From: Sphingobium phenoxybenzoativorans
GTDB taxonomy: Bacteria; Pseudomonadota; Alphaproteobacteria; Sphingomonadales; Sphingomonadaceae
Assembly: GCF_001757355.1 (NCBI RefSeq)
Contig: NZ_MINO01000017.1
Location: forward strand, 1-64,000
Reading direction: 5' to 3'
Length of the DNA: 64,000 bases
The translations under genes and the position numbers were made by a program. Numbering within the stretch: position 1 is the first letter of the stretch; the number at the start of each line of letters is the position of its first letter. Of this stretch, positions 1 to 64,000 are shown piece by piece. The notes beneath the pieces are model-generated. The model ran no database searches, was not told where the DNA came from, and saw only the letters and a program-made list of their open reading frames with translations.

Positions 1-989
1 CGCGCACTGCTTGCGGTCGAGGCGGCGGCACGCGCACCATTGCCTGCCATCTTCGCGGCGGCGGGCGCCATGCGCGCCCCAGCCACCACCGCGCTGCCCA
101 CGCCGGTCGCGGCAGCACCGACCGCGACAGCCGTACCGGCTGCGCCCATTGCGGCACCGGCCATTGCACCCGCGCCAAGCTGCGGCGCCCCGGACACCAG
201 ACCGGTGGCGATGCCCGGCCCGAAGATGCCGAGTGCCAGCAGGGAGAGCGAAGCCAGCATCACCACCAGCGCGTGGTCGACGGAGGGCTCATTCGACGTG
301 ACCTGGAATTCGGCGAACAGCCCCGTACCAATACCCACGATAACGGCCAGCACCAGCACCTTGATACCCGAGGAGATCACGTTGCCGAGCACCTTTTCGG
401 CAAGGAAAGCGGTCTTGTTCCAGAGCGCGAACGGCACCAGCACGAAGCCGGCGAGCGTGGTCAGCTTGAACTCGATCAGCGTGACGAAGAGCTGCACCGC
501 CAGCACAAAGAAGCTGATGATGACGATCAGCCAGGCGAGGAACATCACCACGATGGGCGCGATGTTGATGAACACTTCCGGGAAGCCGGCCATCTCGCTG
601 ATCTGTTGCAGGATCGGCGCAGCGGCGTCGATGCCGGTTTTGGCCAGCCGCCCCGGCTGCAGGAAGGTCGCCATGGTCAAGGTCGAACCGGAAGCCGTCA
701 GGCCAAGGCCGGCGAAGGACCGGAACACGATGCTCGCCAGCCAGTTGAAGTTGCCGATGATGTAGGCGAAGGCGCCGACGTAGAGCACCTTGCGCAAAAG
801 CTTGGCCATCACGTCGTCACCTTGGCCGGTGGCATGGCCCAGCGCCCAGTAGAGACCGGCCAGGGTCATGTCGATCGCCACCAGCGTCGCGGTCAGGAAA
901 GCGACTTCACCGTGCAGTAGACCGAACCCCGAATCGATGTACGTGGAAAAGACATTGAGGAAACGGTCGATGACGGAGACGTCGTTCAT
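1..989 (-). CDS. trbL: TrbL, conjugative T4SS inner-membrane protein (partial)
   Basis: Polytopic VirB6/TrbL-type component of the mating-pair channel in the inner membrane. The reading frame is open on the minus strand from the ATG at 987-989 to the window edge, so the C-terminus is missing. The visible part has several hydrophobic segments (about residues 25-50, 65-90, 150-185, 205-225, 240-260), followed by a long Ala/Gly-rich tail typical of TrbL. It starts 11 bp downstream of trbJ, the usual Tn4371/IncP trb order. The next genes expected to the left are trbF, trbG and trbI, outside the window. Confidence 0.88.
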   Translation of the reverse strand, partial: MNDVSVIDRFLNVFSTYIDSGFGLLHGEVAFLTATLVAIDMTLAGLYWALGHATGQGDDVMAKLLRKVLYVGAFAYIIGNFNWLASIVFRSFAGLGLTASGSTLTMATFLQPGRLAKTGIDAAAPILQQISEMAGFPEVFINIAPIVVMFLAWLIVIISFFVLAVQLFVTLIEFKLTTLAGFVLVPFALWNKTAFLAEKVLGNVISSGIKVLVLAVIVGIGTGLFAEFQVTSNEPSVDHALVVMLASLSLLALGIFGPGIATGLVSGAPQLGAGAMAGAAMGAAGTAVAVGAAATGVGSAVVAGARMAPAAAKMAGNGARAAASTASSA

Positions 990-1000
990 GGCCGCACCCG

Positions 1001-1729
1001 TCAGTTGCCGTAGAAGTTCACGGACTGCGGCGTGTACGCCGTGCCGCCGCCGAGGAAGCGGCGTGTCACCTCACGCCCACGTTCGACAGCGGCGGCTTGT
1101 CGAGCCAGTTCCAGAGAAGCCGCGCGGCCCTGCGTGAGCTGGAGCTGCTGGGTCTGGATGGACTGCTTGGCTTGCAGGGCCAGGAGCTGATTGGTGGCCT
1201 GCATCGCCTGCAAGGCGCCGGTGGCCGATTGGCTCTGGTCGATCAGATCGGCCAGCACACCCTCATCCTGGTTCAGGTTCTGCGACACCTGCGCCTGCAT
1301 GCGCATGGCGGTCTGCAAGCCCTGGAGCGTGTTCTGCCAGCGCTGGTGCGCGTCCTGGAACATCCGGTTGCCGCTCACGCTGGCGGCGTACTGCTCCGGG
1401 TACAGTTGCGCGAACTGCTGGTCCATGTTCTGGATGTCGAAGGCCAGCCCCCGCGCCTGGGCGATCAGTTGCCGCGTCGTGTCCAGGTTGCTCCGCAGGC
1501 GATTGACCACGTTGAACGGCAGGCTCGCAAGATTGCGAGCCTCGTTCATCAAGGACTGCGCTTCGTTCTGAAGCTGCTTGATCTGGTTGTTGATCTGCTC
1601 CAGCGTGTGCGCAGCAGTCAGGATGTTCTGGGCCAGATTCGTGGGGTCGATGACGACCCATTGCGCTTGTGCGACCGGCATGACAGCGATCAAGGCGGCA
1701 GCAGCGACGGCAAGAAGACGTTTCTTCAT
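1001..1729 (-). CDS. trbJ: TrbJ, P-type conjugative transfer protein
   Basis: Periplasmic VirB5-like protein of about 242 residues. The ATG at 1727-1729 was chosen because it begins a classical signal peptide (MKKRLLAVAAAALIAVMPVAQAQ); an upstream extension would run antisense-like through trbE. The mature part is a long Gln/Asn-rich helical region with coiled-coil character (repeated QLQNEAQ and MQAMQ-type stretches), as in TrbJ. The start overlaps the trbE stop by 4 bp, implying translational coupling. TrbJ proteins are associated with pilus assembly and, in IncP, with surface or entry-exclusion functions. Confidence 0.9.
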   Translation of the reverse strand: MKKRLLAVAAAALIAVMPVAQAQWVVIDPTNLAQNILTAAHTLEQINNQIKQLQNEAQSLMNEARNLASLPFNVVNRLRSNLDTTRQLIAQARGLAFDIQNMDQQFAQLYPEQYAASVSGNRMFQDAHQRWQNTLQGLQTAMRMQAQVSQNLNQDEGVLADLIDQSQSATGALQAMQATNQLLALQAKQSIQTQQLQLTQGRAASLELARQAAAVERGREVTRRFLGGGTAYTPQSVNFYGN

Positions 1730-4176
1730 GGTGAGACCTCCAAAGGTTGAGAAGCAAGGAAGGACGCGGCCGACGGGGCGGACGGCAACAGGTCGGCCGC
1801 CCAATCGAGGCCACGATGGCGCAGCCAGGCGCCTACGAAGCCCGGCGTTCCGGCATTGCGCAGCACGTTGTCGATAGCGCGTTGGTCTTGGGGCGTCGAA
1901 GCGCCCGCAAAGGCGAGCGTGACCGGCCCAAGGTCCAGATCGAACAGGCGGTTGCCCAGACGCGACTGATAGTAGTAGTCGCGCTTGGGCTGGGCGGTGG
2001 CGACGATTTCGATCTGCCGGGTATTCAGCCCGAAGCCCTCGTAGATCGTGCGAATCTGCGGCTCGGTCGCCTGCGGGTTGGGCAGGAAGATGCGGCTGGC
2101 GCAGCTCTCGATGATCGCGGGCGCGATGGTCGAGTCCTTGATGTCGGCCAACGACTGCGTGGCGAAGATGACGCTGACGTTTTTCTTGCGCAGCGTCTTG
2201 AGCCACTGGCGAATGCGTGCTGCGAACACCGGGTCGTCCAGAAACAGCCAGGCTTCATCAAGGATCAGCAACGTCGGCGCGCCGTCGAAACGCTCATCGA
2301 AGCGCGCGAATAGATAGCCCAGCACGGCCAGCACCGCGGCCTTGCTGTGCATCAGTTCCTCCATCTCGAAGCACTGCACGTCGGCCGCGCCCAGGCGGTC
2401 GTGATCGGCGTCCAGCAGCTTGCCGTGCGCACCGCCGAGCACGTAGGGCGCGAGTGCCTGGCGCAGTACGTTGGATTGCAGCAGCACCGACAAGCCGGTG
2501 AACGTGCGCTGCTCTACGGGCGCGCCTGCAAGACTCACGAGCGCCGACCATATGGCCGCCTTCTCGTCCGGTCCAACTGTAATGCCCTCGTGTCGCAAGC
2601 GGCCTTCAACCCACTCGGCGGCCCAGGTGCGATAGCCTTCCCGGTCGATGCGCGCAAGTGGCTGGAACGCGATTGCACCGTCGGCGCCCAAGTCGTAATG
2701 CTCGCCGCCCAGGCCAAGAATGGTGGCGCGCATCGAGCGCCCCATGTCGAAGGCGAAGATGCGCGAGCCGGGATAGCGGCGGAACTGCATCGCCAGCGTG
2801 GCGAGCAGAACCGACTTGCCCATGCCGGTTGGCCCAGCCACCAGTGTGTGCCCCACGTCGCCGATGTGCGTCACCAGCCGGAACGGCGTGACGCCCTCGG
2901 TGCGCGTGACGATCAGCGGCGGGCCGTCGAAGTGGTCGTTCTTCTCCGGCCCGGCCCACACTGCCGATACCGGCATCAGGTGCGCGAGGTTCAGCGTCGA
3001 GACGATGGGCTGACGAACATTGGCGTAGGCATTGCCCGGCACCGACGACAGCCAGGCCTCCACGGCATTCAGCGTTTCCGGGATCGTCACGAAGCCACGG
3101 CCCTGGATGACTCGCTCCACCCTGCGCAGCTTTTCGTCGGCCGCGTCGACGTCGGCATCCAGCACGGTCACGGTTGCCGTGACGTAGCCGAAGGCGACCT
3201 GATCGCTGCCCAGCTCCTGCAAGGCCGCGTCCGCATCGGCGGACTTGTTGCTGGCATCGGTGTCGACCAGCGGGCTTTCCTGTTGGAAGATGGTTTCGCG
3301 CAGCAGCGCGAGGACGTTCTTGCGCTTGGCGAACCACTGCCGGCGCAGGCGGCCCAGTTCCTTCTCTGCCTCGGCCTTGTCCATGCACAGGAAGCGCGTG
3401 CTCCAGCGGTAGGCGAAACCGAGCCGGTTGAGGTCGTCCAGAATGCCCGGCCAGGTCGAGGTCGGGAAGCCGCGCACCGTCACCACGCGCAGGTGCTGGT
3501 CGCCCAGTATGGGCGCCAAGCCGCCGACCAGGGGCGCATCGGCCAGCAGTGCATCAAGGTGGAACGGCACTTCCGGCACGCCGACGCGGTAACGATGCGT
3601 CGAGACGGTCACGTGCAGGTAGGTCAGTGACTGGCTGTCGTCGAGCCAGGCGATCTCCGGCATCACCCCGTCCAGCAGGTCGTAGATGCGGTCGGTCTCC
3701 GCGACGAAGGCAGCCAGGCGTTCGCGCCAGTCCACGCCTTGTGTGGGCGTGTTCTCGTAGAGCATCTTGGCTGCACGGGCGCGGGACTCCTCGGGCGGCA
3801 GGTATTGCAGCGTGAGGTGATAGCCGCTCTCGAAGTGGTTGCCCGATTCTTCAAAGGTCGCGCGCCGCTCTTCGTCCACCAGCCAGGACAAGGGCTCCGG
3901 GAAATCCGAGTGTGGATAGTCCGCCGCCGGCCGGCGCTCGGCTTCGACGAACAGCGCCCAGCCAGAGCCAAGCCGGCGCAGCGCGTTGTTCAACCTTGCC
4001 GTGGTGGCGATCAACTCACCCTGCGTGGCGCTGTCCAGGTCCGGCCCACGAAAGCGTGCGGTGCGCTGGAAACTGCCATCCTTGTTGAGCACAACACCCG
4101 GCGCGACCAGGCCGGCCCAGGGCAGCCAGTCGGCAAGCAAGGGTGGGCGCTGGCGATATTCGGTGAGGTTCAGCAT
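1726..4176 (-). CDS. trbE: TrbE, VirB4-family conjugation ATPase
   Basis: Cytoplasmic ATPase of 816 residues that energises pilus assembly and substrate transfer in the trb-type T4SS. A CagE/TrbE/VirB N-terminal domain occupies roughly residues 1-400. A Walker A motif GPTGMGKSVLL lies near residue 447 and a Walker B LLILDEAW near 640, followed by a FATQSL sensor-like motif. Length matches the family. It lies between trbD (10 bp upstream) and trbJ (4 bp overlap). No disrupting stop is seen. Confidence 0.95.
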   Translation of the reverse strand: MLNLTEYRQRPPLLADWLPWAGLVAPGVVLNKDGSFQRTARFRGPDLDSATQGELIATTARLNNALRRLGSGWALFVEAERRPAADYPHSDFPEPLSWLVDEERRATFEESGNHFESGYHLTLQYLPPEESRARAAKMLYENTPTQGVDWRERLAAFVAETDRIYDLLDGVMPEIAWLDDSQSLTYLHVTVSTHRYRVGVPEVPFHLDALLADAPLVGGLAPILGDQHLRVVTVRGFPTSTWPGILDDLNRLGFAYRWSTRFLCMDKAEAEKELGRLRRQWFAKRKNVLALLRETIFQQESPLVDTDASNKSADADAALQELGSDQVAFGYVTATVTVLDADVDAADEKLRRVERVIQGRGFVTIPETLNAVEAWLSSVPGNAYANVRQPIVSTLNLAHLMPVSAVWAGPEKNDHFDGPPLIVTRTEGVTPFRLVTHIGDVGHTLVAGPTGMGKSVLLATLAMQFRRYPGSRIFAFDMGRSMRATILGLGGEHYDLGADGAIAFQPLARIDREGYRTWAAEWVEGRLRHEGITVGPDEKAAIWSALVSLAGAPVEQRTFTGLSVLLQSNVLRQALAPYVLGGAHGKLLDADHDRLGAADVQCFEMEELMHSKAAVLAVLGYLFARFDERFDGAPTLLILDEAWLFLDDPVFAARIRQWLKTLRKKNVSVIFATQSLADIKDSTIAPAIIESCASRIFLPNPQATEPQIRTIYEGFGLNTRQIEIVATAQPKRDYYYQSRLGNRLFDLDLGPVTLAFAGASTPQDQRAIDNVLRNAGTPGFVGAWLRHRGLDWAADLLPSAPSAASFLASQPLEVSP

Positions 4177-4186
4177 GGCATGGTCC

Positions 4187-4456
4187 TCACACGTCCAGCA
4201 GCGGTTTGTGTTTCAGGTGGGTGGCAAACACCTGCATGAACTGCGGATCGACGCGCGCACCCCACATCGCCAGCGAGTGGCCGACGATCCAAAGCACCAG
4301 GCCCGGAATCCACAGTTGCAGGCCCAGACCCACGGCGGCGGCCAGTGTGCCGTTGGCAATCGCCACGGTGCGGGGTGCGCCGCCCAGCAGGATCGGCTCG
4401 GTCAGCGAGCGATGCAGCGGAATCTCGAAACCCGGCAAGTCGTTGGCCGTGCTCAT
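4187..4456 (-). CDS. trbD: TrbD, VirB3-like conjugation protein
   Basis: Small 89-residue inner-membrane protein, the VirB3 counterpart of the trb system. It has a central hydrophobic stretch (about residues 30-62, rich in A, V, G, L, I, W) and a short basic C-terminus, typical of TrbD. Its start overlaps the trbC stop by 4 bp and its end is 10 bp from trbE, so it belongs to the trbB-L operon. Confidence 0.9.
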   Translation of the reverse strand: MSTANDLPGFEIPLHRSLTEPILLGGAPRTVAIANGTLAAAVGLGLQLWIPGLVLWIVGHSLAMWGARVDPQFMQVFATHLKHKPLLDV

Positions 4457-4830
4457 ACGACGGCCCCGCCGGAGAAGCTGAAGAAGGACAGGAAGAACGA
4501 GGACGCGGCGAAGGCGATGGACAGACCGAAAACGATCTGGATCAGCTTGCGAAAGCCGCCCGATGTGTCGCCGAAGGCCAGCGCCAGGCCCGTCGAAATG
4601 ATAATGATCACCGCGATGATCCGCGCCACCGGCCCCTGGATGGAGTCGAGGATGGATTGCAGCGGCCCTTCCCAGGGCATCGAGGAACCGGCCGCCTTCG
4701 CGGTGCCAGCCGTCATCAGCATCGCGGCAGCCAGCAACAGGCCGTGATGGGCGGGCTCGGCCAGACGGCGCAGGCGAGCGAAGATCGAAGCCGGATTTGC
4801 GGAAATACGGAAAGCATGGGCGTGCGTCAT
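4453..4830 (-). CDS. trbC: TrbC, conjugative pilin precursor
   Basis: VirB2/TrbC-family major pilin precursor of about 125 residues. The start at 4828-4830 gives a protein with a long N-terminal leader, a first hydrophobic segment ending in an Ala-rich processing region (GTAKAAGSS, about residues 42-50), then two transmembrane helices, the usual pilin layout. A longer frame upstream is only overlap with trbB. In P-type systems TrbC is trimmed and cyclised by the TraF peptidase; a TraF is encoded at 19999-20598. Confidence 0.9.
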   Translation of the reverse strand: MTHAHAFRISANPASIFARLRRLAEPAHHGLLLAAAMLMTAGTAKAAGSSMPWEGPLQSILDSIQGPVARIIAVIIIISTGLALAFGDTSGGFRKLIQIVFGLSIAFAASSFFLSFFSFSGGAVV

Positions 4831-5879
4831 GGCAGTTCTCCAGAGTGGTTGAGGGATGGGGAAGAAACGACGGAACGAACGATGGAAGACTGCGGCAGCA
4901 GCTCTGGAAACGGCGTTTCTAGAACGTCCGCCAGGCGATAGCCCTTGCCGTCGAAGCCAGCGACACGGGCGATGGTCTCGATGCGGCGTTTGCGACCGCG
5001 GCCGACGATGAACACGACGACGTTCACCGCCTCGGCGATCAGTGCGCGCGGCGGGTTGACCGCGACTTCGAGAACCAACTGCTCCAGGCGCAGCAGCGCA
5101 CCCAGTGCTGAGCCAGCGTGGATGGTGGCGATGCCGCCGGGGTGACCTGTTCCCCACACCTTGACGAGATCCAGTGCCTCGCCACCGCGCACTTCGCCGA
5201 CGACCACGCGGTCGGGGCGCAACCGCATCGTGGCGCGCACCAGCTCGGTCATGGACACAACGCCCGCGCGCGTGCGCAGCGGCACATGGTCGCGTGCAGC
5301 GCATTGCAATTCGATGGTGTCTTCGAGCACCAGCACGCGGTCGCCGGTGACGGCGATCTCGGCGAGCAAGGCGTTCGCCAGCGTTGTCTTGCCAGTGCTG
5401 GTGCCGCCGGCGATCAGGATGTTCTGCCGCTCGCGCACTGCACGGCGCAGGAATTCGGCCTGCGCGGCGGACAGGATGCCGTCGGCCACGTAGCGATCCA
5501 GGCCGATGATGTTCACAGCCCGCTTGCGTAGCGCGAAGGCAGGTCCCGGTGCGGCGGGCGGCAGGATGCCCTCGAAACGCTCGCCCGTCTCGGGCAACTC
5601 GGCGGTCAGGAGCGGCTGGCCACGATGGACTTCCGCGCTGACGTGTGCGGCGACCAGCCGGATGATTCGCTCGCCATCCTCCTCGGATAGCTCCACGCCC
5701 AGCGGTGCGCGGCCGGAGGACAGGCGATCCACCCACAGTGACCGGTCGGGATTGAGCATGATTTCCACCACGTCCGGGTCTTCCAGCGCGGCGGCGATCA
5801 CCGGCCCCATGGCCGTGCGCAGCATGCGGATGCGCCGGTCGAGCGACGTAGCGGCGAAGGACTCGGGTTGTGCGCTCAT
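4827..5879 (-). CDS. trbB: TrbB, VirB11-family conjugation ATPase
   Basis: Hexameric traffic ATPase of the T4SS, about 350 residues. The chosen ATG (5877-5879) overlaps the upstream RHH gene stop by 4 bp; the longer upstream frame only duplicates traG and RHH sequence. Walker A GGTSTGKTTLAN is near residue 160, an Asp box (VLVLEDTIE) and Walker B-like region (DRVVVGEVRGGE) follow, and the His box GHPGGIATIHAGS is present. First gene of the trb block. Confidence 0.94.
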   Translation of the reverse strand: MSAQPESFAATSLDRRIRMLRTAMGPVIAAALEDPDVVEIMLNPDRSLWVDRLSSGRAPLGVELSEEDGERIIRLVAAHVSAEVHRGQPLLTAELPETGERFEGILPPAAPGPAFALRKRAVNIIGLDRYVADGILSAAQAEFLRRAVRERQNILIAGGTSTGKTTLANALLAEIAVTGDRVLVLEDTIELQCAARDHVPLRTRAGVVSMTELVRATMRLRPDRVVVGEVRGGEALDLVKVWGTGHPGGIATIHAGSALGALLRLEQLVLEVAVNPPRALIAEAVNVVVFIVGRGRKRRIETIARVAGFDGKGYRLADVLETPFPELLPQSSIVRSVVSSPSLNHSGELP

Positions 5880-6340
5880 GAGGCGTGCTCCTGGGCTTCG
5901 GCCAACGCCGCCGCTTTGTCCAGCCGCACAGAATCGGGTTGAAGTTCCTCCACCACGTCGCGCACCAGACTGCGCCCACGCAACAGGTGACGGCCGAGCT
6001 GTTCGACGAACTGCTCGAAGCGAGCCTTGCCTTGGGCGCGGGCCGCTTCCTGATGCGCCTCGGGAACCGGCGTGCTGACGGTCAGGAAGTAGCGAACGAA
6101 TAGCGCCAGCGTCTCGATCTCGATGTTCTGATCGCGTTCCAGTCGCTCGAACTGGCGTGACAGCCGATCCAGTCGCTTGGCAATCGCCGCCTCGCGCTGA
6201 TCGCCCGCATCCGGCGACAGCCAGGACGCCAGTGCTGCCGCGACGATCGACGACTTGGACACACCTTTCTTGGCGGCCAGTTCGTCCAGACGCTTCGCGT
6301 GCTCGGGCGGAATGAACAGGTTGAGGCGGTATTGGCTCAT
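5876..6340 (-). CDS. Ribbon-helix-helix (CopG-like) protein of the transfer operon
   Basis: Protein of 154 residues with an N-terminal RHH-type motif (residues 1-45: a short strand RLNLFIPPEHAKRL, then helices containing KKGVSKSSIVAAAL) and a long helical, charged C-terminus. It sits between traG and trbB with 4-bp overlaps on both sides. Tn4371-family ICEs carry a CopG-annotated gene in the same place. A role in transfer-operon autoregulation or relaxosome/coupling contact is inferred from position only. Confidence 0.78.
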   Translation of the reverse strand: MSQYRLNLFIPPEHAKRLDELAAKKGVSKSSIVAAALASWLSPDAGDQREAAIAKRLDRLSRQFERLERDQNIEIETLALFVRYFLTVSTPVPEAHQEAARAQGKARFEQFVEQLGRHLLRGRSLVRDVVEELQPDSVRLDKAAALAEAQEHAS

Positions 6341-8340
6341 AGCTGGATTCCGTCGTCAGGGTCGAGGGATGCCAGCCGGGCCGTGCGCTGCATGGCCGGG
6401 TCGAGCTGGCGAGGAAGCGGCAATGGCAAGTCGTCGTCATCGAGCAGCGCCAGGTCATTGCTGGCAGGCTCCTGTTCGGGGTGGTACTCGACGACTTCGG
6501 ACAGCTCTGGCTGACGGCGCGGACCACCGTCATCGGCGGTGCTGGCTTCGCTGTCGGCCATGACCCCAGCGGCGGGTGCGGTTGGCACGGCGGGAATTGC
6601 CAGTTCGCTCCAGTCGTCGGGCCGTACTGGCGGCACATCCGCATAGCGATTGGCCGCAAGCGTCGGTGGCGGCAGCACGCGCTGCTTGAAATTTACGTCG
6701 GCGTAATAGCGCAGCTTCTTCGCCTTGATCGGTGCCACGCTGGACACCATAACCACGGCCTCGTCGGGTGGAAGCTGCATCACCTCGCCCGGGGTGAGCA
6801 GTGGCCGTGCCGTCTCTTGCCGCGACACCATCAAGTGCCCCAGCCACGGCGCGAGCCGGTGGCCGGCGTAGTTGCGTTGCGCGCGCAGTTCCGTGGCCGT
6901 GCCCAGCGTCTCGGAAATGCGCTTGGCCGTGCGTTCGTCGTTGGTGGCAAAAGTCACCCGGACATGGCAGTTGTCGAGGATCGAATGGTTCTGGCCATAG
7001 GCCTTGTCGATCTGGTTGAGCGACTGCGCGATCAGGAAGCTGCGAATCCCGTAGCCGGCCATGAATGCAAGCGCCGTCTCGAAGAAGTCGAGCCGGCCTA
7101 GCGCCGGAAACTCATCGAGCATCAACAGCAGCTTGTGGCGGCGCGCGATGCCGTCGCTGCCATCGAGCGACTCGGTCAGGCGCCGGCCGATCTGGTTGAG
7201 GATCAAGCGCACCAGCGGCTTGGTGCGGCTGATGTCGGACGGTGGCACGACCAAGTACAGCGATACCGGATGCTCTGCTGAAATCAGGTCGGCAATGCGC
7301 CAGTCGCAGCGCGAGGTGACTTCGGCCACCGTGGGATCACGGTACAGGCCCAGGAAGGACATGGCCGTGGACAGCACGCCCGAGCGCTCGTTGTCGCTCT
7401 TGTTGAGCACTTCGCGCGCGGCCGAGGCGACGACGGGATGCGGGGCATCACCAAGATGCCGCGTCGTCATCATCCGGTGCAGCGTCAGCTCGAATGGGTA
7501 AGCAGGATCACTGAGGAAGTTGGCGACGCCGCGCAAGGTCTTGTCCTCGCCGGCATAGAGGACATGCAGGATGGCGCCGACCAGCAGTGCGTGCGAAGTC
7601 TTTTCCCAATGGTTGCGCCGTTCCAGCGCCCCTTCGGGATCGACCAGGATGTCGGCGATGTTCTGCACGTCGCGCACTTCATGCGCGCCGCGCCGCACCT
7701 CCAGCAGCGGGTTATAGGCCGCCGACTTGGCATCGGTGGGGTTGAACAGCAGGCAGTGCGAGAAGCGCGAGCGCCAGCCGGCGGTGATGGACCAGTTCTC
7801 GCCCTTGATGTCGTGGATGACGGTGGACGCGGGCCAGGAGAGCAGCGTTGGCACTACCAGGCCGACGCCCTTGCCGGAGCGCGTCGGCGCGAAGGTCAGG
7901 ACGTGTTCCGGGCCGTCGTGACGCAGATACTGGCGGTCGTGCAGGCCGACGAACACGCCGGCCGGTTGCTTCAGGCCTGCCTTGCGAATGTCATCCGCGT
8001 TCGCCCAGCGGGCCGAGCCGTAAGTCGTAACCAGGCGCGACTGGCGCGAGCGCCAGATCGACATGCCGATGGCGACGACCACCGCGAGTAACCCACTGCC
8101 GCCCGCGATGGCGCCACCAGTATCGAACACGCGCGGCGCGTAAGCATCGAAAACGAACCACCACTCGAACAGCTTCCACGGGTGGTAGATCGGCGTGCCG
8201 AGAAAATCGAACCAGGGCAAGCCAAGGCGCACTTGATAGCCAAGGGCGGCTGCTGTCCATTGTGTGGCGCCCAACACGCCGGCGATCACGATGCCGAATA
8301 CCACGGCAATCTGACCGAACAGCACGTTCGTCCCTTGCAT
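6337..8340 (-). CDS. traG: TraG, VirD4-type coupling protein
   Basis: Coupling ATPase of 667 residues that links the relaxase-DNA complex to the T4SS. Two N-terminal transmembrane segments (about residues 5-28 and 80-98) anchor it in the inner membrane. A Walker A motif (FAPTRSGKGVGLVVPTL, about residue 150) and Walker B (LLLMLDEFPALGRL, about 410) are intact, followed by the family IAQSLNQI stretch. The C-terminus is acidic and Pro-rich. First gene of the transfer block, with a 233-bp spacer from the exclusion lipoprotein gene. Confidence 0.95.
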   Translation of the reverse strand: MQGTNVLFGQIAVVFGIVIAGVLGATQWTAAALGYQVRLGLPWFDFLGTPIYHPWKLFEWWFVFDAYAPRVFDTGGAIAGGSGLLAVVVAIGMSIWRSRQSRLVTTYGSARWANADDIRKAGLKQPAGVFVGLHDRQYLRHDGPEHVLTFAPTRSGKGVGLVVPTLLSWPASTVIHDIKGENWSITAGWRSRFSHCLLFNPTDAKSAAYNPLLEVRRGAHEVRDVQNIADILVDPEGALERRNHWEKTSHALLVGAILHVLYAGEDKTLRGVANFLSDPAYPFELTLHRMMTTRHLGDAPHPVVASAAREVLNKSDNERSGVLSTAMSFLGLYRDPTVAEVTSRCDWRIADLISAEHPVSLYLVVPPSDISRTKPLVRLILNQIGRRLTESLDGSDGIARRHKLLLMLDEFPALGRLDFFETALAFMAGYGIRSFLIAQSLNQIDKAYGQNHSILDNCHVRVTFATNDERTAKRISETLGTATELRAQRNYAGHRLAPWLGHLMVSRQETARPLLTPGEVMQLPPDEAVVMVSSVAPIKAKKLRYYADVNFKQRVLPPPTLAANRYADVPPVRPDDWSELAIPAVPTAPAAGVMADSEASTADDGGPRRQPELSEVVEYHPEQEPASNDLALLDDDDLPLPLPRQLDPAMQRTARLASLDPDDGIQL

Positions 8341-8573
8341 GACCTGTCCTCCGATTTCTCCTGCGCTGATTCCTTATGGAAGAAGCGGCATAAGGGCGTG
8401 CCGCAGGCATCAGGATCGGTGCCGGGTCAGTGCCGGTCAAAGACCGTTTAGAGCAGAAAGGTCGAGGAAAAAGAAAGAATGAGAGCGGTGGCAAGCCAAA
8501 GAAAAAAACCGCAAGCGCAGGCGCTTCGCGGCGTGTTGGAAAAAAAGCAGGCGAAGCGGCAAGCTTCCGACAA
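8341..8573. other. Spacer between traG and the exclusion lipoprotein gene
   Basis: No convincing gene is seen in these 233 bp. The half nearer the lipoprotein gene (about 8455-8515) is rich in A on the plus strand. A promoter for traG and the trb genes could lie here because transcription runs right to left, but no clear -35/-10 pair was recognised. Confidence 0.4.
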
Positions 8574-8852
8574 TCAGAACTTGGGCGGCTCTTTCGGCGG
8601 AGTGTAGGGGGTGTCGCCGTCGCCATAGAACCGCTTGCGCGTGGCTTCGGCCACCCGGTTGCACAGCACGTCGCCCAGCTTGGGGCGATCCGTCTTGCAC
8701 TGTTGGCGCAGTTCTTTAAGCCGGTCAGGGTTGGCCGCTAGTTTTTCCACCGTCGGAATATTTGTCTCCGAATCGGCGGCCTTCTGAGGTGCCTCGGCTT
8801 GGCCGCAAGCGGACAGGGCAGTCACGAGCAAGAACGGAATGATTTTCTTCAC
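8574..8852 (-). CDS. EexN/TrbK-like entry-exclusion lipoprotein
   Basis: Small 92-residue lipoprotein. The N-terminus has a short lipoprotein signal with lipobox (VTALSACG, Cys near residue 17). The mature part carries two further cysteines and a pattern close to the EexN family (NPDRLKELRQQCKTD...LCNRVAEA). Such proteins block redundant transfer into a cell that already has the element. The start overlaps the LysR stop by 4 bp (ATGA), an unusual coupling of an exclusion gene to a regulator. The exact family name is from motif memory. Confidence 0.78.
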   Translation of the reverse strand: MKKIIPFLLVTALSACGQAEAPQKAADSETNIPTVEKLAANPDRLKELRQQCKTDRPKLGDVLCNRVAEATRKRFYGDGDTPYTPPKEPPKF

Positions 8853-9793
8853 GGCATCAATTCCTCCGGTGGATCAGAACTACGGCCTCGGATGGGCCTG
8901 GGAGTCTCCGGCGTTTCAATTGTCTGTACCCGTTCGATGAACCGTGCAAGTTCGTCGGACGGATCACCGTCAAGACGAAGCAAGTAAGTCGTCAGCGGAG
9001 GTACACGCGACGCAAGTGGCCGCGCTACCACTCCCGGTTCACGGCTGGCGGAAATGTGCGCAGCGCCCGCCAGCCCGAGCGCGAAGCCGGCTGATACCAG
9101 CGCCATCATCAGATCGCATGTGGTAACTCGCTCTGCGATCAACGGTTCCACTTCAGCACGACGCAGCACTCGTTCTACGCTTTTGGCATAGCCTTCACAC
9201 ACTTGCGGATCACACAATACCAGCGGATAGCGCAACAGTTCATCCAAAGGGATACGCTTGTAGGTCAATAGAGGATGGCGAGCGGGAACCGCCACCATCA
9301 GCACATCACTCCAAGCCGGTAACGCGACGATGCCATCACCTACCTCGTCGGACTGAGCAAATCCCACGTCGTATAGATCATCGTGCAACCCTTTTATCTG
9401 CTGCGATAGCGGCACCTCGAAAAAGCGGATTTCGACCTCGGGTTCTTCCTGACGACATAACGCCAACAAAGTCGGCAAACGCGACGGTGTAATACCGTCC
9501 GACAATGCCACTCGCAATTGTCCATGGAAGCCATTAGCTGCCGCTTTTACGCTATCACGCGCTTGTTCCAAGGCGGAAAACACACGACGCACATGCACCA
9601 AGAACAATGTTCCGGCATGGGTTAGCCGCGTACTGCGGGTGGTACGTGCAAACAGCGCCACACCGAGTTCTTCCTCCAGTTCCTTGATGGCCCGCGACAG
9701 CGGCGATTGTTCAATATGCAGCTTCTCCGCCGCACGAGCAAAATGGAGTTCTTCGGCCACGGCCAGGAAATATCGAAGGTGGCGAAGCTCCAT
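8849..9793 (-). CDS. LysR-family transcriptional regulator
   Basis: Protein of 314 residues with an N-terminal winged HTH (residues 1-60, beginning MELRHLRYFLAVAEELHFARAAEKLHI) and a C-terminal substrate-binding domain, typical LTTR size. It is expressed toward the exclusion lipoprotein and traG genes. Just upstream is a broken EmrA/HlyD-type gene in the same orientation, so it may once have controlled an efflux pump. In related ICEs a LysR gene beside traG is common. The ligand is unknown. Confidence 0.88.
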   Translation of the reverse strand: MELRHLRYFLAVAEELHFARAAEKLHIEQSPLSRAIKELEEELGVALFARTTRSTRLTHAGTLFLVHVRRVFSALEQARDSVKAAANGFHGQLRVALSDGITPSRLPTLLALCRQEEPEVEIRFFEVPLSQQIKGLHDDLYDVGFAQSDEVGDGIVALPAWSDVLMVAVPARHPLLTYKRIPLDELLRYPLVLCDPQVCEGYAKSVERVLRRAEVEPLIAERVTTCDLMMALVSAGFALGLAGAAHISASREPGVVARPLASRVPPLTTYLLRLDGDPSDELARFIERVQTIETPETPRPIRGRSSDPPEELMP

Positions 9794-10029
9794 GACGATT
9801 CACATCACGTTGTTCAGACCAACCGCAAATGCAGCCGGGTCCACCTAGTCACTGAAATCACCTCAGCTTCGATTCCACGTAACGGAATAAATGAGATCGG
9901 CATTATTCCTTCCTCACACTCAAGAGGCTTATGACAACTGGGGCCACCATGTAAATCCGTCAATTGCCCGAGAGTTTCTTGATAAGGGTATTTCCGCATT
10001 TGTGTGGCTCCTCATGTTGGACTGATGAT

Positions 10030-10637
10030 CTATTTACCGATCTGGATCTTCGGCGTCACGGACATACCGACACGCAGATTCGCCGCACCTGGTTGGTCTT
10101 GATTGATGCGAATACGCACGGGCAGGCGCTGGACGATCTTGGTGAAGTTGCCCGTGGCGTTGTGTGGTGCGACAGCCGAATAGCTGACGCCACTGGCTGG
10201 CCCCAAGCTTTCCACCGTTCCCTGCAATACAGTGTCAGGTAGTGCATCTACTTTGATGTCCACCAACTGCCCGGTTCGTACGCGCGCCAACTGCGTTTCG
10301 CGGAAGTTGGCCGCGATGTAAACGGCATCGAGCGGGATAACCGCGAGCAACGGCTTGCCAGCATTCACGAATGCGCCAACACGTACCGATTTCTGGCCGA
10401 ACCAGCAGGTGCGATAATCAGGGTCGACCACCACAGCTCAAAGTAGATTCGCCTGTGAATTTCGATGGCGAGATCAGCGCACATGGCAAACGTGATAGCC
10501 GCAAGACCTGCAAGAAGTGTCGCACCTACCAGAAACAATCGACGACGCCAGCGCCCAAGGGATAACCACGGGGCTACCGCTCGAAAGCCACGGAGGGCGC
10601 CCTGTATCAGACCACGCCGTGGGCCCCATATATCCAT
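10030..10637 (-). pseudogene. Remnant of an EmrA/HlyD-type efflux adaptor
   Basis: Two overlapping minus-strand frames make up one decayed membrane-fusion protein. The 5' part (from 10637) has a basic N-terminus and one transmembrane helix (RRRLFLVGATLLAGLAAITF). It then jumps to the second-barrel motif TLIIAPAG and ends at an early stop. The other frame (stop at 10030) resumes with GQKSVRVGAFVNAGKPLLAV and continues as a normal EmrA C-terminus. So there is a frameshift near 10,395-10,405, and the first barrel and hairpin region is deleted. It marks the border of the cargo region. Confidence 0.75.
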
Positions 10638-10962
10638 ATAACCTTTTTTAGCCTAGAAAACGCCACTTAAGGGAAGTTAATTTAGCAAAATGGGGAGCGG
10701 ATAAATACATTTCATCTCCGCAAAACAAAAACATAAAGGTCAGCCGAAAAACCTATGGACGCGCAATTGGCCGAATCCGGACCACACTGATTGCGGCAAT
10801 AACATTAAAAAGCCAATAACCGGCAAAGATCGTCTGTAGATAAAAAAACGAGAGACCTTTCGATCTCTCGGAAAGAGACGTTGAAATACATACAAAGACG
10901 CATTTCAGACGGAGGATTTAGTTTTAGGAGCACCTATTCTTGCCTATTCTCGAAGAGAATAT
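10638..10962. other. AT-rich intergenic region at the cargo border
   Basis: About 325 bp of AT-rich sequence with no supported gene. Apart from the terminator at 10842-10870, nothing was recognised. The sharp change from GC-rich ICE backbone to AT-rich cargo happens here, so a former recombination boundary is plausible. Confidence 0.5.
10842..10870 (-). terminator. Rho-independent terminator of the aromatic/GSH operon
   Basis: On the minus strand a 7-bp perfect stem (CGAGAGA ... TCTCTCG) with a short loop is followed directly by a run of seven T. It lies about 95 bp past the catechol 2,3-dioxygenase stop, where the operon should end. Confidence 0.85.
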
Positions 10963-11886
10963 TCATGTAAGAACAGTCAAGAAGGCCTCGTTTAGGACTC
11001 GATCATGATAAAAAACGGCTTTTCCCAAAGCATCTTCAGTCCAGGTAACTGTAGGATGATCGGGGTAATGGTAATCCCCATTAGCAAATACTTCAGAGCG
11101 ATTTCCGGATGGATCAAAAAAGTAGATGGTTTTCCCATGAGTGAGCCCATGCCTTGTTGGGCCCAGGTCAAGCGAAGTATCGGTCATCGAAATTAAATCA
11201 GCAGCGCGAAGCACATCGTCCCAAGACTCTAGGAAAAACGCTGCGTGATGGAGCTTGCCAGGCTCAGGATGCTCTATGAAAGCCACGTCGTGAGCCTTCA
11301 TGCCAAGTGAAAGAAAACCAGAAAGACGCCCCCCGGCAGAATTGACGACCTGCTCTGCCATGTCGAATCCCAATATTTTGCAAAACAGATCAATACTTCC
11401 GGCGATATTTGGACCATACAGCAGACAATGATCGAAGCGAAGAACTCGCATTCCCTTTAGGCCACGTGGCCATGCTTCGGGATTCGTGTTATTGATTCCC
11501 CACTTGCCCGTCTGCTCCTTCTCGGCATATAACTCGAAAATATGCCCCGTAGGCGAATCAAACCGAACCCGCGCCCCACATCCTTTTAATTCGCCGGCTG
11601 GAATTTCTTCTACATTACATCCAAATTCAATCAGCTCACGCTTAAGCGTACCGACCGTTGCGCTATCCAAACACTTATACCCCACAAAATCCATCCCAGC
11701 GGAATCAGTTTCCCGGAGTACAAGGGAGAAACAGTCGACTTCCGTCCAGCCTTTGAGGTAGACCCGCCCGGATTCGTCCCTCTCAACTTCAATCATGCCG
11801 AGTAGATCACGGTAATGGGCTAATGCCGCGTCCATATCCATTACTCTTAGCTGTATATGGCCTGGTCGGATTACACCTTTTCTCAT
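10963..11886 (-). CDS. Catechol 2,3-dioxygenase (extradiol, XylE/NahH type)
   Basis: Fe(II) extradiol enzyme that cleaves catechols to 2-hydroxymuconic semialdehydes. Starting at the ATG 11884-11886 with the upstream GGTGA, it is 307 residues, the same length as XylE. The metal ligands fall in the same register: His153 (FDHCLLYG), His214 (KLHHAAF) and Glu265 (NRSEVFA). The His246 region ([16 protein letters not shown]) is also present. The start at GTG 11895 would add three residues and is less likely. It is the last gene of a glutathione-related operon. The overall pattern is much closer to catechol than to biphenyl-diol dioxygenases; substrate range (methyl- or halo-catechols) cannot be read from sequence. 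Confidence 0.93.
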
Positions 11887-12041
11887 TTCAGTCACCTATA
11901 TATGTATCAGATCGGTTTTGGAATGAAAATTTGCTTCATTTCTTAATTCGAAGAAGTGATTCCGAGCAGATTTAAATTCTCAAATTCAATGCTCTTAAAC
12001 TAAGTATTTTCGCGATTTAAAGCTGAATGCTTTACGATCCA

Positions 12042-12668
12042 CTAGTTAGTTCTCTCAAAGAGCAAATTTTCAGGAGCAGTCGCGCGGAAACTAGGTCGCT
12101 TCTTCATCCTTGAATACCAATTACGCAATTTCGGAAACTGGTCTGGAATTGCGACCCCATATGCTTCAGCAAGCCCAAATCGCGCTGTCAGAGCACATTC
12201 GGCAATCGAATACTCTTCCGCAAAAAAATCACCATCACCTAAGGCGTTCTCCAGATATAAAATGGACTCCCAAAAAGTTTTCGTTCCGGCCTGAATTCGA
12301 TTTAGATCCCAGCTACCTTCATCCTTGCTTCGCTTTTCAAAAATCACCTCTTTTAATCCGACGCCAATGACCGTGTCGCTGTATGAATTAATTAGGCGAG
12401 GAAAGACACGATCGCGAGCAATGGACGGAATTAGCTCACCCGTGATATCCGACAGATATTCCAGGATCACATTGGATTCATAAATTATGACTTCGTTATG
12501 AACAAAAACAGGAACCGTTTTTTTTGGGTTGAGTGGCTCCCATACCAGGCGTGTTTCTGGCGCATTGGAATCTACCAAATTCGCGTAAAGGCCGATTTCA
12601 TTGAGCGCGATTCGTACCTTCCAACAAAACGGACACTCCGGTTTGTTGTACAGAATAATATCTGCCAT
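12042..12668 (-). CDS. Glutathione S-transferase with CPFC active site
   Basis: GST-fold protein of about 208 residues (from the ATG at 12666-12668, with GGGGA seven bases upstream; a second ATG at 12686 is less favoured). The N-terminal thioredoxin domain (1-78) has an ECPFCWKVR motif, so the catalytic residue is probably Cys, as in omega, beta and LigG-like GSTs, which favours thiol transfer or deglutathionylation over simple conjugation. The VPVF cis-Pro and ESNVILEYL glutathione-binding motifs are intact. It lies between the HCCA-isomerase-like gene and the catechol dioxygenase. Confidence 0.85.
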   Translation of the reverse strand: MADIILYNKPECPFCWKVRIALNEIGLYANLVDSNAPETRLVWEPLNPKKTVPVFVHNEVIIYESNVILEYLSDITGELIPSIARDRVFPRLINSYSDTVIGVGLKEVIFEKRSKDEGSWDLNRIQAGTKTFWESILYLENALGDGDFFAEEYSIAECALTARFGLAEAYGVAIPDQFPKLRNWYSRMKKRPSFRATAPENLLFERTN

Positions 12669-12703
12669 AAACCAATCCCCAATCATAAGCTAAGGTGTGC
12701 TTC

Positions 12704-13297
12704 CTAAATCTTAGAAGCGCGCCTCTCACGCAATTCATCAATAACGAAATCAATACGGTCTTGACCCCAAAAAACTTGGTCATCAATAACAAATGTCGGC
12801 ACACCAATAACCCCAAGCTCAACCGCTTCCTCTGCGTTCTTTCTGAGCTGTTCGTGGTTGAACGTACTGTGGATGGCCTCAACAAACTCATTTCTGTCGA
12901 GCCCTATACTCGCTGCCACATCAAGCAGTACGTCCTCTTGCCCAATATCGCGACCGTAGCTCCACTCTGCACGCATCATTTCAATGATATAAGGACGCAG
13001 CAGCCCCTTCTTTTCGGCCAGAAACGAACCTGCTCCCGCCAAGGTTGGGTCTGTACTTACCGGAGGCGGCACCACGGGAATACCTAGACGCCGTGCAAAT
13101 CGGCCAAGATCCTGGCGCGACAGTGGCATTTTCGTCTTGGCCCGGTCCGGCGTTGAACGAAGATCCCAACCGCCTACCGGGCGCCAAAGCAAACGGCTAT
13201 TAAAATCATCGAGAATTGGCCACATCTTTTTGCTGGCGAGATAGCAGTAAGGGCTTCTGAAATTAAAAAACAATTTAACATGGACAATTGCGCTCAT
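12704..13297 (-). CDS. 2-hydroxychromene-2-carboxylate isomerase-like DsbA-fold protein
   Basis: Protein of 197 residues of the kappa-GST/NahD family. These enzymes use glutathione; NahD interconverts 2-hydroxychromene-2-carboxylate and trans-o-hydroxybenzylidenepyruvate in naphthalene degradation. The N-terminal FFNFRSPYCYLA matches the family active-site region with its catalytic Ser, and GVPTFVIDDQVFWGQDRIDFV is the typical C-terminal cis-Pro region. It lies 43 bp downstream of glutathione reductase. The actual substrate here is unknown, since the family also covers other thiol isomerases. Confidence 0.82.
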   Translation of the reverse strand: MSAIVHVKLFFNFRSPYCYLASKKMWPILDDFNSRLLWRPVGGWDLRSTPDRAKTKMPLSRQDLGRFARRLGIPVVPPPVSTDPTLAGAGSFLAEKKGLLRPYIIEMMRAEWSYGRDIGQEDVLLDVAASIGLDRNEFVEAIHSTFNHEQLRKNAEEAVELGVIGVPTFVIDDQVFWGQDRIDFVIDELRERRASKI

Positions 13298-13339
13298 TAC
13301 CTACTCCACTAATTAATATCAATTAATAGCCTACTATTC

Positions 13340-14695
13340 TTATTTTGATTCTTCTCGCATGGTCACAAACTCTTCGGCGACGGTTGGATGTACGCCAATC
13401 GTAGAGTCGAAAATCGCTTTGGTTGCCCCTGCTTTTAACGCAATAGCTATTCCCTGAATGATTTCTCCCGCCTCCTGCCCTACCATGTGGACGCCCAGAA
13501 CCCGATCGCTCAATCTATCAACGATAGTTTTCATGAAGATTCGTTCATTACTACCGCCTAGTGCATTTCTTAGTGGCGTGAAGTGTGATTTGAATATCGA
13601 AATGTCGCCGTATATATGTCGCGCCTGCGATTCAGTCAGACCAACTGTTCCGATGTTTGGACGCGAAAATACCGCTGTTGGGATTAAGTCGTAATTCATC
13701 GGTTGCGCTTTTTGGCCGAACAGGTGCTGCACAAGATGCGAAGCCTCAGCCAAAGCGACCGGCGTCAAAGCCTTGCGATTGATGACGTCACCGAGTGCAA
13801 AAATCGAGGATTGAGCTGTCTGGAAGTTTTCGTTCACCATGATCGCCCCATCGCTGTCTTGTTGGACAGCGGTGCTTTCCAATCCCAGATCTTCAGTTTT
13901 TGGCTTCCTCCCGGTGGCGTAGATGACTCGATCCGCGATCACTTCCTTACCGTTGTTTAGCGTTACCTTCAGTTCACCTAGGCTTGAACGTTCAACGTGA
14001 AGGATTTCGCTTGAGTAGTTAATAGAAACTTCATTTTTTTCAATTTCAGCTCCAGCCATCACGCGGATATCTTCGTCAAAACCACGCAGCAGTTTGTCAC
14101 CACGGCACACTAGTTCCGTCTTTGCGCCAAGTCCGGAGAATATTCCAGCAAGCTCAACAGCAATATATCCTCCTCCAACGATGACCACGCGCTTTGGAAT
14201 GTCAGAGAAATGGAATACCTCATTGGAGGTAGTGACGAACTCTCGCCCTGGAAATTCTGGTACAAAGGGCCAACTCCCTGTCGCAATCAAGATGCGTTCA
14301 GCCGTTATGTTTTTATCGGCCACCTGGACCGTATGAGGATCAAAAATCTTCGCCCGTCCTTCAATTAGGGTGCAGCCTGATCGATTGAGAATTTCTCTAT
14401 AGATGTTATTCAGACGCCCGATTTCTCTGTTCTTGTTTTGTATGAGGGTGTGCCAATTGAATGTTGGGCTTGATACGCTCCATCCATAGGCAGGCGCGAG
14501 CTGAAAGGCTGCGTTGAAGTCTGATGCAAAAACCAGGATTTTCTTTGGTATGCAACCCGCGTTGACGCAAGTGCCACCTACATATAAATCCTCTGCAATC
14601 GCCACCCGGACGCCCTGAGCTGCAGATAGGCGCGCGGCACGCACACCCCCAGATCCAGCGCCAATAACGAAAAGATCATAATCGTAAGATGTCAT
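13340..14695 (-). CDS. gor: Glutathione-disulfide reductase
   Basis: NADPH- and FAD-dependent reductase of about 451 residues that regenerates GSH. The start ATG 14693-14695 gives the normal N-terminus with the FAD motif GAGSGGVRAA (about residues 11-20). The redox-active disulfide GGTCVNAGCIPKK is near residue 38-50, the NADPH motif VGGGYIAVELAG is near 170, and the C-terminal HPTVAEEF carries the catalytic His-Glu. A longer upstream frame overlaps the previous gene and is not used. It sits between two GSH-dependent enzyme genes, implying a local supply of GSH for the pathway. Confidence 0.93.
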   Translation of the reverse strand: MTSYDYDLFVIGAGSGGVRAARLSAAQGVRVAIAEDLYVGGTCVNAGCIPKKILVFASDFNAAFQLAPAYGWSVSSPTFNWHTLIQNKNREIGRLNNIYREILNRSGCTLIEGRAKIFDPHTVQVADKNITAERILIATGSWPFVPEFPGREFVTTSNEVFHFSDIPKRVVIVGGGYIAVELAGIFSGLGAKTELVCRGDKLLRGFDEDIRVMAGAEIEKNEVSINYSSEILHVERSSLGELKVTLNNGKEVIADRVIYATGRKPKTEDLGLESTAVQQDSDGAIMVNENFQTAQSSIFALGDVINRKALTPVALAEASHLVQHLFGQKAQPMNYDLIPTAVFSRPNIGTVGLTESQARHIYGDISIFKSHFTPLRNALGGSNERIFMKTIVDRLSDRVLGVHMVGQEAGEIIQGIAIALKAGATKAIFDSTIGVHPTVAEEFVTMREESK

Positions 14696-14714
14696 ATTGA
14701 AAGCACCGCAGGTT

Positions 14715-15680
14715 TTATTGTGACCTGATCGAGGATTCCGTTTCTCCGGGGAGCGAAAAATCCAATTCCGGCCCGAGGGGCACAATTCCTGTTAGATTTC
14801 GGTCACTTTTCCGCCAGTAACCATGCTTGATGTGCGTAAAATTAACCGTCTCTTGGATATGCGGATGATGGTATAAGCGGCGCGTATATTCCCAAAGAGA
14901 AGGATAGTCAATAAGGCGCCGGTGATTGCATTTGAATAACGAATAATAGACAGAATCAAATCTCACTAGAGTCGGAAACAGGCGCCAATCCGCCTCTGTG
15001 GGTTCATCGCTTATCAAGTAGCGCCTTCGCTTTAGTTGAGATTCCAGAAACTCAAGCGCATAAAAGACATCGTGATACGCCTCTTCGTATGCGCATTGAC
15101 TCGTCGCAAATCCAGCCCTGTACACACCATTATTTAAATGTTGGTAAATGAATCCATTGATTTTGTCGATTTCGTTTCTATGCTGCTTAGGGTAGTAGTC
15201 TTCAGTTGACTTGGTCTGTTCATCAAATGCTGAGTTGAACATACGGATGATGTCAGCAGACTCGTTGCTTACGATGGTTCTTTGCGCTTTGTCCCACAGT
15301 ATTGGTACAGTAAAACGACCTTGGTAGTCAGAATCGGCTTGGTAGTAATAGTCACTCAAATATTCCGTATTGAGCACTGAATCTTCAGTTGAACCGGGAA
15401 ACGGATGAAATGACCAACCTTTCGATGTCCTTTGAGGATGGACGATGCCGAGGGATATTATTGACTCAAGGCCTTTAAGACGCAGGTAGATCAGCGTTCG
15501 ATGTGCCCAAGGGCAGGTTAAGGCGACGATTAGGTGGTACCGCCCCACCTCTGCTTGAAAGCCCCCTTTGCCAGTTGGTCCCGGCGCTCCGTCTCTGGTA
15601 ATCCAGTTGCGAAACGCCGAATCAGCCCTAACGAATGATCCGTCTTTATCGGGAGCTTTTTGTCCGGTCGACCAACCCAT
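14715..15680 (-). CDS. Glutathionyl-hydroquinone reductase (YqjG/PcpF type)
   Basis: Xi-class GST of 321 residues. The catalytic motif TCPWAHRTLIY (Cys near residue 56) and the downstream SNESADIIRMFNSAFD are family signatures. Such enzymes reductively remove glutathione from glutathionyl-hydroquinones, for example those formed during chlorophenol or hydroquinone breakdown, using a second GSH. It lies 16 bp downstream of the first GST gene and 19 bp before the reductase gene. Its presence hints that quinone-GSH adducts arise in this pathway. Confidence 0.9.
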   Translation of the reverse strand: MGWSTGQKAPDKDGSFVRADSAFRNWITRDGAPGPTGKGGFQAEVGRYHLIVALTCPWAHRTLIYLRLKGLESIISLGIVHPQRTSKGWSFHPFPGSTEDSVLNTEYLSDYYYQADSDYQGRFTVPILWDKAQRTIVSNESADIIRMFNSAFDEQTKSTEDYYPKQHRNEIDKINGFIYQHLNNGVYRAGFATSQCAYEEAYHDVFYALEFLESQLKRRRYLISDEPTEADWRLFPTLVRFDSVYYSLFKCNHRRLIDYPSLWEYTRRLYHHPHIQETVNFTHIKHGYWRKSDRNLTGIVPLGPELDFSLPGETESSIRSQ

Positions 15681-15696
15681 GATTATTCCTTGTCGG

Positions 15697-16491
15697 CTAC
15701 TTAAGAGCGTTCATGTGCTCGCGGATTTTGTGTAAAGCCTGTTCGCCCTTTGCGTGAAGGTCTGCCATGGTTTCAGGCGGGAAATCGCATGCAACCGAAG
15801 TCTCGTAGGAATGGCGGGCACGACAGCGTTCAAACCAGTCGGCCACGCGAGGGCAGTCCTCATACATTTCAGTCCAGCCGAACTGAAGAATCGTTTGAAA
15901 ATACGGAGCCAAACTGGCGTCGGCGAGGCTAAACGTGTCACTTACAACCCACAGATGCGCTTTCAGCATCTCTTCCATATGAAGGATCGTCTTCCGATAC
16001 ACATGTACTGCATCAACAACGTCGGGCGCATCCAGGCCAAACTCAACCAATCGCTTTTGGCGTTCGCGGCGAGGCTTTTCCGGAACCTTCTCAAGCAGTG
16101 CTCGCCGTTCTTCCTCTGTCTTCTCCATCAGTGCGGGCCGCATTACTAGTGGCCACTGAAGCGCACCACACGAAGGATGAAGCTTTGTGTCGACGTGCTT
16201 CATCCAGAGCCTCATGTCGGCGACTTCGTAGTGCGATTTGGGCTTCAGGCTCGGCGTCGGATGAATGTCTTCCAAGTATTCACAGATGACATTGGATTCG
16301 ATTACAGGCCGTCCGTCGTGAACAAGCGTCGGCACTACGCCGAGCGGGTTCAGCTTCAAGTACTCCTCCCGAAGATTCTCTTTCTGAGACAATTCAACGT
16401 GGCGCTTAACCCATGGCAAGTCCTTCTCGGCCAGGACAATTCGGACTTTTTGGGCACATGGCGACATGGGATGCGTATAGAGCTCAAGCAT
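15697..16491 (-). CDS. Glutathione S-transferase, first gene of the cargo operon
   Basis: GST of about 264 residues, larger than the usual 200-220. The start ATG 16489-16491 is preceded by GGAAGG at seven bases. N-terminal domain: MLELYTHPMSPCAQKVRIVL with a SPCA motif, so Ser or Cys could be catalytic, then VPTLVHDGRPVIESNVICEYL. A charged insertion (about residues 125-160, rich in E, K, R) accounts for the extra length. It is the promoter-proximal gene, divergent from a LysR gene 138 bp away. Confidence 0.85.
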   Translation of the reverse strand: MLELYTHPMSPCAQKVRIVLAEKDLPWVKRHVELSQKENLREEYLKLNPLGVVPTLVHDGRPVIESNVICEYLEDIHPTPSLKPKSHYEVADMRLWMKHVDTKLHPSCGALQWPLVMRPALMEKTEEERRALLEKVPEKPRRERQKRLVEFGLDAPDVVDAVHVYRKTILHMEEMLKAHLWVVSDTFSLADASLAPYFQTILQFGWTEMYEDCPRVADWFERCRARHSYETSVACDFPPETMADLHAKGEQALHKIREHMNALK

Positions 16492-16629
16492 GAAGACACC
16501 TTCCTTGTAACCCCTGGTAGCGGGGAATAAATGACTAGGTGGATGCATGGTATCTGCTGCATGGAAGTGCGATAATCGTCAAAGGTGGAAAATCATTTGT
16601 GAAGGAATTTCATAGATTGGCGTGGTCGC
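16492..16629. promoter_or_regulatory. Divergent LysR/operon control region
   Basis: The 138-bp spacer separates the LysR gene (plus strand) from the six-gene glutathione/catechol operon (minus strand). Divergent LysR regulators normally bind here to control both. A T-N11-A site was not identified with certainty. Confidence 0.5.
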
Positions 16630-17535
16630 ATGGAAAAATGGACTGAGATGCAAGTATTCGTTGAGTCGGTGCGCCGGGGTAGCTTCTCCGCTGCTGCACG
16701 CCATCTCAACCTGTCGCCATCGGCGGTCAGTAAGTTGGTGAGCCGCCTTGAGACACGTTTGGGCGTGCGATTGCTAAATCGAAGCACTCGGGCTATCAGT
16801 CCCACAGAAGGCGGCCGTTGTTATTTCGAGCGCTGTGTGGATATTCTTGCTGAGGTCGAGAGCGCGGAGGACTCGCTTATCGGCTTTGGCCATGTACCTG
16901 TCGGGACGCTTCGTATCAACAGCACACCTGGTTTCGCAAAGCATCTTTTGTTGCCCTTGATGCCTGAATTCCAACGTCTGTATCCTAGATTAACCGTGGA
17001 ATTTCAATTGACCGGGCAGGCTATAGATCTGATCGCGGAGGATGTTGACCTTGCGATAAGACTTGGAAAGCTCAAAGATACGAGTCTTGTAGGACTGAAA
17101 TTGGGGGAGAGCCGCCGTATAGTCTGTGCAAGTCCAAACTATTTAAAAGAACATGGTGAGCCGCGTTTTCCATCGGATCTTGAAGAACATAACTGCCTAA
17201 GGTTATCGACAAATGAAGCATTTAACCGTTGGAGTTTTGGGAGCGCCCGGGGAATCGAGGTCATCGAGGTAAAGGGAAACTTTGTGACCGACAATGTCGA
17301 CTTACTCCACGAGTACATGCAGTTGGGTGGGGGCATCGGACGTCTATCGGCCTTCATGGTCTCGCGCGACATCGAACGCGGACAGCTTGTCCAATTGTTT
17401 CCTGAATTTAAGATAGAGCGACAACAGATCCACGCGGTCTATCCGCATCGGAAGCATATGCCGATGAAAGTGAAGATTCTTCTGGATTTTTTAACAAGCA
17501 GATTCTCGTCTTCTTTCGGTGGCGATATTGGATAG
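16630..17535 (+). CDS. LysR-family regulator of the glutathione/catechol operon
   Basis: Protein of 301 residues: winged HTH at residues 1-60 (EKWTEMQVFVESVRRGSFSA start, then SPSAVSKLVSRLETRLGVRLLNRSTR) and a type-2 periplasmic-binding-like effector domain. The HTH with the LNRSTR motif is typical of LysR proteins of the AaeR/DmlR-like group. It is divergent from the GST gene, so it is the natural regulator of the cargo operon. The inducer is presumably an aromatic or quinone, by inference. Confidence 0.88.
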   Translation: MEKWTEMQVFVESVRRGSFSAAARHLNLSPSAVSKLVSRLETRLGVRLLNRSTRAISPTEGGRCYFERCVDILAEVESAEDSLIGFGHVPVGTLRINSTPGFAKHLLLPLMPEFQRLYPRLTVEFQLTGQAIDLIAEDVDLAIRLGKLKDTSLVGLKLGESRRIVCASPNYLKEHGEPRFPSDLEEHNCLRLSTNEAFNRWSFGSARGIEVIEVKGNFVTDNVDLLHEYMQLGGGIGRLSAFMVSRDIERGQLVQLFPEFKIERQQIHAVYPHRKHMPMKVKILLDFLTSRFSSSFGGDIG

Positions 17536-17561
17536 CATCGCATCCTCACGCATTCGTGGAA

Positions 17562-19538
17562 TTACAGCCCGCGCTGCCGACCAAGTTCCCAGGACACCCC
17601 ACCATTTCGCACCGTCGCAACAATCTGCTGCCCCAGCCGCTGCTCGATCACCGGCTTCCACGGCACCAGACTAAAACCCATGCCGTCGTCCAACATCGCG
17701 TAGCGCCCGCTGGCGAGCATGACGGAGCGCCTGTAGATGCCAGCCACGCGCTCCCCGTCCGCCGCTGGGCGGTGCTCCAGGCCAGTTTCCGCGACGATGT
17801 CCTTGGCGGCCTGCGCCAGCTCCCGATTGCGCAGCGCGGCCAAGAGGTTCCGCGCAAGTATCACGCGCTGCCCGCGCCGCTCGGCTAAACCCTGTTCGGC
17901 CAGGAAGTCGGCGCGCTGCTGAATCGTCTGCTTGACCTTGCCGCCAAAGCCCAGGCCGCCCAGTCCCGAGCCACCGCCGATCAACTGCTGGTCGAGCCAG
18001 GTTGCCCCGATCACACGCACCTGCCGCTCGATGGGCAGGTGCGATTTCAGCTCCACGGCCAAGCCGCCCAGGCGCCGCGCGTCATACTGGCGGCCCTGCT
18101 CGGGCAGGTCGTCCGGCACCCGCCATAGCCCCTCGGCCACGCGCTCCACGATACCGGCCCGGCGCAGGGCTTCGAGCCGGCGGACAAGGGCCGCGACAAT
18201 TTCCTGTGGGTCGCGGCCCGCCTTGGCCCGGCTTTGCTCAATCGCCAGGTGATGATCGGTGCGGTACACGCCATCGCTCGCCAGAGCAACGATGCTCTTG
18301 TCGGCCGCCCGTACCTCGGCGGAACTGCGTACCTCAACCACGGCGCCGGTCGGAAAGTTCTCCAGTTCGTCGCGGGCGTTAAGCGCGACGTAGTGGGCCT
18401 TGCCGTCCACCCCATCGATGACCAGATAGCCCCGGTCGCGCAGCTCGTCGATCAGCCCCCTCGCCACCACGTGGCCGAGGATGGTTCGGCCGTCGTCGCC
18501 CGGCTCGAACACCGCCAGTTCGCGCGGCTCGCCGCTCATGGCCCGCTGCATCGTGCGGATGATGTCGCCACGCTCGCCCAGGGCGCGGAGGGTTTTTTCC
18601 GCGTCGGCATGGATGGCCCAGGTGCCCGGCCGGATCTCGTCGACCAGGCCCAGGCGCTGCAAGCGTTGCAGCCGGCCGATCAGCAGCAGGCGCTGGCGTT
18701 GCAGCCGAGGTTCGTTGAACCGTTCGATCTGCACCCGGCCATCCTCGCCAGCCTCTCGTAGCAAGGTACGGTCGAGGCTCGTCCACCGCCCCTGTTCCAC
18801 CTCGTGCTTCAATGTCTGCTGGATCTCCAGCTCGGTGCGCGGCCCCAGCCATTCGGTCGCCAGTTCGGCGGCGCGATGGCGGAAGCCATCGGCGATGTAG
18901 TCGCCCGCGATGATGAGGTCTTCGCCGGTGTCATCGCGTCCACGCGCGACGATGTGCGTATGCGGGTTATCGGTGTTCCAATGGTTTACGGCCACCCAAT
19001 CGAGGCCCGTGCCCAGATCGCCCTCCATGCGGCCCATCAGGTGCCGCGTGTAGGTGCGTAGGTCTTCCAGCTCGGCCCCATCCTCAGGCGAGAGGATAAA
19101 GCGGAAATGGTGCCGGTCGTCAGCGCAGCGTTCCTTGAAGGCGTCGAGGTCGGCGGCATCGGTCTGCGATCCGTAGGCTTGGCCCGGCTCGCCATCGCGG
19201 CCTACGCCATCGCGCTCGATGTAGCGCAGATGCTTGGCGAGCGACCGCGGGCTGGCTCGGCGCTGGTTGACCAGTAGCGTCTTGATGGTCACGCGCCGCG
19301 ACATGGGCGTCAGCTTCGCCCCGGCGAAGCGCGCCGCAGTGTGGCCGCGCCCCAGGCGCGAGCCTGGCCGCTGGCCCGTGCCCCTCTCAGAGCCGCTGGC
19401 AACGCCAGGAAGACGCACCGACGACTTGCCGCTGCTGGCCTTGCCTGCCTGCTTGAGAACCTTGGAGACGAAGCCCTGGCCCCGCTTCTTCGGGGTGCTG
19501 GGGCGGATACGGAAATCGTCATCGCGACGGTCGCTCAT
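17562..19538 (-). CDS. MOB relaxase (RlxS/TraI-like, DUF3363)
   Basis: Relaxase of about 658 residues that nicks oriT and leads the strand into the recipient. The start ATG 19536-19538 has GGGAG upstream; longer frames extend into non-coding sequence. The N-terminal ~75 residues are basic. The HUH metal-binding motif HWNTDNPHTHIVARG is at about residues 185-199, and the candidate catalytic Tyr is in KHLRYIERDG (about residue 106). The long C-terminal part corresponds to DUF3363. It is the last gene of the repA-to-relaxase block and the cargo lies immediately downstream, the usual Tn4371 hot spot. Confidence 0.9.
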   Translation of the reverse strand: MSDRRDDDFRIRPSTPKKRGQGFVSKVLKQAGKASSGKSSVRLPGVASGSERGTGQRPGSRLGRGHTAARFAGAKLTPMSRRVTIKTLLVNQRRASPRSLAKHLRYIERDGVGRDGEPGQAYGSQTDAADLDAFKERCADDRHHFRFILSPEDGAELEDLRTYTRHLMGRMEGDLGTGLDWVAVNHWNTDNPHTHIVARGRDDTGEDLIIAGDYIADGFRHRAAELATEWLGPRTELEIQQTLKHEVEQGRWTSLDRTLLREAGEDGRVQIERFNEPRLQRQRLLLIGRLQRLQRLGLVDEIRPGTWAIHADAEKTLRALGERGDIIRTMQRAMSGEPRELAVFEPGDDGRTILGHVVARGLIDELRDRGYLVIDGVDGKAHYVALNARDELENFPTGAVVEVRSSAEVRAADKSIVALASDGVYRTDHHLAIEQSRAKAGRDPQEIVAALVRRLEALRRAGIVERVAEGLWRVPDDLPEQGRQYDARRLGGLAVELKSHLPIERQVRVIGATWLDQQLIGGGSGLGGLGFGGKVKQTIQQRADFLAEQGLAERRGQRVILARNLLAALRNRELAQAAKDIVAETGLEHRPAADGERVAGIYRRSVMLASGRYAMLDDGMGFSLVPWKPVIEQRLGQQIVATVRNGGVSWELGRQRGL

Positions 19539-19998
19539 GGCTGCTCTCCCTGCAAGCTCCGGCGTGTCCGGCCGTACGAAGCACGCGGACATGCCTGCAT
19601 CGGCGCGGCCTTCGCTTCCTGCGCGGCACGGCGCCCACGCCGCTCCGTGCCGCGCCACCCCCATGTGCAGACTGGTTTTCGACGCGGCCCGGTGCCGCGT
19701 GCTTTTGTCTTGCCTTCCGCCTTTGCCCCTCGCTGGCGCTCCGAACGTCGGCGGCCCGGCGACGCTGCGCTGCTTGCAGCCAGCGCGCCGGCGAACGCGG
19801 CGACGGCCCTCGGCCGGGCGCGTTCGAGGCAAGACGCCCGCACGTGGGAAAGCGGCGCCGGATGTTGCGCGACGTGCGGCGCCGAATACGCAAAGTCAAC
19901 GCTCGCACTGCACGCGCAACGACACGGAGACGACCAGTGAAACGACACGTCAGATGGCACGATGAGGTGCACAGAAATGGCCAGCGAATCGGCGGCCA
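19539..19998. other. Gene-free GC-rich stretch between traF and relaxase; candidate oriT region
   Basis: About 460 bp with no credible gene; the open frames are Arg/Ala-rich artefacts of GC content. Origins of transfer normally lie next to the relaxase gene, so oriT may be here. No nick-site consensus was recognised. Basis: position only. Confidence 0.35.
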
Positions 19999-20598
19999 TC
20001 ATGGATGTGTCTCCAGCCAGACCGGATGCGCAACACCGATCACCGTGGATGCGCTGACCGGGCCGAAATAGCGGCTGTCGAACGACGACGGATTCGTCAC
20101 GCTCAACAGGAACAGCTCCCCGGATTCAAGACGGCGGCACTGCTGCCACGATGGCAGCGGTCGGCCCAGCCGGTCAGCTCGCAGCACGGCGGCCGAAGGC
20201 ACGCCGTCGATGCGGACAATGCCGCCCGCGATGCACACTTCCTGCGGCGCAATCGCACCCACGCGCTTGAGCAATGGAACGCGCGTCGGCAGGTAGCCGC
20301 GCTGCGCAGCCAATGCGGCGGCCTCGGCCTGCAGCGGCACCAGCACGATACTGTTCACGGACAATGGACTTGGCAGCGAACCGGCGCGATGGTCGAGAGG
20401 TTCGACGCGATACCAGCCGACCGCCACGCTGTCGGACGGGTTGTAGATCAGGCGTGGCAACGGCCGCATGTGATCGGGCAGGAAGGATGCCCAGGCCAGC
20501 GCAGCGAGGCCGCTGACGGACAGGCCCGCCAGCGCGAGGCGAGCGCGCTGTCGCGAGCGAGGATGCGGCGTGGCACCGGATGTGGAAAGCATCGTCAT
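19999..20598 (-). CDS. traF: TraF, S26-family conjugative signal peptidase
   Basis: Membrane-bound serine peptidase of 199 residues that matures the TrbC pilin in P-type systems. One N-terminal transmembrane segment (about 20-40) is followed by the catalytic Ser box NPSDSVAVGWY (about residue 54) and the Lys box LLKRVGAIAP (about residue 110), then the conserved LFLLSVTNPSSFDSRYFGPV near the end. It overlaps the upstream DUF2840 gene by 4 bp. Confidence 0.92.
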   Translation of the reverse strand: MTMLSTSGATPHPRSRQRARLALAGLSVSGLAALAWASFLPDHMRPLPRLIYNPSDSVAVGWYRVEPLDHRAGSLPSPLSVNSIVLVPLQAEAAALAAQRGYLPTRVPLLKRVGAIAPQEVCIAGGIVRIDGVPSAAVLRADRLGRPLPSWQQCRRLESGELFLLSVTNPSSFDSRYFGPVSASTVIGVAHPVWLETHP

Positions 20599-21128
20599 GA
20601 CAGCGCCCTCCCTGCCAGCCAGGCGGCGTGCCGCTTGGCTGTGTACGCCGGCAGCGATAGGCGCGCAGCGAGGCGGTTGCCGAGTGTGCGCCAGTACGCG
20701 GGTGACACGTCGGCGGGCGCGATGCCTTGCGCCTCGATGGCGTCGAGTTGCGCCAACACGGCGCGCACGGCGGGTTCACCCTCGGCGTGCAGCAGCAGGC
20801 GCGCACCGGGCAGCACACCGGGGATGCGCTGCGCCGCATCCAGCGGCGTGCAAGCCTGCATCACCATGAGCTGCCAGCGCACGGTGCCATAGTCGTTGGC
20901 GTGCCAGCGGATGCGACAAAACACGGCGCTTGGCTGGAACATCGCAACCCGCCGCCAACGGTCGAGCCGGACGGTGCGCACCGGTTCGCCGAAGCGCAGA
21001 TAGATGTCGATGCGCTGTTCGATGTAGGCCAGCGAAACGCGGGTCAGTGGTGCGGTGCCGGCTCGGTTAACGAGTTCAGCGAGTGACGTTGGTGGTGCAG
21101 CCGTGGCTGGCAAGGCATGAGCGTTCAC
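20595..21128 (-). CDS. DUF2840 protein
   Basis: Protein of about 177 residues conserved in Tn4371-type and related elements between parA and traF. Start chosen as GTG at 21126-21128, which overlaps the upstream RHH stop by 4 bp (GTGA) and is followed by the expected N-terminus. It is rich in Trp/Arg (LDRWRRVAMF, CRIRWHANDYGTVRW), with no catalytic motif recognised. Function unknown; co-transcription with parA and traF suggests a transfer or maintenance role. Confidence 0.8.
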   Translation of the reverse strand: MNAHALPATAAPPTSLAELVNRAGTAPLTRVSLAYIEQRIDIYLRFGEPVRTVRLDRWRRVAMFQPSAVFCRIRWHANDYGTVRWQLMVMQACTPLDAAQRIPGVLPGARLLLHAEGEPAVRAVLAQLDAIEAQGIAPADVSPAYWRTLGNRLAARLSLPAYTAKRHAAWLAGRALS

Positions 21129-21388
21129 GGTGTTCTCTCCGTGGATACGTCCGGGAATTCGCGTTCCAGCAATGCGCGCAGCAGTTCGGCCACGGTCACG
21201 CCTTGCGTGAAGGCCGACACCTTGATGCGCGCACGCATCGCGGGCGTGATGTCGAGGGTCAGGCGCGCGGTGTAGAGATCGCCTTTCTGTAAGGCGTCGG
21301 CTTCGCCCTGGCGGACCCACGCCTCTGCGTGCGGGTTCGCGGGTGGCCGTACTCCTATGCCGACGCGCTTGCTGTTTATTCCAGTCAT
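21125..21388 (-). CDS. Small RHH-like partition partner of ParA
   Basis: Basic protein of about 87 residues. ATG at 21386-21388 makes a 4-bp ATGA overlap with parA. The C-terminal half (LTLDITPAMRARIKVSAFTQGVTVAELLRALLEREF) has the strand-helix-helix pattern of ribbon-helix-helix DNA-binding proteins. With parA directly upstream it is probably the centromere-binding partner in partition; this role is inferred from synteny. Confidence 0.75.
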   Translation of the reverse strand: MTGINSKRVGIGVRPPANPHAEAWVRQGEADALQKGDLYTARLTLDITPAMRARIKVSAFTQGVTVAELLRALLEREFPDVSTERTP

Positions 21389-22023
21389 GTCGGCCACCGC
21401 AGCAGTTCGTCGACCAGCGCAGCGATCTCGCGCGCCGCGGCGCTGTCAGGTGCCGTTTCCCGGGCCAGCCGACCGGCGGCCACGCTGTCGGCGAAAACAA
21501 TGCGCTGATGCACCTCCGAGCGCAGCGCGGTCAGCGGCTGGTCGGCCAATGCCTGGCGCGCTTCACGGCCAATGATGGTCGTGCTGACACGCCGATTGAT
21601 GGCGAAAGCCGCGCTCAGCGCTGGCCGGAACACCTGCGCCTCGCGGATCAACGCCACCATCTCGGCAGACGCCCACAAGTCGTAGGGACTGGGCTGCACC
21701 GGAATCAGCACGCGCTCGGCCGCCAGAAGCGCCGAGCGCGCAAGCGCGGCGATACGCGGCGGGCCGTCGATGACGACGTGATCGGCCCGGCGTGCCAGCT
21801 CAGGGGCTTCCTGGTGCAGCGTTTCGCGTGCGAGGCCCACGGCGCTGAACAAGCGTGGCAAGCCCTGTTGGGCTCGCCGCTGAGTCCAGTCCAGCGCCGA
21901 GCCTTGCGGGTCGGCGTCGAGCAGAACAACTTGCTGGCCGCGCATGGCCAGCTCGCCGGCGATGTGCGTGGCGAGCGTGGTCTTGCCAACGCCGCCTTTC
22001 TGATTGAGCAAGGCGATGATCAT
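21385..22023 (-). CDS. parA: ParA-family partition ATPase
   Basis: Deviant Walker A ATPase of about 212 residues: LLNQKGGVGKTTLATH at residues 5-20, a DADPQGSALDW switch near 39 and VVIDGPPRI near 85. Start ATG 22021-22023. It lacks an N-terminal HTH, so it is the short ParA (type Ib) kind that works with a small RHH partner, encoded directly downstream. It would help maintain an excised circular form of the ICE. Confidence 0.93.
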   Translation of the reverse strand: MIIALLNQKGGVGKTTLATHIAGELAMRGQQVVLLDADPQGSALDWTQRRAQQGLPRLFSAVGLARETLHQEAPELARRADHVVIDGPPRIAALARSALLAAERVLIPVQPSPYDLWASAEMVALIREAQVFRPALSAAFAINRRVSTTIIGREARQALADQPLTALRSEVHQRIVFADSVAAGRLARETAPDSAAAREIAALVDELLRWPT

Positions 22024-22195
22024 GGCCCGGCCCTCCTGGCTGGAAAGCTGGGTTTTCTGTACTGCGCGAATCGTCGTGTGCCGTGCCGTTTGTCGTTTAT
22101 CCACCGAAACGGCGCGCTGTTTTTATTAGTTAAAGAATTTAAGTTAGGGAAGTTAGAGAGACCGAAAACCCTCGCCGCTATTAAGATTTCGGCGG

Positions 22196-22266
22196 TTTCG
22201 CACGCCTGATAGCACGATAGGGACACGCCCGATAGCACGATACCCGGCACGCCTGATAGCACGAGG
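22196..22266. repeat. Three iteron-like direct repeats between repA and parA
   Basis: The 17-mer CACGCCTGATAGCACGA occurs at 22201-22217 and 22248-22264, and with one change (C for T) at 22224-22240. Spacing is 23-24 bp, near two helical turns. They lie between the repA stop and the parA start. Nearby is a DnaA-box-like TTATCCACC (about 22093-22101) and an AT-rich stretch (22110-22160), all consistent with a replication origin or centromere. Confidence 0.75.
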
Positions 22267-22288
22267 CCATTCACAGGTTTTCCCCGAG

Positions 22289-23167
22289 TTATCCCCGTGC
22301 CGTGCGCAGCACGGGCCGGAAGGTCAGCAATTCGACCCCGTCGTCCGGCATCCGCTCGATGCCCAGGACGTATCCCGGCATCGACTGCCGGGCCACCAGC
22401 GCGCGCAGGTCGCAGGCGAAGTCGTAGGGCTTCGCCGTGCTGCCCGATTTGCGGTGCAGGTGTTTGAAGTCGAACTGCCAGCCGCCGGGCTGCTTGCCGC
22501 CGTGCTTGCGCACCAGGCGGTACAGCCAGCGCTCGATGCCACCCGTGAGCTTGAAATAGGCCGGGTCGATGGTCAGCACCAGCGCCGCGTCCATCACGCC
22601 GACAAAGAACCAGTCCGGCAGGATCAACTCGATGCCCAGTGGCGTACAGCGGGCGTCGGCTAGTTCCTTCCATTCGTTGATCCAGGAGAAGCGATGCAAG
22701 CGCCGCCCGGTCGTCTCGCGGATGGAGGTGGCCACCGTGGTCGATTGCAGGCGATCCAAGGCTGCCTTGAGGCGTTGGTAGTCGCGCAGCGACGTACCGC
22801 GCCCGATGAAGCGCAGGATCTCGTAGGGTGTGGCGCGCATGAGCCGCGACGGGCGGATGCCCGCATCGCGCGCTTCCACGATCTGGCTGGCCGCCCAGAT
22901 CAGGATGTCGGCATCCCAGATCGTGGCGATGCCGTGCTCCTGCGTTCCCTCCACGCGGATCGTCACGCCGCCAGCGCGAAAGTCGATCGGCTGGACGCGC
23001 TTCGACTTCGCCAGCGAGAAGAACGGAAAGGCCATCAAATCCTGGCTGTCGCGCGGCGCCATGTCGCCCGGCAGCGCGCGGAACAGGTCGAGTTGTTCCC
23101 GCTCCTGCGTCGATCGCTGCCCCGATGATCGGGACGGCAGCGATGCGCTGGACATGGCGATGGCCAC
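22289..23167 (-). CDS. repA: RepA-type replication initiator (RPA family)
   Basis: Protein of 292 residues matching the plasmid replication initiator A family found on Tn4371-like ICEs and broad-host-range plasmids. Recognisable stretches are LMAFPFFSLAKSKR (about 44-57), a winged-helix region around RATPYEILRFIGRG, and ELILPDWFFVGV. It allows limited autonomous replication of the excised element. Iteron-like repeats lie directly downstream, before parA. Confidence 0.87.
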   Translation of the reverse strand: MAIAMSSASLPSRSSGQRSTQEREQLDLFRALPGDMAPRDSQDLMAFPFFSLAKSKRVQPIDFRAGGVTIRVEGTQEHGIATIWDADILIWAASQIVEARDAGIRPSRLMRATPYEILRFIGRGTSLRDYQRLKAALDRLQSTTVATSIRETTGRRLHRFSWINEWKELADARCTPLGIELILPDWFFVGVMDAALVLTIDPAYFKLTGGIERWLYRLVRKHGGKQPGGWQFDFKHLHRKSGSTAKPYDFACDLRALVARQSMPGYVLGIERMPDDGVELLTFRPVLRTARG

Positions 23168-23181
23168 CGGCGAAGCGCCGA

Positions 23182-23478
23182 TCAGCGCGCACGGCTGTCA
23201 GCCGAGTGCTGCTCGGCGTATTCGGGATCGGACGTGGCCTCGAAGCTGCGCTGGTCGGCCCAGGCGTCGAGGTCGGCCACCGCATACATGACGCGACGAC
23301 CGAACTTACGGAAGCGCGGGCCGCCACCGATCACGCGCTGCTTTTCCAGCGTGCGCGGCGACAGGCGCAGGTATTCAGCGGCCTCGTCGTTCGTCAGGTA
23401 GCGTTGAGGTTGCGCAGTAGCAGCGGGTTGCTGCTGCGTGGCGTGTGCGGCAGCAGGCCGCAAGGGAGCAGGTCGCAT
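23182..23478 (-). CDS. AlpA/excisionase-like HTH protein
   Basis: Small protein of about 98 residues. The second ATG (23476-23478) is preferred because GGAGG lies eight bases upstream. The core is a MerR/excisionase-like winged helix: RYLTNDEAAEYLRLSPRTLEKQRVIGGGPRFRKFGRRVMYAVADLDAWA. It is directly upstream of repA (14-bp gap). In related elements this gene is annotated as a helix-turn-helix regulator; a role in repA control or excision is inferred. Confidence 0.83.
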   Translation of the reverse strand: MRPAPLRPAAAHATQQQPAATAQPQRYLTNDEAAEYLRLSPRTLEKQRVIGGGPRFRKFGRRVMYAVADLDAWADQRSFEATSDPEYAEQHSADSRAR

Positions 23479-23603
23479 CGGGTATGCCTCCATCGGTCAG
23501 GACAGTCCAGCCGCACTGCGCGGCCAGATGGAGGCAGTCTCAAGAAAGCGATGCGTCCCGTTGAGGGTCGTTTTGCAGCGAAGGCAAAACGACCCTGCTC
23601 AAG

Positions 23604-24359
23604 TCATTGGAGTCGAGCCAGGTGGCGATAGCCGCCGCGCATCAGCGTCAGGCCGCGTCGCACTAGGCGGCGCACGCGGGAGCGCAGGCCGCCATCGGCA
23701 TACCAGCCATGGACAACGGCATCGGTGCCGAACAGGCCTTCGGCGACTTCACGCAAGGACGCCCCTGCCAAGGTGGCGTCGAGCGCCTGCAGGGTGTGCA
23801 GTTCCTGCAGCGCCGTCGGCGCAGGCCGTGGCCGAGCTGCCGCTGCGGGCGCACCTTCAGGGGCCACGGCCAGCTTGTCCAGTTCGGCGCGGAGCATGCA
23901 ATGGCCCGCGCAAGGCATGTCGCACGCGCGGATGGCGTAGACATAGGCCATGCCATCTTCTAAGCCCGGCGCCAACGTCAGACGCAGGCAGCAGCCAGGC
24001 CAGCGCGTGGCAAGCATCAGGCGTCTGCCATCGTGGACCAGGTTCTTTTGACCGGGAATGCGCCACAACTCGAATGCCACGGTATCCGGTGGCGGGTCGA
24101 TGTCCGGGTGAAGCTGTGCTGCGCAGGGATGGCCGGGAAGCCAGGCGGGATGCGCATCGCGCGCATCCAAGGCCGGGTCTTCCAGCATGCGCAGACCCCA
24201 ACCGTGGGCGGCGTCCGGTTTGCGGCGACGGCGCAGCCAGTCGCGGCGGTAGTCGGGATGGCGGCGCAAATACTCCCAGGCCAGTGCCAAGTCGTCCAGG
24301 TGCAGCACGTAGAGATACGCTGCAGTGGGATACCAAGGTTCGGCGCTTCGATCAGCCAT
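23604..24359 (-). CDS. DUF2285-domain protein
   Basis: Protein of 251 residues; AGGAGG lies six bases upstream of the ATG. The N-terminus (AYLYVLHLDDLALAWEYLRRHPDYRRDW) matches the DUF6499/transcriptional-regulator-like module that precedes DUF2285 in many ICEs. The C-terminal helical part (LREVAEGLFGTDAVVHGWY...LRSRVRRLVRRGLTLM) looks like an HTH-type DNA-binding region. It is first in the repA-parA operon. Role in ICE maintenance is inferred; biochemical function unknown. Confidence 0.8.
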   Translation of the reverse strand: MADRSAEPWYPTAAYLYVLHLDDLALAWEYLRRHPDYRRDWLRRRRKPDAAHGWGLRMLEDPALDARDAHPAWLPGHPCAAQLHPDIDPPPDTVAFELWRIPGQKNLVHDGRRLMLATRWPGCCLRLTLAPGLEDGMAYVYAIRACDMPCAGHCMLRAELDKLAVAPEGAPAAAARPRPAPTALQELHTLQALDATLAGASLREVAEGLFGTDAVVHGWYADGGLRSRVRRLVRRGLTLMRGGYRHLARLQ

Positions 24360-24725
24360 GAGGCAACCTCCTGTTGGGCAGGCATCGTCGCCACAATCGG
24401 CACGCTGAAGCTAGGCCATCAAACCTCCACGCGCTATCACCTAAGAAATACACTCAAGCTGTAACGAGCGGTGTCAAGACAGATGGGCTCCGAAGTCTTG
24501 CAAGGATCGTCCGAATGCGACGGCTGCCCCGGAAAAGGGGCGCAGCGCCGGACACCCTGCCGCAAACCGCGCCGTGCATCATGCCCCTTTCGATCAGGGC
24601 CGCACCGCCGTGGCGCAAGAGTGGCGATTCAGACTGACAGTGTCATAAGCCAGACCGAAAAAGACACAATGCGCCGCAACGGCCTGTGTCTGGATGGCCT
24701 GCCGTGCCAGAGCCATGCGGTTCGA
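24360..24725. other. Intergenic region upstream of the DUF2285-repA operon
   Basis: About 366 bp without a supported gene. It should contain the promoter of the DUF2285-HTH-repA-parA operon. A candidate direct repeat, GACAGTGTC and AAGACACAA on either side of 24640-24670, may be an operator, but this is weak. Confidence 0.4.
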
Positions 24726-25076
24726 TCAGTCGGGGATCGAGCCATCGATCTGCGCCAGCCGGACATACTCCGATAAGGGTCGCGATGCGTGGAAATACTG
24801 GTCGCGCAGGATGGGCCGCTGGCGCGGCCCGACGATGGTTGCCAGATCGGACAGCTTGACCGTCCCCAACTCCGGCATGCCGATGCCGAGGTCGATGAGG
24901 CCCCAGGCCGAATCACCATCGGCTGGGTCGAGCGCAGCCAGCAACCAAGTCGCGTGCGCATCCGGCGTGAACAGCCGCACCACGGGCATCGGGTCAATGC
25001 TCTGGCCAGCGGCGCGTGCCGTGCCATTGGCGAGCAATTGCGCGCGCTGGTCGGCAGTGGTGAGCAGTTGGGTCAT
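24726..25076 (-). CDS. DUF2958 protein
   Basis: Protein of about 116 residues. The internal ATG 25074-25076 (MTQLLTTADQRAQLLANG) matches the usual N-terminus of DUF2958 proteins better than a start 57 bases upstream. Conserved parts are VVRLFTPDAHATWLLAALDP and GLIDLGIGMPELGTVKLSDL. These occur widely on conjugative plasmids and ICEs next to repA or antirestriction genes. Function unknown. Confidence 0.82.
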   Translation of the reverse strand: MTQLLTTADQRAQLLANGTARAAGQSIDPMPVVRLFTPDAHATWLLAALDPADGDSAWGLIDLGIGMPELGTVKLSDLATIVGPRQRPILRDQYFHASRPLSEYVRLAQIDGSIPD

Positions 25077-25328
25077 GGTCAGGAACCCCACGGAACCGAG
25101 GATGCACGAAAGCGCATGCCATCGAATCCGCACAGGGACAGAAACGTAGAAGCGGATTTGTGGAGGTCAGGAAAGACACGGATGCGGCTCTCCGGTTCTG
25201 GCGAAATCCGCTGATGCGGATTTCTGTAAAGGCGCAAAGTCGTATGATTCACCGTCGAATGAACACTATAGATTGTAGTCCTATAGAGCGCAATCGACTG
25301 TCATCTTGGTTTTTGAGGAAACCACGGG
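25077..25328. promoter_or_regulatory. Divergent control region of XRE and DUF2958 genes
   Basis: A 252-bp divergent spacer. Sequence near 25255-25300 is AT-rich (aacactatagattgtagtcctatagag) and contains a CTATAG repeated 18 bases apart, on the plus strand just upstream of the XRE gene; this is a candidate -10/operator region for autoregulation. Confidence 0.45.
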
Positions 25329-25619
25329 ATGGCAGCGAAAAGCTCATTGGCGAAGGCATTGAAGATGGTCAGGAAGGCACGCGGTCTGAGCCAGGAAGCA
25401 TTCTCCGACGTCTCCAGCCGGACCTACCTGAGTTCGCTGGAGCGTGACCTGAAAAGCCCGACGCTCAACAAACTGGCCGAGCTGTGCGAGGTGATGGAAA
25501 TCCACCCGATGACCCTGTTGGCTCTGGCATATGGTGGCGACGCCAAGGGCGTCGACCTGCTTGTGGAGCGCGTGCGCCTTGAAATTGCCGAACTGCAAGC
25601 AGCGTCGAACACGGTGTGA
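25329..25619 (+). CDS. XRE-family transcriptional regulator
   Basis: Small HTH protein of 96 residues. A lambda-Cro/C1-type domain spans about residues 7-65 (LAKALKMVRKARGLSQEAFSD, then SSRTYLSSLERDLKSPTLNKLAELCEVM). The C-terminus is a short helix. It is one of the few plus-strand ICE genes and sits 52 bp before a 211-residue partner gene, so it probably autoregulates the pair. Confidence 0.9.
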   Translation: MAAKSSLAKALKMVRKARGLSQEAFSDVSSRTYLSSLERDLKSPTLNKLAELCEVMEIHPMTLLALAYGGDAKGVDLLVERVRLEIAELQAASNTV

Positions 25620-25671
25620 GCGGACCGAAGCGCAAACCACATCTACGGTCAACCCATCTCAGGCTTTCGGC

Positions 25672-26307
25672 ATGATCAACCGCTACAGCTCCCCGTATCC
25701 GAACTACATCCATCAGCTATTCGTCACGCCATCCAAGCACCTCTACGTGCTGAAGGACGGGCGGCTGAAATGGCAAGACAAGGCCATGGAAGTGCAGCTC
25801 GACAAGGTGGAGGAAGCAGACAAAGAGCATGTCGTACACTACATCGTGGCTGACCACACCTCTGCGGCCTTCTACGCGGAACTGAGAACCAGCAAGACGC
25901 TGATAACGCCCGTTGAATTCCTGGCGCGTGCATGGGTCAAGAAGCCTGACTTCTTCTTCCATGGCCTGCCGGAACAACTGATCGTTCCAACCGCAATATC
26001 GACCAAGTATCCGGAGATCAACGGCTGGCTGCAGCAACTACACGTCGGTCTTGTTCCCCCGCCCAGTGGCTTCTATGCGGGCGTCCATCAGGTCAGGAAC
26101 TGGGAAAAGGACGTGGCAAACACCATCAGCTTTCACGACTACCTGGAAAAGACGCCTTGTACGTTGGACCATCTCCGCACAAGCATCGCCCGGACGCTGC
26201 AAATGGCCAACGACAGAGAAATCAACCGGCCGGGTATTCGTATGACGCGAAAGCAACTATGGGAGATGCCGGTTGAAGGTCGGCCTCCCATCCGGGTCAT
26301 GGGTTGA
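25672..26307 (+). CDS. Unrecognised protein with integrase-core-like features
   Basis: Protein of about 211 residues from the ATG at 25672; a longer upstream frame overlaps the XRE gene and is not used. I do not recognise it with certainty. Parts look like a diverged RNase H/rve integrase core: IVADHTSAAFYAEL (about residues 60-73) resembles the first-Asp strand, and GLVPPPSGFYAGVHQVRNWEKDV (about 130-152) resembles the region around the last acid, but the middle Asp is not evident. It could be a domesticated, inactive transposase-like DNA-binding protein. It is cotranscribed with the XRE regulator. Confidence 0.6.
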   Translation: MINRYSSPYPNYIHQLFVTPSKHLYVLKDGRLKWQDKAMEVQLDKVEEADKEHVVHYIVADHTSAAFYAELRTSKTLITPVEFLARAWVKKPDFFFHGLPEQLIVPTAISTKYPEINGWLQQLHVGLVPPPSGFYAGVHQVRNWEKDVANTISFHDYLEKTPCTLDHLRTSIARTLQMANDREINRPGIRMTRKQLWEMPVEGRPPIRVMG

Positions 26308-26322
26308 GCGTTTCCGCGGCGG

Positions 26323-26637
26323 TCACGCCGCCTGGGGCTTGCTGCGCGACCAAATGAGGTCGTGCGTGCCGTCCTCGCCTTCGATCAGGCGGGCATAGAC
26401 CGTCGCCGGGAACGAAGGATCGTCGAGGGTCACGGACAGGTACTCCCGCCCGGCCTCGCTGGTCTTCTTCCACGCCGCGCCGATATCGTGACTGGCCGCC
26501 TGCAGGCGGAAGTCGGGGGCGTTCTCGCTGCTGCCCTTGTCGTTGGGAACCAGCTTGACCTTGACGTTGAGGGTCAGGGTGCGCAGCGTGCCAGTGAAGC
26601 CGTCTTTGTCTGCGGTGAAGGTGCCGATGTTGGCCAT
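26323..26637 (-). CDS. DUF736 protein
   Basis: Small protein of about 104 residues from the ATG 26635-26637 with AAAGGA six bases upstream. The pattern [18 protein letters not shown], followed by a strand-rich core and [19 protein letters not shown], is typical of DUF736, common on Rhizobium plasmids and Tn4371-like ICEs. It converges on the preceding plus-strand gene with a 15-bp gap. Function unknown. Confidence 0.87.
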
Positions 26638-27445
26638 GATGATTTTTCCTTTCGGTTGAACAAGGTTCGCGCCCATCGCGTCCTTGTTGTCATCCGGCCG
26701 GCGGGGGACGGGCGGGCTGCACCGCTTGCGGTCGCAACGCAGTGGAGAACTGGAAGGCGCAAAGAATTTGTCCCGCGAGGAAGCCGCGCAGCGGCGGGGA
26801 AATTGTTTGCGTCGGACGGTTGCAGCCATGAAGCCCGAGGCGCAGCCGTGCCCTCGCCAGGATTCACAACGAGACAAGGACGCCTTGGGCCGAACCGCTC
26901 CGAAAGGAGATGGGGCCGACTCGGCTTCCCGCACGAAGGCTGCGCCGGCACGCTTGCTGACGCGGGCCAGGTCAAGCGCCCGACGACAGGCGAGAACGCC
27001 CCCGCCGCACCCCGCGGTGCTGGTCTTGAGGCGTGACGTAGAAGCTCCATAGCGAAGCTGGGCGGCTGTCGGTGAACCGTTTTCGTGATGTGACGGGCTA
27101 GAACCGCCAGCGTTGAGGAAGGCGTACATTCGTACAACCTGCCGCAGCAAGCCACGGCGTATCCGCTATGCCCTGCCTATTGCGGCGGGGCGCAGGCTTG
27201 GTCGATCCGGCGCAAGCCGGTTCGACGGTATTCGAGGGGCGCCAAGCTGCGCGCGGCGGGGATGGGCCTTGCTCCGATCCCCTGGAGGCAAGCGAAGCGC
27301 GCAGCGCTGCAGGCGCGAAGGCGTGAGGGATTGAAGCCGAATGGCCGTGACGGCAAGGACGGCACGGGGCGCAGCCCGAAAGCCCGGCGGCGCATCGCGC
27401 CGACACGCCCAGGCCGTTCCAGATTTCTAAGCAAGAAACGCGAAC
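26638..27445. other. Long GC-rich gene-free stretch upstream of DUF736
   Basis: About 800 bp in which every open frame looks artefactual (Arg/Ala/Pro-rich, no ribosome binding site). It holds one copy of a conserved 118-bp block (27203-27320) and a GAGGGATTGAAGCCGAATGG motif (27325-27345) related to one near 31352-31375. Probably non-coding RNA or regulatory sequence. Confidence 0.55.
27203..27320 (+). repeat. Copy 1 of a conserved structured ICE intergenic element
   Basis: Aligns almost end to end with 31552-31669. Shared landmarks in order: CGATCCGGCGCA, TTCGAGGGG, GCCAAG, GCGCGGCGGGGAT, a variable loop, TCCCCTGGAGGCAAGCG, AGCGCGCAGCG, CAGGCGCGAA. GGGGAT and ATCCCC pair across the variable loop, and the GCGCGCAGCG-type segments give further self-complementarity. 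The name is descriptive only. Confidence 0.7.
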
Positions 27446-27610
27446 ATGCGCCTGATGGAATCGGAATTGTCGGTGCTGCTGCGAACGATACAGGCGGCGG
27501 GCTGTGAGCCGCTGGATGATTCCGCGCACTACGCGCGCTTTGGCTTTCTGGCCCATGCGGGCCTGCAGCTACCGGGCGGGATGCCCGGCCACATCAACAC
27601 CGCCGCCTGA
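27446..27610 (+). CDS. Possible small ICE protein (54 residues)
   Basis: ATG at 27446, TGA at 27608-27610. The product begins MRLMESELSVLLRTIQAAG and ends PGHINTAA; it has a helical N-terminal half. It follows the structured element by 125 bp and is followed 48 bp later by a good plus-strand terminator, which argues that this stretch is transcribed as its own unit. No family recognised. Confidence 0.5.
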   Translation: MRLMESELSVLLRTIQAAGCEPLDDSAHYARFGFLAHAGLQLPGGMPGHINTAA

Positions 27611-27657
27611 GCAACCGTGAAGGCGGCATCGTTTTGATTCGGCTGCCGGCCTTCGAC

Positions 27658-27691
27658 ACCGGGCGCGGCCACTGCCGCGCCCGGATTTTTG
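27658..27691 (+). terminator. Rho-independent terminator, plus strand
   Basis: CCGGGCGCGG / CCGCGCCCGG stem with a short CCACTG loop followed by ATTTTTG. It lies 48 bp past the small plus-strand frame. A second perfect 13-bp inverted repeat (CACCGAGCCCAGG / CCTGGGCTCGGTG, 27696-27730) follows, just before the end of the convergent gene. Confidence 0.75.
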
Positions 27692-27740
27692 CGTCCACCG
27701 AGCCCAGGGCTGAACGGCCTGGGCTCGGTGCTGATCGCGG

Positions 27741-27950
27741 TTATTCCTTCGTTTCGATTAGCCACCACACGGCGCGCACCAAGGCGCGGCCCGTGATGGG
27801 GTGAATGTCGGTGACGTCGGCGCGGGCCGTCCAGCCCGAGGGCTGGCGATAGCCGCGCACGTCGCCATCGCCGTGCCAACGGCGGGCGCGTACCGTGCCG
27901 GGCGCATAGATCGCCGCCATGCGCGGGCGACTGGTGGTGCTGCTGGTCAT
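27741..27950 (-). CDS. Small hypothetical ICE protein (69 residues)
   Basis: ATG at 27948-27950 chosen because AAGGAG lies eight bases upstream; an ATG six bases earlier is too close to it. The protein is basic and Trp-rich (MTSSTTSRPRMAAIYAPG...HPITGRALVRAVWWLIETKE). It directly follows the ParB-like gene on the same strand. No family recognised. Confidence 0.6.
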   Translation of the reverse strand: MTSSTTSRPRMAAIYAPGTVRARRWHGDGDVRGYRQPSGWTARADVTDIHPITGRALVRAVWWLIETKE

Positions 27951-28014
27951 GGGCATTTCTCCTTCCGAGCGAAGCGCCCCGGACGAAACCGGGGCGCTTG
28001 CTTTTCGGCGCGGG

Positions 28015-30060
28015 TCAAGCGGCCAGCGCCTCGGCAGGTTCATCCGCCGCGGCTTCGGCACCCTCTGGGGCGTTCTGCTGAGGGACAGCCTCCGGCACAT
28101 CCTCCTGCGGGGCTTCGACATTGAAGATGGCGGGCATCCAACCCGTGCCATCGGCCAGCCGCTCGGCTTCGCTGGCAATGTCGGCCTTCTTGAGCTTCGC
28201 CAGCCGCGTGACGCGCTCCGGTGCGTACTCGCCCACGGCTTGCAGAATCACGGCCTTCGGAACGTGCTTGAAGTAGCCTTCTGCGGTCGGCTGCCACCAT
28301 GCGGCCATGTCGAGGCCCACCGCCTGCGCCAGTTCCTCGCCGGGCTGGCGCGGCGTGGCGCGAGGCGTCACTACGTCCACCGTCGAGGCGACGCACACGG
28401 CCAGCAGCTTGACCAGTTCGCCTTGCTCCATCGCCAGCAGCGCGGCGAACAGTTCGGTGCCGTCCTCGGGCAGCTTGCCAGCCCATGCCTGTTGCAGCTC
28501 GCGCAGCGCCACGGCGGCAGACGACTCCGGCCAGTCCGGGGCCATGCCTTCCAGCCGGTCTTGCACCGTGAGGCGCACGCCCAGCGGCAGGCCGTTCCCG
28601 TAGTGGCTGTCCTGCAAGATGGCCTGCACCATGCCATGCACCAGCGTGGCCAGTGCCACCTGCGGATGCCGGGCCACTTCTATTTGCAGCGCCGCCGTGC
28701 GATGCGCGCTCAAGCGCTGCGCCAGCCGGTCAGACATGGTGGTGGCTTTCGTGTCGTCTGCCGTTTCGGCTTCGTTGTCATTTGCGGCTTCACCCTCCAC
28801 GAAACCTTGCCGCAGCCGTTCCAACGTGCGCAGCGCCTTGGCCTCGGCCTCGCGCAGCAGCCCGCGATGAATCACGGCCTGCCCGTTGTGGTCGATGGTG
28901 ACGATGGCCCCGGCTGCGGCCTTCACGTTCGGGCTGTAGTCCTGCAAGCCATCTTCCAGCGCCTGCAATTGTTCGCCCAGGGCTTCACCTTCCTCTTGCA
29001 GTGCGTCGGCCTTTTCTTCGTCCTCCGCGTCCAGCGCGGCGTCGAGCGCTTCGCCTACCTCCTGCATCTTGGCTTGCAGCTTCTCAATGCGCTGGGCTTC
29101 GCGCTTGGTCGGTTCGCGCCGCTCCCTCGGCGCACGTTGGAAGGCGTGCAGGTCGGCATGGGTCACGCCGGGCGTGGCATCCACCCATGCCCACCCCTCG
29201 GCGCGGACAGTGGCGGCGATGCCCGCCAGCTTGTCTTGCGCCAGTCGTTCCAACAGCGCGGCATCGGTCAGATACACGCCCGCATCGCCTTCCGCGAACA
29301 GGTCGCGGCGAACGCCTCCGCCTGCCTGCTCGTAGGTACCAAGCCCGACGAAGCACACCAGCGGATGCCGGTGGGCGTCGATTTCCCGCTCGGTGAGACG
29401 TTCGCGCAGGTTTGACGGGTGGCGCTGCCACGTCGGCGAATCGTAGAACGCGCTTTCCTGCGCGGCGTGATCGTCGGTGATGGCGAGCGCCATCAACTGA
29501 TCGAGCGTAACGGCATCGGCGCGGTAATCGGCCATCAGGCGCGGCGAGACGTTCGCCAGCTTCAAGCGGCGTTGTACCACCAGCGGCGTGACGGAAAAAT
29601 CCGCCGCAATGTCCTCGATGGGCCGACCTTCGGCCACCAGCGCGGCGAACGCCTCGAACTGGTCTGCAGGATGCATGGCTTCGCGCTGCACGTTCTCGGT
29701 GAGGCTGGCGGTTCGCGCCGTGCCATCGGCCACCAGCAGGCAAGGCACGTCCCATTCCTTGCTGATGCGGCGCTTCTTCGCCAGCAGCTTCAACGCGGCG
29801 AGGCGACGGCCACCGGCGACCACCTCGTAATGCTCACCATCGGCGAATGCAATCACGATCAGGTTTTGCAGCAGGCCCACGCGATGGATGCTCGCGGCCA
29901 GTTCGGGAATGGACATGCGCGGGGTCTTGCGCGCGTTGCGACCCGTGGGCCGCAGCACCAGCCGCGACAGCGGAACCAGAATCAGGTTCTTGCTCAGGTC
30001 GGCGGCTTCCAGCGTGGCAGCGTGGATGGCTTGGGTTTCGGTTTGGCTGTTGGCGTTCAT
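28015..30060 (-). CDS. Large ParB/Srx-like nuclease-domain protein
   Basis: Protein of 681 residues. The N-terminal ParB/Srx domain (about 20-125) has LVPLSRLVLRPTGRNARK, SIHRVGLLQNLIV and the EVVAGGRRLAALKLL box; a KorB-like HTH region (MHPADQFEAFAALVAEG...IEDIAADFSVTPLVVQRRLKLANVSP) follows at about 145-200. The middle has a Glu-rich coiled coil (about 350-410), and the C-terminus is acidic and Ala-rich. This two-fold long ParB-like protein is characteristic of ICE/plasmid maintenance regions rather than of parABS proper. The start ATG 30058-30060 has a GGAGA ribosome site. Confidence 0.87.
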   Translation of the reverse strand: MNANSQTETQAIHAATLEAADLSKNLILVPLSRLVLRPTGRNARKTPRMSIPELAASIHRVGLLQNLIVIAFADGEHYEVVAGGRRLAALKLLAKKRRISKEWDVPCLLVADGTARTASLTENVQREAMHPADQFEAFAALVAEGRPIEDIAADFSVTPLVVQRRLKLANVSPRLMADYRADAVTLDQLMALAITDDHAAQESAFYDSPTWQRHPSNLRERLTEREIDAHRHPLVCFVGLGTYEQAGGGVRRDLFAEGDAGVYLTDAALLERLAQDKLAGIAATVRAEGWAWVDATPGVTHADLHAFQRAPRERREPTKREAQRIEKLQAKMQEVGEALDAALDAEDEEKADALQEEGEALGEQLQALEDGLQDYSPNVKAAAGAIVTIDHNGQAVIHRGLLREAEAKALRTLERLRQGFVEGEAANDNEAETADDTKATTMSDRLAQRLSAHRTAALQIEVARHPQVALATLVHGMVQAILQDSHYGNGLPLGVRLTVQDRLEGMAPDWPESSAAVALRELQQAWAGKLPEDGTELFAALLAMEQGELVKLLAVCVASTVDVVTPRATPRQPGEELAQAVGLDMAAWWQPTAEGYFKHVPKAVILQAVGEYAPERVTRLAKLKKADIASEAERLADGTGWMPAIFNVEAPQEDVPEAVPQQNAPEGAEAAADEPAEALAA

Positions 30061-30125
30061 GGTGTATCTCCAATCGAATGAAACAAGGAATGGAGGGGAA
30101 ACCGCCCCTCCGGCGGGGGAACGGG

Positions 30126-30953
30126 TCAGGCCTTGAGGGCGCGCATGCCATCGGCCAGCAGCCACAAGGCGCGGTTCAGACGGATGTTCTGGTCAATGCC
30201 CTGCACCGGGCGCGTGCTCTGCCTGCGGCCATTCGCGGCGCGGCCATGCAATCCGCCCTTGGTCAAGTTCTCTTGCGTGCGGTTGAACACGCTCCACAGG
30301 TCGGGGCGGCGGTCGTCGAACCGGCGCGGCATCAGGATTTGCGATTCCGTGATGGGTGCAGGCTTGTCCGGGTCGTCGTACTTGAGGGCCAGCGCAGCAC
30401 GGGCGAATACTTCGGATTCGCCATCGTCCAGCGTGATGCCGCGCATCAGGTCGCGCGATTCCTTCACTTGCTCGAAGCCGCCCAACACTTGGTAAGCGCC
30501 TTCGATGACGAGCCCAGCCACGTCGCCTTTGTGGGGTACGCGCACGTCCGCCACGGTGTCGCCGCAGACAAGGCCATTGCTGCAAACGAAGCGGAACATC
30601 CCGGCCAACATCTGATAGCTGCTGGTGCCGTCGTGCGAGTTCAGCAGCACGATTTCATTTGCTTCCGCGCCGTTGATCTGGCTGGCGTGGCGCAGCCGGA
30701 TCATGTGCTTGGTGTGCTCGCGCTTGCCTTCATCGCGCACGCGGGTCTGCGTCACCATGAAAGGCTGGAAGCCTTCCTTGCGCAGTTCGGTCAGCACGGC
30801 GGCGGTGGGGATGTAGCTGTACCGCTCGGAACGGCTCTCATGCGGGGCGTCCGCGAAGATGGACGGGGCCACGCGCAGGATTTTGTCATCAGACAGCGGG
30901 GCATCGCTGCGCAGCGACGGGGAACGGGAAGCGAAGCGGGATGCAAGTTGCAT
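30126..30953 (-). CDS. DUF932 protein (phage/plasmid-like, LGT_TIGR03299 type)
   Basis: Protein of about 275 residues starting at ATG 30951-30953, with AGGAG seven bases upstream. Conserved features include FVCSNGLVCGD (about 135-145), a VLLNSHDGTSSYQM segment and the MLAGMFRF strand typical of DUF932. These proteins are common on conjugative plasmids and ICEs beside ParB-like genes. Function unknown. It precedes the ParB-like gene by 65 bp. Confidence 0.85.
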   Translation of the reverse strand: MQLASRFASRSPSLRSDAPLSDDKILRVAPSIFADAPHESRSERYSYIPTAAVLTELRKEGFQPFMVTQTRVRDEGKREHTKHMIRLRHASQINGAEANEIVLLNSHDGTSSYQMLAGMFRFVCSNGLVCGDTVADVRVPHKGDVAGLVIEGAYQVLGGFEQVKESRDLMRGITLDDGESEVFARAALALKYDDPDKPAPITESQILMPRRFDDRRPDLWSVFNRTQENLTKGGLHGRAANGRRQSTRPVQGIDQNIRLNRALWLLADGMRALKA

Positions 30954-31551
30954 GGCATTTCTCCTGACAAAAAAGGGTTTGCTATTCACACCGCACACCG
31001 GATTCCAAGATTCGGAGCCCAGCCTTTCGGCTGTTCGGTGCGGTCGGCACGAGGAACCCGGTTGGCCTCGTTGCCACCGTCTTTCCTGAGTTCATCGCCC
31101 GCGACGGTCAGGAGCGCGCGGACGGGGGCCGTCAAGGAGACAAGCGCGGGGTTGGTGCGGCCCACAGGCGCAGCCGAGGACACGGCCCTGCGCGCCTTGA
31201 CGGCACATGGCCGCGGGCTACAGTCGCGAACAAGGTGATGGAGTCAAGAAAGATGGCTGGACAGGCAACGGCCGGCCCTGTGTGCCGACCGCACGGCAAG
31301 CGAAGCGCGCAGGCCCGGATCTGGAAGCCGGGCCGGAGGCGTCAGCCGAGCGGAGCGAGGGAACGATGGAAGCCCGAAGGGGACGAGACACTGCAAGGTG
31401 GCTCGATGCGCAGCACGACAGCGCGACCGGTCATGTTTCCTTGGTCGGGGACGCCCTGACTTCGATGCACGATGAACACCACGCCCAGGACAGTCCTCAT
31501 GCACAAGGCATCGAGGAGCTGGTTCTGCTGGGACTGTGATTGGTTTCTGGC

Positions 31552-31669
31552 CGATCCGGCGCAGCCAGTTAGGCGGTCTTCGAGGGGAGCCAAGCATCGC
31601 GCGGCGGGGATAGCCCGCAGGGCTTTCCCCTGGAGGCAAGCGCAGCGCGCAGCGCCGCAGGCGCGAAAG
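31552..31669 (+). repeat. Copy 2 of the conserved structured ICE intergenic element
   Basis: Second copy of the block at 27203-27320. The loop between GGGGAT and TCCCC differs in sequence but forms its own small stem (AGCCCGCAGGGCT), so structure seems kept while sequence changes. The TGGAGGCAAGCGCAGCGCGCAGCGCCGCAGGCGCGAA half is nearly identical. Confidence 0.7.
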
Positions 31670-31696
31670 CATCGACATCGGGCGCAGCAAAATGAA

Positions 31697-31728
31697 AGGC
31701 GCGTCGCCCGAAAGGACGACGCGCCAGG
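31697..31728 (-). terminator. Probable terminator after the small zinc-ribbon gene
   Basis: Stem GGCGCGTCG / CGACGCGCC around the loop CCCGAAAGGA. On the minus strand it is followed by TTTCATTTTG. It lies about 15 bases beyond the stop of the gene ending at 31743. Confidence 0.6.
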
Positions 31729-31742
31729 TGGTCAGCGCGCGA

Positions 31743-32132
31743 TCAGCTCGTCGCCGGCGAGACCATCGCCTCAAGCTGCTCAATGACGCCCGGTTCGGCA
31801 AAGACACAAGGCTGGTTGGCCTCGATCGGCACGTTGAACACCTTGGCGAACACATGACGCTTCAGGTGCGCCAAGCGGCCCGTGCGATATGCGTGCTCGG
31901 GCTTCAGGCTGCCACCCGGCGAGCCGCTGCGCTGCGGGTCGCATTCGACCAGCGCGACGAATCCATCGTCGGCCAGCTTCTGGTGTTCGGCGCACAGGCC
32001 CCAGCCCGTCGTCGTGTGGCGCTCCATGCTCGCGCGAAGGCGCTTGTCCAGCAGGATGGCGCCGGTATCGAAGGCCAGGCCGCAGACTAGGCAGACGTGT
32101 TGTTCCATTGAAACGTGTGATTTGTCGTTCAT
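31743..32132 (-). CDS. Small CxxC zinc-ribbon-like hypothetical protein
   Basis: Protein of about 129 residues (start at the ATG near 32132; a second ATG eight codons in is possible). The N-terminal part has CLVCGLAFDTGAILLDKRL and a later GWGLCAEHQKL, which together could bind one zinc ion. No family name is secure, though proteins of this kind occur in ICE maintenance regions. It lies downstream (minus strand) of the IS21 fragment. Confidence 0.65.
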   Translation of the reverse strand: MNDKSHVSMEQHVCLVCGLAFDTGAILLDKRLRASMERHTTTGWGLCAEHQKLADDGFVALVECDPQRSGSPGGSLKPEHAYRTGRLAHLKRHVFAKVFNVPIEANQPCVFAEPGVIEQLEAMVSPATS

Positions 32133-32306
32133 GACGATCTCCGGTTGCTCGGGCGGAATTGCCCGGAACCGTCGCCAGCACGGCGCAGCGCAAGCAGTCA
32201 GGGGTCGCAGACGGCCGCCAGGAAGCAAACGCGCAAAGCGCGCGCAGCCCTTGACGGCGAGAACGCCGTGATACGGTGAAGGGGATAGCAAGACCGTCTC
32301 ACACCA

Positions 32307-32804
32307 CTAAGCCACCAGCACAAAGGCACGGCTTGCGCACAGCTTCAGGTGAGCAACCAGTAGCTTTCTCCAGACTCCGCCAATCACCAGGCCTTCCTCG
32401 CTCCAGTCGAACTGGAAGGCTTCGCCCAGTGCGAACTTGAGCGGCACGAAGGCGCGGCTCGGCGCATTCGCCCCCACCCCAAGGCGCCAGTCCCGGATGA
32501 AGTCGGTGAGTACCGTATAGCCACCGGTGTAACCCAAGCCCCTGAGCTCAGCCAGCAGTGCCTTGGCGCTGCGACGGTCCCGCTTGGGCCTTCGCGCGTC
32601 CGCTTCAAGGGCTTGGATCAAGGTAGCCTGGTACGGCCCCAGCTTGCCCGGCGTGGATTCCCGCCGGTAAGCCGCCGAGGCCCCTTCCGGAGCTCTCAAC
32701 CACTTCTTGACCGTGTTGCGCGACAAGCCCGTGCGCCGCGAAATCTCCGAACGGGACAGTCCGTCCCGGTAATACATCCGTCTGACCTTGCCCAGCATTT
32801 CCAT
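32307..32804 (-). pseudogene. istA: Truncated IstA transposase (IS21 family)
   Basis: About 165 residues remain of a protein that is normally about 500. The N-terminal HTH (MLGKVRRMYYRDGLSRSEISRRTGLSRNTVKKWL) is intact. The frame ends just after the first catalytic-core motif (FQFDWSEEGLVIGG) and the following CASRAF, then a stop. The DDE triad is incomplete. The start ATG 32802-32804 has GAGG at eight bases; a GTG at 32813 is also in frame. Confidence 0.85.
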
Positions 32805-32897
32805 GGTGATCACCTCGCTTCCTCTGCCTCAAAAAGAGGCAGGGAGGTTAAACACCCTGGTCAAATTTCAACCGGAATTCACCCCGATTGATGGTCA
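32307..32897 (-). mobile_element. Truncated IS21-family insertion sequence
   Basis: Only the 5' part of an IS21-type element remains: its left end, a leader, and the first third of istA. The presumed terminus on the minus strand starts TGACCATCAATCGGGG at 32897, followed by the GGTTGAAATTTGACCAGGGTG repeat familiar from IS21 ends. The istB helper gene and the far end are missing, so it cannot move by itself. Confidence 0.75.
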
Positions 32898-33145
32898 GTT
32901 TTCGGCCGGCAACAACACGCTTTGGGGTTAAAGGTGTGCTGGGCAGGAAGTACGCGGAAATGGGATCGCCGACGCAGCTTCCCGCTTTCAAAGGAGGGGC
33001 TGACCCATGTCACCATCTGGCGCTCTGCGCCTGGAGACACCAAGGGCCACAGCTTGCGCGCATGTTCCCGGCTGCGAACGTCGCGCGCGGCAATCGTGGT
33101 CTGGAAAATCCCTTTTCGAGAGAAGACAACGATCGCCTCGTCCAT
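32879..33145 (-). pseudogene. 5' fragment of an unknown gene cut by the IS21 element
   Basis: The frame starts at ATG 33143-33145 with a good GGGAGA site and reads MDEAIVVFSRKGIFQTTIAARDV..., then becomes unlikely at the end (ACCCRPKTDHQSG), where it enters the IS end. So about 75-80 native residues remain. It is 13 bp downstream of the HEPN/TIGR02391 gene and was probably in the same operon. No family recognised. Confidence 0.6.
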
Positions 33146-33158
33146 CCCTGTCTCTCCC

Positions 33159-33932
33159 TTACGGCGATACGGCCGCTAATTTCGTGGTGCCATCCAGCTT
33201 GCGGTGAATCAGCGATACCAGCGTCAGGATGTCCAGTGCGTCCTGTTCGGACATGGGCCAATTCGTCTTGGGCGCATGGGCCAGCGGATTGCGCACGGCG
33301 CCCAATAAGCCGATCAGCAGGTTGGAAAAGCCTTTCTGCTCGCTCTTTTCGGACTCGGTGGTGAGCGGTCCCAAGGCGAGAACGGGTTGCTGGCCTGCGA
33401 ATGCCTTGTTCACCAAGTCCGCGCCGTCGCCGTTCAGGCCCGACAGCAGGCGAATCCGCTCCGCAACACCTTTCATTGCCTCGAACACGGCATGGAAGTA
33501 GTTTTCGTCCAGCAACTCGGCGCGGCAGTAGTTCAGCACTTCCGCGTGGACGACGCGGCTTTCTAGTGCGGCCTTGAGTCGCCCCGCGCGGGCACGCGCA
33601 GCATCGAGCGTCGTGGCCTTGTCGGCGTGCCCGACCTTGCCGTCTTCGCGTACGTAGAAGCCGGAGAAGGCAAGGACGACATTGAGTTCATCGCGCCGCC
33701 ATGCAAACGTCGCAGGATCGCGAGCGTAGTTCACCGGGTTCATCGCGCGATTGATGAACATGATGAGATGGTTGCCAACCTGGTGCTGGTTCTGTGCGCC
33801 GGCCAGCGCATTGAACAACCGCTTCCACTTGGTCATGCCGGGCGACGTGTCGGCAATCTCGATTTCTTGCAGCAGACGTTCGATCTGCGTGCCGCTCAGG
33901 CCGCGCGCCCGGTATCGGCGAGCACGCGGCAC
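33159..33932 (-). CDS. HEPN/TIGR02391 (Ymh) abortive-infection-like protein
   Basis: Protein of about 257 residues. The C-terminal third carries the TIGR02391 signature: RIRLLSGLNGDGADLVNKAF, LTTESEKSEQKGFSNLL and, at about residue 223, RNPLAH, which fits the HEPN ribonuclease R-x4-H motif. The N-terminal part (LSGTQIERLLQEIEIADTSPGMTKWKRLFNALA) resembles the AbiJ-type N-terminal domain. Likely a toxin-like defence protein; the family assignment is good, the function inferred. The start at GTG 33932 is uncertain. The next gene is destroyed by an IS fragment. Confidence 0.75.
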   Translation of the reverse strand: MPRARRYRARGLSGTQIERLLQEIEIADTSPGMTKWKRLFNALAGAQNQHQVGNHLIMFINRAMNPVNYARDPATFAWRRDELNVVLAFSGFYVREDGKVGHADKATTLDAARARAGRLKAALESRVVHAEVLNYCRAELLDENYFHAVFEAMKGVAERIRLLSGLNGDGADLVNKAFAGQQPVLALGPLTTESEKSEQKGFSNLLIGLLGAVRNPLAHAPKTNWPMSEQDALDILTLVSLIHRKLDGTTKLAAVSP

Positions 33933-34002
33933 GCGGCTTCAAGATGCTGTGAGCTGAAAGGGTCAATTCGCGTCGCCAATGCCTGTTTCCCTCATCAGGC
34001 CA

Positions 34003-34305
34003 TCAGATGATGGCCTGCAGGCCCTTGTCGGCGATTACGTTGAGCAGCTTGAGCGCCGGCCCCGTAGGATGGGTTTCGCCTTGCTCCCACTTGCGCACGG
34101 TCGAGGCCGACGTGTGCAAATGAAGAGCAAACACCGGCTGGCTGAACTTCAAGTTTTCACGCAGCCGTTTGATGTCGAAAGCACTGAACTCCCGCACCGG
34201 CGGCGGGCAGATCGTGTCGAACTCGCGCATCGTTACCTTGCTGATCGCTCCCGCTTCGTGGAGCGCGGCCAGGTCGCCACGCAGGGATTCAATGATCTTG
34301 CTCAC
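34003..34305 (-). CDS. higA: HigA-like XRE antitoxin
   Basis: Protein of 100 residues starting at GTG 34303-34305 and overlapping the toxin gene by 17 bp. The C-terminal XRE domain (FSAFDIKRLRENLKFSQPVFALHLHTSASTVRKWEQGETHPTGPAL, about 40-85) is DNA-binding; the N-terminal part would hold the toxin. The toxin-first order is typical of higBA-like modules. It probably represses from the palindrome at 34687-34705. Confidence 0.83.
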   Translation of the reverse strand: MSKIIESLRGDLAALHEAGAISKVTMREFDTICPPPVREFSAFDIKRLRENLKFSQPVFALHLHTSASTVRKWEQGETHPTGPALKLLNVIADKGLQAII

Positions 34306-34672
34306 AATGCACCTCCAATAACACGCCTGACTGCAACGCCTTCGACAAGGCCTCGGCAGACAGTTCCAAGAACACCTTGCCGGCGAATTGCAGCGCCTTC
34401 TTCTCGTCCTGCGTGATGTTCGCCTTGTCGCTCTTGGGAAACCCATGCAGGAACACGTAGCGGCTGCCGATCCGGGCCGACAGCAGCGTGCGGTAGCCGC
34501 CGCTCTTGCCGCCGCCGGAGCGGGCAACCCGCTTCTTGTAGAGGAAGCCGCCCAAGTCCGCGTCAATCAGACCGCTTTCCATCTCCTGAACTGCCTTGCA
34601 CAAGGCGGCATCTCGCAGCTTTTCGCCCGCCTGCCACCGTGCAAAGTCCTTTCGCTTGAGGATGCGCGTCAT
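34289..34672 (-). CDS. higB: RelE/HigB-family toxin
   Basis: Protein of 127 residues; ATG 34670-34672 with GGAGG five bases upstream. The sequence GGGKSGGYRTLLSARIGSRYVFLHGFPKSDKANI matches the RelE-superfamily toxins of the HigB2/DUF4258-like group that pair with XRE antitoxins. Presumed mRNA interferase. It lies next to the integrase gene, a usual position for an ICE-stabilising toxin. Confidence 0.82.
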   Translation of the reverse strand: MTRILKRKDFARWQAGEKLRDAALCKAVQEMESGLIDADLGGFLYKKRVARSGGGKSGGYRTLLSARIGSRYVFLHGFPKSDKANITQDEKKALQFAGKVFLELSAEALSKALQSGVLLEVHCEQDH

Positions 34673-34686
34673 CTTGACCTCCAAAC

Positions 34687-34705
34687 TATACCCGAAACGG
34701 GCATA
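34687..34705. promoter_or_regulatory. Palindromic operator of the toxin-antitoxin operon
   Basis: TATACCCGAAACGGGCATA is a near-perfect inverted repeat (CCCG-AAA-CGGG core with flanking TATA/CATA) 14 bases upstream of the toxin start. It overlaps the expected -10 region and is a strong candidate site for the XRE antitoxin. Confidence 0.75.
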
Positions 34706-34811
34706 CTTTTCCAGTCCCCAGCGCGATGCACGGGCGGGGAGGGTTGCCGAGCCGATTGGCGTGACGGAGACACGGCAATCAGGGCCGACATGCCGGGGCA
34801 CTGGTCGCCGA

Positions 34812-36014
34812 TCATGCGGTTACCTCTTTGGGCTCTTGCCGCGTGCCGACGACCGACTTGCGCCGGCTGGCCACCAACTCGGCTGCCTTACGCACCGGGT
34901 CATCCTCGGTGTGGACGTAGCGCATGAACATCGCCACGGTCTTGTGCGCGGTCAGCGCCATGCCGACCTTGACGGGGATGCCGGAATTGGCAATGTCGGT
35001 TGCCGAGCGATGACGGATACCGTGGGTGCCCACCTTTGGCACGCCGGCACGCTCAAGGATGCGCCGCCATGCCGAGTAGTAGGCATGGGGGCTAAGTGCC
35101 TTGTCGTGATCCTGGATGGATGGGCAGACATAGGGCGAATTACCGTAGCGAGGCGCGTTCGTCAGCAGCCGGCGGGCTTCCTCGCTCATCGGCTTGGACA
35201 TATCGCCCGTCTTGCTGTCCGGCCAGACAACCCGGCCATTGGGCAAGTCGAGCCAGTCCCACTGCAACAGCAGGATCTCTGACATGCGCGCCGCGAACTC
35301 GAATTGCAGCCGGACGGCCAACAAATAGATCGGGTGTTCCAGCCCCTCGGCCTCGGCCTTGTCCAGATAGGCGAACAGGCTGACCATCTGCTCGTCGGTG
35401 ATGAGGCGGGTCGAGCCTTTCTCCGGGTACTTGGGTACATGGCGGCAAGGATTGGAACCGTCGGGCCGGTAGCCCCACAGTTCGGCCAGGTTGAGCATCT
35501 TGCGAACGAGCGACAGCACGCGGTTGGCCTGCGTGGGTGACTTCTCCATGCGCTTCATCAGCGCAGTGATGTCGTGGCGGGTAACCTCGTGGACCTTCTT
35601 GGTTCCGAAGGCTGGGATGACGAAGTTATCGATCTGGTACTGGTAGCCGGCCTGCGTACTTGGTTTGTTGTGCAGCTTGGAGTGGTCTTCCATGAACCGG
35701 CTGCACAGTTCCTTGACCGTCGGCGCCTTCCGGGCCTCGGCCTTGTCGTGACCGGGGTCGCCGCCGCGCCGGATTTCGGCTAGCCAGTCCTGCGCCAGCG
35801 ACCGCGCCTGCTCGACGGTCAATTCGCCGAACTGGCCCAGCGCCGGTTTGCGGCGCACGCCGGAGTTCGTGCGGTACTGAAGCATGAATACCTTGCGGCC
35901 ACTTGGTGTAACCTTGCATAAGAAGCCCGGAACAATCGTGTCCCGGAGTTCAACGTCGCAGGTCTGTGCCTGAGCCGCGTCAACAACGCTTTTGGTCAGC
36001 TTGATCTTTGCCAT
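34812..36014 (-). CDS. int: Tyrosine-recombinase integrase of the ICE
   Basis: Site-specific recombinase of 400 residues. It has a DUF4102-like N-terminal arm-binding domain (about 1-90), a SAM-like core (about 100-185) and a catalytic domain. Catalytic residues are visible: Arg in FAARMSEIL (about 240), HGIRHRSA (about 330), LTAHKT (about 357) and the nucleophile Tyr in MRYVHTEDD (about 367). It lies at the outer end of the element, reading inwards, as in Tn4371-family ICEs, and about 150 bp from the inferred junction. Confidence 0.93.
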   Translation of the reverse strand: MAKIKLTKSVVDAAQAQTCDVELRDTIVPGFLCKVTPSGRKVFMLQYRTNSGVRRKPALGQFGELTVEQARSLAQDWLAEIRRGGDPGHDKAEARKAPTVKELCSRFMEDHSKLHNKPSTQAGYQYQIDNFVIPAFGTKKVHEVTRHDITALMKRMEKSPTQANRVLSLVRKMLNLAELWGYRPDGSNPCRHVPKYPEKGSTRLITDEQMVSLFAYLDKAEAEGLEHPIYLLAVRLQFEFAARMSEILLLQWDWLDLPNGRVVWPDSKTGDMSKPMSEEARRLLTNAPRYGNSPYVCPSIQDHDKALSPHAYYSAWRRILERAGVPKVGTHGIRHRSATDIANSGIPVKVGMALTAHKTVAMFMRYVHTEDDPVRKAAELVASRRKSVVGTRQEPKEVTA

Positions 36015-36181
36015 TTGTCGCTCCTAGAGTCCCCCGATTCCAGGAGCCGGCTAGGAGCCAGGCGAAAGAGAACCGGGGCGGTTTGCATCCCGCACCGGCA
36101 TATAATCCAAGACGTTGGCTTTACGGAAAACCTGCTATAGCAAGCTGCATCCAAGCCCAGCGTTACCCCGGTGCGGACTCC
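36015..36181. other. Inferred right end (att) of the ICE
   Basis: The 167 bp between int and the first codons that read as chromosomal protein. It has a short direct repeat (GGAGCCGGCTAGGAGCC) and an AT-rich patch (GCATATAATCC). The exact crossover cannot be fixed from one junction; homology of the MBL protein begins near 36165-36182. A TTTTTCAT-type core was not found. Confidence 0.5.
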
Positions 36182-36832
36182 ATGCTCTGGCTTAAAATCC
36201 GTCCGGCCATCGATCGGCTGGTCGATGACTGGCAGGCGAAGCACGACAACGCAAAGGTTCGTCTCATCATTGCCCACTCGCATGGCCATGGCGATCATCA
36301 TGCCGGGGACGACGAATTCCGCGACCGGCCCGACACGGACATTGTGGGCCTGACGCCGAAGGACGTCGCGTCATATTTCCACATCAGCGATTGGCCGCGC
36401 GACATTGCCCGCTTCGACCTGGGCGGGCGCGTTCTCGACATCATCCCTACGCCCGGTCATGAGCCTGCGCACATCATGGTCTATGACGGCCGGACGCGAT
36501 TGTTGTTTTCCGGCGACATGCTCTACCCGGGAAGGCTCTACGTGCCGACCGACAAGTTCGGCGAGTTCCGCGCCAGCGCCGACCGCCTTGCCGCCTTCGC
36601 CGCCAAGCATCCGGTCCGCGCATTGCTTGGCGCGCACATTGAAATGACGACCACGCCCGGACAGGATTATCCAATGGAGGCGGCAACGCACCCGCTGGAG
36701 CATCCGCTGCCGCTCAAGCCAGAGGCGATCACCATTCTCCAGCATATGGCCGCCAAGGCCGGTCCGGCCCCGGTGATCGACCGGGCAGCCGACTTCATCG
36801 TCTATCCGGTTCCTCCCAGACCTGCCCCCTGA
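36182..36832 (+). pseudogene. 5'-truncated MBL-fold hydrolase at the ICE junction
   Basis: The frame continues leftwards into ICE sequence, but protein that looks native begins near GADSMLWLKIRPAIDRLV. The zinc motif HSHGHGDHHAGD falls only about 35 residues after this, whereas MBL-fold proteins have about 80-110 residues before it, so the first strands and leader are gone. Further MBL residues remain (IPTPGHEPAHIMVYD, LFSGDMLYPG, LLGAHIEM). Likely cut by ICE insertion; the missing 5' part should lie at the other end of the ICE. Confidence 0.7.
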
Positions 36833-36897
36833 AGGCAACCCAGCCGCTCTCCAGGCGGATCGACCCATCCGGTCGATAGGATCGCCAGATCGTCGAG

Positions 36898-37377
36898 TTA
36901 AGCAAGGCTCTCTGCAGGCCATCTCGCATTCCCCTTGATCCTCCGCCGGAGGACCGCGTCGAGCGACCATTGGCCGCCACCCAGGGCGACGAGCGGCAGC
37001 ATCAGTCCCGCCCAGCTCAGATGCGTCGGCCATGCGTCGGGATAGACGAATAGCTGGATGGTCAGCGTCATGGCCAACAACGCCGAGGCCGCACCCCGCG
37101 TACAGAGCCCAAGCACGAGCAGGATCGGGAAGATGTGCTCGGAATAGGTTGCTGCGTGCGCCGCAATTTCCGGCGGGATGAGCGGAAGGGCATATTCGGT
37201 ACGAAACAGATCGTAGGTGCCCGGCGTGATGGTCAACACGCCTTCCACCTTCGTCCGCCCGGACAGAAAAAACACTGCCGCAATACCGAGCCGGTCGACG
37301 AGCAGTAGAAAGCTGGTTGGCAGGATGAAGCGGGCCGCGCTGCTCCCGCGGTCATAGAGATCGATAAATGATTGCAT
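36898..37377 (-). CDS. DoxX-family membrane protein of the bufferin locus
   Basis: Integral membrane protein of about 159 residues with four hydrophobic segments (about 22-45, 72-92, 98-118 and 125-145) and the DoxX pattern ([30 protein letters not shown]). It follows the BufA1-type gene by 70 bp on the same strand. DoxX genes are regular partners of bufferin operons (GigT in Cupriavidus); a redox or membrane role is suggested, not proven. Confidence 0.87.
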
Positions 37378-37447
37378 GATGTCATCCTTTTCGGACGGAT
37401 GGCGTCGCACCCGTACAGCGAGCGGGCCGTACGGGCGCGCGCCACGG

Positions 37448-37720
37448 TCAAACCTTTGGCGTCAGCGATCCCGGCCCCTTGGGCGTCTTGATCTGCGTGC
37501 AGGTTCCTGCCTTGACGAGCTTCCACGCATCGCCCTGATAATCGGTTCTGGAGGTGCCTGCGCAGCTCGTTCCGGCGCCCGCCTTGCAATCGTTTTTGCC
37601 GGCAAGGGAAACACCGTAGCATTTCTCCATCTTGGCGGTGTCGGCCGCGTGCGAAACGGTAGCGTTGCCAGCGAAGGCCAGCGCGAGAGAGGCGGCGATG
37701 GCCGCATGTGTGGATGTCAT
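37448..37720 (-). CDS. bufA1: BufA1-type bufferin precursor (DUF2282)
   Basis: Precursor of 90 residues with a Sec signal (about 1-25, ending VSHAAD). The core has four cysteines in the BufA1 arrangement: [13 protein letters not shown], then GTSCAGTS and a final GTC. In this family DUF692 enzymes convert core Cys residues to copper-binding heterocycles and the peptide is exported to the periplasm to sequester copper. A GTAACC-N16-CGAA promoter lies about 100 bp upstream. It is divergent from the sigma factor gene. Confidence 0.87.
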
Positions 37721-37817
37721 TCCTATTCTCCAATTGAAAGGCGCGCCCTTCGCGCGGCGGCCGGTAAATGGTCCGCCGCGCGGTGACCGATGGGGGCTAT
37801 GCGGTCACGATGGCCTT

Positions 37818-37843
37818 TTCGAAGCGCAAGGCGGCGCGGTTAC
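37818..37843 (-). promoter_or_regulatory. SigF-type promoter of bufA1-doxX
   Basis: On the minus strand GTAACC (37843-37838), exactly 16 bases, then CGAA (37821-37818). The same -35/-10 pair and spacing occur twice more in this locus. It faces bufA1. Confidence 0.85.
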
Positions 37844-37877
37844 AGAAAAGAATTTTCGCATCCTCGCCGGCCAGGCT

Positions 37878-37903
37878 GTAACCTCGGCCCCGCCTCGACC
37901 GAA
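37878..37903 (+). promoter_or_regulatory. SigF-type promoter of the sigma factor gene
   Basis: GTAACC at 37878-37883, 16 bases, CGAA at 37900-37903, on the plus strand, 18 bases before the sigma factor ATG. This implies positive autoregulation and a very short leader. Confidence 0.85.
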
Positions 37904-37921
37904 TGGATGACGGGAGCGCGC

Positions 37922-38458
37922 ATGAAAGCCGGTGAGGATCAGTTGAAGCAATGGATGATCGGCGGCCTTAGTGGCGACGCCGCCGCCCACGCGTCGCTGC
38001 TTCGCGCAATCGTTCCGCTGCTGCGCGTCTTCTATCAGCGGCGTTGCGGCTCCCAGGCGGAATTTGTCGAGGACCTTGTGCAGGAAGTGCTTATCGCCGT
38101 TCATACCCGAAGGGCCACCTATGATGTGAGCCGCCCTTTTTCAGGATGGCTGTTCGCCATCGCCCGTTACAAGATGATCGACCATTTCCGCAGAAACGGC
38201 CGCACAGTCGCAATGGACGATATAGAGGATGTGGCCCTGGCGGACGATTTCGAGGCATCGAGCATCGCCCGCCTGGATGTGAACCACTTGCTCGATACGC
38301 TACCCGCGAAGCAAGCGCATGCGATCCGCGCAACCCATATCGACGGCCTTAGCGTCGCTGAGGCGGCGGACCGGGCCGGCATTGGCCAGTCCGATATCAA
38401 AGTATCAGTTCATCGCGGGATCAAGGCGCTGGCGGCGCGCATCCGGGGAGATGCGTAA
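37922..38458 (+). CDS. sigF: ECF sigma factor (SigF-like)
   Basis: Sigma-70 family protein of about 178 residues starting at ATG 37922. Region 2 (about 20-90: LLRVFYQRRCGSQAEFVEDLVQEVLIAVHTRRATYDVSRPFSGWLFAIARYKMIDHFRR) and region 4 (about 118-172: LLDTLPAKQAHAIRATHIDGLSVAEAADRAGIGQSDIKVSVHRGIKALAARI) are complete. The stop and the anti-sigma start overlap as TAATG. In Caulobacter, SigF with NrsF responds to oxidative and heavy-metal stress and controls DUF2282 genes, as would fit here. Confidence 0.9.
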   Translation: MKAGEDQLKQWMIGGLSGDAAAHASLLRAIVPLLRVFYQRRCGSQAEFVEDLVQEVLIAVHTRRATYDVSRPFSGWLFAIARYKMIDHFRRNGRTVAMDDIEDVALADDFEASSIARLDVNHLLDTLPAKQAHAIRATHIDGLSVAEAADRAGIGQSDIKVSVHRGIKALAARIRGDA

Positions 38459-39099
38459 TGAATACTGAAGCGCTTATCGAAAGCCTGACGCAGAATGTCC
38501 CCCCCGTCCGCCGCAACGCCGTTGGCTGGCGTCTGGCGGTTGGCCTTATCGGGGGCGGGATGGTGACGATCATTGTCATCGCCCTGATGCTGGGGCTTCG
38601 CTCCGACCTCGATCTTGCAATGCGGGGTTTCAATTTCTGGATGAAATGGACCTACACCATTTCGCTCGGCACGATCGCCATATGGGCGACCGCACGGCTG
38701 GCGCGGCCTGATGGCGCACGTCCCCCGTCCCTGTGGCTTGTCGTGTTGCCATTGGCCGCGCTGGCGGGATTTGGCGCTGTCGAGTTGGCGCGTACGCCGT
38801 CCGCCGATTGGCTGGCGATGTGGCTGGGCCATAGCTGGAGGATATGTTCGCTGATGGTGCTTCTGCTGTCGGCGCCGATCTTCATCGGCTTTCTCTGGTC
38901 TTTCCGCAGGCTTGCGCCCACACGGTTGCGGGCGGCAGGCGGCACCGCCGGGCTGGCTGCGGGTGCGTGGGCGGCAACGCTCTATTGCCTCCATTGCCCC
39001 GAAGTCTCCGCGATATTTGTCCTGACATGGTATACGCTGGGCATAGTGCTGGCGGCCGGCGTCGGCGCGCTTCTGGGACCGCGCGTTTTGCGCTGGTAG
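38458..39099 (+). CDS. nrsF: NrsF-like anti-sigma factor (DUF1109)
   Basis: Inner-membrane protein of 213 residues with six hydrophobic segments (about 25-47, 60-78, 93-113, 128-147, 160-182 and 186-207), the DUF1109 layout. Two cysteines lie between TM5 and TM6 (LYCLHCPE), where NrsF senses metals or oxidants. It overlaps the sigma gene by 1 base (TAATG), so the two are translated together. Confidence 0.9.
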   Translation: MNTEALIESLTQNVPPVRRNAVGWRLAVGLIGGGMVTIIVIALMLGLRSDLDLAMRGFNFWMKWTYTISLGTIAIWATARLARPDGARPPSLWLVVLPLAALAGFGAVELARTPSADWLAMWLGHSWRICSLMVLLLSAPIFIGFLWSFRRLAPTRLRAAGGTAGLAAGAWAATLYCLHCPEVSAIFVLTWYTLGIVLAAGVGALLGPRVLRW

Positions 39100-39117
39100 G
39101 AAAATTTGCCGGACCGC

Positions 39118-39143
39118 GTAACCGCTGCCAGCCAAACTCCGAA
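39118..39143 (+). promoter_or_regulatory. SigF-type promoter of bufA2-bufB-bufC
   Basis: GTAACC at 39118-39123, 16 bases, CGAA at 39140-39143. It lies 40 bases upstream of the second precursor gene and just after the nrsF stop. It is the third identical motif in this locus. Confidence 0.85.
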
Positions 39144-39183
39144 ATCCCAGTGCCATACATCAGGCATCCACAGGAGAATGACT

Positions 39184-39450
39184 ATGAACAGCATCGCATC
39201 CGGCGCAGGTTACGCGGCCTCGGCCGCCCTTGTCGCCATCGCCGCCAGCGCGGCCGTCGCCCCGGCCTTTGCCGCCGATGGGGCCAAGGAAGTCCATTGC
39301 TACGGCATCAATAGCTGCAAGGGCACATCGGACTGCAAAACGGCCAAGAACGAGTGCAAAGGCCAGAATGAATGCAAAACCCAGGGCTTCAAGATTCTGA
39401 CCACGAAAGCCTGCGCAGCCGCAGGCGGCACCCTTACCGAACCCAAGTGA
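39184..39450 (+). CDS. bufA2: BufA2-type bufferin precursor (DUF2282)
   Basis: Precursor of about 88 residues. The ATG at 39184 is preferred because AGGAG lies seven bases upstream; the ATG at 39178 is too close. Signal peptide of about 31 residues ending FAADG. The core has six cysteines in a Lys-rich pattern ([32 protein letters not shown], broken here by no stop), with another Cys further on. It differs clearly from BufA1. The DUF692 gene follows 54 bp later. Confidence 0.87.
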
Positions 39451-39504
39451 CGCGACGGGATCCGGCCGCCCTCTGGCCGGATCCCGACCTTCGGGGAACG
39501 ATCC

Positions 39505-40332
39505 ATGACCAAGCCCGAAATTTTCCGCTATGGCCTCGGCCTGCGCAAGCCGCATTATCAGGATTTTCTGGAGCGGCGGGTGCCCGTCGATTTTGTCGAG
39601 GTCATCTCTGAAAACTTCATGATCGATGGCGGCCGTCCGCTCGACATCCTGCGGCGCGTGCGCGATCGTTATCCCGTTGCCCTGCATGGCGTATCAATGT
39701 CGGTGGGATCGGCCGATGGTCTGGACCGCCGCTATCTGGCGCGGCTTAGACAGCTCGTCGATGAAATAGATCCCATCTTCGTTTCGGATCATCTGTGCTG
39801 GACGCGAATAGACGGTTTCCAGTCGCACGACCTGTTGCCTCTGCCATACACGCAGGAGGCTCTTGATTGCGTTTGCGCCAATGTCGCGCAGGCGCAGGAT
39901 ATGCTGGGCCGCACCATGCTGATCGAAAACCCGTCAAGCTATATCGCCTTTGCAGATTCGGAGATGACCGAATGGCAATTCCTTGATGCGTTATGCGCGC
40001 GCACAGGGTGTGAATTGCTGCTGGACGTCAACAACATAGTCGTCAGTGCAGCCAACCACGGCTTCGACGCCATCGACTATCTGCATGGCATTCCCGCTGC
40101 CCATGTCCGCCAAATACATCTTGCAGGACATAGTCAGGGCGAAGATCTGCTGGTCGATACGCATGACAGGCCCGTGCCGGAATCCGTGTGGGCGCTCTAT
40201 GCCTGCGCTCTCGATCGGCTGGGTCCGGTCGCGACGATGATCGAACGTGATGACGACATCCCGCCGCTGGAAACATTGTTGATGGAACTCGACATCGCCC
40301 GCGCGGTCCAGCCATCGCGGAGGGCGGCATGA
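39505..40332 (+). CDS. bufB: BufB, DUF692 multinuclear iron oxidase (MNIO)
   Basis: Enzyme of 275 residues of the DUF692/MNIO family that modifies Cys residues of the precursor peptide using two or three iron ions and oxygen. TIM-barrel motifs are evident: LHGVSMSVGS (about 52-61), FVSDHLCWT (about 92-100), IENPSSY (about 141-147), LDVNNIVVS and IHLAGHS (about 215). Its stop overlaps the bufC start by 4 bp. It is the maturase for one or both precursors. Confidence 0.92.
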   Translation: MTKPEIFRYGLGLRKPHYQDFLERRVPVDFVEVISENFMIDGGRPLDILRRVRDRYPVALHGVSMSVGSADGLDRRYLARLRQLVDEIDPIFVSDHLCWTRIDGFQSHDLLPLPYTQEALDCVCANVAQAQDMLGRTMLIENPSSYIAFADSEMTEWQFLDALCARTGCELLLDVNNIVVSAANHGFDAIDYLHGIPAAHVRQIHLAGHSQGEDLLVDTHDRPVPESVWALYACALDRLGPVATMIERDDDIPPLETLLMELDIARAVQPSRRAA

Positions 40333-41099
40333 GTTTGCTCGCCATGCAGCGCAATTTTCGCGATCGCCTGCAGCAGGAGTCCCCTGCCGTTACGGACAGC
40401 TTTGGCAGTTCGGCGGCGCCGGGTCTGAGGGTATATCAGAACACCTATCGCGCTCAATTGATCGACTGCCTTGCCTCCACCTGTGAGCAGCTTCGCGCCT
40501 GGATTGGCGATGAGGCGTTCTTCGCCGCTGCGGCGACGCATATCGACCGGTCTCCGCCGCATGCATGGACGCTTGACGCCTACCCGTCCAGCTTCCCTTC
40601 GACCTTGGCGGATATCCATAGCGACAGCCCCGAAATCGCCGAATTGGCTTGGCTGGAGGTCGCGCTGGCGGATGCCTTTGTCGGACCGGACCATGATCCA
40701 CTGCCGCCAAGCGCGCTCGCGGACGTGATGTGGGAGGACGCGGTTCTTCTGCTCACGCCAAACATGCGATCGCGCAGCATGGGCACGAACGCCCCGGCCA
40801 TATGGTCAGCGCTGGCCGCAGCGCAGGAGCCGCCAAACGCCATAACCCTGCCCACGCCGTCCCACGTCCTCGTCTGGCGGTCCGGCTTCACATCCTGCTT
40901 CCGTATTCTGGAAGCGGACGAAGCCGCAGCGATCGACGCCATGGCCGCGGGTCAAAGTTTCGGGACCGTCTGTAACGATCTGGTTGCCCAACATGGAGAG
41001 AAGCAAGGCGTACCGCGCGCAGGAGAAATGCTTGGGCGATGGGTGAAGGATGGCCTGATTATTGGCGTGAAAGACTCCAAGCCCGGAACGATTGGCTAG
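40329..41099 (+). CDS. bufC: BufC, DUF2063 partner protein
   Basis: Protein of 256 residues with the DUF2063 domain in its N-terminal half (MQRNFRDRLQQES...GLRVYQNTYRAQLIDCLASTCEQLRAWIGDEAF, about 5-65) and a second, HTH-like half ending in a KDGLIIGV segment. In bufferin and related systems this partner recognises the precursor leader and hands it to BufB. ATGA overlap with bufB. It ends the locus. Confidence 0.9.
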   Translation: MSLLAMQRNFRDRLQQESPAVTDSFGSSAAPGLRVYQNTYRAQLIDCLASTCEQLRAWIGDEAFFAAAATHIDRSPPHAWTLDAYPSSFPSTLADIHSDSPEIAELAWLEVALADAFVGPDHDPLPPSALADVMWEDAVLLLTPNMRSRSMGTNAPAIWSALAAAQEPPNAITLPTPSHVLVWRSGFTSCFRILEADEAAAIDAMAAGQSFGTVCNDLVAQHGEKQGVPRAGEMLGRWVKDGLIIGVKDSKPGTIG

Positions 41100-41190
41100 T
41101 TAGTTCGCCGGAATCATGTTCCCCCAAACCAACGGGAGCGCAATCGAACCAAACCCGCGCAATCGTTCATGCCCCGCCTTTACCGCCCCG

Positions 41191-41937
41191 TCACCGGATG
41201 GTTTCGGCATTGTCGACCGTGATCGTCGTGCCGGTGATGTGGCGCGATTCTTCCGAGGCCAGGAACAGGACCAGATTTGCCACATCTTCTGGCTTCCCCA
41301 TGCCGAGGGCGCGGTTCTGTTCAAGGCCGGGATCGTTTTCATCCAGTTCAGAGACTGCCTGCGCCGTCATCGGCGTCTCTATTCCGCCTGGCGCGATCGT
41401 ATTGCACCGGATCTGATAGCGTTTCTCCTGACAATGCACGGCTATGCTGCGGGTCATGGCGATGATGCCGCCCTTGGCTCCGGCATAGGCGGGAATGGCG
41501 CTGATCCCCTTGATCCCGCCAATCGAGGCCATGTTGATGATCGAACCGCCACCGCCCTTGGTCATGAACGGAATTGCGGCCTTGCAACCCAGGAACGTGC
41601 CGTCCAGCATCACATCGACTTGCAGCTTGTAATCCGCGTAAGACATATCCTCGACAGAGCCGAAGCGCACAATTCCGGCATTGTTGACCAATATGTCCAG
41701 GCGGCCGAATGCCTTGATCGTCTCCGCTATCACTTCGGCCCAACGGCTTTCGCTGCGCACGTCATGGTTGAGATAGATCGCGCCGGGAATTTCCGCCGCG
41801 ACCTTCGCGCCCAATTCATCCTGTACGTCCGTGATGACGACCTTTGCGCCCTCACGCGCCAGGACCCTGGCGTCCTCCGCGCCCAGTCCAGACGCGCCGC
41901 CGGTAATGACGGCAACCTTACCTTCAATGCGTCCCAC
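41191..41937 (-). CDS. Short-chain dehydrogenase/reductase
   Basis: Classical SDR of 248 residues: cofactor motif TGGASGLG (residues 12-19), NNAG (about 87-90), catalytic Ser in ASIGG and YAGAK (about 149-153), then APGGIETPM. Asp after the second strand (ITDVQDE) predicts NAD+ preference. It lies 41 bp downstream of the Rieske oxygenase gene. It could dehydrogenate a diol or alcohol made by that enzyme; the substrate is unknown. Confidence 0.9.
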   Translation of the reverse strand: MGRIEGKVAVITGGASGLGAEDARVLAREGAKVVITDVQDELGAKVAAEIPGAIYLNHDVRSESRWAEVIAETIKAFGRLDILVNNAGIVRFGSVEDMSYADYKLQVDVMLDGTFLGCKAAIPFMTKGGGGSIINMASIGGIKGISAIPAYAGAKGGIIAMTRSIAVHCQEKRYQIRCNTIAPGGIETPMTAQAVSELDENDPGLEQNRALGMGKPEDVANLVLFLASEESRHITGTTITVDNAETIR

Positions 41938-41978
41938 GCTTCATTATCCTCTTTATGATTTTCGTTGGCGGGGGCGGG

Positions 41979-43316
41979 TCAGCGCCGCCCCTCCAGATAA
42001 TCGTTGATAACCTCGTGGAAACGGCGCACTCGCGCCTCCTGCCCTGCGAGATAGCAGTCCCCAAAGGCCATGGAGCGAAGGCCGCGCTGTTGCGTTTCGG
42101 CGAGCGACAGGTCCTGCGTCAGGAAGTCGCCCTGCGCGATCGTTGCCTGATAATCGTCGAAACTGCCCAGTTCCTGACTGGCTTCCCGATAGGGACGCAT
42201 GCCGTACAGGGTGGCGACCTCTTGCGCGCCCTTCACATGGGGCACCAGATACCAATAATCGAATGTCGACCAGTTCGGATCGTCTGCATCGGGTTCCGTG
42301 CGGAATACGTGCAATCCTTCGGGTGTCGCAGTCAGGGTGAGGTTTGGGAAACAGGTGTGATGCATCTGGTCCGTCAGCTCATCCTCGGTCAGTTGCTCGA
42401 AATATTCAAAGCCCCGCGCCGGCCCCAAGGCGCGACGCGCACGCTGCAGCGCCAGCCGTCCCTCCTGGGCGCGGCCTTCATAGTCTGCCGGATCAATATC
42501 CCATTCCTGCAAAAGCGACGCCCAGAGCGGCTTGACCTGCTGCGCATCGGGATAGCGGCTCGAAGGCTGCAGCTTCTCGATCATCCGGTTGTGCCCGTTG
42601 GGGTACATCTCGAATATCGTCGTCGAATAATGGTCGTCGATCATGGGCATGAACTGGGGGTGCACGACCGGGATATGATAGGCTTCATTGAAATTGTCGG
42701 AGGCGAATTTCCAATTGGTATTGACCCGCAATGTGCGCCAGACGACCCGCGTATAGTTTTCCAGGTCCCGGCCCTGAAAAAGCGTGGGAATAGGATCGAG
42801 AAAATCGAGCAGCGGTCCTGCATCGGGATCGAACGACCAGAAGATAAACCCGCCCCATGTTTCGCAGCGGAGCTCCTTTAGGCGAAGCTTTCCGCACGGG
42901 TCGCCCTGCGCAAAATCTTCCGGGTCCTGCACCCAGTCCAGCCGGCCGTCGATATTCCATTTCCACCCATGATAGGGGCAACTGAATGCGCCGCTGACAG
43001 CGCCGTCGCTCACGTTCACCAGCCGGTTCCCGCGGTGCATGCAGACGTTGAAGAATGCGCGGATGCTATCATCCTGCTGTTTCACGATCAGCACCGATTC
43101 ATGGCGGAAATTGTGGACGATGAAATCGCCGGCTTCCTCCAGTTGCGAAACGCGGCCGCCGACATGCCAGACGCGTTTCCACAAATGCTCCCATTCGCGA
43201 TCCGCGAAATCCTTTGACCAGTAGCGGTCGCCGGTAATCGCGTCGCCGCGCGGAGCGGGCTGCGCCGCATCGGGATGCGTGGGATAGGTCGGGCGGGTAT
43301 TGGCTGTCGTGGCCAT
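41979..43316 (-). CDS. Rieske non-heme iron oxygenase, alpha subunit
   Basis: Ring-hydroxylating oxygenase large subunit of 445 residues. The Rieske [2Fe-2S] ligands are CMHRGNRL (about 91-98) and CPYHGWKW (about 113-120). The mononuclear iron site is seen as DNFNEAYHIPVVHP (about 213-226), with a later acidic ligand expected near FDYWYLV or downstream. No beta subunit, ferredoxin or reductase lies nearby, so it may use unlinked electron carriers and may be an alpha3-type enzyme. Cluster mates: SDR, NTF2-like protein, TonB receptor, TetR. Confidence 0.92.
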   Translation of the reverse strand: MATTANTRPTYPTHPDAAQPAPRGDAITGDRYWSKDFADREWEHLWKRVWHVGGRVSQLEEAGDFIVHNFRHESVLIVKQQDDSIRAFFNVCMHRGNRLVNVSDGAVSGAFSCPYHGWKWNIDGRLDWVQDPEDFAQGDPCGKLRLKELRCETWGGFIFWSFDPDAGPLLDFLDPIPTLFQGRDLENYTRVVWRTLRVNTNWKFASDNFNEAYHIPVVHPQFMPMIDDHYSTTIFEMYPNGHNRMIEKLQPSSRYPDAQQVKPLWASLLQEWDIDPADYEGRAQEGRLALQRARRALGPARGFEYFEQLTEDELTDQMHHTCFPNLTLTATPEGLHVFRTEPDADDPNWSTFDYWYLVPHVKGAQEVATLYGMRPYREASQELGSFDDYQATIAQGDFLTQDLSLAETQQRGLRSMAFGDCYLAGQEARVRRFHEVINDYLEGRR

Positions 43317-43343
43317 CAGGGGCCTCCTTGCAGAAGGGAAAAG

Positions 43344-43784
43344 CTAGCCGTGGATTTCGGCAAGCGATCCGGGCAGCGGCATCATCGCAAACATCGAATA
43401 TCGGGTGCACAGCCACCCAGAGCCGGTCTTCACCGCATCGAACGTATATTGCACGTTAACCTCAACAGTGTTCCCGTCCTTGGCCCGGCCAAGGCCCACC
43501 ACATAGGCCGTCATCGCCCCGCTTGCGCCGTCATAGCGGATGGGCCGGAAGTTGCTGATATAGTGGGAATGATGGCTCATATCCGCGAACACGCGATCAA
43601 AGAACGCCTTGATCTCGCCATGCCCATGCATCAGCGGCAGGCCGATCGCCGTAAAGTCGAGCACCGCGTCCGGGGTGAATAGAGACAACAGGCCAGCAAC
43701 ATCGTCCAGCTTGTCGACCGCATAACAATAAGCGGTCATCAGGTCCTGCAGACCTATCCGGTCTTCGAGCGGGATAGCGATCAT
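43344..43784 (-). CDS. NTF2/SnoaL-like protein
   Basis: Protein of 146 residues with the cone-shaped NTF2 fold pattern (helical N-terminus EDRIGLQDLMTAYCYAVDKLDDVAGLLSLFTPDAVLDF, then alternating strands). Such proteins are either small isomerases/dehydratases or beta-subunit-like partners of ring oxygenases; the size is near that of dioxygenase beta subunits (about 160-180), so a structural partnership with the adjacent Rieske alpha subunit is possible. Role inferred. Confidence 0.83.
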   Translation of the reverse strand: MIAIPLEDRIGLQDLMTAYCYAVDKLDDVAGLLSLFTPDAVLDFTAIGLPLMHGHGEIKAFFDRVFADMSHHSHYISNFRPIRYDGASGAMTAYVVGLGRAKDGNTVEVNVQYTFDAVKTGSGWLCTRYSMFAMMPLPGSLAEIHG

Positions 43785-43822
43785 GGCGGAACTTCTCCTC
43801 CGGTAAACGTAAGAACAAATGG

Positions 43823-43858
43823 AAAAAGGCCCGGCCGGAGGGTGTTCCTCCGGCCGGA
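43823..43858 (-). terminator. Terminator of the TonB receptor gene
   Basis: 11-bp GC stem (CCGGCCGGAGG / CCTCCGGCCGG) followed on the minus strand by GCCTTTTTCC. It begins six bases after the receptor stop and separates it from the downstream oxygenase genes. Confidence 0.82.
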
Positions 43859-43863
43859 ACCAG

Positions 43864-46095
43864 TCACCAATGCACCTTAAAATCGACGCCGAACTCGCGG
43901 GGATTGCCGAGCGACGCCAAAGTGCCGATTCCGGTCAGGTTGAGTTTCTGACCATAATATTTTTCATTGAACAGGTTGCGGGACCACAGAACCACCGACC
44001 AGGCTTCGCCGTCGGGCGCCCAGCCGAGAGTGGCGTTGACCAAGTTGATCGGCGCGACCAATTCCTCCGGCTTGCCCGTGAAGGCCGTATATTTGCTGCT
44101 GGTGTAGCTATACTGGCCGGTCGCCGTGACATATCCGCCGCCCACTGGTTGCCGGATTGAAAAGCCGACGGTGGCATTCCACTTCGGCGCATTCATCAAC
44201 CGGTTGCCGGCGAAACTGACCGGCACCGTGTTGCCCGTGCCGTCCAGAACGAACGTATCATAGGTGGTGTAATAGGCATCGAGATAGGCGAGCGACCCGG
44301 TCAATGTGATGCCTTCAACCGGCAGGGCGGTAATTTCCAGCTCAGCGCCCTTGGTCTTGGCGCCACCAGCATTGCGGATCGCGGCGCTGTTGGCACCGCT
44401 GGGGTAAGTCAGGTTCTGCGTGACCTGCATATTATTGTAATTATTATAGAATGCCGCCAGGTTCAGGCGCAGGTGCCGGTCCAGCAGATCGGACTTTATG
44501 CCCAGTTCAAAGGTGTCGAGATGTTCGGGGTTGAACGGCCCGATATCCTCTGCAACGGCGATGCGGCCGGTAAAGCCGCCTGATTTGAAGCCGCGGGCAT
44601 AATAGCCATAAAGCAGCGTGCCCGATGTGGCCTGCCAGTCGACACCGACCTTGTAACCCACATTATTCCAGGCCTTGCTGCCATTGGCCACGATCAGAGA
44701 ACCGGGGATCAACGGGTCATCAAAGGAGGAATAGCCGCCCGGTACCGTGGTAAAGGTATTCGCCGTGGTCGACGTGGCGGTCGTTTTTTCGTGGCTGTAA
44801 CGCAGACCTGCCTGCAGGCGCAGCGTATCGGTCAGATCGGCATAGAATTGTGCAAAGCCCGAAATCGACCAGTTCTTCTGATGCTGGGTTTGCGGCTGCC
44901 CCAGGCCAAGAGCGAAGCCGTCAAGCTTGCCTTCCTGCTGCAGGTCATAGGCTTGCTTGAAATAGAAGCCCCCCAGGATCATCCTGATCCGGTCGGTCAG
45001 GTCGGCATGCAGGCGCAATTCCTGAGAAAATTGATGCTGTTTCGACGTGCGATGGGTTTGCAGCAATATGGCGGATACGCCGTCATCGTCGCTGTAGAGA
45101 TCATTCTTATATTCGCGATAGCTGGTGATCGAAACCACGTCGCCGATGCCGGTTTTCAGATTTTGCGTGAGCGTCCCGTTATAGCTGTCCCGGTTATTGA
45201 AATTGGGCTGGTCGAGGCTCTGCCCACGCCTGAAATTGATGCCCTGATCGGTTTCGCCGGGCGTGTAAAACAGCTCGCCCGGTCCCGCGATCATCACCCC
45301 GGTCTGGGAGTCGTTGCGGCTCCGGTCATATCCGGCGATCAACGTCGCGTCATAATCGCCCACGGAATATTTCAGATATCCCCGCAACGACGTCATATCG
45401 CGCTTGCCCAAACGGCGATTATCCTGGGTATCGCGAAAGAACCCGTCCGAACCCGTGTGCAGAACGCTGACTTTACCCGCAAGATTTTCAGTGATCGGGA
45501 AATTCATCGCGGCGTTAATATCCAGGCGATTATAGTTGCCGTAGACAATCTGCGCCTCTCCACCGAATTTCCCGGTCGGTTGCTTCGTGATCACATTGAC
45601 GACACCGCCCGTGGTGTTCGCGCCAAACAACGTCCCCTGCGGTCCGCGCAATATTTCCACGCGCTCGATATCGAAAAGGGAAAGCAGGGCCGCGGTATTG
45701 ACGCCGACGGGCACCCCATCCACCACCACCGATACGGTCGTGCCAACATAGGGGTCGGCGTCGTTCACACCCACGCCCCGGATCGTGAAAACGGCGGAAT
45801 CGGGGGAGTTGGAAAAGCTGTTGATCTGCACATTCGGTATGGCGTTCGCCAACGCCTGAATGTTGGTGACCTGCGTACGCGCGAGCGTGTCGCCACTAAT
45901 GGCTGTGACCGCAATCGGCACCGTCTGCAGGTTTTGCGCACTTTTTTGCGCCGTAACGACGATATCCTCAATCTGTCCGGCGCCAGTGACAGCGTCGGCT
46001 TCGGCAGTTTGCGCAATCGCCTGCGGTATGCCGATCAGAAAGAGCGGCACGCTGCACGACAATATCGTGCGAAGGGTCCTGAATTTCCCCAACAT
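43864..46095 (-). CDS. TonB-dependent outer-membrane receptor
   Basis: Receptor of about 743 residues. The ATG 46093-46095 has GGGAG seven bases upstream and starts a signal peptide (about 1-30, ending AIAQTAEA). The TonB box (EDIVVTAQ) is near residue 45, the plug domain is about 55-170 (VEILRGPQGTLFGANTTGGVVNVITKQP) and the C-terminal beta barrel ends in a Phe/Trp-containing strand (FGVDFKVHW). It probably imports the aromatic or large hydrophobic substrate of the adjacent oxygenase cluster; this substrate link is by position. Confidence 0.92.
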   Translation of the reverse strand: MLGKFRTLRTILSCSVPLFLIGIPQAIAQTAEADAVTGAGQIEDIVVTAQKSAQNLQTVPIAVTAISGDTLARTQVTNIQALANAIPNVQINSFSNSPDSAVFTIRGVGVNDADPYVGTTVSVVVDGVPVGVNTAALLSLFDIERVEILRGPQGTLFGANTTGGVVNVITKQPTGKFGGEAQIVYGNYNRLDINAAMNFPITENLAGKVSVLHTGSDGFFRDTQDNRRLGKRDMTSLRGYLKYSVGDYDATLIAGYDRSRNDSQTGVMIAGPGELFYTPGETDQGINFRRGQSLDQPNFNNRDSYNGTLTQNLKTGIGDVVSITSYREYKNDLYSDDDGVSAILLQTHRTSKQHQFSQELRLHADLTDRIRMILGGFYFKQAYDLQQEGKLDGFALGLGQPQTQHQKNWSISGFAQFYADLTDTLRLQAGLRYSHEKTTATSTTANTFTTVPGGYSSFDDPLIPGSLIVANGSKAWNNVGYKVGVDWQATSGTLLYGYYARGFKSGGFTGRIAVAEDIGPFNPEHLDTFELGIKSDLLDRHLRLNLAAFYNNYNNMQVTQNLTYPSGANSAAIRNAGGAKTKGAELEITALPVEGITLTGSLAYLDAYYTTYDTFVLDGTGNTVPVSFAGNRLMNAPKWNATVGFSIRQPVGGGYVTATGQYSYTSSKYTAFTGKPEELVAPINLVNATLGWAPDGEAWSVVLWSRNLFNEKYYGQKLNLTGIGTLASLGNPREFGVDFKVHW

Positions 46096-46240
46096 CCTTT
46101 TTCTCCCAATTTTATATCGGCAAGCCGATTTTGCCGGCGCGATGACCGGTCGATTCAATGGCAACGGCGCACCGTTTCCATCTGGAACACGCCTTTGGCC
46201 TGTCCATATTTAGTGCAATCGCACCATTTTTGGGAAAGAG

Positions 46241-46969
46241 CTAGCTACCTAATGTGCTAGGTGCGCGCAGCAGGCGCTCGACGCCGCCGACCAGGAAAGT
46301 CTCAAGTTCATCATACATCCGCTCGACGGCTTCGCCGGTGCGCAATTCACCGCGACGGGCGAGAACGGAATCAATATTGACGTAGAGTGAAAGAAGGTTG
46401 GCCTCTATCAGATGATAGGCATCCAGCACCCTGGCCTCCGGCACGTCGGGGAACAGACGCCCGATCGCCGCCGCAACGCGATTGTTGAGGGGGTGAAAGA
46501 CCCGGCTGTGCCGCCGCACATATTCAGGTTGATTGAAGTTCATCGTAGAAAGGCCAAGGACCCGGAGATAACGGTGGCGGCCGATATCATCCTCGCTCAG
46601 CCAGGCGCGTGAAATGGCCATCACCGCGCGCATGATGACACGCAATGTCACATCACCCGCCGCTTCCAACCGTTCAAGTTCCTCGACGGAGCGGCCATAG
46701 ACGATCATCACTTCCTCGATCCTGCGATCAAGAACACCGACGAACACCTCTTCCTTTGAGGGGAAATAATATTGGAGTTGGCCCATCTGCACGCCGGCCT
46801 CATCCATAATCTGCCGCAGAGAAACACCGTCATAGCCGCGCGCAGCGAACTGACGCTCGGCAGCGTCGAGAATGGTTGTGCGGGTCCGCTCACCTTTCGA
46901 CGTCAGCCGCTTGAGTGACGACGGAACGCCATCCGCAATTTTGTGCTTCGTTTTCATCAAACTCATCAT
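46241..46969 (-). CDS. TetR-family regulator
   Basis: Protein of 242 residues with a TetR N-terminal domain (about 28-75: RTRTTILDAAERQFAARGYDGVSLRQIMDEAGVQMGQLQYYFPSKEEVF) and a longer effector domain. Three closely spaced ATGs (46969, 46966, 46957) make the start uncertain. It is upstream of and on the same strand as the TonB receptor gene (145-bp gap), and is the likely regulator of the oxygenase/receptor cluster. Confidence 0.9.
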   Translation of the reverse strand: MMSLMKTKHKIADGVPSSLKRLTSKGERTRTTILDAAERQFAARGYDGVSLRQIMDEAGVQMGQLQYYFPSKEEVFVGVLDRRIEEVMIVYGRSVEELERLEAAGDVTLRVIMRAVMAISRAWLSEDDIGRHRYLRVLGLSTMNFNQPEYVRRHSRVFHPLNNRVAAAIGRLFPDVPEARVLDAYHLIEANLLSLYVNIDSVLARRGELRTGEAVERMYDELETFLVGGVERLLRAPSTLGS

Positions 46970-47119
46970 GAACGGCCAACCAGCCCGACCCGGATGTCTA
47001 TGATCTCCGCACCGTCAACGCAAATCGCTGTCTCCGCAGATGCGCTGAGGGGTTAACGGCCGCCGCCAGATACGGGTCGGGCCGACATCGTTGCTGATCG
47101 CGAACCGTTAAACCACCTG

Positions 47120-48223
47120 TCAGGGGCTGAATATCAAAACCAGAAAGACGAAGAACAAGGAGAGATGGACCGCGCCCTCCAGCATGGTCGTCCGCGTACC
47201 CGAAAATGTGAGGGTGTTGAGGATCAACGTCACGACCAGCAACACCATGTTGGCAGCCGACAGGCCAAGAATGACCGGCTGCCCCGTTAGCAAGCCTATG
47301 ATCAGGACGGCTGGCACCGTTAGCCCAAGCGTGGAGGTCGCTGCGCCCAGGCACAGGTTGATCGCGCGTGTCAGTTGATTGGCCGCGACAGCTTTTAGGG
47401 CGGATATGCCCTCCGGCGTAAACACGATCATCGCAATGATGATACCGCCTAGCGCGGCGGGCGCGCCAAGCGCCGCAATGCCATGATCCAGAAGCTTGGC
47501 GAGGCTTTTGGACAATATGATGATCGGCAAGATATTGGCAAAGAGCAGGATGACGTGGGTCCTTGTCGACCCGCCTTCTGGGTGGGTGTGCGGCAAGGGC
47601 AAACCTATTTCGCCATCGGCTCCGTCATCTGTGGCAGTGAAGAAGCCCTGGTGCCTGCCAGTCTGCAACCACAGGAAAATGCCGTAGAGTCCTACCGTGA
47701 AAAGCGAGAAGAAGCCTGCCTGAACCGGGGACAGCGTTCCCGTCCCGGTAGAAGTGGTGAAATTGGGCAGGACCAGCGCAATCACCGTCAGCGGGATGAT
47801 CACTGACAGATAGGCGCTGGCACCCTGCAGATTATAGCTTTGCTGGTGAAAACGCAGACCGCCGAGCAACAGGCCGAGGCCCACTACGCCATTCAGAACA
47901 ATCATAAGCACGGCGAACATAGTGTCCCGGCCCAATGTCGGCACACCCTTGGTTCCGAGCATGACGGCGGCGATCAGCGCAACCTCTATAATCACGATGG
48001 ACAGTGTGAGGACCAGCGTACCGAAGGGTTCACCGAGGCGTTCCGCCACTTCTTCGGCTTCGTGGACCACGCCAAAGGCTGCCCAAAGGACGACGCCCAG
48101 CAACCAGACGAACAGCGATACCGCCACCAGCGGATGGGGATTTGCAACCATGCCCGGACCGGCGATCAGGAAGATCGCAACCGTCGCCCAGGCGGCAATC
48201 AGACGAAAATGAGACAGGTTCAT
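47120..48223 (-). CDS. chaA: ChaA-type Ca2+/H+ (Na+, K+) antiporter
   Basis: Inner-membrane cation/proton antiporter of 367 residues with about eleven hydrophobic segments and two inverted Ca/cation-exchange repeats. The repeat motifs GEPFGTLVLTLSIVIIEVALI (about 62-82) and the second TPEGISALKAVAANQLTRAINLCLG (about 285-310) are conserved. Exports Ca2+ or monovalent cations in exchange for protons. Stand-alone gene, no obvious operon. Confidence 0.87.
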   Translation of the reverse strand: MNLSHFRLIAAWATVAIFLIAGPGMVANPHPLVAVSLFVWLLGVVLWAAFGVVHEAEEVAERLGEPFGTLVLTLSIVIIEVALIAAVMLGTKGVPTLGRDTMFAVLMIVLNGVVGLGLLLGGLRFHQQSYNLQGASAYLSVIIPLTVIALVLPNFTTSTGTGTLSPVQAGFFSLFTVGLYGIFLWLQTGRHQGFFTATDDGADGEIGLPLPHTHPEGGSTRTHVILLFANILPIIILSKSLAKLLDHGIAALGAPAALGGIIIAMIVFTPEGISALKAVAANQLTRAINLCLGAATSTLGLTVPAVLIIGLLTGQPVILGLSAANMVLLVVTLILNTLTFSGTRTTMLEGAVHLSLFFVFLVLIFSP

Positions 48224-48336
48224 AGGACGGCATTAGCGCGAGGCAGCGCGTTTGTCGCCTTATGCTTCTTTCTACATCGGAGCTATAAGGTAGAAATCAT
48301 AAGAAATATACAGACATATCAATTAGATAATCAGGG

Positions 48337-48585
48337 CTAGGCTGATGCTTCCTCCTCACGAAGCAGCAGGGTGAGTTGTTCGATTTCGGACGGCTCCAAT
48401 ATCCAGGTCCGGGTCTTGCGGCCCTCACGAAATGTCGGTTGCGTCAGAAGGACGCGAGCTTCGGCGCGGGCGGTCGATTTCATCATGGCGAAATGCCGCA
48501 CACATTCGCGCAAGGTGGAAATGAGCGGCGCCTTCCCATCCAGATCAATCAGGGTCGCCGTCTGATCCCATATGACAGTCTTCAT
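48337..48585 (-). CDS. Small hypothetical protein (82 residues)
   Basis: ATG 48583-48585 with AGGGAG seven bases upstream. The sequence is mixed alpha/beta (MKTVIWDQTATLIDLDGKAP..., ending LTLLLREEEASA) with no cysteine cluster or signal. No family recognised. It lies 74 bp after another small gene on the same strand, so the two may be an operon. Confidence 0.65.
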   Translation of the reverse strand: MKTVIWDQTATLIDLDGKAPLISTLRECVRHFAMMKSTARAEARVLLTQPTFREGRKTRTWILEPSEIEQLTLLLREEEASA

Positions 48586-48659
48586 TTCTTGCTCCCTTCG
48601 CCATGCCGCGCCTGGACGACTTTGATTGGTGCGGCAAGCCCGATAAACAGCGGCTAATT

Positions 48660-48920
48660 TCAGCCCTCGCCCGCTTTGTCCACCATATCCATGAAGGTCC
48701 GAGCAGCGTCGCGTTCCTCGTCGCTTTTGAAGGCGACATCCAAGTCTGGCGCAGCGTCAAGCTTATATAACAAAGTCCACAACGCGAAGCGGCGGGCGGG
48801 GTCCTTTTCCAACCCAAAGTCCACCCTGGCGCGGTCCAGACCCGCCTCAAGGGCGGCAACCGGCAATGCCATAAGGTCTGCGCTGCCAAAATAACGGCGC
48901 AACTGGTCATCCAAATCCAT
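48660..48920 (-). CDS. Small hypothetical protein (86 residues)
   Basis: Starts at ATG 48918-48920. Acidic helical protein (MDLDDQLRRYFGSADL...FMDMVDKAGEG). No family recognised. It precedes the 82-residue gene on the same strand. The longer frame from 48956 has no ribosome binding site and is less likely. Confidence 0.62.
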   Translation of the reverse strand: MDLDDQLRRYFGSADLMALPVAALEAGLDRARVDFGLEKDPARRFALWTLLYKLDAAPDLDVAFKSDEERDAARTFMDMVDKAGEG

Positions 48921-49117
48921 GAATGAAACTATGGTCGCCGATGCTATTACAGGCAAGTCCAGCGTCAGGCCGATAACCTCCAGCCTGACAATGACCTGGC
49001 GGAATAGCGCAAGACATGCGGCTTCCCGGCGACCCGATATCTTCCTCAGGTTGACGAATACCTCTGACGCCCCACCGATCGGAGAGGAGGTCGCGTGTTC
49101 GGTCCGTTAGGAAACGC
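48921..49117. other. Intergenic region before the protease gene end
   Basis: About 200 bp between the small gene and the end of the zinc protease gene; no gene is supported. It should contain the promoter for the small-gene pair. Confidence 0.4.
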
Positions 49118-51574
49118 TCAGATGTTCTCGTCGAACCAGCCCGTTTCCCCACCGATCGGCATGCCAGGAGGAATGACAGGTTCTGGACGGCTTCCCTTGC
49201 TGATTTCCTGCGCCAATGCGGACTCATTGTTGAGGAGGGCGGCAATGCCATGCTGCCATGCCACATCTTCACTTTTACCCTTGGCGCGGGAAAATTGGTC
49301 AGCAATGCGGCGCAGGCGTTCGTCGAGAATGATAGCGACGTCGACAGAGGTTGCAGGCGACCGTCTGGCCTTGGCGATCGATAGAATAGTGCGCTGCGCG
49401 ATCCGCCGTTCGACCGCTGTGCTATGCCGGTCGATTACGCCGCTCTGCAGCCGGTCGAACAGTTCGCCCAGACCAAGCTGTGCGGGGTCACGCGCATATT
49501 GAGCATATACACGGCTGAGACGGGAAGGCGCGAGAAGGCTCTCCAGCGTAAGCTGCGCCGCCACATCCGCTGCAACCAGAGGGTCGAACACCGACGCGCC
49601 CGCATTGGCAAATACCTCAGTATCGAATTGCGGATCAGACCGGCCATTCACGCCGGACGATAGCGCCAGTGTCAGATCCGGTCCCACCGTCAAAACATCT
49701 GCAGACAGGGTGCCGATCAGCGCGTCGAGCGCCGCACGCTGGTCGGCCGCAGCTACAGTTGTCGGCGATGGCGTGCCATCTCCGACAACGGCATAATGAT
49801 AGTTGACGCCGCCCACGACCTTCCCGATAGCCGCCACAGCATAGCGATGGAACAGCCAGACCGGCACGAATTTGCGGCGCAGGTCCGACAAAGGCTCACC
49901 CGCCTTCAGAACATTGGGTCCGAAATTGGCGATCGCGATCTTTCGCACCTGAAGAATGTGAGCCAGATCGGCGGGCTGGTCTGCGCCTTCGGTCCACATA
50001 TTCACCCCTGGCACCGCCAAGTCTGATGCGCGGCCATCGATATCGGTCATGTAACGGGCGCCGGATGCCGCAATCTTCGCTGCCTTGCGCGCTGCATCCT
50101 CGTCCGGATCAACGCCGGGCATAGGCTGACCATAAAGCCAATCGACCGTGAATTTGTCCCATGCGCCAATGCCGACTGCATAGGCATCTCCAAGGTCCAG
50201 CTTGCCATCGACAATTTTCACCAAGGGCGCAGGATAGTCCATTACCGACGCCCGGTCGTCCAGGCTTGCGGCAAAGTTATGGGAAAAGCCTATCGCATGA
50301 CCCACCTCATGCGCGCCAAGCTGCCTTATCCGCGCAAGCGCGATCCGCACTGCATCGTTGGGGCCATTGCTGTCATTCTGCGCAGTGCCCGCCAGCGCTT
50401 CATATATGAGGATATCCTGCCGTAGCCGCAGCGACCCCAATACCACATTGCCTTTGATGAACTCGCCAGTGCGCGGGTCGATTATGCCGCCGCCATAGGA
50501 CCAACTGCGGGTTTGCCGGTTCGTCCAGTTGACGACATTGTAACGCACGTCCTGCGGATCGACGCCGGGCGGCAAAATCTTGACTTGGAAAGCATCTATA
50601 TAGCCGGCTGCGTCGAAAGCCTGACTCCACCAACCAACGCCCTCGGCCAATGCAGTGCGGATCGGTTCCGGCGCAGCATTGTCGATATAGAAGATGATCG
50701 GCTTCCGCACACGAGAGCGGGGAGCAGCCGGGTCAAGTTTATCCAGGCGGAAATGATTGGCGAACTGAACCATCACGGGATCGCCAAGCTTGCTCGTGAA
50801 ATCATAGGCCTGCGTAGCGTGCGCGCCGGAACGTATGTCAAACTTCCGGGGCCGGAAGCCCGGCGCTGGGAGACGGATGAGAGAATGGTGGACCGTGAAA
50901 CTGACCCTGCGGCCGTCCGGCGCGATGGTGTCCACTTCCTCGCCAGGCGTGTCCGACACAAAGGTCTGGATAGCCTCCATTTCGATATTGTCGGGGAAAA
51001 CCTTTACAGAAGCAGGATCCGCCGCGCTCAGGCTCTCCGCCAGCTTGAACCCCTTGCCATTGCTGTTCAACGCATCGGCAAGCTTCATCGTGTCGCTGGT
51101 CAAGAAAGGCGCGATGTCGATCGTCACCGCTCCACCGGCAGCCGTCGAAACGATATCGGCCATCGCCATGGTGCTGAACGGAAAACTGCCGGTGGCGCCC
51201 TTCTGGATGTCCGCGTCGCCGATCGCCCGGTAACGCGGATTTTCGTAAGTGATCGCCATTTTCTTGCCCAACCGCCGGAAGGCCAGGATCTGGGCATCGC
51301 CTTGCATCCCCCGATCGATACGGATGGGCGCAGAGCCAAGACCAGTCTTGATCGCTGCGGTGTAGAGAAAGCGGCCGGACACGCCCTGCGCGTCGGCCGG
51401 GGGCAATGTAAGCAGGACCCGTCCGTCGGCCACGTCAGCCTTGACCGGCAACAACACGCCATCACTTGAGGTCCGCACATCGACCGGTTCCGCCTGAGCT
51501 ATGCCTGCGCCAAGGCTGGCAAAAGCGATTGCAGCCCAAGATGCCGCACAAAAAGCGCGTTGTGGAAAACCCAT
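49118..51574 (-). CDS. Secreted zinc metalloprotease (zincin, DUF4953/DUF5117-like)
   Basis: Protein of about 818 residues. ATG 51572-51574 starts a signal peptide (about 1-26, ending GIAQAEP); the frame also extends 78 bases upstream without a signal. The N-terminal half matches the DUF5117-like domain. The zinc site GAHEVGHAIGFSHN (about residue 425) is an extended HExxHxxGxxH motif as in metzincins. It is divergent from an Lrp regulator 136 bp away. Probably a periplasmic or outer-membrane-anchored peptidase supplying peptides to the TonB receptor/M20 genes. Confidence 0.87.
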   Translation of the reverse strand: MGFPQRAFCAASWAAIAFASLGAGIAQAEPVDVRTSSDGVLLPVKADVADGRVLLTLPPADAQGVSGRFLYTAAIKTGLGSAPIRIDRGMQGDAQILAFRRLGKKMAITYENPRYRAIGDADIQKGATGSFPFSTMAMADIVSTAAGGAVTIDIAPFLTSDTMKLADALNSNGKGFKLAESLSAADPASVKVFPDNIEMEAIQTFVSDTPGEEVDTIAPDGRRVSFTVHHSLIRLPAPGFRPRKFDIRSGAHATQAYDFTSKLGDPVMVQFANHFRLDKLDPAAPRSRVRKPIIFYIDNAAPEPIRTALAEGVGWWSQAFDAAGYIDAFQVKILPPGVDPQDVRYNVVNWTNRQTRSWSYGGGIIDPRTGEFIKGNVVLGSLRLRQDILIYEALAGTAQNDSNGPNDAVRIALARIRQLGAHEVGHAIGFSHNFAASLDDRASVMDYPAPLVKIVDGKLDLGDAYAVGIGAWDKFTVDWLYGQPMPGVDPDEDAARKAAKIAASGARYMTDIDGRASDLAVPGVNMWTEGADQPADLAHILQVRKIAIANFGPNVLKAGEPLSDLRRKFVPVWLFHRYAVAAIGKVVGGVNYHYAVVGDGTPSPTTVAAADQRAALDALIGTLSADVLTVGPDLTLALSSGVNGRSDPQFDTEVFANAGASVFDPLVAADVAAQLTLESLLAPSRLSRVYAQYARDPAQLGLGELFDRLQSGVIDRHSTAVERRIAQRTILSIAKARRSPATSVDVAIILDERLRRIADQFSRAKGKSEDVAWQHGIAALLNNESALAQEISKGSRPEPVIPPGMPIGGETGWFDENI

Positions 51575-51710
51575 GCGTCCCCCCAATTTGGTTGAAATAG
51601 CGATCTCACCGATGGGGGATTGTACCATATGATCCGTTGGACATCCTGTCACAATCAGGGGATTTTTGCCCAGATATTGATGAATTTCAGCGTGAAGGAT
51701 GTGATTTTTG
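51575..51710. promoter_or_regulatory. Divergent control region of the protease and Lrp genes
   Basis: A 136-bp spacer between the protease gene (minus) and the Lrp gene (plus). Both promoters must lie here; Lrp autoregulation and protease control are likely. No exact Lrp site was called. Confidence 0.45.
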
Positions 51711-52202
51711 ATGAATATTGATCCTCATGACCTTGATCGCACCGACCTTCGCCTGCTGCGCGAGATTGTCGAAGACGGACGTATCTCGGATGTCGCGCTC
51801 GGCGAAAAAGTCCATCTGTCGAGTACCGCCGCTGCACGTCGCCGCAAGATATTGGAAGATCGCGGAATGGTGGCCCGATATGCCGCCAAGCCAGATCTGG
51901 TCCGCCTGGGCTTCGGCATCGTGGTCCATGTGTCAATTGAGCTTGTATCCCAAACAGAACAGGTTTTGACGGAATTTGAGGATGCGGTGATCCGCTGCCC
52001 GTCGATGAGTTATTGCAGCTTTGTCTCTGGCGATACCGATTTCATGATGACGGTGCATGTACGGTCTTTCGACGACTATGACCGGGTTTATCGCAAGGAG
52101 CTGTCCACCCTGCCCCATGTCGCCAAGATACGAAGCAGCTTTGTCATGAGGCCGGTCGCGCAACGCACGGTGCCTCCCGTCCTTTTCGACGGGCTAAAAT
52201 AG
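51711..52202 (+). CDS. Lrp/AsnC-family regulator
   Basis: Protein of about 163 residues starting at ATG 51711; a TTG one codon earlier is also in frame. Winged HTH at residues 1-55 (LDRTDLRLLREIVEDGRISDVALGEKVHLSSTAAARRRKILEDRG) and a RAM effector domain (about 65-150). Typical ligand: an amino acid. It sits between a divergent protease gene and the TonB receptor/M20 operon, so it may sense amino acids released by that system. Confidence 0.9.
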   Translation: MNIDPHDLDRTDLRLLREIVEDGRISDVALGEKVHLSSTAAARRRKILEDRGMVARYAAKPDLVRLGFGIVVHVSIELVSQTEQVLTEFEDAVIRCPSMSYCSFVSGDTDFMMTVHVRSFDDYDRVYRKELSTLPHVAKIRSSFVMRPVAQRTVPPVLFDGLK

Positions 52203-52573
52203 GTCGCGCCTTGGTTCGAATCAGACGGCTTCATTGCCAAAGCGATGCAGGATTTCTGCATCATTCTGAATTTGGTTGCTTGAATCCATCAATAGCAACC
52301 GGCTCGTTCGCCAAATTTCACGGGAAGCTGCGACCTCTGTTGTGTATCATTGGGGCGTTCCTGAGTGAGCTGTCTGGCATGCAGGCCGGCACGCGATGCA
52401 GGGACAACAGGGTTATCGTGGTGCCCGGAAAGTCGGGACCGTATCGGGGTTGCCCCAGGGGACAAGCACAATACCGCTCAAGCCAGCCCCTGGCCTGCGC
52501 GCCTGCATGGCGCGCGCCCCGTCGTTCGCCCGGAGGATAACTGACGGCCCGACACGACAAAAGGGGACCGACA
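52203..52573 (+). other. Leader/intergenic region of the TonB receptor operon with several hairpins
   Basis: 371 bp without a supported gene. It contains nested inverted repeats: ATTTGGTTGC with GCAACC and CCAAAT (52268-52320), CCCGGAAAGTCGGG (52422-52437), GGGGTTGCCCC (52445-52457), and GCGCGCCTGCATGGCGCGC (52495-52517). No known riboswitch was recognised. It should hold the receptor promoter. Confidence 0.5.
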
Positions 52574-55477
52574 ATGGAAATTCCGGGAACAGCATATAAT
52601 CGCCGCAGCAAGTTACGCGCTCAGCTTTTCGCCACGGCGGGATCTCTGCTTTTTACGCTGGCGACCATGCCCGCCGCAGCACAGGATATGCCTGTCGCGC
52701 CGCAGGACGCAGCACCCCAGGAGGGTGCTCCAGCGGCGGAGATTGTCGTGACCGGCACGCGCATCGTCCGTGATGGTTATAATGCACCCACGCCGGTAGC
52801 GGTTTTGAGCAAGGCGGACATCGCGGCTCAAGCGCCCGCCAATATCTCCGACTTCGTAAATCAGCTTCCATCGATCGCAGGCAGCGGCACCTCAGGAACG
52901 AATTCCGGCGCCCTTTCCAACGCGGGCGCCGGCATCAACTCCATCAGTCTGCGGGGATTGGGCGTTGGCCGCACGCTCGTCCTGGTAGACGGGCAGCGTT
53001 CCGTTGCCTCAACCGTCGGCGGCATTGTTGATATTAACACCATCCCCCAGGACCTGGTGGAACGGGTTGAGGTTGTGACTGGCGGCGCATCTGCGGCCTA
53101 TGGATCGGACGCTGTCGGCGGTGTCGTCAACTTCGTGCTCGACAAGACCTTTACCGGCCTTCGCATCGGCGCTGATCAAGGCATTTCCACATATGGCGAC
53201 GGGCATAACTACAAGTTCACCGGCAGCGCCGGGCTGCTACTGCTCGATAGCCGGCTGCATGTCCTCTTTAACGCCGAATATTTCCGTCAGGAGGGCGTAG
53301 ATACGATCGACCGCGACTGGAATGACAGCGGCTTCTTCATGATCAACAATCCGGCCTATACCGCCACTAATGGCCAGCCACAAAGGCTGGTCGGGTCGGG
53401 CTTTGGCCCGTCCGGTTACACGACGGGCGGCCTGATCGGCGCAGGACCACTGCGCGGCACCTATTTCCAGGGTCCCGGCCAAACGGGACAGTTGACCTTT
53501 GGTACGGTGCTCAGCCCCTGGATGGTCGGTGGTGACACAGCAACTACGTTGGCGGGCCACATTGGCACCAACTCTTTGATCCCGCACGATGAGCGGTTGA
53601 ATTTCTTCAACCGCACCGCTTTCGACATCACGCCAGATGTGACGGTCTTTGGCCAATTCTCATACAACCGGTCGACCAGCCGCAGCTTCTATCAGCAGAC
53701 GCCCAGCACCGGCGTCACCATCCAGGCGGATAATGCTTATCTCGCAACCTATTATCCGCAGATCGCAGCGGAAATGGCCACGCGCGGGCTGGGGTCCTTT
53801 ACCATGGGCACCAGCAATGCCGGTTTCCCGGTGCCAGGCAGCAACATCAAGCGTGAGGTCTACCGCTTTGTCGGCGGCGCGGAAGGCCGGTTCCAGCTAT
53901 TCGACCGCAAATGGGGGTGGAATGGCTATTATCAGCATGGCGTTACCAAGGCGCATGAGGAACTGACCAACACCTGGTTCAACGCCCGCATGACTCTGGC
54001 GCAAGATGCAGTGTTTGGGCCGGGCGGCAGCATTGTCTGCCGGTCAACCCTGACCAATCCCACCAATGGTTGTGTTCCCATCAATCGCTTGGGCACCATG
54101 GGGCCTTCGGCTGAGGCCCTCGCTTACATCTACGGCGCAGCACAACCGCAGCGTGACCAGACAATTAAGCAGGATGTCGCCGCCGTCAGCGCAAACGGAG
54201 AAGTGTTCGATCTGCCAGGTGGTGCTGCTGCGGTGGCATTTGGCGCTGAATGGCGCAAGGAGCAGATCAACGGGCAGGTGGACCCTCAGTTCAATACCGG
54301 CTGGCTATACGGCAATTTCCTCGTCAATCGCGGCGAATATACGGTCAAGGAAGGCTTCCTTGAAGTCGATCTGCCGGTGATCAAGGGCCTCAACGTCAAT
54401 GCCGCGGGGCGTTATACTGATTATTCGACATCAGGGTCGGTCCAGACATGGAAAATCGGTGCAACATTCGAGCCGATCCCGGACATCCGCTTGCGCGGCA
54501 ACATCAGTCATGACATCCGCGCGCCCAATCTCCAGGAACTGTTCGCGGCCGGAACGGCCCGAACCAACACCGTGATCATTCCCACAGGAGCCAATGCCCC
54601 AGCCACCGGGTCGCTGCAATTCGTTCAGAACCAAGTCGGCAACCCTGCATTGAGGCCGGAAGTGGCGGATAGCTGGACATTGGGCGCTGTGTTCAAGCCC
54701 CAGTTCCTGCCGGGCTTTTCTGCATCCTTCGATTATTACTCGATCAAGATCGACAAGGCGATCGGCAACGTGACCGCTCAGGATACGGTCGATCTGTGCT
54801 ATTCCGAAGGTATTTCCAGCTACTGCAACAATGTTATCTTCAGCGGGAATACGCTCACCAGCATCGTCCTGCGCCCGATCAACTTTTCCCAGCAGACGGC
54901 GGAAGGCTTCGACATCGAGGCGAGCTATCGCCTTCCGCTTTCCAATCTGTCCGAAAGCCTGCCGGGCACCTTCACCATTCATTCGATCGTCACGCATTAT
55001 ATCAAGAATGTCATCGACAATGGCATCAGCTTTCCGATCGACTATGCAGGCGTAAACGGTGGATCGCTGGCGGGAACCTTCTCCTCGCCGAACTGGGTCT
55101 ATCGCATCAGCGCCTTCTATGAGGCCGATCCGTTTACCTTCAATCTGGTGGCGCGCGGATTTAGCGACGGCGTTTACGGCAACGACTTCGTCGAATGCAC
55201 GACCGGTTGCCCGACATCGAGCACGCAATACCGGACGCTGAACACTAATCACATCAACGGCGCGACCTATTTCGATGCATCGTTGGGGTTCAAGTTCAAC
55301 GCATATGGAGGCAAGGGCACGCTGACGTTCATCGTCAACAATTTGCTCAACAAGGATCCTGTGCTGGCTGCTTATGGTCCAGACGGCAACAACATCCCCG
55401 CCTACGCCCAGACCAGCCGCTCCCAATATGACGTGGTCGGCCGCGTCTTCAGGGTAGCAGCCCGCTTCCAATTCTAA
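52574..55477 (+). CDS. TonB-dependent outer-membrane receptor (large, peptide locus)
   Basis: Receptor of 967 residues; AAGGGGA lies six bases upstream of the ATG. Signal peptide of about 36 residues (ATMPAAAQ), TonB box EIVVTGTRI (about 57), plug about 65-200 (ERVEVVTGGASAAYGSDAVGGVVNFVLDKTF) and a long barrel ending in VFRVAARFQF. The pattern (NISDFVNQLPSIAG..., RGLGVGRTLVLVDGQR) is that of sphingomonad and Caulobacter receptors for peptides or oligomers. Two M20 hydrolase genes follow 23 bp later. Confidence 0.93.
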   Translation: MEIPGTAYNRRSKLRAQLFATAGSLLFTLATMPAAAQDMPVAPQDAAPQEGAPAAEIVVTGTRIVRDGYNAPTPVAVLSKADIAAQAPANISDFVNQLPSIAGSGTSGTNSGALSNAGAGINSISLRGLGVGRTLVLVDGQRSVASTVGGIVDINTIPQDLVERVEVVTGGASAAYGSDAVGGVVNFVLDKTFTGLRIGADQGISTYGDGHNYKFTGSAGLLLLDSRLHVLFNAEYFRQEGVDTIDRDWNDSGFFMINNPAYTATNGQPQRLVGSGFGPSGYTTGGLIGAGPLRGTYFQGPGQTGQLTFGTVLSPWMVGGDTATTLAGHIGTNSLIPHDERLNFFNRTAFDITPDVTVFGQFSYNRSTSRSFYQQTPSTGVTIQADNAYLATYYPQIAAEMATRGLGSFTMGTSNAGFPVPGSNIKREVYRFVGGAEGRFQLFDRKWGWNGYYQHGVTKAHEELTNTWFNARMTLAQDAVFGPGGSIVCRSTLTNPTNGCVPINRLGTMGPSAEALAYIYGAAQPQRDQTIKQDVAAVSANGEVFDLPGGAAAVAFGAEWRKEQINGQVDPQFNTGWLYGNFLVNRGEYTVKEGFLEVDLPVIKGLNVNAAGRYTDYSTSGSVQTWKIGATFEPIPDIRLRGNISHDIRAPNLQELFAAGTARTNTVIIPTGANAPATGSLQFVQNQVGNPALRPEVADSWTLGAVFKPQFLPGFSASFDYYSIKIDKAIGNVTAQDTVDLCYSEGISSYCNNVIFSGNTLTSIVLRPINFSQQTAEGFDIEASYRLPLSNLSESLPGTFTIHSIVTHYIKNVIDNGISFPIDYAGVNGGSLAGTFSSPNWVYRISAFYEADPFTFNLVARGFSDGVYGNDFVECTTGCPTSSTQYRTLNTNHINGATYFDASLGFKFNAYGGKGTLTFIVNNLLNKDPVLAAYGPDGNNIPAYAQTSRSQYDVVGRVFRVAARFQF

Positions 55478-55500
55478 GACCAGCAAGGAGGATCCTGACC

Positions 55501-57084
55501 ATGACCCGCATAAGGAAGGCGATGGCTGCCGTCGCCCTTACAACAACGCTGTTCACTCCGCTTGCACAGGCTGCGGCGCCCAAAGCCATGAAGACTGCGG
55601 CATCCGCTGCAGTCGACGCTCAGACCAAGCAGATACAGGTGATGGTGGATCAGGTTTTCAGTTATGCGGAGCCTGGTTTCCAGGAAGTCAGGACCTCGGA
55701 ATATCTGACGAAAATATTGGAGGAGAATGGCTTTACCGTGACACGGGGCGTGGCCGGCATTCCAACGGCCTTCACCGCCACCTGGGGCAGCGGCGGTCCG
55801 TTGATCGCTTTAGGCAGCGATATTGACGATGTGCTCGGTGTTTCCCAGATTCCCGGCATTCCCAATATCAAGCCCCTGGTGGAGGGAGCGCCCGGCCATG
55901 GCGAGGGGCATAATGCAGGCATGCCTCTGGTCATCGCTGCGGCGATCGCGGTTAAGAAAGTGATGGAAAAAAACAAGATTTCAGGCCGCCTGATGCTGTG
56001 GCCGGGCGTAGCCGAGGAGTTGCTGGCGACCAAAGCCTATTACGTCCGTGACGGTCTGTTCAAAGATGTCGACGCCTGTATCTTCACGCATGTCAGCAGC
56101 GAATTCGGCACTGGCTATGGCGAAATGGGCATGAACGGGATGGTGTCGGTGGAATATACTTTCCACGGCAAAACCGCCCATTCAGCAGGAATGCCATGGG
56201 AGGGCCGCAGCGCTCTGGATGGCGTGGAATTGATGGACGTCGCATGGAATTTCCGGCGCGAACATCTGCCCCTCACGCAACGGTCCCATTATGTCATCAC
56301 CAATGGCGGCGGCCAGCCCAATGTGGTGCCCGACAAGGCATCGGTCTGGTATTATTTCCGGGATCGCACCTTCAAATCCATCCGGGATCTCTACAACACG
56401 GGCAACGAGATCGCAGAGGCGGCTGCAAAGGCAAGCGGAACCACGGTGACGCGCCAAACGCTGGGCTATGCCGCACCGAATTTCGGCAACAAGCCCCTGG
56501 CCGAAGCAGCCCAAGCCAATATCCAGGCGGTCGGGATGCCCAAATGGACGGCGGACGACCAGGCCTTCACCAAGGCCGTGCAGGAAACCAACAAACGCAA
56601 GGTCGAGCCTTTGCATGACAAGGTGTCCGACCTTTCCACTCCGGAAAATCGCAAGCCCTCAATGGGCGGCGGATCGGATGATGTCGGCGACATCACTTGG
56701 ACAGTGCCCACCATAACCATCCGTTTTCCTTCAAACATTCCTAACATGATCGGCCATAATGTCACGGCTGCCATCGCGATGGCGACGCCGATCGCGCACA
56801 AGGGAGCAGTAGCGGGTGCGAAGGCGCTGGCCATGACGGTTTTGGACCTGATGACTACCCCCAAGCTGGTGGCTGACGCGAAAACCTATTTCCGCGACGT
56901 TCAACTGAAGACGGACAGCTATGATCCAGTGCTGACCCCGGAGGACAAGCCAGCGATCTGGCTTAATGAAAAAACGATGCGCCTGCTGCGTCCGGAGATG
57001 GAGAAATATTATTACGATCCATCGAAATACAGCAGCTACCTCGAACAGTTGGGCGTGAAATATCCCACCTTGACGCCGCAATGA
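55501..57084 (+). CDS. Exported M20-family amidohydrolase, copy 1
   Basis: Hydrolase of 527 residues with a signal peptide (about 1-24, LAQAAAP). M20/AbgB-like features: ALGSDIDDVLGVSQ (about 103-116, metal Asp), PGHGEGHNAGM (about 131-141), a WPGVAEELLATKAYY segment with the catalytic Glu pair (about 170-184), and the dimerisation domain GKTAHSAGMPWEGRSALDGVELM. Cleaves an amide bond, for example of N-acyl or p-aminobenzoyl-glutamate-like peptides, in the periplasm. It is a close duplicate of the next gene. Confidence 0.9.
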   Translation: MTRIRKAMAAVALTTTLFTPLAQAAAPKAMKTAASAAVDAQTKQIQVMVDQVFSYAEPGFQEVRTSEYLTKILEENGFTVTRGVAGIPTAFTATWGSGGPLIALGSDIDDVLGVSQIPGIPNIKPLVEGAPGHGEGHNAGMPLVIAAAIAVKKVMEKNKISGRLMLWPGVAEELLATKAYYVRDGLFKDVDACIFTHVSSEFGTGYGEMGMNGMVSVEYTFHGKTAHSAGMPWEGRSALDGVELMDVAWNFRREHLPLTQRSHYVITNGGGQPNVVPDKASVWYYFRDRTFKSIRDLYNTGNEIAEAAAKASGTTVTRQTLGYAAPNFGNKPLAEAAQANIQAVGMPKWTADDQAFTKAVQETNKRKVEPLHDKVSDLSTPENRKPSMGGGSDDVGDITWTVPTITIRFPSNIPNMIGHNVTAAIAMATPIAHKGAVAGAKALAMTVLDLMTTPKLVADAKTYFRDVQLKTDSYDPVLTPEDKPAIWLNEKTMRLLRPEMEKYYYDPSKYSSYLEQLGVKYPTLTPQ

Positions 57085-57116
57085 TCATGTCCCGGAAAGC
57101 CATAAGGATCGTATCC

Positions 57117-58724
57117 ATGAAAAAAAGAGAGCCTTTGGGTCGCACCATCGCTCTTATCGCGGCGTTGTTTTCAACGGCTGCGCTCCCTGCTGTCGCCACC
57201 GCAGCATCGACCAAGGCCATGAAGGCCGAAGCGGTTGCCAAGGTGGCGGCGCAGGCCAAGCAAGTCCAGGTAATGGTCGATCAGGTGTTCAGCTATGCGG
57301 AGCCTGGTTTTCAGGAGATCAGAACCTCGGAATATTTGTCCAGAATATTGGAGGAGAACGGCTTTACAGTAACGCGAGGGGTTGCAGGTATCCCGACGGC
57401 CTTTACCGCCACCTGGGGTAGCGGCGGACCTCTGATCGCACTGGGCAGCGATATCGACGGGTTGCTTGGCGTCTCACAAACGCCCGGAGCGCCCGATGTG
57501 AAGCCGCTGATTGCTGGCGCTCCCGGCCATGGCGAAGGGCATAACTCCGGTATGCCGATGATGATCGCCGCCGCCATCGCGGTGAAGCAAGTGATGGAGA
57601 AGAACAAAATTCCCGGACGCCTGATGCTGTGGCCGGGTGTCGCCGAGGAATTACTGGCCACCAAGGCTTATTATGTCCGCTCCGGCATGTTCAAGGACGT
57701 TGATGCGTGCATTTTCGGCCATGTGAATACGGGCTTCGGTACCGGTTATGGCGAAATGGGCATGAACGGCATGGTATCGGTCGAATATGAGTTCAGCGGC
57801 AAGACCGCCCACTCCGCAGCCATGCCATGGGAAGGCCGGAGCGCACTTGACGCGGTCGAGTTTATGGATACCGCCTGGAATTTCCGGCGCGAACATCTTC
57901 CGCTCAGTCAGCGGTCGCATGATGTCATCACCAATGGCGGTGGCCAGCCTAATGTCGTGCCGGGCAAGGCGTCAGTCTGGTATTATTTCCGCGACAGGGA
58001 GTTTTCGTCGGTTCGCTCCCTGTATGAGACGGGCAATGAAATTGCCGACGCAGCCGCCCAGGCAACCGGGACAAGTGTCAAACGGCGCGTGCTTGGCTAC
58101 GCCGCCCCCAATTTCGGGAATAAGCCGATGGCCGAGGCGGCGGACGCCAACATCCGGGCTGTCGGTATGCCGGCATGGTCAACGGCGGACCAGGCCTTCG
58201 TCAGCGCGGTACAAAAAGCCAATCATTTGAAAGCTGGGCCTCTGGCGTCCAGCGTGACGCCCTTGTCGACTCCGGAAAATCGCATGGCTGGCGGGTTTGG
58301 CGCGTCCGATGATATTGGCGATGTGATGTGGACGGTGCCGACGATTACCATCGGCTATCCCGCGAATATTCCCAATGTAATCTTTCATCACGCCACCGCC
58401 GCGATGGCAATGGCGACACCGATCGCCCATAAGGGCACTGTCGCCGGAGCCAAGGCTGTGGCGATGACGGTACTGGACCTGATGACCAGTCCGAAGCTTC
58501 TCGCTGAGGCAAAGAGCTATTTCCGCGATGTCCAATTGAAGACACAGACCTACGATCCTGTCCTGACGCCGACCGATCAACCGGCCATCGACAGGAATGA
58601 GAAGGTGATGAAGGAACTGCGCCCGGCGATGGAGAAGTTCTATTATGACCCGTCGCGATATGGCAGCTATCTGGAGCAGTTGGGTATATCTTACACTGCG
58701 GCTGGAGGCTCTGACGGCAAATGA
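57117..58724 (+). CDS. Exported M20-family amidohydrolase, copy 2
   Basis: Hydrolase of about 535 residues; ATG 57117 with AAGGA eight bases upstream. Signal peptide (about 1-29). The same motifs as the preceding gene (LGSDIDGLLG, PGHGEGHNSGMPMM, WPGVAEELLATKAYY, GKTAHSAAMPWEGRS) with most residues identical, so the pair arose by tandem duplication. Differences cluster in the N-terminal helix, substrate loops (TPGAPDVKPLIAG versus IPGIPNIKPLVEG) and the C-terminal tail, which may give different specificity. Confidence 0.9.
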   Translation: MKKREPLGRTIALIAALFSTAALPAVATAASTKAMKAEAVAKVAAQAKQVQVMVDQVFSYAEPGFQEIRTSEYLSRILEENGFTVTRGVAGIPTAFTATWGSGGPLIALGSDIDGLLGVSQTPGAPDVKPLIAGAPGHGEGHNSGMPMMIAAAIAVKQVMEKNKIPGRLMLWPGVAEELLATKAYYVRSGMFKDVDACIFGHVNTGFGTGYGEMGMNGMVSVEYEFSGKTAHSAAMPWEGRSALDAVEFMDTAWNFRREHLPLSQRSHDVITNGGGQPNVVPGKASVWYYFRDREFSSVRSLYETGNEIADAAAQATGTSVKRRVLGYAAPNFGNKPMAEAADANIRAVGMPAWSTADQAFVSAVQKANHLKAGPLASSVTPLSTPENRMAGGFGASDDIGDVMWTVPTITIGYPANIPNVIFHHATAAMAMATPIAHKGTVAGAKAVAMTVLDLMTSPKLLAEAKSYFRDVQLKTQTYDPVLTPTDQPAIDRNEKVMKELRPAMEKFYYDPSRYGSYLEQLGISYTAAGGSDGK

Positions 58725-58774
58725 TTTCTCATATTCTGCGGTCTAACTAGAACCCGTGCTGGCATAAGCAGTTG

Positions 58775-58815
58775 AAAGAATGATCCCGCCGGAAATGACG
58801 GGATCATTCTTTTCT
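58775..58815. terminator. Bidirectional terminator between M20 genes and TonB receptor
   Basis: AAAGAATGATCCCG pairs perfectly with CGGGATCATTCTTT across a short loop. It is followed by a T run on the plus strand and preceded by an A-rich stretch that gives T on the minus strand. It ends the M20 operon and the convergent receptor gene. Confidence 0.85.
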
Positions 58816-58827
58816 AGGAAGCGCAGA

Positions 58828-61100
58828 TCAGAAAGTCTTGGTGATCGAAAGACCGAATGTGCGCGGTGCTCCGACCAGTCCGGTGACTGGAAAGCCGAAG
58901 AAGCTTGCCCCCACCGTGCTGGACAAGGTGTAGAATTTCTTGGTCGCGTTTCTCATGAATATACTGGCGCTCAACCCTTGGTCAGCAAGGTTGAAATCTA
59001 GAAATAGGTCAACAAGCGTATAGCCGGACTGCCGGGAGAAAGGCAGTTTGAGCACAGATTGCTCCACCGCACTGGTATAGGTGGCATCGATACGTGGCGT
59101 GACACTCAATGCGCCGGAGTGGAAGGTGTAGGCTAGCGCGCCATGCAGTTTCCATTTGGGCGCATAGGTCAACGGATTGCCGGACAGATCATATTCGCCA
59201 TTCGCGTCGGCCAATGTGCCATCCGGCAAGGGTGCTCCGAGATATAGAGCCGTGAAATCCGCCGTCTTATAGTCCGTAAATTTAGTGTGCAGATAAGCGG
59301 CATCGACATTGATCTGCAAATCGTCGATCGGGCGGGCGGTCACATTTGCCTCAAGACCATAAAGCTTTGCCCGCGCAGCATTCTGGGTGCTGATCTGGTT
59401 ATTCTGCGGATCGTCGGGGTTGTTGACGACGATGTTCACCTGCAGATTTGAATATTTGTAGTAGAAACCGGCGAGATTCAGGCGAAGCCGGCGGTCGAAC
59501 AGGTCAGCCTTGATGCCAGCCTCGAAATCCTTGATGTCTTCGGGATCGAAGGGCGGCTGCAGGCCAGAGACGTTGAAACCGCCGCTTTTGAAACCGGTGG
59601 AATAGGAAGCATAGAGGAACAGATCGGGCGACGCCTGATAATGGATTCCAACCTTCGGATCGAAGGAAGACCAGGAATCCGCGCCAGCAATGGTTATGTC
59701 GGCGGGGCTTTGGGGAAACAGCGGGAAGCGCACATAAGGGCTGCCCAAATTAAAGCGGTTGAGCGTGGTCGCGCTACGCTTTTCATAGCTGTATCGCGCA
59801 CCGACATCGATGCCGAATTTGTCCGTCACATTGATCGTATTCTGCGTAAACAGCGCATAAGCGTCGGTTTTCTGCGTGCCTCGGAAAACCGCGCCTTCCC
59901 CCAGAAAATCCGGGAACCCGAAATAGATCACATTGACGCCGCCGCGGATGCCGGCGAAATTCTTTTCGTGGAAATAATAGCCGCCGACGACCATGTCGAG
60001 AATACCGAGCTTACCGCCCAGACGAACCTCCTGCGTGTAGCTATTCGACCTGTCGATGAAGTCGGCGGGTTGGAGGCGCTCCCCCAACGTCGTTCCATCC
60101 GGACTGGCATAGGAATGGGAATCGAGATGTTTGTAAGCGGAAATCGAAGTGAGCGTCACATCGCCCAGATCATATTCCAGCGTACCGGCGATTCCATAGG
60201 CCTCCACCCGCGTATCGGGACCGGGGCCAGCATAATCGCGCGGATTGGTTGGCAAAACGCCGCCGATTGATGTTCCAAATTGCGCATGCCCTGGCGATGG
60301 CCGAAGATAATGAAAGCCGCCACTATGGTCGTCCTCCAGGAAATAATCGCCCTGGAGCATCGCGGTGAGGGTACCGTCATCATATTTCAGCTTGGCGCGC
60401 AGGGCACGGGTCTTTTCGTCATCCACATCGCCGCCCGTATTGATGTTCCTGCCATAGCCCGAACGATCATTGGTCTGGAACGCCAGGCGACACCAACCGT
60501 GTCCGATAGAGGCGCGCCGATGGCGCCCTCCGTGCGGACCGCCGAATAATTGCCCACCGTCAGGCGGCCATAGCCGTTCAGTTCATCGCCCGGATCGCGC
60601 GAAATGAGATTGACCGCTCCAGCCGTAGCGTTGCGGCCGTAGAGAGTGCCTTGCGGGCCGCTCAACACCTCGACGCGCTCAATATCGAAAAAGGAGCCCA
60701 ACGCCGCTTGGACGCGCGGATTATAGACGCCATCCGTGTAGAAGGCGACGGGCGGGTCGGAACCCGGGGCTATGGAATCAACGCCAATACCGCGAATGAA
60801 TATGCGCACATCGCCGCCATTGCGTGAAAAATTCACATTGGGCAGCCTGGTGGTCAATGCTTCGATATTGCCGAGTTGCTGGCTCTGTAAAGTATCGCCT
60901 GTGACTGCGCTGATGGCTATCGGCGTTGTCTGTACGGACGCGATCCGGCGCTCGGCCGTGATGATGATGTCTTCTATCCGTTGAGCCTCATCGCTTTTTT
61001 CCGGCGGCGTCGCTTGGGCTTGCGCCGTGCCCGTTAACGCCGCGATGCCCAGCAGCGATGAGCTAGCAAAACACCAAATATTCTTATGCCTCATGTCCAT
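58828..61100 (-). pseudogene. TonB-dependent receptor broken by a frameshift
   Basis: Two overlapping minus-strand frames form one receptor of about 757 residues. The 5' frame (61100 to 60387) has a signal peptide, TonB box-like EDIIITAE and plug (VEVLSGPQGTLYGRNATAGAVNLIS). Near 60485 it leaves the native sequence after PLSDTV. The other frame carries on with LAFQTNDRSGYGRNINTGGDVDDEK and a complete barrel ending in TFGLSITKTF. A single one-base deletion or two-base insertion explains it. Either a true pseudogene or a sequencing error. Confidence 0.8.
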
Positions 61101-61482
61101 CTCCCAACTTATTTTTTCGGGAAAATCGTTTCATATACGCAATGACACCTGCTGATGGTCACAGCCTTGCAATCGAAAAACGTGCAAGAAATTTGTTATG
61201 GACGATTATATTTCCCGAAATTTTGTAATAATCTTCGGAGATTTTTCGACAAGAAGGCACATTTTTATGACGTGCTTACATATTTGATACTTTTCGATAT
61301 GTGAAATATCCTGATAATATATTTTATAAAATTTTCGATGAACTTATCTACCTTGGCATCGATATTTCTGATGCGCCTGCGTTGGAGAAATAGACCCTAG
61401 GCAGCGAAATTCATCCGCCATGTGATGCGCAGTCCTCCTAAACCATCAAACACGAGTGAAATGTTGCAAACGATGCGAAAGA
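61101..61482. other. AT-rich intergenic region before the TonB receptor
   Basis: 382 bp, strongly AT-rich (notably 61190-61350) with no supported gene. It contains the promoter region of the frameshifted receptor; CATATTTGATACTTTTCGATATG (61279-61301) is an imperfect palindrome that might be an operator. Confidence 0.45.
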
Positions 61483-62229
61483 TTAGGCAGCATCGGCCTT
61501 TGGAGCGCTCTCAACGTCTGTGATCAGTTCAACCAATATGATTTCAGTGTCTTCGATCGCCTTGACCGAAATAGTGGCTTCATCATGGATAGCAGCGCCG
61601 TCCCGTGGCCCTATTTCCCATCCATTCACGGCGACCCGCCCCGTCGTCGGCACAAGATACCCTCGCGTCCCACGCGCCATAGGCCGAACAAGGGTCTCAC
61701 CCCCCTTCAACGCGGCATTCAAGACGCGCGCATCGGCATTGATTTTCAGGGCGTCCGTATCGGCGGGATCGCCGCTGGCCAATATGACAAATTTTCCTGC
61801 CTCTTTGCCCGTGGGGAAAGTCCTGCCGCTATATTGTGGAGATCCGCCTGATGTGCGCGGCTGGAACCATATCTGGAACAGGCGGGCCAATTCATCGTCC
61901 GCATTGACCTCCGAGTGCCGGATACCTGCGCCAGCACTGGTCACCTGAACCTCTCCGGCGGCTATACGCCCTTTGTTACCCAAAGTGTCCTGATGAGTAA
62001 TCGTTCCATCACGCACATAGGTAACGATCTCCAAGTCAGAATGCGGATGCATCGGAAAGCCCGACCTAGGCGAGATCTCATCATCGCTCCACGCCAGCAA
62101 TGTGCCGAAAAGCCGATTTCTGTCGTCTTTGGCGAAAGGCGTAACATCAGAAGGAAGGAAATGCACCTTGGCCTTCAGCCAACCGCGATCTCCACCGAAT
62201 AGATGTGCAAAGGGGCGATGCTCGATCAT
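61483..62229 (-). CDS. Pirin-family cupin protein
   Basis: Bicupin of about 248 residues from ATG 62227-62229. The N-terminal cupin has FPMHPHSDLEIVTYVRDG (about 59-76; His ligands), TLGNKGRIAAGEVQVTSAGAGIRHSEVN (about 82-109; further His and Glu ligands) and FQIWFQP. Pirins act as metal-dependent quercetinases or redox regulators. It is divergent from a HxlR regulator, a frequent pairing for stress-induced pirins. Confidence 0.9.
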   Translation of the reverse strand: MIEHRPFAHLFGGDRGWLKAKVHFLPSDVTPFAKDDRNRLFGTLLAWSDDEISPRSGFPMHPHSDLEIVTYVRDGTITHQDTLGNKGRIAAGEVQVTSAGAGIRHSEVNADDELARLFQIWFQPRTSGGSPQYSGRTFPTGKEAGKFVILASGDPADTDALKINADARVLNAALKGGETLVRPMARGTRGYLVPTTGRVAVNGWEIGPRDGAAIHDEATISVKAIEDTEIILVELITDVESAPKADAA

Positions 62230-62491
62230 AACACTCTTTCTGAATTGGATTTTGCGGCGATCAGGCCAGCGAAGACGCCGCTCTCGCAACAGTCCGAAAC
62301 GTCTGGCGGGCAGAGATATTAGCTCCACAGGCAACTGATATTGCCGGTTTATGCAAAGCTGCATGACCCGCCGCAGCGCTTGTATCGATATGGACTATCT
62401 TCATACTGCAGTTCCATCTGGCACCTGCTAATTTATCGGTGCTCGCTTTGGGAACAAGACGGCACAATTTTAGCACCAAGGGCACAAGGAT
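62230..62491. promoter_or_regulatory. Divergent control region of pirin and HxlR genes
   Basis: 262-bp spacer between the divergent pirin (minus) and HxlR (plus) genes. HxlR-type regulators usually bind here and respond to electrophiles or quinones. No exact operator was called. Confidence 0.45.
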
Positions 62492-62860
62492 GTGATTACG
62501 GCGTCATCAAGCAGGCCCCCGACGTGCCGGAAGAAGATCGAAATCCTGTCGCGTATCTCGCACAAATGGAGCCTGCTCATCATCATGGAGCTGGCTGGCG
62601 GCGCAAGACGATTTAGCGAATTGAAGCGGGCGATGGACGGTGTTTCGCAAAGAATGCTGACATTGACATTGAGAGATCTGGAACGGGACGGCTTCATCAA
62701 ACGCATTGTCACGCCGTCCATTCCTCCACGCGTTGACTATGAACTAACGGAGATGGGGCGGTCGCTCGCAGGACCGGTTCAAGCCCTGAGTGACTGGGCC
62801 ACACAGCATTTGACGCAGATCAATTCTGCACAGCTACAATATGAACAGGTTTCATCTTAA
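62492..62860 (+). CDS. HxlR-family regulator
   Basis: Protein of about 122 residues starting at GTG 62492 (AAGGG about nine bases upstream). The HxlR winged HTH is complete (SHKWSLLIIMELAGGARRFSELKRAMDGVSQRMLTLTLRDLERDGFIKR, about 23-72, then YELTEMGRSL). A Cys near residue 12 (PPTCRKKIEIL) is where HxlR sensors react with electrophiles. It likely controls the divergent pirin gene. Confidence 0.88.
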   Translation: MITASSSRPPTCRKKIEILSRISHKWSLLIIMELAGGARRFSELKRAMDGVSQRMLTLTLRDLERDGFIKRIVTPSIPPRVDYELTEMGRSLAGPVQALSDWATQHLTQINSAQLQYEQVSS

Positions 62861-62985
62861 CCGCGCCTGCCTGAGGGCGATCCGGTGGAAGCCAGCCTAA
62901 AAGATTGCGTAAGTTACATTGGATAGGCGAACGATAACGCCTCCTCTATTTCGAGGCGCGCAAACATATCGATTGTTTGGAAAAC

Positions 62986-63060
62986 TGGAGCGGGCGAAGG
63001 GATTCGAACCCTCGACCCCAACCTTGGCAAGGTTGTGCTCTACCCCTGAGCTACGCCCGC
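62986..63060 (-). tRNA. tRNA-Gly (GCC)
   Basis: On the minus strand a full cloverleaf: acceptor GCGGGCG paired with CGCCCGC, D arm GCTC...GAGC, anticodon stem CAACC/GGTTG with loop TTGCCAA (anticodon GCC), TTCGAAT T-loop, and encoded CCA end. It is on the chromosomal side and is not the ICE attachment site here. Confidence 0.93.
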
Positions 63061-63237
63061 TCTGGCGGTCGCCGGGTGTGTCCTGACGACGGGTGAGGCG
63101 CGCACCTAGCATCGGAGGTCGCAGGCGGCAAGTGCTCTTTTTAGCGCGCGCGGAAACTATGCTAGAACAGCTTGCGTGACTGGTCCCAACTCCCACATAG
63201 GGCCAATATCCGCGATTCATTTTTGAGGAGAAGACCA

Positions 63238-64000
63238 TTGGCGACCCTTGGGCTTAGCGAGACGGACAAACATTCACTCGATGCCTTTCGCCGCGATGTG
63301 ATCGAACCTTCGCGCACCAGCCTGGTCATCGTCGATTTCTGGGCGGAATGGTGCGGTCCCTGCAAGCAACTGGCGCCAGTTATCGAAAAGGTCTGCGCCG
63401 ATTATGCGTCGAAGGGCGTTTTGCTGGTGAAGGTCAATGTCGATGAGAATGGCTTCATCGCTAGCCAGTTCCGCGTGCAATCGATCCCGACCGTATATGC
63501 TGTGTTCCAGGGCCAGCCGGTCGCTGACCTGAGCCAAGCGCGTACAGAGGGACAGCTCAAGCAGATGCTCGACCAGATTCTGGGTCAGCTTCCGATCGAA
63601 TCGCAGGAAAAGGTTCAGGCCCAGGAAATTGCCCCCGTTATTGCAGCGGCAGAGGAAGCATTGGCCGCAGGCGATGCGAATCAGGCGCTGGCGTTATTTG
63701 ATCAGGTTGCATCGATCGTAGCTGACGATCCGCAGATCATATCGGGTCAGGCGCGGTCATTGATCGCCTTGGGCCAGATTGATGAGGCGCAGGCCCTTCT
63801 GGATGCGCTGCCAGTGGATATTGCCGGGGAAAGCGCCATCGAACGCGCAAGGGCCGCCTTGTCCGTTGCTCATGCCGCGAAGCCGGTCTCCGACCTTTCA
63901 GGACTGGAGGCGAAGGTAGCGGCTGACCCGGATGATCATGCCGCCCGAATGGAGCTTGCAGGGGGCCATATGGCGAATGGAGACCGGGATGCGGCCGCCG
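63238..64000 (+). CDS. Thioredoxin-TPR chaperedoxin (CnoX/YbbN-like), partial
   Basis: The frame is open to the window edge, so the C-terminus is missing. The start is TTG at 63238-63240 with GAGGAG seven bases upstream; no ATG is near. Thioredoxin domain at about residues 10-115 with active site WAEWCGPCKQL, followed by TPR-like helices from about residue 130 (AAEEALAAGDANQALALFDQVA). This matches CnoX/YbbN-type proteins that protect unfolded proteins under oxidative stress. The CPC spacing is CGPC, so it is redox-active, unlike E. coli YbbN. Confidence 0.87.
   Translation, partial: MATLGLSETDKHSLDAFRRDVIEPSRTSLVIVDFWAEWCGPCKQLAPVIEKVCADYASKGVLLVKVNVDENGFIASQFRVQSIPTVYAVFQGQPVADLSQARTEGQLKQMLDQILGQLPIESQEKVQAQEIAPVIAAAEEALAAGDANQALALFDQVASIVADDPQIISGQARSLIALGQIDEAQALLDALPVDIAGESAIERARAALSVAHAAKPVSDLSGLEAKVAADPDDHAARMELAGGHMANGDRDAAA

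Follow-up and report, generated by a model that had tools for sequence, protein, structure and literature searches.

A putative SigF/NrsF-controlled bufferin locus of Sphingobium phenoxybenzoativorans with two unlike precursors and one predicted maturase pair

Could a single maturase pair serve two bufferin precursors that belong to different families? Maturation of several bufferins by one MNIO pair is presented as an open question in the available text of a 2025 survey (PMC12452194). Bufferins and this one-enzyme, several-precursors puzzle are already published, and the locus described here makes the puzzle testable. The window, i.e., the whole stretch of 64,000 nucleotides that was analysed, carries at 36898-41099 all seven genes claimed by the first-pass annotation, doxX, a Buf1 precursor, SigF, NrsF, a Buf2 precursor, the MNIO BufB and BufC, each with a Pfam or NCBIfam match (Table 1), and the two unlike precursors do flank the SigF/NrsF pair. 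Their description as one unit stands in the sense of one putative SigF regulon, but strand and predicted promoters divide them into three transcription units, of which bufA1-doxX runs divergently. The first 4 bp of bufC lie within bufB, and an alternative GTG start of doxX at 37410 is possible. We consider it probable that the locus makes two bufferins under the control of a single SigF/NrsF switch and that one BufB-BufC pair oxidises both precursors.

Table 1. Genes and SigF-type motifs of the locus, with positions in the window
Feature	Position	Strand	Description and evidence
doxX	36898..37377	-	159 aa from ATG 37377; PF07681 DoxX 57.7 bits
bufA1	37448..37720	-	Buf1-type precursor, DUF2282; PF10048 86.4 bits, cut-off 22.4
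SigF-type motif for bufA1-doxX	37818..37843	-	GTAACC-N16-CGAA; 97 bp upstream of bufA1 ATG
SigF-type motif for sigF-nrsF	37878..37903	+	18 bp upstream of sigF ATG
sigF-like	37922..38458	+	ECF sigma factor, 178 aa; Sigma70_r2 53.1 bits, Sigma70_r4, NF009191 189.4 bits
nrsF-like	38458..39099	+	Anti-sigma, 213 aa; PF06532 240.2 bits
SigF-type motif for bufA2-bufB-bufC	39118..39143	+	40 bp upstream of bufA2 ATG
bufA2	39184..39450	+	Buf2-type precursor, 88 aa; NF050166 (BufA2 family) 101.8 bits, cut-off 60
bufB	39505..40332	+	MNIO maturase, B2 clade; PF05114 366.9 bits, MNIO_BufB NF050167 387.7 bits, cut-off 310
bufC	40329..41099	+	DUF2063 partner, 256 aa; PF09836 59.6 bits, cut-off 27.2

BufA1 contains exactly four Cys (34, 45, 53 and 74) and BufA2 exactly six (39, 45, 51, 58, 64 and 77) with four Cys-Lys dyads, which agrees with the numbers annotated earlier except that the spaced repeat of BufA2 holds five Cys and the sixth lies near the C-terminus. 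BufA2 falls in no Pfam family and was assigned by NCBIfam. Both N-termini, judged by eye, are hydrophobic and signal-peptide-like with an A-x-A site. The draft genome (202 contigs, completeness 99.95%) yielded one DUF2282 gene, bufA1, and one PF05114 MNIO gene, confirming that a single maturase stands beside two precursors; a different DUF692 enzyme elsewhere in the genome, named beforehand as the finding that would speak against this claim, was searched for in the draft and none was found. That BufA1 is matured by another MNIO missed in the assembly is thus very improbable: the draft is fragmented, and among the 23 named genomes of this gene order that were tested, 5 hold 2-4 MNIOs, but completeness is high and the other 18 have exactly one.

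The MNIO trees separated Buf1-cognate from Buf2-cognate enzymes (SH-aLRT 100), and the window BufB fell on the Buf2-cognate side and not with the MNIOs encoded directly downstream of Buf1, so that Buf1 is here an orphan. MNIO rows shorter than 230 aa and rows with identical last 200 residues were dropped from the tree input, nine rows without a precursor directly upstream were placed in no group, and one tree was built with 42 of the 104 Buf2-cognate rows and without a B1 row that had a long branch. The alignment of BufB with 3bww consists of two segments, 10-211 and 214-269, and the two proteins share His/Asp/Glu motifs, which we take to include the metal-binding residues. By alignment, BufB Asp249 corresponds to the proposed catalytic base and Asp250 to the selectivity residue, the latter equivalence depending on pairing ERDDD of the window with ERDFN of 3bww. 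The selectivity residue, at the FonB-Phe250/BufB2-Asp251 site, is tied to the BufA2 Lys in the text available from PMC13097082. BufC gave no match at 1e-3 in a sequence search against the PDB.

Comparison of gene order with other sphingomonads, proposed earlier as a check, found the arrangement to be widespread: the window's layout is common to 33 of 80 related named loci (one locus, L104, was entered as two-MNIO though its MNIO looks frameshift-split), and the idea that it occurs only in this genome was rejected. Among family genomes with both Buf1 and Buf2, 34/49 carry one bufferin-type MNIO, counting two pieces in G210 as one gene and two contig-cut pieces in G018 as "two or more", and Buf1 is divergent and at most 2.5 kb from the MNIO in 31 of these 34. 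For the one-strand operons of gamma- and betaproteobacteria, only 2/8 genomes have one MNIO. When genomes were called by Pfam score (B2 at least 338 bits, B1 279-335 bits; tree-checked only for fetched MNIOs), Buf1 was found in 39 of 44 B2-only genomes, while Buf2 was found in 0/30 B1-only genomes. The remaining 5/44 had no Buf1 match, one of them with a contig-cut Buf1, indicating that a B2 enzyme can do without Buf1. G210, G018 and G022 (partial genes) stood outside both sets, which are also unaffected by L216 and L218, whose MNIOs score above the B2 line yet look like a third type. The precursor survey covered the Buf1 and Buf2 families, with others such as EGKCG types outside it.

A different reading holds that BufBC modifies BufA2 only, and that BufA1 is an orphan whose own B1/C1 was lost and that works unmodified, for example as a disulfide-bonded periplasmic peptide with DoxX. 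Sandarakinorhabdus, Asticcacaulis and a Caulobacter have head-to-head loci with two MNIOs (doxX< bufC< bufB< bufA1< facing bufA2> bufB> bufC>), so that B1/C1 may have been lost here, and the same alternative is raised in the discussion of PMC12452194, as far as its available text goes. We nevertheless regard it as unlikely. The four Cys columns of the orphan Buf1 are invariant in 65/65 dual loci, as are the six of Buf2, and dN/dS is 0.24 for the orphan Buf1 core, 0.44 for the Buf2 core and 0.28 for the MNIO (73 dual loci, reduced to 65 by removing identical MNIOs; saturated pairs were dropped). Buf1 without any bufferin-type MNIO occurs in only 2/249 genomes, both with weak matches of 40-48 bits. 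Moreover, in the related genus g42, Buf2 is missing from 34 of the 46 genomes whose MNIO scores as B2, and each of these 34 has retained a divergent Buf1 next to the B2-type MNIO; of the two bufferin families, only Buf1 was found in them.

Since these relatives kept the MNIO without Buf2, the enzyme is suggested to serve both peptides, and they lend indirect support to the reading that BufBC acts on both precursors. Nevertheless, 32 of the 34 carry a further Buf1 gene elsewhere, so that the kept enzyme could serve that Buf1 instead, and, as these lineages belong to a different genus, Buf1 activity may have arisen after Buf2 loss. Site 250 is Asp in 115/116 B2 enzymes with Buf2 upstream versus 16/34 without Buf2, and of 103 conserved MNIO positions only this one and one other break in the Buf2-less lineages, site 250 showing 10 changes on 7.17 tree units without Buf2 against 1 on 39.08 with Buf2 (binomial P 8e-8), as if released from constraint. 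Site 45 is also altered there (Pro to Gln in 28/34), thus adaptation, and not mere release, is possible in the Buf2-less enzymes. For the site-250 and B1/B2 genome counts, L187 and L198 were dropped (same genes as L161 and L162), and L164, L165 and L216-L220 were kept apart.

On balance, we lean towards the B2-clade MNIO/BufC being a bispecific RiPP maturase, in which Asp250 would be needed for the Cys-Lys sites of Buf2 and not for Buf1, and B2 could replace B1 but not the reverse. Such a one-way exchange would explain both the orphan Buf1 beside B2 enzymes and the lack of Buf2 in B1-only genomes, as well as drift of the selectivity residue once Buf2 is lost. Two candidate signals in Buf1 itself were rejected. 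Orphan and B1-cognate Buf1 leaders, compared by eye, are Ala-rich, differ with gene arrangement and showed no recognition motif in common with Buf2, leaving nothing usable for leader convergence. The residue after Buf1 Cys2 is Lys in 32/41 orphans of the window's arrangement and in 8/28 B1-cognate precursors, but Ala in 21/24 orphans of the second divergent arrangement, a pattern too inconsistent across arrangements for adaptation to the B2 enzyme.

As to control, the ECF sigma gene adjoins an NrsF/DUF1109 gene carrying two conserved Cys, the arrangement of a SigF/NrsF (ECF16) system; NF042994 scored 145.2 against an equivalog cut-off of 300, which supports membership of the SigF/NrsF family and not strict equivalog status. 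The only NrsF found in the draft genome carries Cys130 and Cys180, kept in 87/87 and 85/87 locus NrsF frames, respectively (the window's included), which we equate with Caulobacter C131 and C181. The GTAACC-N16-CGAA motif was defined in Caulobacter (PMC3511200, available text). Its three exact matches in the window each precede one transcription unit, with none elsewhere (0.04 expected by chance; 0/100 shuffles gave three), and are predicted SigF promoters. The motif is not enriched genome-wide (9 matches versus 14 for the reversed control) and was rejected as a genome-wide regulon marker, therefore its significance lies in the clustering at the locus. Among relatives with sigF between the precursors, the exact motif lies upstream of Buf1 in 25/43 and of Buf2 in 30/43 loci; for divergent loci without sigF between, the values are 10/18 and 13/18, and for one-strand loci 0/9 Buf1 and 0/10 Buf2 genes. 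The reversed-motif control gave 0 in relatives' loci. These counts include the window and rows that were not de-duplicated, some loci being from the same genome. Further SigF-type motifs precede a cytochrome b561 and molybdopterin-oxidoreductase pair and an msrA-type gene.

Taken as in Caulobacter, the membrane anti-sigma NrsF would sense envelope metal or oxidant stress via its conserved Cys pair, and the freed SigF would transcribe sigF-nrsF, bufA2-bufBC and the divergent bufA1-doxX from the matching promoters. We infer from characterised relatives that the single B2-clade BufB-BufC would oxidise Cys of both precursors to thiooxazoles, at the Cys-Lys sites of BufA2 in dependence on BufB Asp250 and at the two central Cys of BufA1 independently of it. 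Both peptides would then pass through Sec into the periplasm and bind copper there, the thiooxazole chemistry and the metal being proposed by analogy. The peptides might instead not be primarily for copper, the SigF regulon being an envelope oxidant/sulfur-damage response that they serve. This reading, compatible with the maturation favoured above, agrees with the motifs before the oxidoreductase pair and the msrA-type gene and, in the available texts, with Caulobacter SigF answering dichromate and cadmium and controlling a YedY gene (PMC3511200) and with the related ECF16 system of Brucella answering HOCl (PMC8315932). It appears rather unlikely given the missing genome-wide enrichment and the copper binding and growth under copper stress reported, in the text available, for Caulobacter Buf1 (PMC12452194).

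If BufB-BufC does mature both precursors, the locus would provide a naturally bispecific enzyme that installs thiooxazoles, residue 250 would be a candidate sequence rule for MNIO acceptance of Buf2-type sites, and one signal would yield a pair of copper-binding peptides that differ in Cys layout. With residue 250 named, the dual loci and the relatives lacking Buf2 reduce the puzzle to a few co-expression tests.

Among known systems, the available text of PMC3511200 describes SigF-controlled bufferin operons in Caulobacter (CC3254-3257, with sigF-nrsF CC3253-3252, and CC2907-2905) that share with the window the protein families, SigF/NrsF control, the GTAACC-N16-CGAA motif and a YedY-type gene in the regulon, although in Caulobacter separate DUF692 and DUF2063 partners accompany each precursor gene, whereas the window has one pair for both at a single locus. 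Both Caulobacter precursors are classed there as DUF2282. The BufA2 model NF050166 gave no match in the C. vibrioides control. Which of the two operons is named Buf1 and which Buf2 is presumed here. In Sinorhizobium meliloti, the ECF sigma/anti-sigma system of RpoE7 likewise acts on a TGTAAC...CGAA-type promoter to drive DUF692 and DUF2063 genes, with one such operon and, in the available text, no mention of a second precursor (PMC6180224). Captophorins resemble the window in the MNIO and PME1 partner, the thiooxazole class and the selectivity residue site, but that work, in the text available, tests a Lys-Cys enzyme and does not mention a dual Buf1/Buf2 locus (PMC13097082). Clusters with tandem precursors, and genomes in which one MNIO pair accompanies several precursors, in the available text of PMC12452194 also combine one pair with more than one precursor, while the window differs in that its precursors come from two families and are encoded divergently on either side of sigF-nrsF.

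The bufferin locus (see table) carries two divergent precursor genes and a single maturase pair. Strong profile matches to DoxX, DUF2282, ECF sigma, NrsF (240 bits) and DUF2063 were found across it, together with scores of 101.8 bits for bufA2 against the BufA2 family (cut-off 60) and 387.7 bits for bufB against MNIO_BufB (cut-off 310); BufA1 contains four cysteines and BufA2 six. In the host genome, a draft of 5.04 Mb in 202 contigs (99.95% complete), searches for MNIO, DUF2282 and NrsF each gave a single gene. The BufA2 model matched above its cut-off once, a second, sub-threshold match being bufA1 itself. The gene content is already known, and the arrangement is a conserved variant. On one flank, the metallo-beta-lactamase-fold ORF adjoining the integrase appears to lack its 5′ part, because its Pfam match begins only at profile position 42; the genes listed on the other flank look like an aromatic-degradation cluster. 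The Sphingobium naphthae locus is similar at the DNA level (74% identity) over one segment only, and the similarity ends at both edges.

Features of the bufferin locus, its flanks and SigF-type motifs
Feature	Position	Strand	Basis
Tyrosine integrase (Arm-DNA-bind_3, Phage_integrase)	34812-36014	-	Pfam
Metallo-beta-lactamase-fold ORF	36008-36832	+	Pfam
Bufferin locus	36898-41099	- (doxX, bufA1); + (sigF, nrsF, bufA2, bufB, bufC)	read in window
Similarity to S. naphthae locus	36956-41059		DNA comparison
Short-chain dehydrogenase, Rieske ring-hydroxylating oxygenase alpha subunit, SnoaL-like protein, TonB receptor	41194-46164	-	beside locus
SigF-type motifs in locus	bufA1 (97 bp upstream); sigF (18 bp upstream); bufA2 (40 bp upstream)		exact motif search
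SigF motif, host contig C82	G000:C82:9642-9667 (L009)		exact motif search
SigF motif, host contig C83	G000:C83:8448-8473 (L010 1501-1526)		exact motif search

In a quick-search tree of 140 MNIOs, enzymes directly downstream of Buf1 and those directly downstream of Buf2 were split by one branch (SH-aLRT 100), and the split was recovered with 101 MNIO rows. The window's BufB falls on the Buf2 side (B2), and therefore Buf1 here, as in relatives, is without an enzyme of its cognate clade (B1). Head-to-head two-enzyme loci exist (doxX<, bufC<, bufB<, bufA1<, then bufA2>, bufB>, bufC>), from which single-enzyme loci could have derived by loss of B1 and its BufC. Elsewhere in the tree, a long-branched B2-side MNIO (locus L164) accompanies two tandem odd Buf1 genes of the HSCAG type, with Asn at site 250 and no Buf2 found, perhaps another independent switch to Buf1. 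Scores are intermediate for two further MNIO and DUF2063 pairs (L216 and L218), in which site 250 is Ser or Gly and no recognised precursor lies within the fetched stretch.

With BufB as query, 206 loci were found, of which the best 80 named loci were read. The window's layout, with one MNIO, divergent Buf1 and Buf2 and sigF-nrsF between them, occurred in 33 of these best 80, and divergent precursors without intervening sigF in 9; both precursors lay on one strand in 10 (Pseudomonas, Cupriavidus, Duganella, Luteibacter, Dyella and one contig-cut Caulobacterales record), two MNIO frames were present in 10 (one probably a frameshift), and the fetched stretch held only Buf2 in 17 and only Buf1 in 1. 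Among per-genome MNIO counts, for which 40 of the 80 loci were taken, one MNIO was found in 18 of the 23 genomes that share the window's order and in 2 of the 8 that have the one-strand order. Within the family, 49 of 249 genomes contained both precursors; 34 of these had exactly one bufferin-type MNIO, with Buf1 divergent and no more than 2.5 kb from it in 31. When MNIO type was assigned by Pfam score, the 44 family genomes with only B2-type MNIO contained Buf1 in 39, Buf2 in 39 and both in 35, whereas the 30 with only B1-type MNIO contained Buf1 in all 30 and Buf2 in none (Fisher P = 7e-16, only a guide as the genomes are related). One fetched locus (L158) showed doxX-bufA1 divergent from sigF-nrsF-bufA2 with no MNIO in the stretch, the genome's only MNIO adjoining another bufA2 on a different contig.

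Loss of Buf2 in one related genus (g42, 100 genomes sampled, one member sharing an identical MNIO with Erythrobacter colymbi) provides a natural deletion. A B2-scoring MNIO (at least 340 bits) was present in 46 genomes, 12 with a BufA2 match over the cut-off and 34 with none, although the model used (NF050166) gave no match in the C. vibrioides control genome and may miss some Buf2 peptides. All 34 Buf2-less loci were fetched and read: each had Buf1 divergent beside the MNIO, none had a frame matching the Buf2 profile, and no Buf2-type motif was left in the three gaps searched. The Buf2-less enzymes nest within the B2 side, the label requiring three changes on either tree, and 32 of the 34 genomes carry a further Buf1 gene elsewhere. 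Because the maturase was kept where Buf2 is gone, these genomes point to Buf1 as a substrate of the B2 enzyme, precursors of other families being possible alternatives.

The excerpted text of PMC13097082 describes the residue after the FonB catalytic Asp249 as contacting substrate; Lys-Cys enzymes have Phe there, Cys-Lys (Buf2) enzymes have Asp, and DUF2282 enzymes show no conservation. Its counterpart in the window is Asp250, with ERDDD aligned to ERDFN of 3bww, through which the equivalence to FonB runs. Among B2 enzymes immediately preceded by Buf2, 115 of 116 had Asp at site 250, against Asp 16, Glu 12, Gly 4 and Ala 2 in the 34 Buf2-less enzymes; the 27 B1 enzymes had Thr 11, Ala 5, Asp 4, Gly 3, Ser 2, Asn 1 and Cys 1. 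On a tree built without columns 250 and 45, ten changes at site 250 fell on 7.17 units of Buf2-less branches versus one on 39.08 units with Buf2 (P = 8e-8). We read this as Asp250 probably being held by Buf2 and not needed by Buf1. Of the 103 positions whose conservation reached 95% or more among B2 enzymes accompanied by Buf2, only sites 250 and 45 were broken in the Buf2-less set, the next differing in 3 of 34; the Pro to Gln change at site 45 (28 of 34) speaks against release alone and may reflect a degree of re-adaptation.

Across 65 dual loci (73 before identical MNIOs were removed), the four Buf1 and six Buf2 cysteines were all invariant. Mean dN over mean dS, from 443 close pairs by a counting method with saturated pairs dropped, indicates that orphan Buf1 is maintained (Buf1 core 0.24, MNIO 0.28, Buf2 core 0.44, leaders 0.55-0.60). 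The inference that one BufBC pair may serve both precursors, a question left by the first-pass annotation, is supported by comparison. No description of a divergent Buf1/Buf2 single-enzyme locus was found in the main texts of the open-licence papers searched, including the portions compared of PMC12452194, PMC12538549, PMC8315932 and PMC6180224, in which the first account of bufferins (Leprevost et al.) is represented by citations.

In the dual loci here, sigF-nrsF lies directly upstream of bufA2, and the Caulobacter SigF motif, GTAACC-N16-CGAA (PMC3511200, in part), has three exact sites in the 64-kb window (0.04 expected), one upstream of each transcription unit, and the locus is read as one putative regulon of three units. 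Since genome-wide matches numbered 9 against 14 for the reversed control, the clustering alone is significant. Two of the six sites outside the locus are at plausible promoter positions; of the remaining four, three fall inside long frames and the fourth lacks an obvious gene immediately after it. The C83 site lies 28 bp upstream of the ATG that opens a short frame (by eye); an msrA-type gene (PF01625, 162.8 bits) comes next, making this a likely further SigF target. Replacement of C131 and C181 of Caulobacter NrsF raised SigF-dependent expression, according to the part of PMC3511200 consulted; Cys130 (kept in all 87 NrsF frames from the loci) and Cys180 (85 of 87) are taken as their counterparts. 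The C82 site precedes by about 40 bp a cytochrome b561 gene and then a molybdopterin-oxidoreductase gene, in agreement with the YedY-type gene which the same source places in the Caulobacter SigF regulon.
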